In this document: positions 1 to 34,783 of the stretch, one piece after another
Layout: each line of letters opens with the position of its first letter
Position numbering within the stretch: position 1 is the first letter of the stretch
Assembly: GCA_902769585.1 (NCBI GenBank)
Contig: CACXPT010000086.1
Span: 1 to 34,783 of the forward strand
Reading direction: 5' to 3'
Length of the DNA: 34,783 nt
Source of the DNA: an uncultured bacterium
Lineage (GTDB): Bacteria > Verrucomicrobiota > Kiritimatiellia > RFP12 > UBA1067
Notes under the pieces: model-generated
What the model was told of the DNA's origin: nothing
Seen by the model: only the letters and a program-made list of their open reading frames with translations
Databases searched by the model: none
Translations under genes and position numbers: made by a program

Positions 1-732
1 GTGGTGGACTCCGCGCACGGCCACACGAAGGGCATCATGAACATGACCACGTGGATCACGAAGCACTATCCCAACGTGGACGTGATCGCGGGCAACATCG
101 CGACGGGAGAGGCCGCCGTCGCGCTCGCGAAGGCCGGCGCGCACGCGGTGAAGGTGGGCATCGGTCCCGGCTCGATCTGCACGACGCGCGTGGTGTGCGG
201 CGTCGGCATCCCGCAGCTGACGGCGGTGTACAACGCGGCGAAGGCGCTGCGTGGCACGGGAGTCCCGGTGATCGCCGACGGCGGCATCAAGCTTTCCGGC
301 GACGTGCCGAAGGCGCTCGCGGCTGGCGCGTCGAGCGTGATGCTCGGCAGCGTGCTCGCGGGCACGGAGGAGAGCCCGGGCGAGAAGATCTACGCCAACG
401 GGCGGCAGTACGTCGTGTACCGCGGCATGGGCTCCATGGCGGCCCTCAAGAACGGCAAGGGATCGCGCGCGCGCTATTTCCAGGACAACGAGGCGGACGA
501 CGACCTGGTGCCGCAGGGCATCGAGGGGATGGTTCCGTACTCGGGGCATGTCCACTCCATCATGACGCAGTTCTGCGGTGGACTTCGCGCTTCGCTTGGC
601 TACTGCGGCACGAAGACGATCGCCGAGCTGCAGGCGCGTGGCAAGTTCTACCGCGTGACGGCGGCCGGCCAGCGCGAGGCGCGTCCGCACGACATCACGA
701 TCACCAAGGAAGCGCCGAATTACAGGACTTAG
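1..732 (+). CDS. guaB: IMP dehydrogenase, C-terminal half (5' end outside window)
   Basis: IMP dehydrogenase oxidises IMP to XMP with NAD+, the committed step of guanine nucleotide synthesis in the cytosol. The fragment is open from the first base and gives 243 residues of the family's roughly 490. It holds the VDSAHGH segment, IAGN, the catalytic loop GPGSICTTR (catalytic Cys at fragment residue 60), the phosphate-binding IADGGI, the [13 protein letters not shown] segment, YRGMGS, the flap region ending in GIEG, and the C-terminal [12 protein letters not shown]. The leading GTG is a window-edge valine, not a start. The stop codon TAG lies inside the first unit of a heptamer array that runs to queH. 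The identification is firm; the CBS-domain half cannot be seen. Confidence 0.96.
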
Positions 733-805
733 TGCTTGGTGCCTAGTGCTTGGTGCCTAGTGCCTAGTGCTTAGTGCCTAGTGCTTGGTGCTTAGTGCTT
801 GGTGC
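729..805 (+). repeat. Heptanucleotide tandem array between guaB and queH
   Basis: Eleven consecutive 7-mers of the form YTRGTGC (TTAGTGC, TTGGTGC, CTAGTGC) with no unit out of register. The first unit contains the guaB stop codon (TAG at 730-732), and the array ends just before the queH ribosome-binding site. It resembles the short tandemly repeated heptamers known from cyanobacteria; relatedness is not shown. Related arrays lie at 9174-9229 and 20836-20877. Confidence 0.95.
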
Positions 806-822
806 GGGAGTGAGGGGTGGTG

Positions 823-1407
823 ATGAAGGTGCTGTTACATGTGTGCTGCGGGCCGTGCGCGAGCGCGTGCGTGCCTGCGCTGCGCGACCTCGGCAACGGG
901 GTCGTCTTGTTTTACTCCAACTCCAACATCGACACCGCCGAGGAGTTCGAAAAGCGGCTCGCGAATGCGCGCAAGCTGGCGGAAGCAGAAGGTGTGGAGC
1001 TGGTGGCGGACGCCTACGACCACGCGGACTGGTACGAGCAGGTGGCGAAGGGGTTCGAGGACGAGCCGGAAAAGGGCGCACGCTGTGCGCGCTGCTTCCG
1101 CTACAACCTATCTCGCGCTGCGGCATTTGCGTCCGCGCACGGCTACGAGGCGTTCACCACGTCGCTCACCGTAAGCCCGCACAAGGTGAGTCAGATGGTG
1201 TTTGAGGCGGGGGAGGACGCCGCCTGGACCGTGTCCGCCAAGGACTGCGGAGGCTCGGCCGCCGCCACGCCGAGCTTCCTGCCTGTGGACTTCAAGAAGA
1301 AGGACGGCTTCCTGCGCTCGCTCCGACGCACGGCCGAGCTGGGGCTGTACAGGCAGTCGTACTGCGGCTGCGAGTTCAGTCGCCGCCAGGACGGTGGCTC
1401 TCAATAG
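823..1407 (+). CDS. queH: Epoxyqueuosine reductase QueH (DUF208 family)
   Basis: QueH reduces epoxyqueuosine to queuosine, the last step of the tRNA wobble-base modification pathway, using an FeS cluster and a nearby metal site. The 194-residue product has the family's cysteine signature: HVCCGPC at residues 6-12, a CARC pair near residue 88, the KDCGG segment, and the C-terminal YCGCEFS. The SPHK segment (TVSPHK) is also typical. I start at ATG 823 because GAGGGG (812-817) stands 5 nt before it; in-frame GTG codons at 817 and 820 lie in or against that site. It is a non-orthologous replacement for QueG. The upstream gap is a pure heptamer array, so it may be transcribed from guaB. Confidence 0.92.
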
Positions 1408-1412
1408 CGCCA

Positions 1413-1441
1413 TTGGCAAACGGAATGGGATTTGGTAGACT
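1413..1441 (+). promoter_or_regulatory. Sigma70-type promoter for ahcY
   Basis: TTGGCA (1413-1418), a 17-nt spacer and TAGACT (1436-1441). The expected start near 1448 leaves only about 7 nt before the ahcY ATG at 1455, and no Shine-Dalgarno sequence is visible, so the transcript may be almost leaderless. Confidence 0.6.
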
Positions 1442-1454
1442 ACACGCAACAGCC

Positions 1455-2975
1455 ATGAAATACAAAGTCAAGGACATCAAGCTGGCCGACCTCGGCCGGA
1501 AACTCATAGAGACCGAAGAGCCGGAGATGCCCGGACTCATGCAGACGCGCGCCAAGTACGGCCCGAAGAAGCCGCTGAGGGGCGCGCGGATCATGGGTTC
1601 GCTCCACATGACGGTGGAGACGGCAATCCTCATAGAGACGCTCAAGGAGCTTGGCGCAGACGTGCGCTGGGCGAGCTGCAACATCTTCTCGACGAACGAC
1701 GCGGCCGCAGCCGCCATCGCCAAGACGGGCACGCCCGTATTCGCCTGGAAGGGCGAGACGGTGGAGGAGTACTGGTGGTGCACGAAGGAGGCGATGACGT
1801 GGCCTGACGGCAAGGGGCCGGACCTCATCGTGGACGACGGCGGCGACGCGACGCTGCTTATCCACAAGGGACTTGAGGCAGAGCGTCGGTTCGCTGCCGT
1901 TAAGGAGCCTAAGGTCGTTAAGGAGACTAAGGGTGCTACGGATCTTAAATGCCCTAAAGATCCTAAAGACCTTAAGGACTTTAAAGACCTTAAAGATTTT
2001 AAGGACTTTAAGGCCATCATGGGCCTTGAGGACCTCTCTGCGGAAGAGACCGCGCTGTATTTCACCATCTTCACCACCATCAAGAAGAATCCGCGCTGGT
2101 TCAGCGAGGCCGCCGCGCGCGTGAAGGGCGTGAGCGAGGAGACGACGACCGGCGTCCACCGCCTCTACCAGCTTGAGGCGAAGGGCGAGCTGCTTTTCCC
2201 GGCCGTGAACGTGAACGACAGCGTCACGAAGAGCAAGTTCGACAACATCTACGGCTGCCGCGAGTCGCTCGTGGACGGCATCAAGCGCGCGACGGACGTG
2301 ATGCTCGCCGGCAAGAACGCGTTCGTTTGCGGCTACGGGGACGTCGGCAAGGGATGCGCGGAGTCGCTGCGCGAGAACCACTGCCGCGTTCGCGTGAGCG
2401 AGGTTGACCCCATCTGCGCGCTGCAGGCTTGCATGGCGGGATTCGACGTGGGCACCGTGGAGGACGCGCTCAGGTGGGCGAACATCTTCGTCACCACCAC
2501 GGGAAACGTGGACATCATCACGGCGGAGCACATGGCGAAGATGCGCGACCGCACGATCGTCTGCAACATCGGCCACTTCGACGACGAGATCCAGGTGGCG
2601 CGCCTAATGTCGTGGCCGGGCGTGAAGCGCACGAACATCAAGCCGCAGGTGGACAAGTTCACGTTCCCTGACGGACATTCCATCTACCTGCTCGCCGAGG
2701 GACGGCTAGTGAACCTCGGCTGCGCCACCGGCCATCCCGGCTTCGTGATGTCGAACAGCTTCACGAACCAGTGCCTCGCGCAGATGAAGCTCTGGAAGGA
2801 ACGCGCGTCGGCGAAGCCGCAGGTGGTGCGTCTGCCGAAGGAGCTGGACGAAGAGGTGGCTCGGCTGCACCTCGCCGCGTGCGGTGCCAAGCTCACTAAG
2901 CTGACGAAGCGCCAGGCCGACTACATCGGCGTGAACGTGAACGGGCCGTTCAAGCCCGACTACTATCGCTACTGA
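1455..2975 (+). CDS. ahcY: Adenosylhomocysteinase with an in-frame nonamer-repeat insert
   Basis: S-adenosylhomocysteine hydrolase splits SAH to adenosine and homocysteine with bound NAD+, keeping the methylation cycle running. The 506-residue protein shows GSLHMT, the [15 protein letters not shown] segment, [36 protein letters not shown], the NAD-binding CGYGDVGKG near residue 293, [18 protein letters not shown], and the KPDYYRY tail that closes the active site of the neighbouring subunit. Between DDGGD and SEETTTG, where bacterial forms carry a variable insertion, residues 149-187 are a Lys/Asp-rich run made by 13 tandem 9-nt units (1899-2015). The start at ATG 1455 matches homologues; an upstream TTG at 1413 lies in the promoter. 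The next gene begins 10 nt downstream, with its ribosome site overlapping this stop. Confidence 0.95.
1899..2015 (+). repeat. Nonanucleotide tandem array inside ahcY
   Basis: Thirteen 9-nt units with core NYTAARGNN (for example CCTAAAGAT, CTTAAGGAC, TTTAAAGAC) lie in register with the reading frame and encode three-residue steps such as VKE, PKD, LKD and FKD. The last seven units (1953-2015) are the most regular, while the first six have diverged. The AT-rich units stand out against the GC-rich gene. Confidence 0.93.
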
Positions 2976-2985
2976 GGAGGATGTC

Positions 2986-4494
2986 ATGGATGCATTCTTC
3001 AGGCACGTGCCGGTCCTGCTAGTATTTCTTACGTTGTCGGGAGCCGCTTGGTTGCACGGCGGCAAGATTGCGGATACGATGCTTCCGGTCATTCCGTGGC
3101 TGTGGGCACTGCTGTTCGAGGTGCTGCTGTTCTTCCCGCAGAGACGCCCGTACGAGGATCCTGTGTCTGCGCGCCGTCGCGTGTGCCACAATCTTGGGCG
3201 AGATCCCCTGCTGTACGTGACGCTAGCGTTCATCTTGCTATTGGTTGTTCCGCTTCTGAACCGAGGTCTGTGCCCAGTTTGCGACTATCCAGAGATCATG
3301 AAAGGGCGGTCGCCGGATCCGAGCATCCCGTTCGCGCCTTTCTGCGTGGACCTTGCAGAGCATTTCAACGTCATGTTGTGGTTCGTGCCCGCCCTGACAG
3401 CGATGCTTGCGGCGCGGCACGCGCTCTCGCATGGCGGCAAGCGCATGCTGATGGAGATGCTGGTGTGGAATGCCGCCGCCCTTGCCGTGCTGGGTTTCAT
3501 ACAGCAGGCGTCCGGCGCCGAGGCGCCACTCTGGGACAAGCGCCCGCCTAAAGGGCAGTTCTTCTCCACATTCGGCTACATCAACATGGGCGGAGCGTAT
3601 TTTGCGATGATGTTCGCGTTTGCGGTCGGGGCCTGGCTGACGCGCGTGGCGGAGGTCGCTAAGCTCCCGCCCATCGACAAGGGGCTGTCCATAGCGCAGC
3701 AACTGATCTCTCGGTTCATACGAGCGCATTATCTGCTTATACCTGCCGCACTAATCATGTATGCCGTGCTGGCGACGCTCTGCCGGGCCGCCATGCTCTG
3801 CATGATAGTCCTTGCCTCTCTGGCATTCCTCTATTACGAGTGCGCGCTGTTCTTCTCCCGGAGCAACCGCGCGGCTAACGTGAAGAAGGCATCCTTCGGT
3901 CTTGTGGGTGGCACGATTGTCGTCATTTCCATGTTCATCTTCGGCCCGAAGGGGTGGACCCGCGAACTTGATACGGTTACATCGCATGCATTGCTCGACC
4001 GCGTTACTGGGAAGGCGCAGTACCATTCGCGCGTGGCTGCCGAGATATTCCGGGAATATCCGCTCTTCGGTGTCGGCGGATGGGGATACCGGCACCTTTG
4101 CACGAAATACATGACCGATGAGGAGATGAAAGAGTTGCAGACTGTTGGCGGCGCCAACGTGCACAACGACTTCCTCCAGTTCCTTTGCGAGCATGGGCTT
4201 GTAGGGTTCGGTTTGCTCGTCGTGATCTTCCTGATGCTTGTCGCGCCGCTGTTCCGCAGATGGATCACGCTATACCGGGCTGCCCGTTTTTTGCGTGCCG
4301 AGGCATTGCCGCCCAGTCCGCGAGCGCTGTATTGCCTTCCAGCAGGGACCTTTTGGATAATATTGGGCGATTTCGCGCTGCTGATCTGCGCCAGCGGAGA
4401 CAGCCCGATGAGGTCACTGTCCGTCCTTTCGGCGTTCTTCGTCTCGCTTGCCGCCGCAGATGGCTATCTGCCGCGCGAAAAGGAGGGTAGATGA
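2986..4494 (+). CDS. O-antigen ligase / Wzy-type polytopic membrane protein
   Basis: A 502-residue protein with about ten hydrophobic segments spread over its length and a long loop near residues 330-400 containing FGVGGWG and VHNDFLQF (His near residue 393) followed by EHGLVGF. That glycine-rich loop with H-N-x-x-L-Q and E-x-G-x-x-G is the hallmark of the Wzy_C domain, which transfers or polymerises undecaprenyl-linked glycans at the outer face of the inner membrane. Whether it is a ligase (WaaL) or polymerase (Wzy) cannot be told from sequence. ATG 2986 has GAGGAGG 5 nt upstream, overlapping the ahcY stop. The gene overlaps the next by 4 nt (ATGA), so it is translationally linked to the aldo/keto reductase, an odd partner for a surface-glycan gene. 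Confidence 0.8.
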   Translation: MDAFFRHVPVLLVFLTLSGAAWLHGGKIADTMLPVIPWLWALLFEVLLFFPQRRPYEDPVSARRRVCHNLGRDPLLYVTLAFILLLVVPLLNRGLCPVCDYPEIMKGRSPDPSIPFAPFCVDLAEHFNVMLWFVPALTAMLAARHALSHGGKRMLMEMLVWNAAALAVLGFIQQASGAEAPLWDKRPPKGQFFSTFGYINMGGAYFAMMFAFAVGAWLTRVAEVAKLPPIDKGLSIAQQLISRFIRAHYLLIPAALIMYAVLATLCRAAMLCMIVLASLAFLYYECALFFSRSNRAANVKKASFGLVGGTIVVISMFIFGPKGWTRELDTVTSHALLDRVTGKAQYHSRVAAEIFREYPLFGVGGWGYRHLCTKYMTDEEMKELQTVGGANVHNDFLQFLCEHGLVGFGLLVVIFLMLVAPLFRRWITLYRAARFLRAEALPPSPRALYCLPAGTFWIILGDFALLICASGDSPMRSLSVLSAFFVSLAAADGYLPREKEGR

Positions 4495-5765
4495 TAACCC
4501 GGCGTACGGGCGCGCATGGTGAACAGGTTAGCCTTCTGGGCTATGGCGCCATGCGCTACCCGACGGTCGACGGTGGCCATGCCGCCATGTCTCGCGGCGG
4601 CTCGAACGCGGCGATCGACACTGCCGCCGTGCAGCAGCACATCGACTACTGCATCGAGCACGGCGTGAACTACTTCGACACGTCGCCCGCCTACTGCCGC
4701 GGAGAGTCCGAGAAGGTGCTGGGCGACGCGCTCGCCAAACACCCGCGCGACAAGTGGTTCGTGGCCACAAAGCTCTCCAACTTCGCCGCCAAGACCCATC
4801 CATTCGAGGCGTCGCGCACGATGTACGAGGAGTCGCGCCGACTGCTCCGCACCGACGTCATCGACTTCTATCTACTCCACTCCATCGGCGGCGGCGGCAA
4901 GAATTCGATGAAGCTCTTCAACTCGCGATTCATCGACAACGGCATGCTCGACTTTCTCCTGAAGGAGCGCGAGGCCGGACGCATCCGCAACCTGGGCTAT
5001 TCCTTCCATGGCGACGAGGCCGTCTTCCGCCACGCCCTCTCGATGCACGACAAGGTCCACTGGGACTTCATACAGATCCAGCTCAACTGGGTGGACTGGC
5101 ATCACGCCAAGGAGGTGAACCCTCGCAACGTCAACGCGGAGACGCTGTACAACCTCCTTGCCGAGCGCAAGATACCTGCCGTCATCATGGAGCCGCTTCT
5201 TGGCGGACGCCTCGCACGGCTCAACGACACCATCTCGCGCAGGCTTGCCCGCCTCGATCCCAAAGCGACGCCGGCGAGCTGGTCGTTCCGCTTCGCAGGC
5301 TCTCTCCCAGGCGTGCTGACCGTCCTGAGCGGCATGACGTACCTGAAGTACATCGAGGAGAACGTGCGGACGTACTCGCCGCTAAAGCCGCTTAATGCGG
5401 ACGAGCTCGCTACTCTCGAGCGCTCCGCCAAGACGTTCCTTTCCGACGACAACGTTCCATGCACAGCGTGCGACTACTGCATGCCTTGCCCGTACGGGTT
5501 GGACATCCCCGGCATCTTCTCTCTCTGGAACCAGGCCGTGGTCGAGGATCGCTTGCCTGACGAGCCTAGTGATCCTGGATACGCGCAGAACCGCCGCCGC
5601 TTCCTGATAGACTACGAGCGCGCCATTCCGCGCCTGCGCGAGGCGCAGCGGTGCATCGGCTGCGGCCGATGCGCGCCGCACTGTCCGCAATCTATCGACA
5701 TACCGGCAATGCTGCGGAAGGTTGACGACCTTGTCGAGAAGCTCAGGAGGAACGGCCGTGCGTAA
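4491..5765 (+). CDS. Aldo/keto reductase with C-terminal 2x[4Fe-4S] ferredoxin domain
   Basis: A 424-residue fusion. Residues 1 to about 300 are an aldo/keto reductase TIM barrel with the full tetrad: Asp63 and Tyr68 (FDTSPAY), Lys94 (ATK) and His130 (LLHS). The C-terminus has two cysteine clusters, C324-C327-C330-C333 (PCTACDYCMPCP) and C388-C391-C394-C398 (RCIGCGRCAPHCP), expected to bind 4Fe-4S clusters. This AKR-ferredoxin architecture is common in anaerobes; the substrate is unknown. It starts within the stop of the preceding gene (ATGA) and overlaps the following NapH-like gene by 8 nt. The tight coupling to two more FeS proteins suggests that it exchanges electrons with them (inference). 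Confidence 0.88.
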   Translation: MITRRTGAHGEQVSLLGYGAMRYPTVDGGHAAMSRGGSNAAIDTAAVQQHIDYCIEHGVNYFDTSPAYCRGESEKVLGDALAKHPRDKWFVATKLSNFAAKTHPFEASRTMYEESRRLLRTDVIDFYLLHSIGGGGKNSMKLFNSRFIDNGMLDFLLKEREAGRIRNLGYSFHGDEAVFRHALSMHDKVHWDFIQIQLNWVDWHHAKEVNPRNVNAETLYNLLAERKIPAVIMEPLLGGRLARLNDTISRRLARLDPKATPASWSFRFAGSLPGVLTVLSGMTYLKYIEENVRTYSPLKPLNADELATLERSAKTFLSDDNVPCTACDYCMPCPYGLDIPGIFSLWNQAVVEDRLPDEPSDPGYAQNRRRFLIDYERAIPRLREAQRCIGCGRCAPHCPQSIDIPAMLRKVDDLVEKLRRNGRA

Positions 5766-6570
5766 GCTCCGCATCATCCGCATCGTCCTCGCGACGTTCT
5801 TCCTGCTCGCCGTGACGGCATGCTTCCTCGACTTCACCGGCACTGCCGCGAAGTGGTTCGGCTGGACAGTGAAGATCCAGCTGATGCCGGCCGCACTTGC
5901 GCTGAGCCTTGCCGCCGTCGCGATTCTCTGCGTGACGCTTCTTTTCGGACGCATATACTGCTCGATCGTGTGCCCGCTCGGCATATTGCAGGACATCGTC
6001 ATCTTTTTCCGGCGAAAGATATTTCCATTTGGGAGGGACGCGCTCCCGCGCGTCCGCATGGTCGTCCGCCTGTCGATTGCCGTCGCCTTCTTTGCGGGCG
6101 GTTTCCTTGGCCTGCACTTCACATGGCTTGAGCCGTACGCGATCTATGGGCGGATGGCGACAGGCCTTGCGGCGCCGCTCGTCAGGCTCGGCAACAACCA
6201 CCTTGCGGCGTGGGCCGAACGGCATGGCAGCTACGCGTTCCACGCTGTGGAGGTTGTCGCGCCGCCGCTCTTCCTCGTCATCCTCTCAGCCGCGCTGCTG
6301 GTGCTGATTCTCGCGTTGGCTGCATGGAAGGGGAGGTTCTGGTGCAACATGGTTTGTCCTGTGGGAACAGTGCTGGGGTGCCTGTCGAAGGTGTCGCTGC
6401 TCAAGCCGAAGATCGATCTGTCGAAGTGCGTGAAGTGCGGAATGTGCGAGCGGGCATGCAAGGCGCAGTCCATCTGTATCGCGAGCGGCACGATCGACCG
6501 CACGACATGCGTCGCGTGCTTCGATTGCGGAGCTGTCTGCAAGAAGGGAGCGCTGACATGGTCGAGGTGA
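5758..6570 (+). CDS. NapH/MauN-like membrane 4Fe-4S protein
   Basis: A 270-residue inner-membrane protein with four or more membrane segments and the twin CxxxCP motifs of the NapH/NosR/CcoG group: YCSIVCPLG (C68, C72) and WCNMVCPVG (C196, C200). Two ferredoxin-type clusters follow in the cytoplasmic tail: C224/C227/C230/C234 and C251/C254/C257/C261. NapH-type proteins pass quinol electrons to periplasmic partners, and the next gene is a Tat-exported ferredoxin, which fits. The start is GTG 5758, preceded by AGGAGG at 5745-5750. A 27-nt hairpin repeat (6031-6057) is in frame in a loop between membrane segments and adds GRDALPRVR. The exact acceptor is unknown. Confidence 0.83.
   Translation: MRKLRIIRIVLATFFLLAVTACFLDFTGTAAKWFGWTVKIQLMPAALALSLAAVAILCVTLLFGRIYCSIVCPLGILQDIVIFFRRKIFPFGRDALPRVRMVVRLSIAVAFFAGGFLGLHFTWLEPYAIYGRMATGLAAPLVRLGNNHLAAWAERHGSYAFHAVEVVAPPLFLVILSAALLVLILALAAWKGRFWCNMVCPVGTVLGCLSKVSLLKPKIDLSKCVKCGMCERACKAQSICIASGTIDRTTCVACFDCGAVCKKGALTWSR
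6031..6057 (+). repeat. 27-nt hairpin element, copy 1 (in NapH-like gene)
   Basis: Stem GGACGCGC / GCGCGTCC around loop TCCC, with GGGAG before the stem. It is in frame (GGG AGG GAC...), encoding GRDALPRVR. This copy has the A-T version of the variable third stem pair. Confidence 0.9.
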
Positions 6571-7208
6571 ACAGGAGGGTGTTCCTTTCGGCCGCGGCGA
6601 CGGCTGCGGCCGGAGTACTGGCCGACGACGACAAGCTTACCGACGGCGGCTACGCCGAGGTTTCGCCGCCGGGAATGCCTGTGCGCAAGACGCCGCTTGT
6701 GCCCCCGGGTGCAAAAGGGCTTGGCAACTTTGGCCGCAGGTGCGTCGGCTGCCAGCTGTGCGTGGCGCAGTGCCCGAACCAGGTGCTTCGCCCGCTGAAG
6801 GCGCGCCATCCGGGCGCACCGCTTGAGGTGCTTCAGCCAGTGATGGGGTTTGAGCGCGGCTATTGCCGTCCTGAATGCACGACGTGCGGCGATGTGTGTC
6901 CGGCCGGCGCCATCGGCCGCGTCACGCCGCAGGAGAAGAAGAAGCACCATGTCGGCCATGCCGTCTGGAACAGCGAGCTGTGCCTCGCTGCGTCGGAGGA
7001 CGTCACGTGCCACGCCTGCGAGCGCCACTGCCCTGTGGGCGCGATCAAGCTGGTGCCTACGGTAGCGGCTGACAAAAAGTCGCCGAAGGTGCCGCAGATC
7101 GACGAGACGAAGTGCATCGGTTGCGGCGCATGCGAGCACCTCTGCCCGGCTCGCCCTCTTCCGGCGATCGTTGTGGAAGGCTTCGAGCAGCACCGCATCA
7201 CGCCTTGA
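6558..7208 (+). CDS. Tat-exported polyferredoxin (NapG-like)
   Basis: A 216-residue protein beginning with a twin-arginine signal (NRRVFLSAAATAAAG) and carrying four cysteine clusters: CVGCQLCVAQCP, CRPECTTCGDVCP, CHACERHCP and CIGCGACEHLCP. This is the layout of NapG/MauM-like periplasmic or membrane-attached electron carriers that work with NapH-like quinol oxidases. ATG 6558 has GGGAG 7 nt upstream and overlaps the end of the NapH-like gene by 13 nt. No terminal reductase (Nap, Nrf, Nos) is in the window, so the acceptor may be the neighbouring aldo/keto reductase or something encoded elsewhere. The electron-carrier role is well supported; the pathway is not. Confidence 0.85.
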   Translation: MVEVNRRVFLSAAATAAAGVLADDDKLTDGGYAEVSPPGMPVRKTPLVPPGAKGLGNFGRRCVGCQLCVAQCPNQVLRPLKARHPGAPLEVLQPVMGFERGYCRPECTTCGDVCPAGAIGRVTPQEKKKHHVGHAVWNSELCLAASEDVTCHACERHCPVGAIKLVPTVAADKKSPKVPQIDETKCIGCGACEHLCPARPLPAIVVEGFEQHRITP

Positions 7209-7331
7209 AGTGCTCGCGGCGGTACTGTGTGTGCGTCTGGCGGCGCAGGCGCGGCACCATGGATCGAACAGATAAAGCATGGGAGAAGGAATCTTTCCGT
7301 TTGAATTTGGAATGCTCATGAAGGTGGGCGT

Positions 7332-9149
7332 ATGAAGAAGGTATTGTTGGTGGTGATGATGTTCTGGGAAGCGGCGCTATCGCCGCTTCTTGGAGATGGA
7401 AGCGACAGGAGTGTCGCTTCTCCTAAGTGGCTGCTGCTTGAAGAAATTGTCGCATGCGATATGGCGGCGGACGACGCCGTGGCGGCAATCCGCACGCCCG
7501 AGGAGCTGGCGGCGAAGCAACGCGCGTGGCGCGCGTGGTGGCTCGACGCGCTCGGCGAGATGCCGGCGCGTACGCCGCTCAACGCGCGCGTGGTGGGGCG
7601 TTCCGAGTTTGACGGCTTCCGTCTTGAGAACATCATCTTCGAATCGCAACCCGGCGTGTACGTGACGGCCCACCTGGCGTTGCCGATGCGGCCGCGCGGG
7701 AGCGCGGCCCTCCCGCATGGGGAGTCGCCACGGGAGGGACGCGCTCCTGCGCGTCCGCCCTATCCTGTTGTGCTGATGCCTCTTGGGCACTCGGACGCCG
7801 GCATCCTCAACCCACGCTATGCGGCGCACCTTGCTATGGCGGCGCGCGCGGGCTTCGCAGCGTTCGCGTGGGATCCGATCTCGCAGGGTGAGCGCCGACA
7901 GGCGACCGACAGGAAATACGACTACACGGACAACTGCTCCACCGAGCACACGCGCCTCGGCGCGCGCGGCTGGCTCGTGGGCTGGAACTACGCGCGCTTC
8001 CGTATCTGGGACGCGGTGCGGGCCATCGACTACGTGGAGTCGCGCGCAGACCTCGACTGCTCGAAGCTCGGCATCATGGGCACGTCGGGCGGCGGCACTA
8101 TGAGCGCCTACATGCAGGCATTCGACCCGCGCATCAAGGTGGCGTTCCCGAATTGCTACGTCTCGTCTCTGCGCGAGGTGATCGGTGCGCGCGGCTGCCA
8201 CGACGCGGAGCAGTTCTTCTGGAACATGCTGCCGAACGGCTTCAACCACGCGGCGATCCTCGCGATGGGACAGCCCCGCGTGGCGCTCGCGACGGGGAGC
8301 CGCTGGAAGGACTACTTCCCGCACGCGGGCGCCGTCGCCACGTTCGCCGTGTTCACGAACATGACGGCGCGCCTTGGATTTGCCGGCCCCTACTGGCACT
8401 TCAGCTGCGATGGGCCACATGGCTTGCCGCCCTCGACGCGTGCGGCGCAGATCGACTGGATGCGCCACTGCATCCTGGGCGCATCCGCGCCGAAGCCGCT
8501 TGGCGACTATCACGTCCTTGACCGGGTGGGGACTGACGCGAAAGATCCCTGCCACGCCGCGCTCCCGTTCCCGGCGGAGGCGACGTTCTGCACGCCGACG
8601 CACCAGGTGCGCGACCTGTCCGGCTTCAAGAGCGTTTACGCGCTCATCGCGGACGAGGCGCGGCGTCGCGCAAAGGAGCGCAAGCCGCGTACGCGCGAAG
8701 AACTGCGCGAGATCGTGCGCCGCCGCGCAGGGATACGTCCGCTCGCCGACCTTCCCGCCACCGTGCAGAAGCCGTTCGACCACCCGAAGTTCGGTTGGTG
8801 GTACTTGAAAGGCGTATACGGCACGCGCCGCGAGAACGAGGCGGCGATGCTCGCCACGCTCGGACGGAGCGTGGTGGGACGCGACGCGGAGAACATTATC
8901 ATCAAGGCGGCAGCGCAGGTGAAGGCGAACGGCGGCAAGCCCGTGCCGCTGGAGGCGAAGGGCTGGGACTGCATTGTCGCCGCCCATGCATACGCCGCCG
9001 AACCGCAGCTCTTTTCGGAAGTCCGTTTCTCCGAACCGCCGCCGTCCTGGACAGAACTGGTTACGAATCCCGATCCAGCGCGCGACTCCTACGCCATCGC
9101 CGTGTGGGGCGCCTTGAAGGACTACGACTGGCCCGACCTCATTCACTAA
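7332..9149 (+). CDS. Secreted alpha/beta hydrolase (acetyl-xylan-esterase-like)
   Basis: A 605-residue exported hydrolase. A hydrophobic N-terminus (MKKVLLVVMMF) leads into EAALSPLLG, encoded by a hairpin repeat. The core has VVLMPLGH, a GTSGGG nucleophile elbow (Ser near residue 252) and DGPHG (candidate catalytic His near 363), the pattern of the esterase/dipeptidyl-peptidase-like branch of the fold. The third catalytic acid is not obvious. Residues around 120-143 are two inverted 27-nt repeats read as protein (RPRGSAAL...EGRAPARP), placed just before the first core strand. The substrate is unknown; the GH99-like gene downstream suggests polysaccharide deacylation (inference). ATG 7332 is preceded by AAGGTGGG. 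The 123-nt gap upstream shows no clear promoter. Confidence 0.7.
   Translation: MKKVLLVVMMFWEAALSPLLGDGSDRSVASPKWLLLEEIVACDMAADDAVAAIRTPEELAAKQRAWRAWWLDALGEMPARTPLNARVVGRSEFDGFRLENIIFESQPGVYVTAHLALPMRPRGSAALPHGESPREGRAPARPPYPVVLMPLGHSDAGILNPRYAAHLAMAARAGFAAFAWDPISQGERRQATDRKYDYTDNCSTEHTRLGARGWLVGWNYARFRIWDAVRAIDYVESRADLDCSKLGIMGTSGGGTMSAYMQAFDPRIKVAFPNCYVSSLREVIGARGCHDAEQFFWNMLPNGFNHAAILAMGQPRVALATGSRWKDYFPHAGAVATFAVFTNMTARLGFAGPYWHFSCDGPHGLPPSTRAAQIDWMRHCILGASAPKPLGDYHVLDRVGTDAKDPCHAALPFPAEATFCTPTHQVRDLSGFKSVYALIADEARRRAKERKPRTREELREIVRRRAGIRPLADLPATVQKPFDHPKFGWWYLKGVYGTRRENEAAMLATLGRSVVGRDAENIIIKAAAQVKANGGKPVPLEAKGWDCIVAAHAYAAEPQLFSEVRFSEPPPSWTELVTNPDPARDSYAIAVWGALKDYDWPDLIH
7368..7420 (+). 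repeat. Two GAAGCG/CGCTTC hairpins in the hydrolase signal-peptide region
   Basis: Hairpin one has arms GAAGCGGCG (7368-7376) and CGCCGCTTC (7381-7389) around CTAT. Hairpin two has arms GAAGCGACA (7399-7407) and TGTCGCTTC (7412-7420) around GGAG. The outer six pairs are the same and the inner three differ by compensatory changes. A near-identical hairpin in the same phase occurs at 11626-11647 in another signal peptide. Confidence 0.85.
7688..7758. repeat. 27-nt hairpin element, copies 2 and 3 as an inverted pair (in hydrolase)
   Basis: A minus-oriented copy at 7688-7714 (C-G stem version, loop TCCC) and a plus-oriented copy at 7732-7758 (A-T version, loop TCCT) are separated by 17 nt that include GCATGGGGAG. 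Both are in frame and add about 24 residues. Two inverted copies a short distance apart resemble a REPIN. Confidence 0.9.
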
Positions 9150-9173
9150 TACCTGACCCAATCTCCAACCCCC

Positions 9174-9229
9174 AAAGCTAAAAGCTAGAAGCTAGAAGCT
9201 AAAACCTAAAACCTGAAAGCAGGAACCTA
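9174..9229 (+). repeat. Heptanucleotide array ending at a start codon
   Basis: Eight 7-mers (AAAGCTA, AAAGCTA, GAAGCTA, GAAGCTA, AAACCTA, AAACCTG, AAAGCAG, GAACCTA) run without a break. The final A is the first base of the ATG at 9229, and the junction of the last two units makes AGGAA, the likely ribosome-binding site for that gene. Confidence 0.93.
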
Positions 9230-11496
9230 TGAAGAAACTAGTGCTGGCAGCAATGGTATCGCTCGCATGCGGAATGCAGGCGGCGGATGTCGTGGCGTGG
9301 AGAGGCGCGGAGATGTCCGCGTGGACGAACCACATCTCGCGGTTCGCAAACCCGCGGATGACCGCGGAGGGGATTGCGGTGGAGGCGGTAGACCGCGACC
9401 CGCAGATCAGCGTAAAGACCCCCGTGCCGTTCGCTGGGGCGTGCAACCATTACGTTGAGATCACGGTGCGGAGTGGCGTGCCCGGACGGCACCAGCTCTT
9501 CTGGAGCTCCGAGAAGAACGGTAACTTCACGGCGGAGCGGCACGCCGACTTCAACGTGAAACGCGCGGGCGAATGGGAGACGCACACGGTGCGTCCGGGC
9601 TGGATCGGCGAAGGGCGCATCACCCGTCTGCGCATTGATCCGCCGGACAGCCTGCGCGGCACGTTCGAGCTCAAGTCCGTGCGCGTGTTTGCGGAGGGCG
9701 ATGCGCGCGGAATCGACACGCGGAAGGTGACCGGCGTCGTGTTCGACGCGGCGTCGCCGGCGCAGGAGTACGCCTCGATCACATGGTACTCATCCTCTAT
9801 GCCGGGGCGGAGGCTGCTCGGCTTCACCACGTCGCCGGACGGCGCGCGGCATACGTACTGGTTCGACTTCACGCATCCGCACAACCTCAAGTACAGGTAC
9901 GCAGGCAAGACGTCCTGGTCCGGCACGTCCTACGCGCTCGCGGTGGAGCAGGTGCTGTCCGGCAGGAAGTTCCCCGTCGAGAACCTGCGCCTCGTCTCGG
10001 GGCGGCCCGACCTGCCGCCAGACATCGGCGTGACGTACGCGGGCCCCGAGCTCGCCATTCCGCGCGCGGGGCGTCCGCTCGCGCTTGAGCTCATCCTGCG
10101 CAACTACGGCACGGCGCCGGCGCGGAACGTGCGGTTCGCCCTCGATGGACTGTCGGCCAACTGCCGCGTGCTGAATGCGAGCGACCTCGCACCGTCCGGC
10201 GAGATCGGCGCGTGCGAGGGCTGGGACAGCGTGGGCGACGACTGGGCGAGCGGACAGCTTCCCAACGAGCGGCGGTTCCGCGTGACGCTCAGTGACCCCG
10301 GCGCGGGGCGACACGCGTTCGGTCTTACCATCTCGGCCGACGGCATGGCACCGCGCCGCGTGTCCGTGACGGCGGAGCTGTTGCCATCTCTCGGGCTTCC
10401 CAAAGCGCACTGTATGCCCGCGCCGAAGCCAATCAAGACGGGCAGATACGAAATCGGCGCGTTCCTTTTCCCCGGGTGGGACGGCCACCTATGGCACGGC
10501 GTCTGGACGCGCGCGCCGCACCGCAAGCCCGTTCTGGGCTGGTACGACGAGACGAACCCCGATGTGATCGACTGGCAGATCAAGCATCTCGTCGAGAACG
10601 GCGTCTCCTTCGTGTTCGTGGACTGGTACTGGAGCCGCGGCCACCACAGCCACGCGCACTGGCCGATCGCGTTCGGCAAGGCCCGCCATCGCGGACTGCT
10701 CAAGTGGTCGCTCATGTGGGCGAACCACAACGGGCGGGGGTCGCATTCGGTTGCGGACCAGGAGAAGGTCACACGCTACTGGATCGACAACTACTTCCGC
10801 GATCCGCAGTACATGCAGATCGACGGCAAGCCCGTGGTGTCCATCTGGAGTCCGGACGGAATGGAACGCGACCTTGGGCCCGGCGGCTGCAAGAAGCTGC
10901 TGGACGTTTCGCGGCGTCTCGCCCGCGAGGCCGGGTTGGGCGGCATCCACTTCATCGCGGTGCGCTCGCCGAGCGGCAGTACGGACCGCGCGTTCCTCGC
11001 GCGGTACAAGACGCTCGGATTCGACGGCACGTGCGTGTACAAGTACATGGACGGCGGCGACCCCAAGGTGCCGCCGCGCGTGGACGGGTTCCAGGAGTAC
11101 AAGAATCTCGCTGACGCGAGCCTCCGCCACTGGCGCGAACTGCAGGAGAACGCCAACCTGCCGTTCCTGCCGTCGCTCACGACGGCCTACGACGACCGCC
11201 CATGGCGCGGCGAGATGAGCTCTCCAGTGAAGAACATCAACGCGGCCGATTTCAGGCGCATCTGCGTGGATGCGAAGAAGTTCGCGGACGAGACGGGCAT
11301 CACGCGCCTGCTGATCGGTCCGCTGGATGAATGGGGCGAAGGCTCCATCGGCTATCCGAACCGCGAGCTGGGCTTCGGGATGCTGGAGGCGGTGCGCGAC
11401 ACGTTTGGCGAGAAGCCGGCGGAAGGCTGGCCGCTCAACTACGCGCCCGAGGACGTGGGGCTCGGTCCCTACCCGCGCGCAGACGACCCGTTATGA
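9229..11496 (+). CDS. Secreted WbsX/GH99-like protein
   Basis: A 755-residue exported protein with a signal peptide (MKKLVLAAMVSLACGMQA). Residues 20-160 look like a beta-sandwich carbohydrate-binding region, and about 270-390 look like a CARDB/NEW3-type domain (LELILRNYGTAPARNV). From residue 405 there is a TIM-barrel domain with GAFLFPGW, VLGWYDETNPDVIDWQIK, FVFVDWYW and PLDEWGEGS. These match the GH99-like glycosyltransferase WbsX domain, related to endo-alpha-mannosidase/mannanase folds. The enzymatic activity of these secreted PVC/Bacteroidetes members is not established. The start codon abuts a heptamer array. It lies between a hydrolase and an HzsA-like protein in the same direction with short gaps. 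Confidence 0.75.
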   Translation: MKKLVLAAMVSLACGMQAADVVAWRGAEMSAWTNHISRFANPRMTAEGIAVEAVDRDPQISVKTPVPFAGACNHYVEITVRSGVPGRHQLFWSSEKNGNFTAERHADFNVKRAGEWETHTVRPGWIGEGRITRLRIDPPDSLRGTFELKSVRVFAEGDARGIDTRKVTGVVFDAASPAQEYASITWYSSSMPGRRLLGFTTSPDGARHTYWFDFTHPHNLKYRYAGKTSWSGTSYALAVEQVLSGRKFPVENLRLVSGRPDLPPDIGVTYAGPELAIPRAGRPLALELILRNYGTAPARNVRFALDGLSANCRVLNASDLAPSGEIGACEGWDSVGDDWASGQLPNERRFRVTLSDPGAGRHAFGLTISADGMAPRRVSVTAELLPSLGLPKAHCMPAPKPIKTGRYEIGAFLFPGWDGHLWHGVWTRAPHRKPVLGWYDETNPDVIDWQIKHLVENGVSFVFVDWYWSRGHHSHAHWPIAFGKARHRGLLKWSLMWANHNGRGSHSVADQEKVTRYWIDNYFRDPQYMQIDGKPVVSIWSPDGMERDLGPGGCKKLLDVSRRLAREAGLGGIHFIAVRSPSGSTDRAFLARYKTLGFDGTCVYKYMDGGDPKVPPRVDGFQEYKNLADASLRHWRELQENANLPFLPSLTTAYDDRPWRGEMSSPVKNINAADFRRICVDAKKFADETGITRLLIGPLDEWGEGSIGYPNRELGFGMLEAVRDTFGEKPAEGWPLNYAPEDVGLGPYPRADDPL

Positions 11497-11544
11497 TCGT
11501 ACACCTTTTTGGCGTATTTGTACAATGCGTTTTCCGGCGCGATA

Positions 11545-11553
11545 TGCGATAAT
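11545..11553 (+). promoter_or_regulatory. Extended -10 promoter candidate for the HzsA-like gene
   Basis: TGC followed by GATAAT (11548-11553), about 37 nt before the likely start at 11590. No convincing -35 box stands at 16-18 nt. The discriminator ATCCCCG resembles other promoters in the window. Confidence 0.4.
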
Positions 11554-11589
11554 ATCCCCGTCATGATTGGGTTCTACAGGAGACATGCG

Positions 11590-13200
11590 ATGAAGGTTGT
11601 GTTTCTGGCGATGATAATCTTCGGGGAAGCGGCGCTCTCGCCGCTTCGCGCTGGCATCGCCACCGATGGCGAGACGCTGCCGTGGCAGGGTGTGGAGCGC
11701 CTGACCGACGGCGAGATCAACCCCACGTGCGCGTGGCGGTGGCAGAAGAAGCCGATCCGCGTGGAGTTCGACCTCGGTGAGGCGCGCGAGGTGGGCGGCG
11801 TGCGCCTCACGAGCGGACGCAGCTGGGTGAACTGTGGCATCAAGGCGGCGAGCTTCTACGGTGACGGCCAGCCGCTCGCGGAACACCTCGCCTTCCGCCC
11901 CGCCAACACGTACCGCGACAACTATGCGGTCTGGAAGCCCGCCACCTGCCGCCGTGTGACGATGGTGATCGAGGACACCTACGACTTCAAGCCCAACTAC
12001 TATTCCGGTTACACACACGCCGCGACGCCCCTCCTGCCCAAGATCTTTGAGACGCCGCCGTATCCCGAGTTCTCCGGCAAGTTCCCCACCGTGCAGATCG
12101 CGGAGATGTCGTTCTTCGGCAAGGATCCGCCGGATGATCTACCACTTCCGAACAAGGACGGTGCCATCGCCTATCCTGAAAGCCGCCTCGTGCGCGATTG
12201 GCTCTACCAGAGCTGCTCCGTGTCGAACATCTCCCACCTCGCGAACGTGGAGCCCGACACCACCAAGCCCGATCCCATGGGCGAGGATCTTTCCTCTGTC
12301 CTGAAAGCGACCGCTTGCGGTCGCGATACCGTCTTCCTCACCTCGCGCGCATCCCTCCGCCGCGAATTCCTCGCCGCCTTCCGTAAGGATTTCACGCAGT
12401 TCATCTACGTGAAGCACATCGTGATGGGCAACTCCATCTTCCACGCGACCGATGACCTCACCGACGCCTCGTACCAGGAATGGAAATCCGTGCCCGACTA
12501 CACCGTGGGCGGCTCGCAACTCGTGCTAGCCACGATCGGCGCGGACGGCGCCGTCTCCCAGGAGGTGCTGATCGACAAGCCGCACGGCTACATCCGCGAC
12601 CCGAATCTGCACTTCGACGGCAAGACGCTCGTGTTCTCCATGCGCGACAATCTTACAACCTCCAACTACCACCTCTTCACGCTCGACCTCGAGACGCGCG
12701 CCCTGAAGCAGCTCACCTTCGACGGACTCGTGCCTGCGGCGGACATCCCGGGAGGGCCGCGCTCCTGCGCGGCCGCATCCGACACCCCGGGAGGGCCGCG
12801 CTCCTGCGCGGCCGCATCCGACTTCCCGATGCCGTGCAGCGACATCGAGCCGTGCTGGCTGCCCGACGGCTCGATCGTGTTCCAGTCGACGCGGTGCAGC
12901 CACTCGGTGGACTGCTGGCCGCTGCCCGTCTCGAACCTCTTCCGCTGCGACGCGGACGGCTCGCACATCCGCCGCCTCGGCTTCGACCAGGTGCAGACCT
13001 TCTTCCCGCAGCTGATGGACGACGGACGCGTCTCGTACACGCGCTGGGAGTACAACGACCGCTCCGCCTCCGGCCTCCAGCAGCTCTACGCGATGAATCC
13101 CGACGGCACGAAGCAGACGGGCCTCTTCGCGAACAACAGCGAGTTCCCGTTCTCGCTCATCCACACGCGCATGATCCCGCGAAGAGCGTGTGGGGCATGA
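11590..13200 (+). CDS. HzsA-like secreted protein, N-terminal part (frameshifted)
   Basis: N-terminal 536 residues of a protein related to hydrazine synthase alpha subunits, of the kind found outside anammox bacteria. After a signal peptide (MKVVFLAMIIFGEAALSPL) comes a discoidin/F5-8C-like domain (about 30-175), then a PD40/TolB-type propeller (IRDPNLHFDGKTLVFSM, IEPCWLPDGSIVF, AMNPDGTKQTGLF). The frame breaks after RMIP: a run of three C at 13176-13178 where four would restore CCC GCG AAG and continue as AKSVWGMN in the next entry. Two tandem 27-nt hairpin copies (12750-12815) add GGPRSCAAAS twice, and another hairpin (12307-12324) adds ATACGR. ATG 11590 has AGGAGA 6 nt upstream. Sequencing error and real frameshift cannot be separated here. 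Confidence 0.72.
   Translation: MKVVFLAMIIFGEAALSPLRAGIATDGETLPWQGVERLTDGEINPTCAWRWQKKPIRVEFDLGEAREVGGVRLTSGRSWVNCGIKAASFYGDGQPLAEHLAFRPANTYRDNYAVWKPATCRRVTMVIEDTYDFKPNYYSGYTHAATPLLPKIFETPPYPEFSGKFPTVQIAEMSFFGKDPPDDLPLPNKDGAIAYPESRLVRDWLYQSCSVSNISHLANVEPDTTKPDPMGEDLSSVLKATACGRDTVFLTSRASLRREFLAAFRKDFTQFIYVKHIVMGNSIFHATDDLTDASYQEWKSVPDYTVGGSQLVLATIGADGAVSQEVLIDKPHGYIRDPNLHFDGKTLVFSMRDNLTTSNYHLFTLDLETRALKQLTFDGLVPAADIPGGPRSCAAASDTPGGPRSCAAASDFPMPCSDIEPCWLPDGSIVFQSTRCSHSVDCWPLPVSNLFRCDADGSHIRRLGFDQVQTFFPQLMDDGRVSYTRWEYNDRSASGLQQLYAMNPDGTKQTGLFANNSEFPFSLIHTRMIPRRACGA
11626..11647 (+). repeat. GAAGCG/CGCTTC hairpin in the HzsA-like signal peptide
   Basis: Arms GAAGCGGCG (11626-11634) and CGCCGCTTC (11639-11647) around CTCT. 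It differs from the hairpin at 7368-7389 by one loop base and encodes the same EAALSPL in the same phase at the same place in the protein. Confidence 0.88.
12307..12324 (+). repeat. Short perfect palindrome inside the HzsA-like gene
   Basis: GCGACCGC, TT, GCGGTCGC: an 8-bp perfect stem in frame encoding ATACGR, in a linker ahead of the propeller region. It is probably another small hairpin repeat, but only one copy is seen here. Confidence 0.55.
12750..12815 (+). repeat. 27-nt hairpin element, copies 4 and 5 in direct tandem
   Basis: Copies at 12750-12776 and 12789-12815 are identical over 27 nt and sit 39 nt (13 codons) apart, both with the C-G stem version (GGCCGCGC TCCT GCGCGGCC). Each gives GGPRSCAAA and lies in a loop between propeller strands. 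Confidence 0.93.
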
Positions 13201-14861
13201 ACACGAACGCCGTGCGGATGACCTTCCCCGGCAACCGCGTTATGGAGATCCCGTGGTCGCCGTGGGACAACCCGAGCGGCCCCGCCACCACGAACATCCC
13301 CGGCATGTACTACCTCGCGGGCGCGGCGATGAACGCCGCCCCGGGCGTCCAGCCCGCACGCCAGCCGCACGACTACCACTACAACGTCTTCGACATGCAC
13401 TCGCAGTTCGGCCCGCAGTGGGCGTACCCGTTCCCGCTTGGGCACGGGCGCCTGCTTGTTTCGTACATGCCCGAGGGGTGCCGCTACTACCGCGGGCCAT
13501 ATTCCTCGCGCTTCGGCGTGTACGCGATGGACGAGACGGGCCGGCGCGAGCTGCTCGCGTTCGACTGGGGACAGCACTGCATGCAGCCGATTCCCGTGAA
13601 GCGTCGCGCGCCGCCGCCGCGCACCTTGAAGAAGCTCGACTACCGCGAGGGCTTCGGCACGTACTACGTGCAGAACGTCTACGAGGGCGCGGCGATGGCG
13701 GGCGCGCCGAAGGGATGCGTGAAGCGTCTGCGCGTGATCGGCCTCGAGTACCGTCCCGTCCACATCGGATGGAACTGGCAGTATGGCTGGCACTCCACGC
13801 AGGGGAAGATCGGCACGCCCATCGCGGTGGGCAACGGCGCGTACGACGTGAAGCACGTGCTCGGCGAGGCGGACGTGGAGGCGGACGGCTCGTGTAGCTT
13901 CCGTGCGCCGGCGCGCACGCCGCTCTATTTCCAGCTCATCGACAAGGACGGCTGCTGCATCCAGACGATGCGGAGCTGGTCCACTCTCCAGCCGGGCGAG
14001 GTGAACGGCTGCATCGGCTGCCACGAGCACCCGCACCTCGCAGGCGTGGAGAACGCAAAGGCGCTCGCGCTCCGCCGCGCGCCGCAGCGGCTCAAGCCGT
14101 GGTTGCCGGGCGGCACGACGCATCCGTTCATCGAGGCTCTGGAGAAGGACGGTCCGCTCGCCTCGCTCGACAACTGGATGGGACTCAACCGTCCGAAGGC
14201 GATCGTGGACACCGACCGCAACGACGGCTTCAGCTTCTCGCGTCTCGTCCAGCCGATCCTCGACGCGAAGTGCGTATCCTGTCACGACGGCTCGGGATGG
14301 CCGCGCTCCTGCGAAGCCGCCAAAATGGCGGCTCCCCATGCGGGAGGGCCGCGCTCCTGCGCGGCCGCCTGTCCGCCCCCGTCGATGGACCTCCGCGGGA
14401 CACGCGGCCAACTGCCGCCCTCCGATGACCAGTCGAAGCGCAAGTACACGACCTCCTACCTCGCGCTCACGTACAAGGGCCAGTGCAACGAGAAGATCAA
14501 CTTCGCGCACGGACTCGGCTTCGCGCCGTTCAAGCCGCCGTACTCTTTCGGGTCGGCGAAGAGTGCCGTGTGGCTGTCGCTCAAGAAAGGGCACCACGGC
14601 GTGGCGCTCACGGACGCGGAGCTGCGCCTCCTCGCCTGCTGGATCGACCTCGCCGTGCCGTTCTGTGGCTCGTACGTGGAGCACCACGACTGGAACGACT
14701 GGTACATCCAGCGCTTCCAGTACACTTGCAACAAGCGCGCGGCGTTCGCGTGGCAGGAGCTGAACGACGTCCGGCGCGAGTACGGCCTTGCACCAGTACC
14801 GCTTACGGGCTTCGTGCCGAACGTGGCGGAGCCACGCCGCCAGAAATTCTGGTCGGAGTAG
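13197..14861 (+). CDS. HzsA-like secreted protein, C-terminal part with two heme c motifs
   Basis: Continuation of the preceding gene in the next frame. Reading can be traced back to GCG at 13179 (AKSVWGMN); the first ATG in frame is 13197. It carries the hydrazine synthase alpha middle-domain signature (YYVQNVYEGAAMAG, CVKRLRV, PLYFQLIDKDG, MRSWSTLQPGE), directly followed by CIGCHE (14010-14024), and then a C-terminal cytochrome-like region with CVSCHD (14271-14285). Two covalent hemes are therefore expected, so the protein should act in the periplasm or outside the cell. Hydrazine synthesis is not implied, because HzsB/C partners are absent. The stretch at 14294-14368 is a hairpin-repeat insertion right after the second heme motif. 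Confidence 0.74.
   Translation: MNTNAVRMTFPGNRVMEIPWSPWDNPSGPATTNIPGMYYLAGAAMNAAPGVQPARQPHDYHYNVFDMHSQFGPQWAYPFPLGHGRLLVSYMPEGCRYYRGPYSSRFGVYAMDETGRRELLAFDWGQHCMQPIPVKRRAPPPRTLKKLDYREGFGTYYVQNVYEGAAMAGAPKGCVKRLRVIGLEYRPVHIGWNWQYGWHSTQGKIGTPIAVGNGAYDVKHVLGEADVEADGSCSFRAPARTPLYFQLIDKDGCCIQTMRSWSTLQPGEVNGCIGCHEHPHLAGVENAKALALRRAPQRLKPWLPGGTTHPFIEALEKDGPLASLDNWMGLNRPKAIVDTDRNDGFSFSRLVQPILDAKCVSCHDGSGWPRSCEAAKMAAPHAGGPRSCAAACPPPSMDLRGTRGQLPPSDDQSKRKYTTSYLALTYKGQCNEKINFAHGLGFAPFKPPYSFGSAKSAVWLSLKKGHHGVALTDAELRLLACWIDLAVPFCGSYVEHHDWNDWYIQRFQYTCNKRAAFAWQELNDVRREYGLAPVPLTGFVPNVAEPRRQKFWSE
14294..14368 (+). repeat. 27-nt hairpin element, copies 6 (degenerate) and 7, with an extra GCCGCCA hairpin
   Basis: A decayed copy at 14294-14320 merges into a hairpin with arms GCCGCCA (14316-14322) and TGGCGGC (14326-14332), then CTCCCCATGCGGGAG, itself able to fold, then an intact copy at 14342-14368. 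The whole cassette is in frame, adding about 25 residues just after CVSCHD. A decayed version of the GCCGCCA hairpin lies at 28444-28475. Confidence 0.85.
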
Positions 14862-14865
14862 GCGT

Positions 14866-14895
14866 TTGTAGTGGCGGCGGGAAGTGTGCTAGAAT
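14866..14895 (+). promoter_or_regulatory. Promoter for the hexose-6-phosphate mutarotase gene
   Basis: TTGTAG (14866-14871), an 18-nt spacer and TAGAAT (14890-14895) preceded by TGC. An AAGGAG ribosome site follows at 14911-14916, 11 nt before the ATG at 14928. Confidence 0.6.
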
Positions 14896-14927
14896 ATAAG
14901 TCTATTTCGAAAGGAGAATAGGCGAAT

Positions 14928-15884
14928 ATGGACATGAATGGCAAGAGTGGTGCACCAAACAACGCTGACTGCGAGATGCTGAACAGGCGCTACGGAGCGC
15001 CTGAGCGCATTGTTTTCCGCCCGTCGAGGCACGATGCGCCTATCGTTGTGTTGGCGAACCAGTACGGAACTGCGGAGGTGGCGCTCTTCGGGGCGCAGAC
15101 GATCTCCTACCGTCCCACCGGCAATCCGCCGGTGCTGTTCATGCCGCGCTCGTATGACGAGCATCCGGCGGGCGTGGAGATACACGGTGGCATTCCGGTG
15201 TGCTGGCCGTGGTTCGCCGCGCAGGGCGAGCCGGGTTCTAAGAAGCACGGCCTCGCGCGCTATTCGACATGGCAGGTCATCGGCACGGAGTATTCGGAGG
15301 ACATCTCGGAGATTACGCTGGGACTCGCGTCATCGGCTGCGACGCGCGAAGCGTGGCCGTACGACTTCCGCCTGGAGCTGAAGGTGTCCGTCTCAATGAA
15401 GCTCACGCTTACTCTCAAGGCGACCAATACGGGCGACAAGCCGTTCTTCGTGACGGAAGGTTTCCATCCGTACTTCCGCGTGAAGGACCGCGACCAGACG
15501 GAGGTGCTGGGCGTGGACGGTTGCGAGTTCACCGAGACGAACGCGCCGGAGAAGGGCGTGCGCACCTGGACTGGCGCATATGCGGTGAGGACGGGCGGCA
15601 GCAAGCTCTTCGACGTGACGAAGCGCGAAGCCGTGCTCATGGACAACGGCCTGCGACGGGCGATCGCTCTCGCCTTTCGCGGCAACAAGCGGCTGGTGGT
15701 GTGGAATCCCGGCGAGGAGAGCGCAGGGCGCGTGGACGAGTTCGGCGTCGACGGCTGGCGGCAGTTCGTATGCGTGGAACCGGCCACTACGGGGCGCGAT
15801 GTCGGCTACGAGCTGAAGCCTGGCGAGGCGCACGAGCTGATCATGGCCGTACAGAGCGTGCCTGACGGCGTGGAGAAGAATTAA
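14928..15884 (+). CDS. D-hexose-6-phosphate mutarotase (YeaD family)
   Basis: Predicted cytosolic aldose-1-epimerase-like enzyme that interconverts the anomers of glucose-6-phosphate and related hexose phosphates. The 318-residue protein has GGIPVCWPWF, KHGLAR (first active-site His), EGFHPYF (second His), VWNPGEES, and FVCVEPA (catalytic Glu), in the order of the YeaD family. No signal peptide is seen. The gene has its own promoter and ribosome site. Its TAA stop overlaps the stop of the convergent prfA gene (15881-15884), so no terminator separates them. The family assignment is secure; the sugar preference is inferred. Confidence 0.9.
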   Translation: MDMNGKSGAPNNADCEMLNRRYGAPERIVFRPSRHDAPIVVLANQYGTAEVALFGAQTISYRPTGNPPVLFMPRSYDEHPAGVEIHGGIPVCWPWFAAQGEPGSKKHGLARYSTWQVIGTEYSEDISEITLGLASSAATREAWPYDFRLELKVSVSMKLTLTLKATNTGDKPFFVTEGFHPYFRVKDRDQTEVLGVDGCEFTETNAPEKGVRTWTGAYAVRTGGSKLFDVTKREAVLMDNGLRRAIALAFRGNKRLVVWNPGEESAGRVDEFGVDGWRQFVCVEPATTGRDVGYELKPGEAHELIMAVQSVPDGVEKN

Positions 15885-16957
15885 GCCTTTAGGGCGGATT
15901 CGATGCGGTCGGAGAGATCTTTCTCCGAAAGGGCAGATAGGACGGGATCCATCTCGCCTTCGATGATTCGGTCAAGCGAGTAGAGCGTCAGGTCCACGCG
16001 GTGGTCCGTAAGGCGGTTCTGCGGGAAGTTGTATGTGCGGATACGCTCGGAGCGGTCGCCGCTGCCGCGCAGGGAAAGGCGGCTTGCGCCGGTCTTTGCC
16101 TCTTCTTCGCGGCGTTTCTGGTCGAGGATGCGCGCCTTGAGCGTCGCGAGGCACTTCTCCTTGTTGCGCTGTTGGCTGCGCTCGTCCTGGCACTGGGCCA
16201 CGAGGCCAGTTGGCAGGTGGGTCATGCGGATCGCGGAGTAGGTGGTGTTCACGCCCTGTCCGCCATGCCCGCCGGCGCAGAAGATGTCGATGCGGAGATC
16301 CTTTTCCGGAATCTCGAAGTCGTCAGCCTCCTCGTCAGCCTCCGGGAACACGATCACGGTGGCGGCGGAGGTGTGGATGCGTCCCTGCGCCTCGGTCTCT
16401 GGGACGCGCTGGACGCGATGCCCGCCGCTCTCGAAGCGGAAGAGTCCGTAGGCGCCGTCGCCCTCGACGGTGAAGATGATCTCCTTGTAGCCGTCGAGCG
16501 AGGTGGGAGAGGAGGACATCACGTTGACCCTCCAGCCCTTTGCCTCGCAGTAGCGCGAGTACATGCGGAAGAGGTCTCCCGCGAATAGCGCGGCCTCCTC
16601 GCCGCCGGTGCCGGCCCGTACTTCGAAGACGGCGTTGCGGCCGGCGAGCGGGTCAGGCGGCAGGAGTCCTGCCAGCACGGCACGTTCGGCCGTCGGGATT
16701 TCGGACTTTAGCCTTTCGATCTCGGTCTTCGCCTCCGCCGCGAAGTCGGGGTCCTCCAGAAGGGTCTCGTTGCCTTCTATATCGTCAAGCAGCTTGAAGT
16801 ACGCTTTTGCGGACGACTCCAGCTTCCTGAGGGCGGTGTGTTCCTGGACGACGGCGCGATAGCGTTTTGCGTCAGCGATCACCGCAGGGTCGCCCATGGC
16901 GGTCTCCACCTCGCGGAGACGCCCCAGGACGGCGGCAATCTTTGACTTCTCTATCAT
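15881..16957 (-). CDS. prfA: Peptide chain release factor 1
   Basis: RF1 recognises UAA and UAG stop codons and triggers peptide release on the ribosome. The 358-residue length is normal. The stop-recognition motif is PET (VQRVPETEAQGRIHTSA), and the catalytic GGQ lies in GGHGGQGVNTTYSAIR. The coiled-coil N-terminus and the C-terminal LTLYSLDRIIEGEMD are typical. I start at ATG 16957 (MIEKSKIAAVL); an upstream TTG would add eight residues encoded inside the rpmE terminator hairpin. It lies 58 nt downstream of rpmE, the common rpmE-prfA arrangement, and the hairpin between them may limit read-through. Confidence 0.95.
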   Translation of the reverse strand: MIEKSKIAAVLGRLREVETAMGDPAVIADAKRYRAVVQEHTALRKLESSAKAYFKLLDDIEGNETLLEDPDFAAEAKTEIERLKSEIPTAERAVLAGLLPPDPLAGRNAVFEVRAGTGGEEAALFAGDLFRMYSRYCEAKGWRVNVMSSSPTSLDGYKEIIFTVEGDGAYGLFRFESGGHRVQRVPETEAQGRIHTSAATVIVFPEADEEADDFEIPEKDLRIDIFCAGGHGGQGVNTTYSAIRMTHLPTGLVAQCQDERSQQRNKEKCLATLKARILDQKRREEEAKTGASRLSLRGSGDRSERIRTYNFPQNRLTDHRVDLTLYSLDRIIEGEMDPVLSALSEKDLSDRIESALKA

Positions 16958-16967
16958 CAAACACAAG

Positions 16968-16991
16968 GACGCCGCCTGCAAGGGCGGCGTC
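16968..16991 (-). terminator. Hairpin between rpmE and prfA
   Basis: Perfect 9-bp arms GACGCCGCC and GGCGGCGTC around a 6-nt loop. On the minus strand it is followed by a modestly U-rich CTTGTGTTTG. It may be a weak terminator or attenuator after rpmE. Confidence 0.6.
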
Positions 16992-17015
16992 GCTGCTTTG
17001 GAGTTCTGGAATGGG

Positions 17016-17222
17016 CTACTTCGCGAACTTCGCGTAGCGCTTCTTGAACATGTCGACGCGGCCTTCCGTGTCGACCATCGTCTTCTGGCCCGTGAAGTAC
17101 GGGTGGCAGGCGGAGCAGGTGTTCACCTGCATCTCCGGCTTGGTGGAGCGGGTGTGTATGACGTTGCCGCACGCGCACGTGATCGTGGCGTCGCCGTACT
17201 TAGGATGGATACCGTCTTTCAT
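17016..17222 (-). CDS. rpmE: 50S ribosomal protein bL31, zinc-binding type
   Basis: A 68-residue ribosomal protein of the large subunit that bridges to the small-subunit head. It begins MKDGIHPKYG and has the zinc-ligand pattern of the C+ form, with CAC (residues 16-18) and CSAC further on (NTCSACHPYFTGQ), ending in a basic tail (MFKKRYAKFAK). It has its own promoter (17255-17283) and an AAAGG ribosome site, and is followed by prfA on the same strand. Confidence 0.96.
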   Translation of the reverse strand: MKDGIHPKYGDATITCACGNVIHTRSTKPEMQVNTCSACHPYFTGQKTMVDTEGRVDMFKKRYAKFAK

Positions 17223-17254
17223 CTATCTGACCTTTCCAAAGAAATTGGGCGTAT

Positions 17255-17283
17255 ATGATAGCGGATTTTGGCCGTTTTAGCAA
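17255..17283 (-). promoter_or_regulatory. rpmE promoter
   Basis: On the minus strand: TTGCTA (17283-17278), a 17-nt spacer and TATCAT (17260-17255). The predicted leader of about 25 nt contains AAAGG before the rpmE ATG at 17222. Confidence 0.65.
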
Positions 17284-17331
17284 GCGGAAACTTGCCGTAT
17301 TTTATTTTGCGCCAGTTCTGCCCGCTCCGTA

Positions 17332-17340
17332 TGCTATAAT
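17332..17340 (+). promoter_or_regulatory. Extended -10 promoter of prfB
   Basis: TGC followed by a perfect TATAAT (17335-17340). No good -35 box at 16-18 nt. The expected start near 17347 is only 2 nt before ATG 17349, and no Shine-Dalgarno sequence is visible, which suggests a leaderless message. Confidence 0.6.
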
Positions 17341-17348
17341 ATTGGGCC

Positions 17349-18411
17349 ATGGCACAGGAAGAACAGAAGGAAAAGCTGCTCGAGGTCGAGGAGGTCAAGC
17401 AGCGCATAGAGAAGCTCCGCACGTCGGTGGGGGAGATGGCGGCGTACATCGACGTCGAGGGGCGCCGGAAGCGTCTCGCGGAGCTGGAGGCCGAGCAGGC
17501 GTCGGGCGATTTCTGGAACGACCAGGCGAAGGCCAAGGAAGTCATCGCGAAGACGAACGCCGAGCGCGCGTACGTGAATCCTTTCGATTCGCTCTCGAAG
17601 ACGGTTGAGGATGCGGGCGTGATGCTCGAGCTCGCCGAGATGGAGGAGGGGCCCGCCCAGCAGGCCGCGCTCAAGGACACGATGGCCGAGTGCGACAAGG
17701 CGGACGAGTTCTTCGGGAAGCTCCGCATGCAGTCGCTCCTCGGCGGCAAGTTCGACGCTAACAACGTCTTCGTGAAGCTCCACGCCGGCCAGGGCGGCAC
17801 CGAGGCGTGCGACTGGGTGACGATGCTCTACCGCATGTACCAGCGCTACGCCGAGGACCGCCTACGGCACGATGAAGGCGGAGCGCGGCATCCACCGCCT
17901 CGTGAGAATCTCGCCGTTCGACGCGAACAAGCGCCGCCAGACGTCGTTCGCGTCCGTCGAGACCGTGGCCGAGATCACCGAGGGCATCGACGTGGAGATC
18001 AAGGACGAGGACCTGCGCGTCGACACCTACCGTTCCGGCGGCGCTGGCGGCCAGCACGTGAACAAGACGGACTCGGCCGTGCGCCTTACGCACCTCCCCA
18101 CTGGCATCGTGGTGGCCTGCCAGAAGGAACGCTCGCAGCACATGAACAAGGAAAAGGCCATGAACATGCTGCGCGCCCAGCTCTACGAGTACTACGAGGA
18201 CCAGAAGAAGGCCGAGATGGACCGTTTCTACGGCGCGAAGTCCGCCAACGGCTGGGGCAGCCAGATCCGCTCCTACGTCTTCTGTCCGTACACGATGGTG
18301 AAGGATCTTCGCACGGAATACGAGACGAGCGACGTCGACGCCGTCATGGACGGCCACATCCAGCCATTCATCGAAGCTTGGCTCCAGCAGCAGGCCGCAA
18401 AGAAGAGCTAA
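17349..18411 (+). pseudogene. prfB: Peptide chain release factor 2 with internal deletion and frameshift
   Basis: RF2 recognises UAA and UGA. The first frame gives a normal N-terminus up to [25 protein letters not shown] (17349-17858), then runs out of frame to a stop at 18425. A second frame resumes at 17860 with [23 protein letters not shown] and continues to 18411. Compared with RF2 family members, roughly 28 residues between W/YAE(D) and YAYG are missing and the frame is shifted, so a deletion of about 85 nt not divisible by three is indicated at 17858-17860. There is no in-frame UGA near codon 26, so the classical RF2 autoregulatory frameshift is absent. RF2 is normally essential, so an assembly or sequencing error is the simplest explanation. 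Confidence 0.8.
17872..18411 (+). CDS. prfB: RF2 C-terminal portion (second frame of the broken prfB)
   Basis: The part of RF2 that stays readable after the deletion: 179 residues from ATG 17872. It contains the stop-codon recognition motif SPF (RISPFDAN), the catalytic GGQ in [17 protein letters not shown], and the C-terminal [10 protein letters not shown] and DLRTEYET segments. It would lack the N-terminal domain that contacts the ribosome if made alone, and no ribosome site precedes the ATG. It is listed separately only because it is a distinct open frame. A 9-bp inverted repeat follows the stop. Confidence 0.75.
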
Positions 18412-18415
18412 TGGC

Positions 18416-18437
18416 GGCGCGTTGAGGGCAACGCGCC
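18416..18437. terminator. Perfect inverted repeat between convergent prfB and trpC
   Basis: Arms GGCGCGTTG and CAACGCGCC around AGGG, lying between the prfB stop (18411) and the trpC stop (18438). Its place suggests a bidirectional terminator, but there is no T-tract on either strand, so it may be another dispersed hairpin repeat. Confidence 0.5.
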
Positions 18438-19223
18438 CTACCAGTTGGTGAGCTGGCGGAGGGCAGTGCCGGGGTGGGCGGCGCGCATGAGCGTCTCGCC
18501 GATGAGGAAACCGTTTGCGCCGGCGGCAATGAGCGAGGTGATGTCGTCTGCAGTGCGGATGCCGCTTTCGGCGATCTTGACTATGCCTTGGGGAAGTCGT
18601 CGGATGAGGTCGGCCGTGATGGCAGGATCCGTATGGAACGTCTTGAGGTCGCGGCAGTTGACGCCGATGATGCGAGCGCCTGATTCGATGGCGATGCGTG
18701 CCTCATCCTCCGTGTGCGTCTCGACTAGCGCCTGCAGCCCGTAACCGCGCGCGCAAGCGAGCAGTTCTTCGAGCGAAAGGGCGAAAGAATTCATAGCGGC
18801 GACGATGAGCAGCACGGCGTCGGCGCCGGCCGCGCGCGCGGCGGCGATCTGGTAGGGGGTCGTCACGAAGTCCTTGTAGAGGATCGGGATGGGCGTCGCC
18901 GCGCGGATCTGGCGGATGTAGTCCTCGTTGCCGAGGAACTTGTGCGGCTCGCATAGGACGGATAGCGCCGCCGCGCCTGCTTCGACAAGTTCGGCGGCCA
19001 GTTCCGACGGACGGAAGTCCTCGCGGATGAGCCCCTTCGACGGCGAAGCCTTCTTCAGTTCCGCGATGACGCGCGGTCCACGTCCTGCTTGGAACGCCGC
19101 CGCGAAGTCCTTGGCTGGCGGAAGGGCGGCGATCTGGCGTTCGAGTTCCGCGATGGGAAGGGCGCTGGCACGCGCCTCGGCATCGGCGCGCCGCAGGGAG
19201 GACAGTTCGTCAAGGACGTTCAT
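18438..19223 (-). CDS. trpC: Indole-3-glycerol phosphate synthase
   Basis: Closes the ring of CdRP to form indole-3-glycerol phosphate in tryptophan synthesis. The 261-residue protein has the TIM-barrel motifs VIAELKKASPSKG (catalytic Lys), ILYKDF, ADAVLLI, LVETHTEDE, GVNCRDLKTF and IAESGI. The start ATG 19223 (MNVLDELSSL) overlaps the trpGD stop as ATGA, so translation is coupled. It is not fused to TrpF, and no trpF, trpB or trpA is visible in the window. Confidence 0.95.
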   Translation of the reverse strand: MNVLDELSSLRRADAEARASALPIAELERQIAALPPAKDFAAAFQAGRGPRVIAELKKASPSKGLIREDFRPSELAAELVEAGAAALSVLCEPHKFLGNEDYIRQIRAATPIPILYKDFVTTPYQIAAARAAGADAVLLIVAAMNSFALSLEELLACARGYGLQALVETHTEDEARIAIESGARIIGVNCRDLKTFHTDPAITADLIRRLPQGIVKIAESGIRTADDITSLIAAGANGFLIGETLMRAAHPGTALRQLTNW

Positions 19224-20836
19224 TTCGTGTACTCGATGAGTGCGTTGAGCTTGGCGAGGGCGTTGCCTGAATCGATCGACTCGCAGGCGAGGCCGATTGC
19301 CGCCTTGAGGTCGGGGGCCTTCTCGCCGACGACTATCGCGGCGGCGGCGTTCATCACGGCAGCCGCTCGGCATGCGCCCTGCTCCTCGCCGCGCAGCACG
19401 CGCAGGAGAAGTCTGGCGTTCGTCTGCGCGTCGCCGCCGGCGATGGCGGAGGTCGGGTAGGACGCGCCGTAGAGGCGGCCGGCGTCTATGAGCGTGGATT
19501 TGACGGCGCCGTTCCTTAGTTCGCTCGCGAAGGTCAGCCCCCCTGGCGAGATTTCGTCGAGGTTGCCGTCGCCGCAGACGACGAGCGCATGAGTGGAGCC
19601 GAGCGAGAGGAGTGCCTGCGCGAAGAGCGGCGCGAGCTTCGGATCGTACACGCCGATGACGTGCCGTCTCGCCCCGGCTGGATTTGTGAGAGGTCCCAGC
19701 AGGTTGAATATGGTGCTGAATCCAAGTACCTTACGTACCGGCGCGGCGAACTTCATCGCCGGATGGAGGTTACGCGCGAAGAGGAAGCAGATACCGATCT
19801 CGCGCAGGCAGCGCTCGACGACGGAGATCGGGGCGGAGAGGTTGACACCGAGTGCCGCCAGCACGTCGGCCGCGCCGCACTTCGACGTGGCCGCACCGTT
19901 GCCGTGCTTGGCCACAGGGACGCCTGCGCCTGCGGCTATGAACGCCGCCGTGGTGGACACGTTGAACGTGCCTGCGCCGTCGCCGCCTGTGCCGACGATA
20001 TCCACCGGGTCGAGTCCGCAGTTCCCCACGCGGACTCCCTCGCCGCGCATGGCGCGCGCAGCTCCAGCGAGCTCCGCGGCCGTCACGCCCTTGCGGCGGA
20101 AGCCAGCCAAGAGCGCCGCCAGCTCGCTCTCTTGCATGTCGCCGTGCATAACGGCGGCGAACACGCCCTCGCACTCCTCGTCCGTGAGGGGCTGTCCGTC
20201 GATCACGCGTGCCGTAAGCTTCTTCCGCATGGGCGCCGGAACCGCTTCGGCCGTGCAGCCGCCAATGCCGCGCACGTGGTCGAGGAAGTTGCGCAGCTGG
20301 CGGCGTCCGTCCGGCGTGCCGATGGATTCGGGATGGTACTGTACCGACTCTATGTCGAGCGTCTTGTGGCGAAGGCCCATTATCTCGCCGTCCTCGCTCG
20401 TGGCGCTCACCTCGAAGCAGTCGGGCAGCGTGGCGCGCTCGACGGCGAGCGAGTGGTAGCGCATCGCCTCGAAGCCCTGCGCGAGGCCGCGGAAGATGCC
20501 CTTGCCGTCGTGGGCGATGCGGCTCGTCTTGCCGTGCATTAGGCGCTGGGCGGAGACGATGTGCGCGCCGAACGCCTGCGCGATGGACTGGTGCCCGAGG
20601 CAGATTCCGAGGAGCGGTATCTTGCCGGCGAATTCCCGTACGGCGGCGAGCGTTACGCCGGCCGAGTCCGGATTGCCGGGGCCGGGCGAGAAGACGATAG
20701 CCTCCGGCTGGAGGGCGGCGATGCCCGCGATGTCGATCTCGTCGTTGCGGACCACCTTCATGTCCGCCCCAAGCCCTCGGAATTCCTGCACGAGGTTGTA
20801 GGTGAACGAGTCGTAGTTGTCAATCATCAGTATCAT
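19220..20836 (-). CDS. trpGD: Fused anthranilate synthase glutaminase / anthranilate phosphoribosyltransferase
   Basis: A 538-residue fusion. Residues 1-190 are the TrpG glutamine amidotransferase, with the GICLGHQ catalytic Cys and the YHPES His-Glu pair, feeding ammonia to TrpE. Residues 205-538 are TrpD, which adds PRPP to anthranilate, with the GTGGDGAGTFNVST phosphate-binding loop, AKHGNGAATSKCGAAD, and FNLLGPLTNPA. TrpGD fusions are known from enterobacteria and others. The gap to trpE upstream is entirely a heptamer array that ends on the start codon, and no Shine-Dalgarno sequence is present in it. It overlaps trpC by 4 nt. Confidence 0.95.
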   Translation of the reverse strand: MILMIDNYDSFTYNLVQEFRGLGADMKVVRNDEIDIAGIAALQPEAIVFSPGPGNPDSAGVTLAAVREFAGKIPLLGICLGHQSIAQAFGAHIVSAQRLMHGKTSRIAHDGKGIFRGLAQGFEAMRYHSLAVERATLPDCFEVSATSEDGEIMGLRHKTLDIESVQYHPESIGTPDGRRQLRNFLDHVRGIGGCTAEAVPAPMRKKLTARVIDGQPLTDEECEGVFAAVMHGDMQESELAALLAGFRRKGVTAAELAGAARAMRGEGVRVGNCGLDPVDIVGTGGDGAGTFNVSTTAAFIAAGAGVPVAKHGNGAATSKCGAADVLAALGVNLSAPISVVERCLREIGICFLFARNLHPAMKFAAPVRKVLGFSTIFNLLGPLTNPAGARRHVIGVYDPKLAPLFAQALLSLGSTHALVVCGDGNLDEISPGGLTFASELRNGAVKSTLIDAGRLYGASYPTSAIAGGDAQTNARLLLRVLRGEEQGACRAAAVMNAAAAIVVGEKAPDLKAAIGLACESIDSGNALAKLNALIEYTK

Positions 20837-20877
20837 AGTGGTTAGTGGCTAGTGGTTAGTGGCTAGTGCGGAGTGGG
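20836..20877 (-). repeat. Heptanucleotide array filling the trpE-trpGD gap
   Basis: Six 7-mers; on the plus strand TAGTGGT, TAGTGGC, TAGTGGT, TAGTGGC, TAGTGCG, GAGTGGG. On the coding strand it starts at the base after the trpE stop, and its last base is the A of the trpGD ATG. The unit resembles that of the 729-805 array (YTAGTGC) on the opposite strand. Confidence 0.92.
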
Positions 20878-22356
20878 CTAGAGGTTGGCGGCGAACCTGA
20901 CAGCCTCGAAGACGGCCTTTGACTTATTGACGGTCTCCTGGTATTCCTTCGCGGGGTCGGAATCCGCCACGATGCCCGCGCCTGCGCGCATTGTCAGGGT
21001 GCGGCCCTTCAGGATCATCGTGCGGATGACGATGGCGAAGTCCATGTCGCCAGTGTTGCTGAAGTAGCCGGCCGCGCCGCCGTAGATGCCGCGAGGGGAC
21101 TTCTCGAGCGAGGCGATTAGCTGCATGGCACGTATCTTCGGAGCGCCAGTGAGCGTGCCTGCGGGGAATGCCGCGCGGATGAGGTCGTATCCGTCCTTGT
21201 CCGCCTCTAGCCTCCCCTGCACGTGCGAGACGAGGTGCATCACGTGCGAGTAGCGCTCCACGGCGGCGAACGACGTCACCTTCACGGTGCCCGGCTCCGA
21301 GACGCGACCGAGGTCGTTCCGCCCCAGATCCACCAGCATCACGTGCTCCGCGCGCTCCTTCGTGTCCGCCAGCAGCTCCGCCTCGAGGGCGGCGTCCGCG
21401 TCCATCGTCGCGCCGCGCGGACGCGTTCCGGCGATTGGCGCCGTGGAGGCGATGCGGCCTTCCAGCTTGACGAGCTCCTCGGGCGACGAGCCGATCAGCG
21501 TGCGGTCGCCGAGCTTCATGAAGAAGTTGTACGGCGAAGGGTTCACCATGCGCAGCGCGCGGTAGAGCGAGAGGGCGGAGACGTCGGTCTCCAGCGTGAA
21601 CTTCTGCGAAGGGACGATCTGGATGCACTCGCCGGCGCGGATGGCCTCCTTGCACTTCGCCACGATTTCCGTGAACTCCGCCTCCGTCATTTCTGGCGTG
21701 AAGGAAGCGGGAGGGTCGCGCTCCTGCGCGACCGGATCCTGCGCGGACGCGCGGGAGCGCGTCCCTCCCTGCTCGACGCACTTTGCGATCGACTCGGCGC
21801 TCATGAGGCGATCGTACACGGCGGCGATGCGAGTCTGCGCCGCGTCGTATACCGCGCGAAGCGAAGGGAGGGACTCGGAATCCACGATCTCCACTATCAG
21901 GACGGTCTGGCGCACGTTGTCGAAGATGACGAGCGTGTCGGTGAGCATGAACGCGGCCTCTGGCGTCCCGGGCTCGTTCGTCAGGCCGACGTGCGGCTCG
22001 AACGTCTTGACGATGTCGTAGGCGAGGAAGCCGATGGCGCCGCCCTGGAGAGGGGGAAGTTCTGGGGCAGGCGTGTAGGGACGCTCGGAGAGCCGCGCCT
22101 TGAGGGTGGAGAGGATGTCCGACTGCCCGTTCTCCTGTACGACTATCGCGTACGGGTCGATGCCGAGGAACGACCATCGTCCGCGCTGCTCGCCGCCCGC
22201 CACGCTCTCGAGCAGGAATACGGACTCGTCGTTTGCCGCGCGCGACAGCACCGAGACGGGCGTTTCGCGGTCGGCGAGGTATTCGCGATAGACCGCGAGG
22301 CGCCCGCCAGCGGAAGCCCGCCGCGAGAATTCCTCGAATGTCAGTTCCTTCAACAT
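20878..22356 (-). CDS. trpE: Anthranilate synthase component I
   Basis: Converts chorismate to anthranilate with ammonia from TrpG. The 492-residue protein has the N-terminal regulatory part (LLESVAGGEQRGRWSFLG, including the tryptophan-binding LLES-like element), and the chorismate-binding domain with IQIVPSQ, SPEELVKLEG, PIAGTRPRG, DLGRNDLGRV, YSHVMHLVS, FPAGTLTGAPK and the GIYGGAAGYFS stretch. ATG 22356 has GGAG 6 nt upstream; the TTG at 22368 is less likely. In the linker between the two parts an inverted pair of 27-nt hairpin elements (21709-21769) adds about 20 residues (EQGGTRSRASAQ...). The promoter lies at 22395-22423; the short leader has no room for an attenuator peptide. Confidence 0.95.
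   Translation of the reverse strand: MLKELTFEEFSRRASAGGRLAVYREYLADRETPVSVLSRAANDESVFLLESVAGGEQRGRWSFLGIDPYAIVVQENGQSDILSTLKARLSERPYTPAPELPPLQGGAIGFLAYDIVKTFEPHVGLTNEPGTPEAAFMLTDTLVIFDNVRQTVLIVEIVDSESLPSLRAVYDAAQTRIAAVYDRLMSAESIAKCVEQGGTRSRASAQDPVAQERDPPASFTPEMTEAEFTEIVAKCKEAIRAGECIQIVPSQKFTLETDVSALSLYRALRMVNPSPYNFFMKLGDRTLIGSSPEELVKLEGRIASTAPIAGTRPRGATMDADAALEAELLADTKERAEHVMLVDLGRNDLGRVSEPGTVKVTSFAAVERYSHVMHLVSHVQGRLEADKDGYDLIRAAFPAGTLTGAPKIRAMQLIASLEKSPRGIYGGAAGYFSNTGDMDFAIVIRTMILKGRTLTMRAGAGIVADSDPAKEYQETVNKSKAVFEAVRFAANL
21709..21769. repeat. 27-nt hairpin element, copies 8 and 9 as an inverted pair (in trpE)
   Basis: A plus-oriented copy at 21709-21735 has the T-A stem version (GGTCGCGC TCCT GCGCGACC). 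A minus-oriented copy at 21743-21769 has the A-T version with loop TCCC. Seven nucleotides separate them. The pair is in frame in trpE, in the linker before the chorismate-binding domain. Confidence 0.9.
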
Positions 22357-22394
22357 CTCTATCTCCAAGTGATTCTATTTGTAGAAACGCCGAT

Positions 22395-22423
22395 AGTATA
22401 CCGCACCTCTTCTCTCCCGTCAA
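22395..22423 (-). promoter_or_regulatory. trp operon promoter
   Basis: On the minus strand: TTGACG (22423-22418), a 17-nt spacer and TATACT (22400-22395), close to the sigma70 consensus. The leader to ATG 22356 is only about 32 nt, so there is no trpL-type attenuator or T-box. No operator palindrome is obvious. Confidence 0.75.
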
Positions 22424-22464
22424 CCGTGAAAATCGCGAACAGAGGCTTGAGGTTTCCCGTTGCT

Positions 22465-22493
22465 AACAGTCGGCCGCTAGAATGTGGTATAAT
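22465..22493 (+). promoter_or_regulatory. Promoter of the 22545 gene
   Basis: TGTGG followed by a perfect TATAAT (22488-22493); a weak AACAGT at 22465-22470 is 17 nt upstream. The stretch from -10 into the discriminator, GTATAATGCGCGGC, is identical to that at 33915-33928. It diverges from the trp promoter with about 40 nt between them. Confidence 0.65.
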
Positions 22494-22544
22494 GCGCGGC
22501 ATGGAGAAGGCGGCAACAGACATCTAAACGTTAGGAAAAGATAA

Positions 22545-25190
22545 ATGAGAACAGCAAAACTGATTCTTGCAATCAGTGCGGCGGCGGTGGCGTTCACGGC
22601 ATCGGCTCGCACGGTTTACGATGCGGGCAAGGCCCTGCGCCAGAACTGCGAAAGCGGTTCCTACGCGAACCCCTACACGGACGCGAACGGAGGTGTTTGG
22701 TCTTACCTCACGGCTTCTTCGCTCTCGCCGTTTTCGGGGGCCGCCCTTGAAATACATGCGGCGAAGGAGGACGGCAAACTGGACGGCTGGCATGTCGCCG
22801 ACCAGTCCTACCCAAAAATCATGGTGAACGTTTCCGGGCAGGCGATGGAGTCTGCCTATCTCGGCACCTCCGGCAATCTGGTCGAGGCGGACGAACTGAT
22901 TATGCATCCGGGCGATAACCTCAGCGAATACGGCAACAGCGCATTTGCGGTGTTGCGCTTCACCGTGCCGCAGGACGGCTGGTATTCGGCCTTTGCCTCG
23001 TTCCATGACATCAGCTATCAAGAGAATCCGAACCAGTATTCGGGCGTTGGCGTACACGTCACCCTTGGCTCCGACGCGGATGGAGACACCACGCTCGCCT
23101 CATCGCTTGTCACGCTGGAAAACTATTCCGCAGGATGGGGGGACGCGAACCGTACCCAGCGGTTCGACTACCAGATGCCCGTGCGTTATCTGACGCGGGG
23201 CATGAGGATCCAGTTCATCGTTGATCCGCACGTTGTGGTCGGCTGGTCGCATGCGTGCGACGGAACGGGCGTGAAGGCTCTCGTCGTCAAGGAGGACGAG
23301 GGCCGCTTCTATGATGCGGGCGCCGCCTATATGGACAATGTTGCGGGGAACTATGTGAACCCCTACGGCACCGCCCAGCACGGCACCTGGCATGCGCTCC
23401 TCTTGAACCTTGGCACTTCCGCCGTAGCGACGGACTTCCAGTCCTGGATTCCGCAGAATCTCGAAAACTCCTTGGTCCACGGTTTTACGCAGCAGTGCAC
23501 TTTCAACGACAGCCTCACTGGATTCAACACGACAGATGCGGGCAACGAGCCTTACGTGACCGTCAACATGGCGGACGGCCCTGTCAAGAACGTATCGTCA
23601 CGGGAACTGTATGTCCATCCGCCGAGCCATGCGAACAACCAATGCACGGTCGTGCGTTTCCGCCCGCCGGAAGCGGCGCGCTACTCCGCTTCGGTGGTGG
23701 CGCGTTATCTGGAAAATGGTGCCAATGACGGCGTCGAGGTATTCCTGGTGGTGGCCGACAAGATCGTCACCAACTCGATTGTCAGCGGAGAAGGCCATGT
23801 GAAATCCACGATGCACTTGACATTCGACAATCTTCTCCTTGCGGCGGCCGAACCGGTCGATATCATCGTTTCCCCACGTTCGGCGTACTGGTCTGATGGA
23901 GTCGCCGTCTCCGCCATCTTCCGTCGCGAGGACGGCGCCGTTTACGATGCGAACAAGTCGTTCTACGCGCACCATGAAGCGGGCAACACCACCGTTCCGT
24001 TCAGCGACGTCTTTGGCGGCGGTGCGCAGTGGTCGCTGGGCACGATGACTGGTTCCTGGCTCCCAGACTCGTTTGCCACGCTGTCTGGTTTCGTGAATCG
24101 GCAGAACAGCAACCCGGCGGGGCTCAGCTGGTGGGAGCACTCTCCCGACAACAGCGGGTCCCGGTATCCGCGAATCGCCATGACGACGAATGCCATCGCG
24201 TCTTGCGACAACACCTTTTACATCACACAGTATCCGCGACTAGCTATCGCCGCGAACGAGATTTTTGCGCATCCGGCAGCCCCAGGCCAGAGCACGTCTT
24301 GCGTTGCACTCCGGGCCATCGTCCCGTCGAACGGCATCTACCGTGTGCGCGGTCATGCACGCGATCTGGACAACACCCAGCCAAACAACAACGGCACCCG
24401 CTTAACCCTTGCCCTCGGCGGCTACATCCCGGCGACAAGGTTTGTCCAGATGGACCCTCCGGTGCCTGCCGGGGTTTCTTGCGAAGCGTCGCTCGAAGGC
24501 GACCGCCTGTGGCTGAAGGCCGGAGAGACGTTTGACGCGGTGGTCGATCCCGGGACTTGGTCTTTGCTACGAGCGCGAGGGCGACGGAACGGCAAACGTG
24601 GTGAACGTCGATTTCTCCGGCACTGGAACCGGGAAGCTTTCGGCGAATACGGCTCGTGGACGCGAGGGGTTCGGCGACTGGCTCTCCTGGAACGCGTTGC
24701 GTCCGGGCGGCGAGGCTGTCGAATCGGTCGCCAACTGCCTCGATGCCGATGGCACGACCAAGCGCAACATGGCCGTTTCGCTGACGCGCACATCCGGCGC
24801 GGCGATTGCGACCGGTACGGCCGCAACCGGGACTGCGCTTCTCGATGCGTTCGTCACTTCTTCGGGCGGGGCGCGGACGACGCCTATTCGTTCACGATCT
24901 CGGCACTTAAGGCGAACGAGCCTTATACGCTCTACCTCTACTCTGCTAACGGCAATTCGTCTGGCAACGCCGCGTTTACCGTCGGCGGCGTGACAAAGGG
25001 CGTGGAGGACCTCTGGTCGATTGGCGCGACGCCGATGCTGACGCGCTTTAACGTCGTGTCCGACGCGAACGGCGAGATCAGCGGTACGTTCGCGGCAGCG
25101 GACGGAAACGGCGGTGTGTTCAACGGTCTTACGCTGGTCGGCGACCTGCCCGATTACAAGTCGTCTAGTACGGTTCTATACATAAGATAG
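22545..25190 (+). CDS. Large secreted protein with three repeated domains, function unknown
   Basis: An 881-residue open frame with a signal peptide (MRTAKLILAISAAAVAFTASA). Three domains of about 200 residues begin TVYDAGKALRQ, RFYDAGAAYMD and AVYDANKSFYA (about residues 25, 257, 464), each followed by an N-P-Y or similar turn and G-x-W. A C-terminal beta-rich domain (NVDFSGTG..., FNGLTLVGDLP) closes it. I do not recognise a named family. Residues about 670-775 are an arginine-rich out-of-frame segment: dropping one T from the TTT at 24563-24565 and adding one G to the GGGG at 24868-24871 restores a continuous reading (YEREGDGTANVVNVDFSG...LLDAFVTSSGGG-ADDAYSFT). AGGA stands 8 nt before ATG 22545. 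It is probably a surface or glycan-binding protein, co-transcribed with the GH110-like gene. Confidence 0.7.
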   Translation: MRTAKLILAISAAAVAFTASARTVYDAGKALRQNCESGSYANPYTDANGGVWSYLTASSLSPFSGAALEIHAAKEDGKLDGWHVADQSYPKIMVNVSGQAMESAYLGTSGNLVEADELIMHPGDNLSEYGNSAFAVLRFTVPQDGWYSAFASFHDISYQENPNQYSGVGVHVTLGSDADGDTTLASSLVTLENYSAGWGDANRTQRFDYQMPVRYLTRGMRIQFIVDPHVVVGWSHACDGTGVKALVVKEDEGRFYDAGAAYMDNVAGNYVNPYGTAQHGTWHALLLNLGTSAVATDFQSWIPQNLENSLVHGFTQQCTFNDSLTGFNTTDAGNEPYVTVNMADGPVKNVSSRELYVHPPSHANNQCTVVRFRPPEAARYSASVVARYLENGANDGVEVFLVVADKIVTNSIVSGEGHVKSTMHLTFDNLLLAAAEPVDIIVSPRSAYWSDGVAVSAIFRREDGAVYDANKSFYAHHEAGNTTVPFSDVFGGGAQWSLGTMTGSWLPDSFATLSGFVNRQNSNPAGLSWWEHSPDNSGSRYPRIAMTTNAIASCDNTFYITQYPRLAIAANEIFAHPAAPGQSTSCVALRAIVPSNGIYRVRGHARDLDNTQPNNNGTRLTLALGGYIPATRFVQMDPPVPAGVSCEASLEGDRLWLKAGETFDAVVDPGTWSLLRARGRRNGKRGERRFLRHWNREAFGEYGSWTRGVRRLALLERVASGRRGCRIGRQLPRCRWHDQAQHGRFADAHIRRGDCDRYGRNRDCASRCVRHFFGRGADDAYSFTISALKANEPYTLYLYSANGNSSGNAAFTVGGVTKGVEDLWSIGATPMLTRFNVVSDANGEISGTFAAADGNGGVFNGLTLVGDLPDYKSSSTVLYIR

Positions 25191-25202
25191 GCTGCATGTT
25201 TT

Positions 25203-26837
25203 ATGAAAAAGAATGTGATTGCTGCCGTTGCGCTTGTGGCCGGATGCATTCAGGCTGCTACGCTTGTTCCGGGATCGAGTCCCGCTCCGGCGGGCTCTGT
25301 CGTTGAGGTGGGGCCGGTCGAGGGGAACGCCACGCCGGCCGTCCGCGCGGCGGTGGCACGGCTCAAGGACGGCGACACGCTTCGGTTCGCCAAGGGTGAA
25401 TACCACTTTTTCGAGAAAGGGGCGAAGGAGCATTTCCTTGCCTCCGTGGGCAGTTCCACGGGCATGAAGAAGGTGGTCATGCACCTCGAGGGGCTGAAGG
25501 ACGTGACGGTGGACGGCGGCGGCGCAAGCTTCGTGTTCCACGGCGATTCGTTCCCGTTCGTGGTGGAGCGGTGCGACGGCGTGAAGATCGGAAACTTCAC
25601 GTCACGCGTGTTTCGTCTGCCGCTCGTGGAGTTCACGATCGCGGAGAAGAACGACGAGGGGTTCCTCTGCCAGTTCGCGAAGGGGAGTGCGCCGTACGAG
25701 ACGAAGGACGGCGAGATATTCTTCGACATGGACGAGGGCCGCACGGACTCGCGCGAGCGCGAGATCTCGGTGCACGCGCTGCGCTACTGCCACATCCAGT
25801 ACATCACCACGCCCAAGTGCAAGCGCAACAAGGACACGCTCGCCTCCACGTTCTATCCCGTGGCGGCGGAGGACCGCGGCGGCGGGAAGGTATTCTTCCG
25901 CTACTTCAAGGACGCCCATCCGAAGAACGCCGGGAAGTGCTCGTTCCCGCTGAACGAGCCGCTCTGCCTGCTGCTTGGCTGCGGGCGCACGCGGTCGGTG
26001 ATGGCGTTTGCGGACTGCCGCGACGTTGAGGTTTCCGATGTGGATGTCCGCAGCGGCGTCGCGATGGGCATCGTGGCCGAGATGTGCGAGAACATCAGGA
26101 TCGCGCGATACAACGTGCGCCCGGACGAGGGGTCGCACGTCTCGCTCACGGCGGATTCCATCTTTCTCGTCGACACGAAGGGGCGCATCGAGATCGCGGA
26201 ATCCGAAATCTGCTGGGGCCTCGACGACGTGATGAACATCCACGGCAACTACACGATTCTCCGCAAGACCGAGGGGCGTCGCGCGGAGCTTGGCATCCCG
26301 AGATTCAACTACACGGGCTATTTCCCGTACCGCGTGGGCGAGAAGGTGGAGTTTACGCGCGGCAAAGGAACGGCGAAGCAGGTTCTCGGGCGAGCCGTCG
26401 TCGCAGAGTTCCCGAAGCCGGGGCGCGACGCGGAACACGCGACCATCGTCTTCGACCGCGACATTCCCGCGGAGTGGGTGGGGTGCGACGTTGCAAATGT
26501 CTCGCACGCCCCGACGGTGTGGATACACGACAACCACTTCCACGACTTCATGCATAACCGCCTCTCGGCGTTCGCGGACATCCTCTTTGAGCGCAATCGC
26601 ATCCGCAATGGCAACGTGGCGATTCTGCACGACGACCTCACGGGCTACTGGGGCGAGTGCGGTCCTGTGCATACGCTTGTTGCCCGCGACAACGACTGCG
26701 AGGCCATGCGCGGCGCGGCGTTCCATTTCGTCGTGCCGTTCACGGGCCGTGCCGTCCTTGAAAACAACCGGGTTCGCGGCGGAGGCAATCCACTTTTCTT
26801 CGGCCCCGGCGTAGAGAAGACGGTGGAGGTCAGGTAG
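25203..26837 (+). CDS. Secreted GH110-like beta-helix protein (alpha-1,3-galactosidase type)
   Basis: A 544-residue exported protein with a signal peptide (MKKNVIAAVALVAGCIQA) and a right-handed parallel beta-helix: repeated short strands such as VTVDGGGASFVF, VEVSDVDVRSG and ILFERNRIRNGNVAI. The segment CWGLDDVMNIHGNY resembles the active-site D-D-x-x-N-x-H-G of GH110, whose known members remove terminal alpha-1,3-galactose (blood group B, alpha-Gal). Overall length also fits. The start is ATG 25203, 12 nt after the preceding stop, with a weak ribosome site. A GH36 alpha-galactosidase is encoded nearby. A related polysaccharide-lyase or epimerase activity on a similar helix cannot be excluded. 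Confidence 0.72.
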   Translation: MKKNVIAAVALVAGCIQAATLVPGSSPAPAGSVVEVGPVEGNATPAVRAAVARLKDGDTLRFAKGEYHFFEKGAKEHFLASVGSSTGMKKVVMHLEGLKDVTVDGGGASFVFHGDSFPFVVERCDGVKIGNFTSRVFRLPLVEFTIAEKNDEGFLCQFAKGSAPYETKDGEIFFDMDEGRTDSREREISVHALRYCHIQYITTPKCKRNKDTLASTFYPVAAEDRGGGKVFFRYFKDAHPKNAGKCSFPLNEPLCLLLGCGRTRSVMAFADCRDVEVSDVDVRSGVAMGIVAEMCENIRIARYNVRPDEGSHVSLTADSIFLVDTKGRIEIAESEICWGLDDVMNIHGNYTILRKTEGRRAELGIPRFNYTGYFPYRVGEKVEFTRGKGTAKQVLGRAVVAEFPKPGRDAEHATIVFDRDIPAEWVGCDVANVSHAPTVWIHDNHFHDFMHNRLSAFADILFERNRIRNGNVAILHDDLTGYWGECGPVHTLVARDNDCEAMRGAAFHFVVPFTGRAVLENNRVRGGGNPLFFGPGVEKTVEVR

Positions 26838-26840
26838 AGG

Positions 26841-26869
26841 CGCACGATCTCCTGCGTCAAGATTGTGCG
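26841..26869 (+). repeat. Hairpin at the GH110 / truncated ATPase junction
   Basis: Arms CGCACGATCT and AGATTGTGCG around a 9-nt loop; ten pairs with one G-U. It starts 3 nt after the GH110 stop and ends 7 nt before the first possible start of the broken ATPase. No T-tract follows, so it is not a clear terminator. Confidence 0.55.
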
Positions 26870-26875
26870 AAGGGC

Positions 26876-27655
26876 TTGAGCGCCGAACAAAACATCAATC
26901 GACTGTTCTTCACGAAGGACGAAGGCCTCTGTGACGAACTTGAAGAGCTGTATTCCTCGCTGTTCAAGAATCCAGGTCTGTACAAGAACATCGTCCTTGC
27001 CCTTGGAAAGCGGCGATATGGCCTGACAAGAGATGAAATCCTTGCAGAGGTCGGAAAGCAAAGCGGCGGAGACGTGACGAAATGCCTTGAAGAGCTGGAA
27101 GAGTGCGGGTTCATTCGGAAATACCATGTCGTCGGGGCGAAAAGACGCGGAAGCCTGTATCAGCTGATTGACAACTTCAGCCTGTTCCACATGCAGTTTG
27201 CGGCTGAGAAGAGTCCCTTCTCCGACAACTACTGGACGGCTTATGTGCCCGAAGGAACGAAAAACGTCTGGAGAGGTCTTGCTTTCGAGCGCCTGTGCCT
27301 TGAACACGTGCGCCAGATCAAGGAGGCGCTGGGGATCTCGGGTGTGGCCGTGGAGGTTTATGCTTGGCGGCAGCAAGGGGCGGCGCCGGACCATCCAGGC
27401 GTCCAGATCGATTTGCTCCTTGACCGCAAGGACGGCATCATCAACCTCTGCGAGATGAAATACACGAGCGGGGAGTATGCGCTGGACAATGCGGAATTGG
27501 AACGCATGATCAATCGCAGGGAAACGTTTCGGACGGCTTGCGGCATTAGGAAGTCCATCCATCTCACCCTGATCACGTCCAATGGCCTGCATCACAATCA
27601 ATACAGCGGCAATGTCCAGAGCGAACTGACGCTCGAAGACCTGTTCCGGGAATGA
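26876..27655 (+). pseudogene. 5'-truncated DUF234-type ATPase remnant
   Basis: A 259-residue C-terminal piece of an archaeal-type ATPase family protein (ATPase_2 plus DUF234). It starts at SAEQNINRLFFTKDEGL, which aligns with TDENIRRLAFTKSGTL near residue 235 of the intact paralogue at 28711, so the P-loop half is gone. It keeps the winged-helix region (LTRDEILAEV...CLEELEECGFI) and a C-terminal domain with QIDLLL and CEMKY, matching the D...ExK pattern of PD-(D/E)XK nucleases. The only start is TTG 26876 without a ribosome site. It directly follows the GH110 gene and a hairpin, consistent with loss of the 5' half by rearrangement. Confidence 0.8.
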
Positions 27656-27686
27656 CGGAGTCGAATAATAGACACAGGAGGCAGAA

Positions 27687-28418
27687 ATGACAAGAACAAC
27701 AAAAACGACAGAGAGAGCGGGCGCGATGAAGCGGTTTTTCGTCCTGGCAGTAGCGGCGCTGGCGGGCGCGGCGGTGGCCGCAGGGAACGGGCGGCCGGAG
27801 GAGTCAGCCGAATGTCCCGTGTCGGCGAACATGCGCGGGCACGAGAACACAGAGTGGTCGATCTACTACGGCTATCACCTGACGGACCAGAACCGCCGCC
27901 TGCCGCGCGTGCTGCTCGTGGGCGACTCGATCTGCAACGGTTACCAGCGCGGCGTGGTGCAGATCCTCGAGGGCAAGATGAACGTGAGCTACTGGGTGTC
28001 ATCGTATTGCGTGACGAGCCCTGGATACCTGAAGCGGCTCGCGCTCTGCCTTGACGAGGCGAAGTACGACGTCGTCCACTTCAACAACGGCCTCCATTCG
28101 CTCGGCACGCCGACGGACGACTGGGCGAAGGGACTGGAGGCGGCGTTGCGGCTCATCCGCGAGAAACAGCCGTCCGCGCGCATCATCTGGACGACCTCCA
28201 CGCCGCTCAAGGACGCGAAGCGGACCGAGAGGGCCCGTGCGCTCAACGCTGCAGCGGCGGATGTCGTGAAAAGGTTGGGCGGCATCGCGACCGATGACCT
28301 CTTCGCGCTTCTCGACCCGCTCGACCGTGAGCAGAACTGGAGCGACACCTACCACCACAATGCGCCCGTCCGCAAGAAAGAAGCGGAACAAGTTGCGGCA
28401 TCTGTAATGTCACGTTGA
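27687..28418 (+). CDS. Secreted SGNH/GDSL hydrolase
   Basis: A 243-residue exported esterase-type protein. It has the GDS block (LLVGDSICNG, nucleophile Ser near residue 81), the block III Asn (VVHFNNGLH), and a C-terminal WSDTYHHN segment giving the Asp/His pair. SGNH enzymes of this type remove acetyl or other acyl groups from glycans; here the neighbours suggest a glycan substrate (inference). ATG 27687 has a strong AGGAGG 5 nt upstream, but the signal peptide (MKRFFVLAVAALAG) begins at an internal ATG at 27726, so the first 13 residues may be an extended n-region or the true start may be 27726. It lies between two paralogous ATPase genes, one broken. Confidence 0.8.
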   Translation: MTRTTKTTERAGAMKRFFVLAVAALAGAAVAAGNGRPEESAECPVSANMRGHENTEWSIYYGYHLTDQNRRLPRVLLVGDSICNGYQRGVVQILEGKMNVSYWVSSYCVTSPGYLKRLALCLDEAKYDVVHFNNGLHSLGTPTDDWAKGLEAALRLIREKQPSARIIWTTSTPLKDAKRTERARALNAAAADVVKRLGGIATDDLFALLDPLDREQNWSDTYHHNAPVRKKEAEQVAASVMSR

Positions 28419-28662
28419 GGTAGAAGACATGTTCTTCCAGTGCGCCGCCAAGATGGTGGCTCTCCATACGGAAAGCCGTCGTGAAAAACTCACTGTGAGA
28501 GTTAAGAAAGTATCACTATGAAAATCCCTAAACTCACACTATGAAAACCCCGAAAGTCTATCTGCGGAAGCAGTTCTCGGGGCGGCGATGTGCGAATTAC
28601 GGGCACGAAATCGTTGATTCTCGGATTTCGTGCCCGAAAAATCGCGGTGGATGGCGAAAGAT
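28419..28662. other. Intergenic region with several short repeats
   Basis: It holds a decayed copy of the GCCGCCA hairpin and its CTCCCCATGCGGGAG-like tail (28444-28475), two similar stretches built on CACTATGAAAA (near 28512 and 28537), and a perfect 13-bp inverted repeat (28600-28636). No supported gene lies here; a 60-codon frame from 28541 runs through the inverted repeat and the promoter of the next gene. Confidence 0.6.
28600..28636. repeat. Perfect 13-bp inverted repeat upstream of the intact ATPase gene
   Basis: Arms CGGGCACGAAATC (28600-28612) and GATTTCGTGCCCG (28624-28636) around an 11-nt loop, followed by AAAA. It ends 30 nt before the TATAAT of the next gene, so it could be an operator or the edge of a mobile unit. 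No T-tract follows on the plus strand. Confidence 0.85.
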
Positions 28663-28672
28663 GTGGTATAAT
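28663..28672 (+). promoter_or_regulatory. Extended -10 promoter of the intact ATPase gene
   Basis: TGTGGTATAAT with TATAAT at 28667-28672, the same 11 bases as at 22483-22493. There is no convincing -35 box. The leader to ATG 28711 would be about 32 nt. Confidence 0.6.
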
Positions 28673-28710
28673 ATGTGCGTTTCGCCACTCAGGATGGAAA
28701 GATTTATGTT

Positions 28711-30180
28711 ATGGACTTCGTAGGAAGAAGAGAACAGGTCGAGCAACTGATGTCGTTATGGAGGAAGAAAAGTGCCTCTATGGTGACATGTCAAGGGAGG
28801 CGTCGAATCGGGAAGAGTCGCCTGATGGACGAGTTTGCCGCTCGAAGCGGAGATTGCAACTATCTCAAGATATCTGGCCTTGCTCCGCGCAAGAACATGA
28901 CGAATCGCGACCAGCTGAAGTATTTCTGCGAAGTGTTGTCAAAGAAATCGGGGCTTGAGGGGGTGTCGGCCAAGAACTGGATGGAGGCTTTCCAGCATCT
29001 TGGCCGTGCAATCACGGAAAACGGCGACAGGCGAATGATCGTGCTGTTGGACGAGATTTCGTGGATGGGTGCCTACGATGTTGATTTTCCCGGCTATCTC
29101 AAAGATGCCTGGGACGACAATTTCAAGAAGAACTCCAATCTGGTGTTTGTTCTTTGCGGTTCTGTTTCGTCCTGGATACAGCACAACATACTCGACAGCA
29201 CGGGTTTTGTCGGACGCATCTCGCTTGAACTTCAGATTTCGGAGCTTCCTGTCAGCGATTGTGTCAAGTTCTGGCGACAGGTCGCAGACGGCGTATCGTC
29301 CAGAGAGGTCTTCGACATGCTGTCCGTGACAGGCGGCGTGCCGAGGTACCTGGAGGAGATCGACCCGATGCTGACGACGGACGAAAACATCCGTCGCCTT
29401 GCGTTCACGAAGAGCGGAACCTTGTTCAAGGACTTCACTCGCATATTCAACGACGTGTTCGGGAAGAAGTCGGCGGCGAAGCAGAAAATCCTGAATACAA
29501 TGGCCCACGGCGCAAAGACTCTGTCCGAGATATCCATCGCGCTTGGCAAGACCCGTAACGGGCACCTCTCCGAATCGCTTGAGGAACTGGAACTGGCAGG
29601 GTTCCTCGAACGTGATCAGAGCCTGAACCCGGAGACGGGAGAGCCTGCCAAGATCGACCGGTATCGCATCAGGGACAACTATACGCGCTTCTACCTCCGT
29701 TTTATCGGGCCGTATTCTTCGATGATACGCAGCGGAGCGTTCAGGTTCGTATCCTTGGACACTTTGCCCGGTTGGGACTCCATCCTCGGACTTCAATTCG
29801 AGAACCTTGTCGTCAACAATGTGCAGCCGATCATTGCGGCGCTTGGCCTTGAACGGTCGCTCGTGTTGTCGGCCGCGCCGTACAGGAAGGTGCCGCCGAA
29901 ACGCGATTCCGATGTAGAGCAGCTCCGTGGATGCCAGATCGACCTTTTGATCCAGTTGAAGCAGGCGATGTATGTAGTGGAAATCAAGAGACGGGAATAC
30001 ATCGACGCGTCGGTCGTCGAAGAAGTGAAGGAAAAGGTGTCGAGGTTGCCCAATCCCAGGTCACTTTCTGTCCGCCCCGTGCTCGTCTACGACGGACGCC
30101 TGTCCCCGTCGGTGAACGAGGACGGCTATTTCTCGGCGATATTCAAAGCTTCGGAATTGCTTTTGGAGAGACATGAATAG
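28711..30180 (+). CDS. Archaeal-type ATPase with DUF234-like C-terminus
   Basis: A 489-residue protein. It starts MDFVGRREQVEQL and has a Walker A GRRRIGKS (residues 29-36), a Walker B MIVLLDEISWM (about 107-117), a sensor region FVLCGSVSSW, a winged-helix region (TLSEISIALG...SLEELELAGFL), and a C-terminal domain with QIDLLI and VVEIKRR, the D...ExK arrangement of PD-(D/E)XK nucleases. Function in bacteria is unknown; the family is often multicopy in gut anaerobes. ATG 28711 is chosen because the earlier GTG 28675 lies against the -10 box. The ribosome site is weak. The gene overlaps the ATG nearest the GH36 gene. The remnant at 26876 is a distinct paralogue. Confidence 0.82.
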   Translation: MDFVGRREQVEQLMSLWRKKSASMVTCQGRRRIGKSRLMDEFAARSGDCNYLKISGLAPRKNMTNRDQLKYFCEVLSKKSGLEGVSAKNWMEAFQHLGRAITENGDRRMIVLLDEISWMGAYDVDFPGYLKDAWDDNFKKNSNLVFVLCGSVSSWIQHNILDSTGFVGRISLELQISELPVSDCVKFWRQVADGVSSREVFDMLSVTGGVPRYLEEIDPMLTTDENIRRLAFTKSGTLFKDFTRIFNDVFGKKSAAKQKILNTMAHGAKTLSEISIALGKTRNGHLSESLEELELAGFLERDQSLNPETGEPAKIDRYRIRDNYTRFYLRFIGPYSSMIRSGAFRFVSLDTLPGWDSILGLQFENLVVNNVQPIIAALGLERSLVLSAAPYRKVPPKRDSDVEQLRGCQIDLLIQLKQAMYVVEIKRREYIDASVVEEVKEKVSRLPNPRSLSVRPVLVYDGRLSPSVNEDGYFSAIFKASELLLERHE

Positions 30181-30199
30181 GAAAATGGAGAACGGTAAG

Positions 30200-32095
30200 A
30201 TGAGATTACGGTTCGGAAGAATTCTCGTGGCGGCGATGTGTGCCGCGCAGGTAGCCGAGGGGGCGGGCAACGGACGCGAGATGTGGGACATCTACACCGA
30301 CTTCGGCCTCTTCGAGGGCTCGGTGCGCAAGATCGAGAAGGGGTTTGCGGCTGACGAGAACGGCATCCGTGTCGAGACGGAGGTGGAGACGGGCGTGGCG
30401 GGCGTCACGCGCCGCCGCACGGTTGTGCGGAACCTGTCGGAGAAGCCGCTCGTCGCGACGTGCCTCCTGGACTCCTTCCGCTTCGAGGGCGGCGACTTCG
30501 AGGTCTACACGCAGGCCAACACGTGGATGAACGAAAGCCGCGGCGCGTGGCAGCCGCTCCACACGGGCGTCGAGGCGTGCGGCGGCGGGATGCGCACCGC
30601 ATACGGCGCCGCGCCGATGCTCGCGCTCTGGAACGCGCAGACGCAGCGCGGGCGCGTGTTCCACCTGATGTCCGACGCGATGTGGGAGATGCGCGCCACG
30701 ATGATGCCCGGTGGCGGCGAGAAGGCGCATGTCGTCGTCCAGGTCGGCATGAACTCGCGCCATCTCCGCTACGAGCTGAAGAAGGGCGAGTCGGTGGCCC
30801 TGCCGGAGGTCGTCTCCTACGACTTCACGAACAAGACCGACCTCGACTGCCACAAGCTCCACGCCTGGTGGAACGCGACCTGGCCGGGCAGCCGGAATCC
30901 ATCGCTCTACAACACCTGGCTCTGCCGGTTCGACAAGCTGGACTACGACTTCGTGATGAAGCAGGTGAAGCGGGCCGGCGAGCTCGGGCTCGAGTATTTC
31001 GTGATCGACGCGGGCTGGTTCGGTCCGAAGGGCGACTGGGGCTCCACGCGCGGGGACTGGAAGGAGCGTCCGGACGGCTGGCTCGGCGGACGCCTCGCGG
31101 ACATCTCGAAGGCGGTGCGCGCGTCCGGCATGAAGTTCGGCCTCTGGATAGAGGCGGAGACCGCCGCCGGCAACTCGGAGGTCATGCAGAAGCACCCCGA
31201 GTACTTCTGCGTGCAGCACGGCGCCAAGTTCCTCGACTTCACGCGCGCCGACGCGCGCGGCCACCTGCACGCCGCGATCGACGACCTCGTGAAGAAGTAC
31301 GGCATCGAGTTCATCAAGTTCGACTTCAACTGCGAGGCGCACATCGACGACTTCGGCAAGGACTTCGCGGACTACAACGCCGGCTACCGCCAGTTCCTGC
31401 GCGAGGTGCGCGCGCGCCATCCCGGCATCTACCTCGGCGGATGCGCGAGCGGCGGCCTGATGATGGACATCGGCTGGGCGCGCGACTTCGACAGCTTCTG
31501 GCTCAGCGACAACCAGAGCCCGATCTACGGGTTCCGCATCGCGAAGGAGACGATGCTGCGTCTGCCGCCGCGCAAGATCGAGCGCTGGATCACGGCGCGG
31601 AGCGCAACCGGCTTGCAGCCTAACTACTCCGGCAAGGACGAGCGACTGCTCGTGACCGAGGACGCCTGGTGGCGCGAGATGCGCTCGGTGGCGCCGGACT
31701 TCGTCGCGGCGTTCGCCTCGGGCGGGCCGGTCGGGTTCTCATGCGACCTCACGGCGTTTTCGGAGAAGCACATGGACTACTTCCGCAAGCTGGTCGCCGA
31801 GCGGAAGAAGGACGAGGCGTTCTGGCGGTCGGCCGTGGGACGCGTCCTCTGCGACACGCCCGAAGTCGTCGTGCTCCAGTACAGCGACGTCGACTTGAAG
31901 GACGTGCGCGTGATCGTCGCGACTGGCCGTTCGCGCCAGACCAGAACCACGGTGCGTCCCGTCCTCGACCCCGCGCTCGAATACGAGCATAAGGGCCAGC
32001 GCCGGAAGGGCGCGTTCTGGATGGAGCAGGGCGTCGCTGTGGGTACGGGCATCTTCGACGCCGACGAACTCCGCTTCACGGCGACACTTCGCTAG
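30200..32095 (+). CDS. Secreted GH36-family alpha-galactosidase
   Basis: A 631-residue exported glycosidase that should release alpha-linked galactose. It has an N-terminal beta-sandwich, then a TIM barrel with YFVIDAGWFG, FGLWIEAE, IKFDFN (nucleophile Asp near residue 375), GGCASGG, and FWLSDNQSP (acid/base Asp near 437), the order seen in GH36. The start at ATG 30200 gives a compact signal peptide (MRLRFGRILVAAM) with GGAG 9 nt upstream; ATG 30173 would overlap the ATPase stop but has poorly spaced GGAG. With the GH110-like and SGNH proteins it forms a plausible alpha-galactoside degradation set. Substrate detail is inference. Confidence 0.85.
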   Translation: MRLRFGRILVAAMCAAQVAEGAGNGREMWDIYTDFGLFEGSVRKIEKGFAADENGIRVETEVETGVAGVTRRRTVVRNLSEKPLVATCLLDSFRFEGGDFEVYTQANTWMNESRGAWQPLHTGVEACGGGMRTAYGAAPMLALWNAQTQRGRVFHLMSDAMWEMRATMMPGGGEKAHVVVQVGMNSRHLRYELKKGESVALPEVVSYDFTNKTDLDCHKLHAWWNATWPGSRNPSLYNTWLCRFDKLDYDFVMKQVKRAGELGLEYFVIDAGWFGPKGDWGSTRGDWKERPDGWLGGRLADISKAVRASGMKFGLWIEAETAAGNSEVMQKHPEYFCVQHGAKFLDFTRADARGHLHAAIDDLVKKYGIEFIKFDFNCEAHIDDFGKDFADYNAGYRQFLREVRARHPGIYLGGCASGGLMMDIGWARDFDSFWLSDNQSPIYGFRIAKETMLRLPPRKIERWITARSATGLQPNYSGKDERLLVTEDAWWREMRSVAPDFVAAFASGGPVGFSCDLTAFSEKHMDYFRKLVAERKKDEAFWRSAVGRVLCDTPEVVVLQYSDVDLKDVRVIVATGRSRQTRTTVRPVLDPALEYEHKGQRRKGAFWMEQGVAVGTGIFDADELRFTATLR

Positions 32096-32105
32096 CGCGT
32101 GCCGC

Positions 32106-32134
32106 TTCCACGATGGCGGAGCTTATGGTAAAAT
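32106..32134 (+). promoter_or_regulatory. lysC promoter
   Basis: TTCCAC (32106-32111), a 17-nt spacer and TAAAAT (32129-32134) preceded by TATGG. The leader of about 25 nt is too short for a lysine riboswitch. Confidence 0.55.
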
Positions 32135-32163
32135 ATGCGCCGTTTCTCGTTGGAGGAAGAAGA

Positions 32164-33528
32164 ATGAAGGTATGCAAATTCGGCGGCAGCTCGCTCGCGG
32201 ACGCGAAGCAGCTGACCAAGGTGATAGACATAGTCCTCGCCGATCCGCAGCGGCGGATGGTGGTGGTGAGCGCGCCAGGCAAGCGCAACAAGGCCGACAC
32301 GAAGGTGACAGACCTTCTGATCGCGCTCGCGCAGGCTGCGCTTGACGGCGCGGACACGGCGGCGGCGCGCAGCGCCGTCCTGGCGAGATACGCGTCCATT
32401 GCCAAAGACCTGAACCTCGGAGAGTCGATCATGACAGAAATCGAGGCGGACATCGACGCGCGCCTCTCTACGCCCAAGGCCGACGCTGGCATCTTCATGG
32501 ACACTCTCAAGGCGGCCGGCGAGGACAACAGCGCCAAGCTCGCGGCCGAGGCGTTCAAGGCACGCGGCGTCAAGGCTCGCTATGCCAGCCCGAAGGACAC
32601 CGGCATGATCCTGGAGGGGGAGAGCGGCAACGCCACTCTCGACCCCGAGTCGTACCGCAAGCTCGCTCGCGCGTTCGCGGACTTCGAGGGCATCGTGATC
32701 TATCCCGGCTTCTTTGGTTACCGTCGCGACGGCAGCGTGGCCACGTTCCCGCGCGGCGGGAGCGACATCACCGGCTCGATCCTCGCCGCAGCTGTGCGGG
32801 CCGACGTGTACGAGAACTTCACGGACGTGGACAGCGTCTATCCGGTCGACCCGCGCATCGTCCCAGAGGTTGAGGACGGCATCGACACGATGACCTACCG
32901 CGAGATGCGCGAGCTCGCCTACGCCGGCTTCGGCGTGTTCAACGACGAGGCAATCCAGCCTGCCGTGCAGGCGCGCATCCCAATCAACGTCCGCAACACG
33001 AACCATCCGCACGAGCCCGGCACCATGATCGTGCAGAGCCGCCGCGTGACGCCCGGCACTGTCACTGGCATCGCGAGCGCCGGCGGGTTCCTGAACATCA
33101 TCATCGACAAGTACCTCATGAACCGCGAGATCGGCTTCACGCGCCGCCTCCTTGCCATCCTCGAGGACGAGGGCGTGAGCTACGAGCACATTCCTAGCGG
33201 AATCGACTCCATATCCGTCATCATTCGCGGCGACAAGTTCTCCCAGGCGCAGGAGAAGAAGGTGGTGGCGCGCATCAAGCGCGATCTCTCGCCGGACAGC
33301 GTGATCGTCACGCACGACTACGTGATCCTGATGGTCGTGGGCGAGGGCATGGCGTTCAGCGCGGGCATGCTCGCCAAGGCGACGGGCGCGCTCGCCGAGC
33401 ACGGCATCAACATCTCGATGGTCAACCAGGGCGCGAGCGAGATCTCGTTCATGCTCGGCATCCGCAGCGCCGACCGCGACCGCGCCGTGCGCGCTCTCTA
33501 CGCCGCCTTTTTCAGCGACGCGGACTAG
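32164..33528 (+). CDS. lysC: Aspartate kinase
   Basis: Phosphorylates aspartate, the entry step to lysine, threonine, methionine and diaminopimelate. The 454-residue monofunctional enzyme starts MKVCKFGGSSLAD (the KFGGSS substrate loop), has VVVSAPG, GFFGYRRDG, RGGSDITGS, ENFTDVDSVY and a regulatory C-terminus with two ACT domains (VLMVVGEGMAFSAGMLAKATGALAEHGINISMVNQG). ATG 32164 follows GGAGGA closely; upstream in-frame codons lie in the promoter. Feedback control by lysine or threonine is expected from the ACT domains. It stands alone between GH36 and rpsU. Confidence 0.94.
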   Translation: MKVCKFGGSSLADAKQLTKVIDIVLADPQRRMVVVSAPGKRNKADTKVTDLLIALAQAALDGADTAAARSAVLARYASIAKDLNLGESIMTEIEADIDARLSTPKADAGIFMDTLKAAGEDNSAKLAAEAFKARGVKARYASPKDTGMILEGESGNATLDPESYRKLARAFADFEGIVIYPGFFGYRRDGSVATFPRGGSDITGSILAAAVRADVYENFTDVDSVYPVDPRIVPEVEDGIDTMTYREMRELAYAGFGVFNDEAIQPAVQARIPINVRNTNHPHEPGTMIVQSRRVTPGTVTGIASAGGFLNIIIDKYLMNREIGFTRRLLAILEDEGVSYEHIPSGIDSISVIIRGDKFSQAQEKKVVARIKRDLSPDSVIVTHDYVILMVVGEGMAFSAGMLAKATGALAEHGINISMVNQGASEISFMLGIRSADRDRAVRALYAAFFSDAD

Positions 33529-33532
33529 CCAC

Positions 33533-33561
33533 TTGCGCTCGGCGGCGAGGTTTGATATACT
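33533..33561 (+). promoter_or_regulatory. rpsU promoter
   Basis: TTGCGC (33533-33538), a 17-nt spacer and TATACT (33556-33561). The leader of about 45 nt contains CCGGC...GCCGG arms (33572-33591) and a GAGGTGA ribosome site 7 nt before the ATG. Confidence 0.7.
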
Positions 33562-33613
33562 ATCCAGACTTTCCGGCGCCCCCAAGGGCCGGAGGAAAGT
33601 GAGGTGAACAGGC

Positions 33614-33814
33614 ATGGCAATCCAACTCAAGCTGAAGAAGGGCGAGTCCGTTGAACGCGGTCTGAAGCGCTTGAAGAAGATCCTCGACAAGGAGGGGATC
33701 ATCAAGACGCTGCGCGACCAGCGCTACTTCGAGAAGCCCTGCGTCAAGGCGCGGAAGAAATCCGCGCGTGCGCGCATTCGGAACCGCTCTCGCCGTCGTT
33801 CGCAGGAGCTGTAG
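33614..33814 (+). CDS. rpsU: 30S ribosomal protein bS21
   Basis: A 66-residue basic ribosomal protein beginning MAIQLKLKKGESVERGLKRLKK, with DQRYFEKPCVKARKK and an arginine-rich tail (RIRNRSRRRSQEL), as in bS21, which sits near the anti-Shine-Dalgarno helix on the small subunit. It has its own promoter and is followed by a strong intrinsic terminator, so it is a single-gene transcription unit. Confidence 0.95.
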   Translation: MAIQLKLKKGESVERGLKRLKKILDKEGIIKTLRDQRYFEKPCVKARKKSARARIRNRSRRRSQEL

Positions 33815-33837
33815 TTCCGGTAGGCGGAACCATGCAA

Positions 33838-33882
33838 GGAAGGGCCTCGCACAGACCGTGCGGGGTCCTTTCATTTTTTTTT
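33838..33882 (+). terminator. Intrinsic terminator after rpsU
   Basis: A 15-bp stem (with three G-U pairs) between 33838-33852 and 33858-33872 around loop AGACC, with core CGCAC/GTGCG, followed by nine T at 33874-33882. It is the clearest rho-independent terminator in the window. Confidence 0.93.
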
Positions 33883-33893
33883 GCATTTGCGCC

Positions 33894-33921
33894 TTGCAAT
33901 CCAGCCAAAGGATTGTATAAT
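33894..33921 (+). promoter_or_regulatory. Promoter of the alpha-2-macroglobulin-like lipoprotein gene
   Basis: TTGCAA (33894-33899), a 16-nt spacer and TATAAT (33916-33921). The discriminator GCGCGGC is the same as at the 22545 promoter. Confidence 0.68.
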
Positions 33922-33965
33922 GCGCGGCGTTTGGAGAGGTGCGCTCTTCCATCCGAGGTCGATAA

Positions 33966-34783
33966 ATGAAAAACAGGATAAAACTAGAAATCTCATTCTT
34001 TTCGCTGGCGTTTCTTCTGATTTCCGCGCTTGTCGTTGGTGGGTGCGGGAAGGAAGAGGATAGCGGACGCGCAGGAGCGCGTTCCTCTCAGGACGCCACT
34101 CTTGCGCAGACCGGCGACAATGGCGGGAACGATGCCGGGAAAGGCGCGAACCAGCGCGACGTGGCTAAAGATGGCACAGTTGACGTCAAGGCCAAAGCCA
34201 TGCCATTCGTGGCAGGATTTGACCAGACGGAGCTGCGCGGGTTTGAACTTAAGTTCTCTGACATGCCCGACCTGAACAGGCTTATGGATTACGTGAAGAT
34301 CGTACCTTCGCCGGGGCCTGTCACGACCGACTGGTGGGACTGGAACAAGACTGTCGCGATCCGTGGCGACTTCGCGGCGCGCACGACGTATCAGGTGACG
34401 GTCAAGGCTGGTCTGCCGATGGCGGACGGAAGGAAGACGGCTTCAGAGTTTCGTCGGACATACACGACCGGCAACAAGGCGCCGTCGATGGATTTCGCTG
34501 CCCGCGGACGCTACCTGCCGCCGGCCGGTGCGCGTGCGCTTGTGGTGAAGACGGTCAACGTGACAAACTTCGTGAGCGCTGTGCGGCCCGTTCCGACGCG
34601 CAACATCGTCCAGCTGCTGGCGCGCGAGGAGGACCGATACAGGAACTACTGGCGCACCAACATCGACTCCGAGAACACGGCGGAGCTCGCAGAGGAGGCG
34701 GTCGTGTCCACGAACCGCGTGACGGCAAAGCTGAACGAGGAGGTGGAGAACGTGGTGCGGGTGCGCGCGTACGACGGCGAGGC
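33966..34783 (+). CDS. Alpha-2-macroglobulin-like lipoprotein, N-terminal part (3' end outside window)
   Basis: Open from ATG 33966 to the window end (272 codons). The N-terminus MKNRIKLEISFFSLAFLL leads to a lipobox ending VVGGC (Cys27), so the mature protein should be lipid-anchored. The part seen matches the first domains of bacterial alpha-2-macroglobulins, which trap proteases in the periplasm: LRGFELKFSDMPDLNRLMDYVKI, DWWDWNKTVAIRGDF, TTYQVTVKAGLPMADG and VVKTVNVTNFV. The rest, including any thioester motif, lies outside. Residues about 33-41, in the linker after Cys27, are encoded by a 27-nt hairpin element. GAGG stands 8 nt before the ATG. A downstream pbpC would be typical but cannot be checked. 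Confidence 0.82.
   Translation, partial: MKNRIKLEISFFSLAFLLISALVVGGCGKEEDSGRAGARSSQDATLAQTGDNGGNDAGKGANQRDVAKDGTVDVKAKAMPFVAGFDQTELRGFELKFSDMPDLNRLMDYVKIVPSPGPVTTDWWDWNKTVAIRGDFAARTTYQVTVKAGLPMADGRKTASEFRRTYTTGNKAPSMDFAARGRYLPPAGARALVVKTVNVTNFVSAVRPVPTRNIVQLLAREEDRYRNYWRTNIDSENTAELAEEAVVSTNRVTAKLNEEVENVVRVRAYDGE
34063..34089 (-). repeat. 27-nt hairpin element, copy 10 (in lipoprotein linker)
   Basis: A minus-oriented copy, two mismatches from the A-T version, with loop TCCT on the minus strand. It encodes GRAGARSS directly after the lipobox region. The second stem pair is no longer complementary, so it is slightly decayed. Confidence 0.8.

Follow-up and report, generated by a model that had tools for sequence, protein, structure and literature searches.

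A REP-like palindrome translated at the same signal-peptide position of two secreted-protein genes, probably halves of one ancestral gene, in an uncultured Kiritimatiellia bacterium

The window analysed here is a 34,783-nt stretch (contig CACXPT010000086.1, positions 1 to 34,783) from an uncultured bacterium of the Kiritimatiellia, and the features of interest are collected in Table 1. Gene A weakly matched Pfam GCE_fung (below the cut-off) and, among PDB structures, an acetyl xylan esterase; its orthologues were found in the relatives G003, G005, G006 and G016, and in G001, G017 and G023 its counterpart is the N-terminal domain of a fused protein. Gene B has its own, different signal peptide, without a hairpin. 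The frame of gene C breaks near 13167-13179, and its 3' part carries on the match to the G004 orthologue, over residues 547-1098; G003 likewise has a frameshift in this gene, and G016 an early stop. The tandem copies in gene C hold palindromes of a second family at 12755-12774 and 12794-12813.

Table 1. Genes, hairpins and shared 5' sequences in the window
Feature	Positions	Strand	Basis or remarks
Gene A, secreted alpha/beta-hydrolase, esterase-like, 605 aa	7332..9149	+	ORF
Gene A signal-peptide DNA before the hairpin (MKKVLLVVMMFW)	7332..7367	+	sequence
REP-like palindrome 1	7368..7389	+	translated EAALSPL; tag side partly decayed, CTGG for CGGG
REP-like palindrome 2	7399..7420	+	opposite orientation; start-to-start 31 nt; translated GSDRSVAS
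Gene B, WbsX / GH99-like domain, between A and C	9229..11496	+	Pfam PF14307, E 4e-16
Upstream module P1, promoter-like (TACAATGC...TATGCGATAATAT...AGGAGACATGCG)	11497..11589	+	homology to relatives
Gene C 5' part, secreted HzsA-like	11590..13200	+	tblastn with the intact 1098-aa G004 orthologue as query
Gene C signal-peptide DNA before the hairpin (MKVVFLAMIIFG)	11590..11625	+	identity to gene A in G005 and G006
REP-like palindrome 3	11626..11647	+	translated EAALSPL; CGGG tag intact, 5' side
Second palindrome family in gene C (GGGAGGG-CCGCGC-TCCT-GCGCGG), two copies in tandem and in frame	12739..12813	+	absent from the G004 orthologue
Gene C 3' part, second frame, hydrazine synthase alpha-subunit middle domain	12480..14861	+	PF18582, E 6.5e-30

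The three hairpins (GAAGCGGCGCTATCGCCGCTTC, GAAGCGACAGGAGTGTCGCTTC and GAAGCGGCGCTCTCGCCGCTTC for palindromes 1, 2 and 3, respectively) have perfect stems, and all are predicted to fold, with stems of 9-10 bp and energies of -15.5 to -17.5 kcal/mol. A sequence-only reading of this DNA had noted near-identical palindromes in the same codon phase and place of two secreted-protein genes, and a third with the same outer arms and compensatory inner pairs; both descriptions hold. Palindromes 1 and 3 differ in a single loop base, and each lies exactly 36 nt past an ATG (7332 and 11590), in the same frame, encoding codons 13-19 of its gene (translations MKKVLLVVMMFW-EAALSPL in gene A and MKVVFLAMIIFG-EAALSPL in gene C). 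Palindrome 2 keeps the outer arms, with A-T instead of G-C at two inner pairs; a second hairpin at its place is present in G006_A and G006_C, and G005_A and G016_A have none there. Across the whole 4.9-Mb genome, the tight two-copy pattern was confined to the sites of palindromes 1 and 3. The loose pattern GAAGCG-N2..14-CGCTTC was found four times in the window against 0.2 expected, a number reached by 0 shuffles.

All three hairpins are members of a dispersed, REP-like family with a 22-nt palindrome, a 9-bp stem with covarying pairs, an AGAG-type loop and a one-sided CGGG tag. Copy statistics were obtained from 179 copies in 100 loci of relatives, the loci being picked by similarity to the window's repeat. 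In the 184 copies whose outer arms are intact, pair 7-16 of the stem was GC 136 times and AT 47 times, with a single mismatch; pair 9-14 was GC in 108, AT in 73 and AC in 3. The tag (CCCG on the other strand) was present on exactly one side of 165 of the 179 copies, and its side matched loop polarity in all 164 classifiable copies; tag-facing pairs (29) were the commonest arrangement. Such a one-sided tag and paired inverted arrangement are those of REP elements, and a short palindrome in many dispersed copies is characteristic of RAYT-associated REP elements in the broad sense: the window's own genome has 7 strict copies and relatives have as many as 139, compared with 0-1 for a reversed-pattern control. 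In named genomes the pattern gave, among the matches listed, single matches in many unrelated taxa. We regard the three window hairpins as copies of a REP-like palindromic element of mobile type rather than products of chance, which forms part of the overall explanation weighed below.

A RAYT-like gene in three relatives (G010, G012 and G015; 98-100% identical mutually) is flanked on each side by 2-5 hairpins of the family, and the same palindrome on both sides (loci L317, L319 and L320) is as found for REP elements. Matching palindromes stood on both sides of 9 of 18 Y1 loci, compared with 2 of 600 random intervals. The RAYT-like protein contains a PNHVH motif; its best NCBIfam match is REP_Tyr_transpos NF047646 (E 3.6e-17; 62.6 bits, below the curated cut-off of 80), and its best PDB match is TnpArep (4er8; E 4e-4). 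Against this stands that neither the genome of the window nor the copy-rich congeners G006, G009, G011 and G013, all draft metagenome genomes, yielded a cognate RAYT gene; only relatives of about 40-50% identity, or none, were seen, and present mobility in these genomes is at most putative. The linkage suggests that in this group of rumen Kiritimatiellae the palindromes were spread by a RAYT-type HUH single-strand transposase.

Many copies lie inside genes: 98 of the 179 sampled copies (55%) in the relatives fell in predicted CDS, as assigned by a simple codon model and not a gene caller. When orthologous coding sites were compared, all 30 differences in length were divisible by three, among them a double insertion of 69 nt in an apparent purL, a conserved enzyme gene, so that the repeat, like the Rickettsia palindromic elements, is translated in frame in genes unrelated to each other. 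Each of the six frames of the repeat is open, intragenic copies use all four non-basic frames, and EAALSPL is just one of four tolerated translations. Read in another frame (SGKRRSRRF, SGKRHSCRF), the repeat forms the signal-peptide n-region of another secreted protein family (L052, L296). The proposal that a hairpin repeat lands preferentially in signal peptides survives as to the repeat, which is RAYT-linked and of which each relative's genome holds from tens to about 140 copies. The preference we reject, as 2 of the 98 intragenic copies were in the first 30 codons versus 6.5 expected; over the first 60 codons there were 13 versus 12.9.

The two genes had also been called unrelated, which is true of their bodies but not of their signal regions, as homology in related genomes extends through the signal peptide into the promoter. 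The 36 nt of signal-peptide DNA in gene A of the window are 69% identical to the matching DNA of gene C, and 64-69% to other copies. The signal-peptide DNA of gene C, in turn, is 92% identical to that of gene A in G006 and 94% to that of gene A in G005 (G000_C versus G005_A; 73% upstream, bodies unrelated), and G006_A and G004_C, again with unrelated bodies, are 92% identical in signal-peptide DNA and 90-93% over 200 nt upstream. P1-homologous sequence precedes gene A in G005, gene C in G006, G016 and, partly, G003, and a C paralogue in G004; a weaker P1-like block precedes the fused gene in G023, a different upstream context, P2, precedes that in G001, and both contexts were found before A and C genes in other relatives. 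The separate A and C genes of the window's clade have upstream sequence, signal peptide and hairpin in common, in swapped combinations, and the hairpin is kept at its signal-peptide position in 10 of 10 aligned A and C genes, and also in G003_A. Among 40 relatives, the full-length 5' module (upstream sequence, signal peptide and hairpin) was confined to families A and C and to a single HzsA-like paralogue of C.

In G001, G017 and G023, A and C form one open frame of 1645-1708 aa, the proteins having single signal peptides without an intact hairpin. This fused polypeptide, together with the confinement of the module, argues for fission rather than a general exchange system. A and C probably descend from a single secreted-protein gene as its two halves, each of which kept the same start, and this would be why the hairpin occupies the same spot in both. 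The best explanation is that a gene was split and its 5' end duplicated, in a direction that we infer. A RAYT-type transposase would spread the palindromes, many of which lie in genes, where frame-preserving copies survive. One copy may have inserted in the signal-peptide codons of an ancestral secreted protein with an esterase-like domain A and an HzsA-like domain C. This gene would then have split in the window's clade; the simplest course would be that it was duplicated and the two copies lost complementary parts, the C copy being joined just after the hairpin. By this route both halves would keep the observed common 5' end: the promoter or upstream context, the start, the signal peptide and, in one codon phase, the hairpin. 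The second hairpin of gene A would be a separate copy, in the inverted-pair arrangement usual for the family. We put the probability of this joint account, RAYT-spread hairpins and fission of a hairpin-bearing A-C gene, at about 0.72.

The split clade received low support (28-85%) in trees of A, of C and of the two concatenated, and A and C may therefore instead be originally separate genes that were fused; a stand-alone C (in G050) and a stand-alone A (in G035) occur as well. Rooting by distant homologues or concatenation did not resolve the order of events.

It is also possible, though we consider it unlikely, that signal peptides are exchanged as cassettes, as the sequence-only reading had proposed, with the hairpin as a recombination joint at which promoter and signal peptide were swapped repeatedly between genes. 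P1, P2 and a third context combine with A, C and the C paralogue in at least six ways, the common segment stops at or just past the hairpin, and G000_C and G003_C, 93% and 76% identical upstream and 86% in the body, are only 50% identical in their signal peptides. A 5' module common to both families in several combinations is thus part of that proposal that stands. A general exchange system is not, as the full module was seen only in A, C and the one paralogue, and the A-C fusion in three relatives is a simpler source of the common 5' end. In a wider and equally doubtful form of the idea, RAYT-spread palindromes would act as translated joints, signal-peptide copies supplying common DNA to unrelated secreted genes, with promoter and signal peptide re-joined to new bodies; if so, such joints would drive gene fission and 5'-module swapping.

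Somewhat less probable still is that selection maintains the hairpin as an RNA element close to the mRNA 5' end, tuning translation or secretion; the effect on mRNA folding near the start raised in the sequence-only reading is likewise hypothetical. Its constant position in the ten aligned genes and G003_A would fit, and the hairpin of gene C in G016 has two compensated stem pairs and a stem extended to 11 bp and is unique in that genome, whose single GAAGCG-type copy is in gene A; this is no more than suggestive. A local replacement family for this hairpin was looked for and not found. However, compensated pairs occur in that one lineage only, palindrome-correcting replication errors give the same pattern, and elsewhere the repeat sits anywhere in genes; the hairpin had no Rfam match to a known structured RNA.

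Separate insertion into both signal peptides, at a tolerant or preferred site, would suit a repeat that enters many genes and forms the signal-peptide n-region of another secreted family, but it is very improbable: the distance from the start codon is the same in both genes, A and C signal-peptide DNA is up to 94% identical outside the hairpin, which largely refutes it, and N-terminal enrichment was not found. Chance or ordinary coding similarity, for which one could cite the compositional likeness of signal peptides and the mere 69% identity upstream of the hairpin in the window, is rejected, with next to no weight left to it, on the excess of palindromes in the window and the copy number relative to the reversed-pattern control.

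A transposase-linked palindrome translated in many genes is a natural setting in which close relatives lack individual copies, so that one can measure what in-frame insertions cost and which frames are preferred. Among closely related gut bacteria, moreover, a secreted two-domain protein is encoded either by a single gene or by a pair of genes with a duplicated signal peptide. In annotating these genomes, peptides such as EAALSPL, GSGALAAS and KRRSRRF should be read as translations of the repeat and not as conserved motifs of proteins.

Gene A resembles carbohydrate esterases, and gene C shares the hydrazine synthase alpha middle domain with HzsA-like (PF18582) proteins; unlike the single polypeptide of G001, G017 and G023, the window has separate genes, with C frameshifted. 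The repeat resembles the REP elements and REPINs that go with RAYT (TnpA-REP) in Pseudomonas, Stenotrophomonas and E. coli (PMC2817692, PMC3116915, PMC3733652) in its short GC-rich palindrome, one-sided tag, high copy number, inverted pairs and arrays on both sides of a Y1/HUH transposase gene, and in that different RAYTs go with different palindromes. It falls outside the GTAG (or GTGG) and CGTC superfamilies, as its tag is CGGG and its copies are mostly intragenic in our sample, whereas those of the superfamilies are predominantly extragenic; the RAYT-like proteins, unlike known RAYTs, score below the NCBIfam cut-off. Intragenic REPs are already known from Opitutus terrae and Rickettsia (PMC3733652). 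The GTAG REPs of O. terrae, of the same phylum-level group (Verrucomicrobia), are often dimers and are translated in many ORFs, but have another tag and sequence and were reported within a mainly intergenic class (PMC3733652). Rickettsia palindromic elements are likewise translated in frame in unrelated proteins, and RPE-4/6 carry the CGTC tag (PMC3733652); the present repeat differs from them in tag and sequence, and in its linkage to a RAYT-like gene. From these known intragenic REPs the present repeat differs in its CGGG tag and in the location of most sampled copies in genes.

The sequence-only reading had described two near-identical hairpins and a third, variant one in the window, and all three are indeed there (see table). 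The two in genes A and C occupy the same phase and place, each lying 36 nt 3' of the ATG and reading EAALSPL. The hairpin belongs to a dispersed repeat family, whose strict pattern, GAAGCGRC-N6-GYCGCTTC, is present in 7 copies in the window's genome, in 7-92 copies in most congeners and in 139 in G023, a member of another genus, as opposed to only 0 or 1 matches for a backward-read control; whole-genome counts gave zero strict copies in a few congeners. As derived from 179 copies at 100 loci, the unit is GAAGCG-RC-R-NGAG-Y-GY-CGCTTC-CCCG, with a 9-bp stem, a purine loop and a one-sided tag. At the two stem positions that vary, the paired bases change together in nearly all copies (GC 136, AT 47, other 1; GC 108, AT 73, AC 3), the tag is confined to exactly one side in 165 of the 179 copies, and loop polarity matches the tag side in all classifiable copies. 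Most commonly, the tags of two neighbouring copies point towards each other, at a spacing of mostly 41-46 nt (29 pairs); in the second-commonest inverted arrangement, seen in hairpins 7368 and 7399, tags point outward at 29-31 nt.

Coding sequences were predicted by a codon model that had these genomes as training data, and 98 of the 179 copies lay inside such sequences, the coding share of that DNA being 78.5%. Four reading frames were about equally used (17-25 intragenic copies each), the EAALSPL frame and orientation accounting for 24/98 and the strongly basic frame (KRRERRFP or KRRSRRF) for only 8/98. EAALSPL is, then, an ordinary translation of the repeat, one among several. Preferential landing in signal peptides, proposed from the sequence alone, was not borne out, as the first 30 codons held 2 copies against 6.5 expected, and the first 60 held 13 against 12.9. 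Where orthologous coding sites differed in repeat content, the length difference was a multiple of three in 30/30 comparisons, which include reciprocal pairs and come from ~7 gene groups; an apparent purL, for example, carries a 69-nt double insertion that G009 lacks. At L052 (G012:C470) and L296 (G004:C431) the basic-frame repeat (SGKRRSRRF, SGKRHSCRF) forms the signal-peptide n-region of another secreted protein family, which looks like a Tat-type start.

Features of the window and of its genome
Feature	Position	Remarks
Inverted repeats	1951-2031	overlapping; imperfectly repeated CCTTAAGGACTTTAAAGACC-type sequence
Gene A	7332-9149	esterase-like alpha/beta-hydrolase; family assignment weak
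Hairpin	7368-7389	
Variant hairpin	7399-7420	
AT-rich run	~9175-9228	AGCTAAAAGCTAGAAGCTAGAAGCTAAAACC; just upstream of gene B
Gene B	9229-11496	between A and C; ordinary signal peptide, different from A/C
Gene C	from 11590	contains the middle domain of the hydrazine synthase alpha subunit
Hairpin	11626-11647	
Frame change	13167-13179	in gene C, with loss of ~34 codons versus intact G004 orthologue
Second-family palindrome	7737-7756	in gene A insertion common to G006; G016 and G023 without it
Second-family palindromes	12755-12774, 12794-12813	tandem in gene C; in-frame insertions versus G004
Second-family palindromes	14347-14366, 21714-21733, 34065-34084	
RAYT-like gene palindrome	G000:C98 (window's genome)	CAACGGGC...
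RAYT-like gene palindrome	G000:C24 (window's genome)	CCGGCGCG...

The second palindrome family of the table, GGGAGGG-CCGCGC-TCCT-GCGCGG with its variants, has six copies in the window.

Compared across six genomes, the A and C genes form a patchwork at their 5' ends. P1, a promoter-like block, lies upstream of C in G000, G006, G016 and partly G003, and elsewhere upstream of A in G005 and of a C paralogue in G004; for P2, which is the end of a different gene, the downstream neighbour is A in G006 and G016, whereas in G004 it is C. Ahead of the hairpin, the signal-peptide DNA of G005_A and that of G000_C are 94% identical, and for G006_A with G004_C the figure is 92%, the mature parts being unrelated, and the shared stretch stops at the hairpin or just past it. 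Of the suggestion that signal peptides are exchanged as cassettes, a 5' module shared between A and C genes stands, but a search of 40 relatives found it at full length only in these families and the C paralogue. The window's genome belongs to the same genus as G006 and G004. Stretches of G006 match records of uncultured Lentisphaerae bacterium RUG572 exactly, and stretches of G004 those of Kiritimatiellae bacterium RGIG2765 (goat omasum).

Searches with the mature proteins revealed A and C as two domains of a single open frame in G023 (1645 aa), G001 (1708 aa) and G017 (1687 aa). The domains are joined by a short linker, and the one signal peptide has no intact hairpin. The fused gene is preceded by P2 in G001 and by a weaker P1-like block in G023. 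Together, the fusion and these blocks indicate that in the window's clade two proteins, each with the same start, stand in place of one secreted protein; the A/C match would arise because A and C form one polypeptide in relatives. Fission of the fused gene is favoured from these comparisons, since the fusion is found across three divergent lineages. Duplication with complementary loss would yield two genes sharing one start, and a split in which the 5' end was copied would fit as well. Trees gave low support on fission versus fusion, and C stands alone in G050, as does A in G035.

The hairpin at the signal-peptide site is kept in every A and C gene compared. In G016, which has a single GAAGCG-type copy genome-wide, the gene C hairpin is GGATCGGCGTTCTTGCCGATCC (L089, reverse strand near 8700), unique in that genome, with two stem pairs altered on both sides in compensation and the stem lengthened to 11 bp. 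This one case may reflect selection on structure or palindrome-directed mutation. Besides the frame change in the window, gene C has a frameshift at another place in G003 and a TAA shortly after the signal peptide in G016, which seems to be repeated decay or else draft-assembly errors.

A Y1 transposase search across 40 relatives found a 221-aa protein with a PNHVH motif in G010, G012 and G015, its gene having hairpin arrays of the repeat family on both sides. Among named proteins it is closest to the REP-associated tyrosine transposases (NF047646, score below the curated cut-off) and to TnpArep, whose structure is known (4er8). In other relatives, related genes have different palindromes alongside, each of its own sequence, and a 50%-identical relative in G004 has a variant palindrome at its borders. 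Matching palindromes flanked 9/18 transposase loci on both sides, against 2/600 random intervals of repeat-bearing DNA. We infer that the hairpins are moved by the transposase; no cognate gene turned up in the draft genomes searched, those of the window's organism and of the repeat-rich congeners. L344, L346, L347, L348, L350, L358 and L359 each pair a RAYT-like gene with one palindrome family of its own, and these loci are a ready-made set for deciphering transposase-hairpin recognition.

RAYT genes with REPs on both sides are a known layout (PMC2817692), and the transposase with its flanking hairpins has that same layout, the repeat family behaving like a REP with its RAYT. Intragenic REPs are also known, most of them in Opitutus terrae, as are palindromes within Rickettsia genes, with a CGTC tag (PMC3733652). 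However, the tag here reads CGGG and the majority of sampled copies lie within genes, in both of which the GTAG and CGTC superfamilies differ; the family is therefore a REP/RAYT variant outside these two superfamilies.
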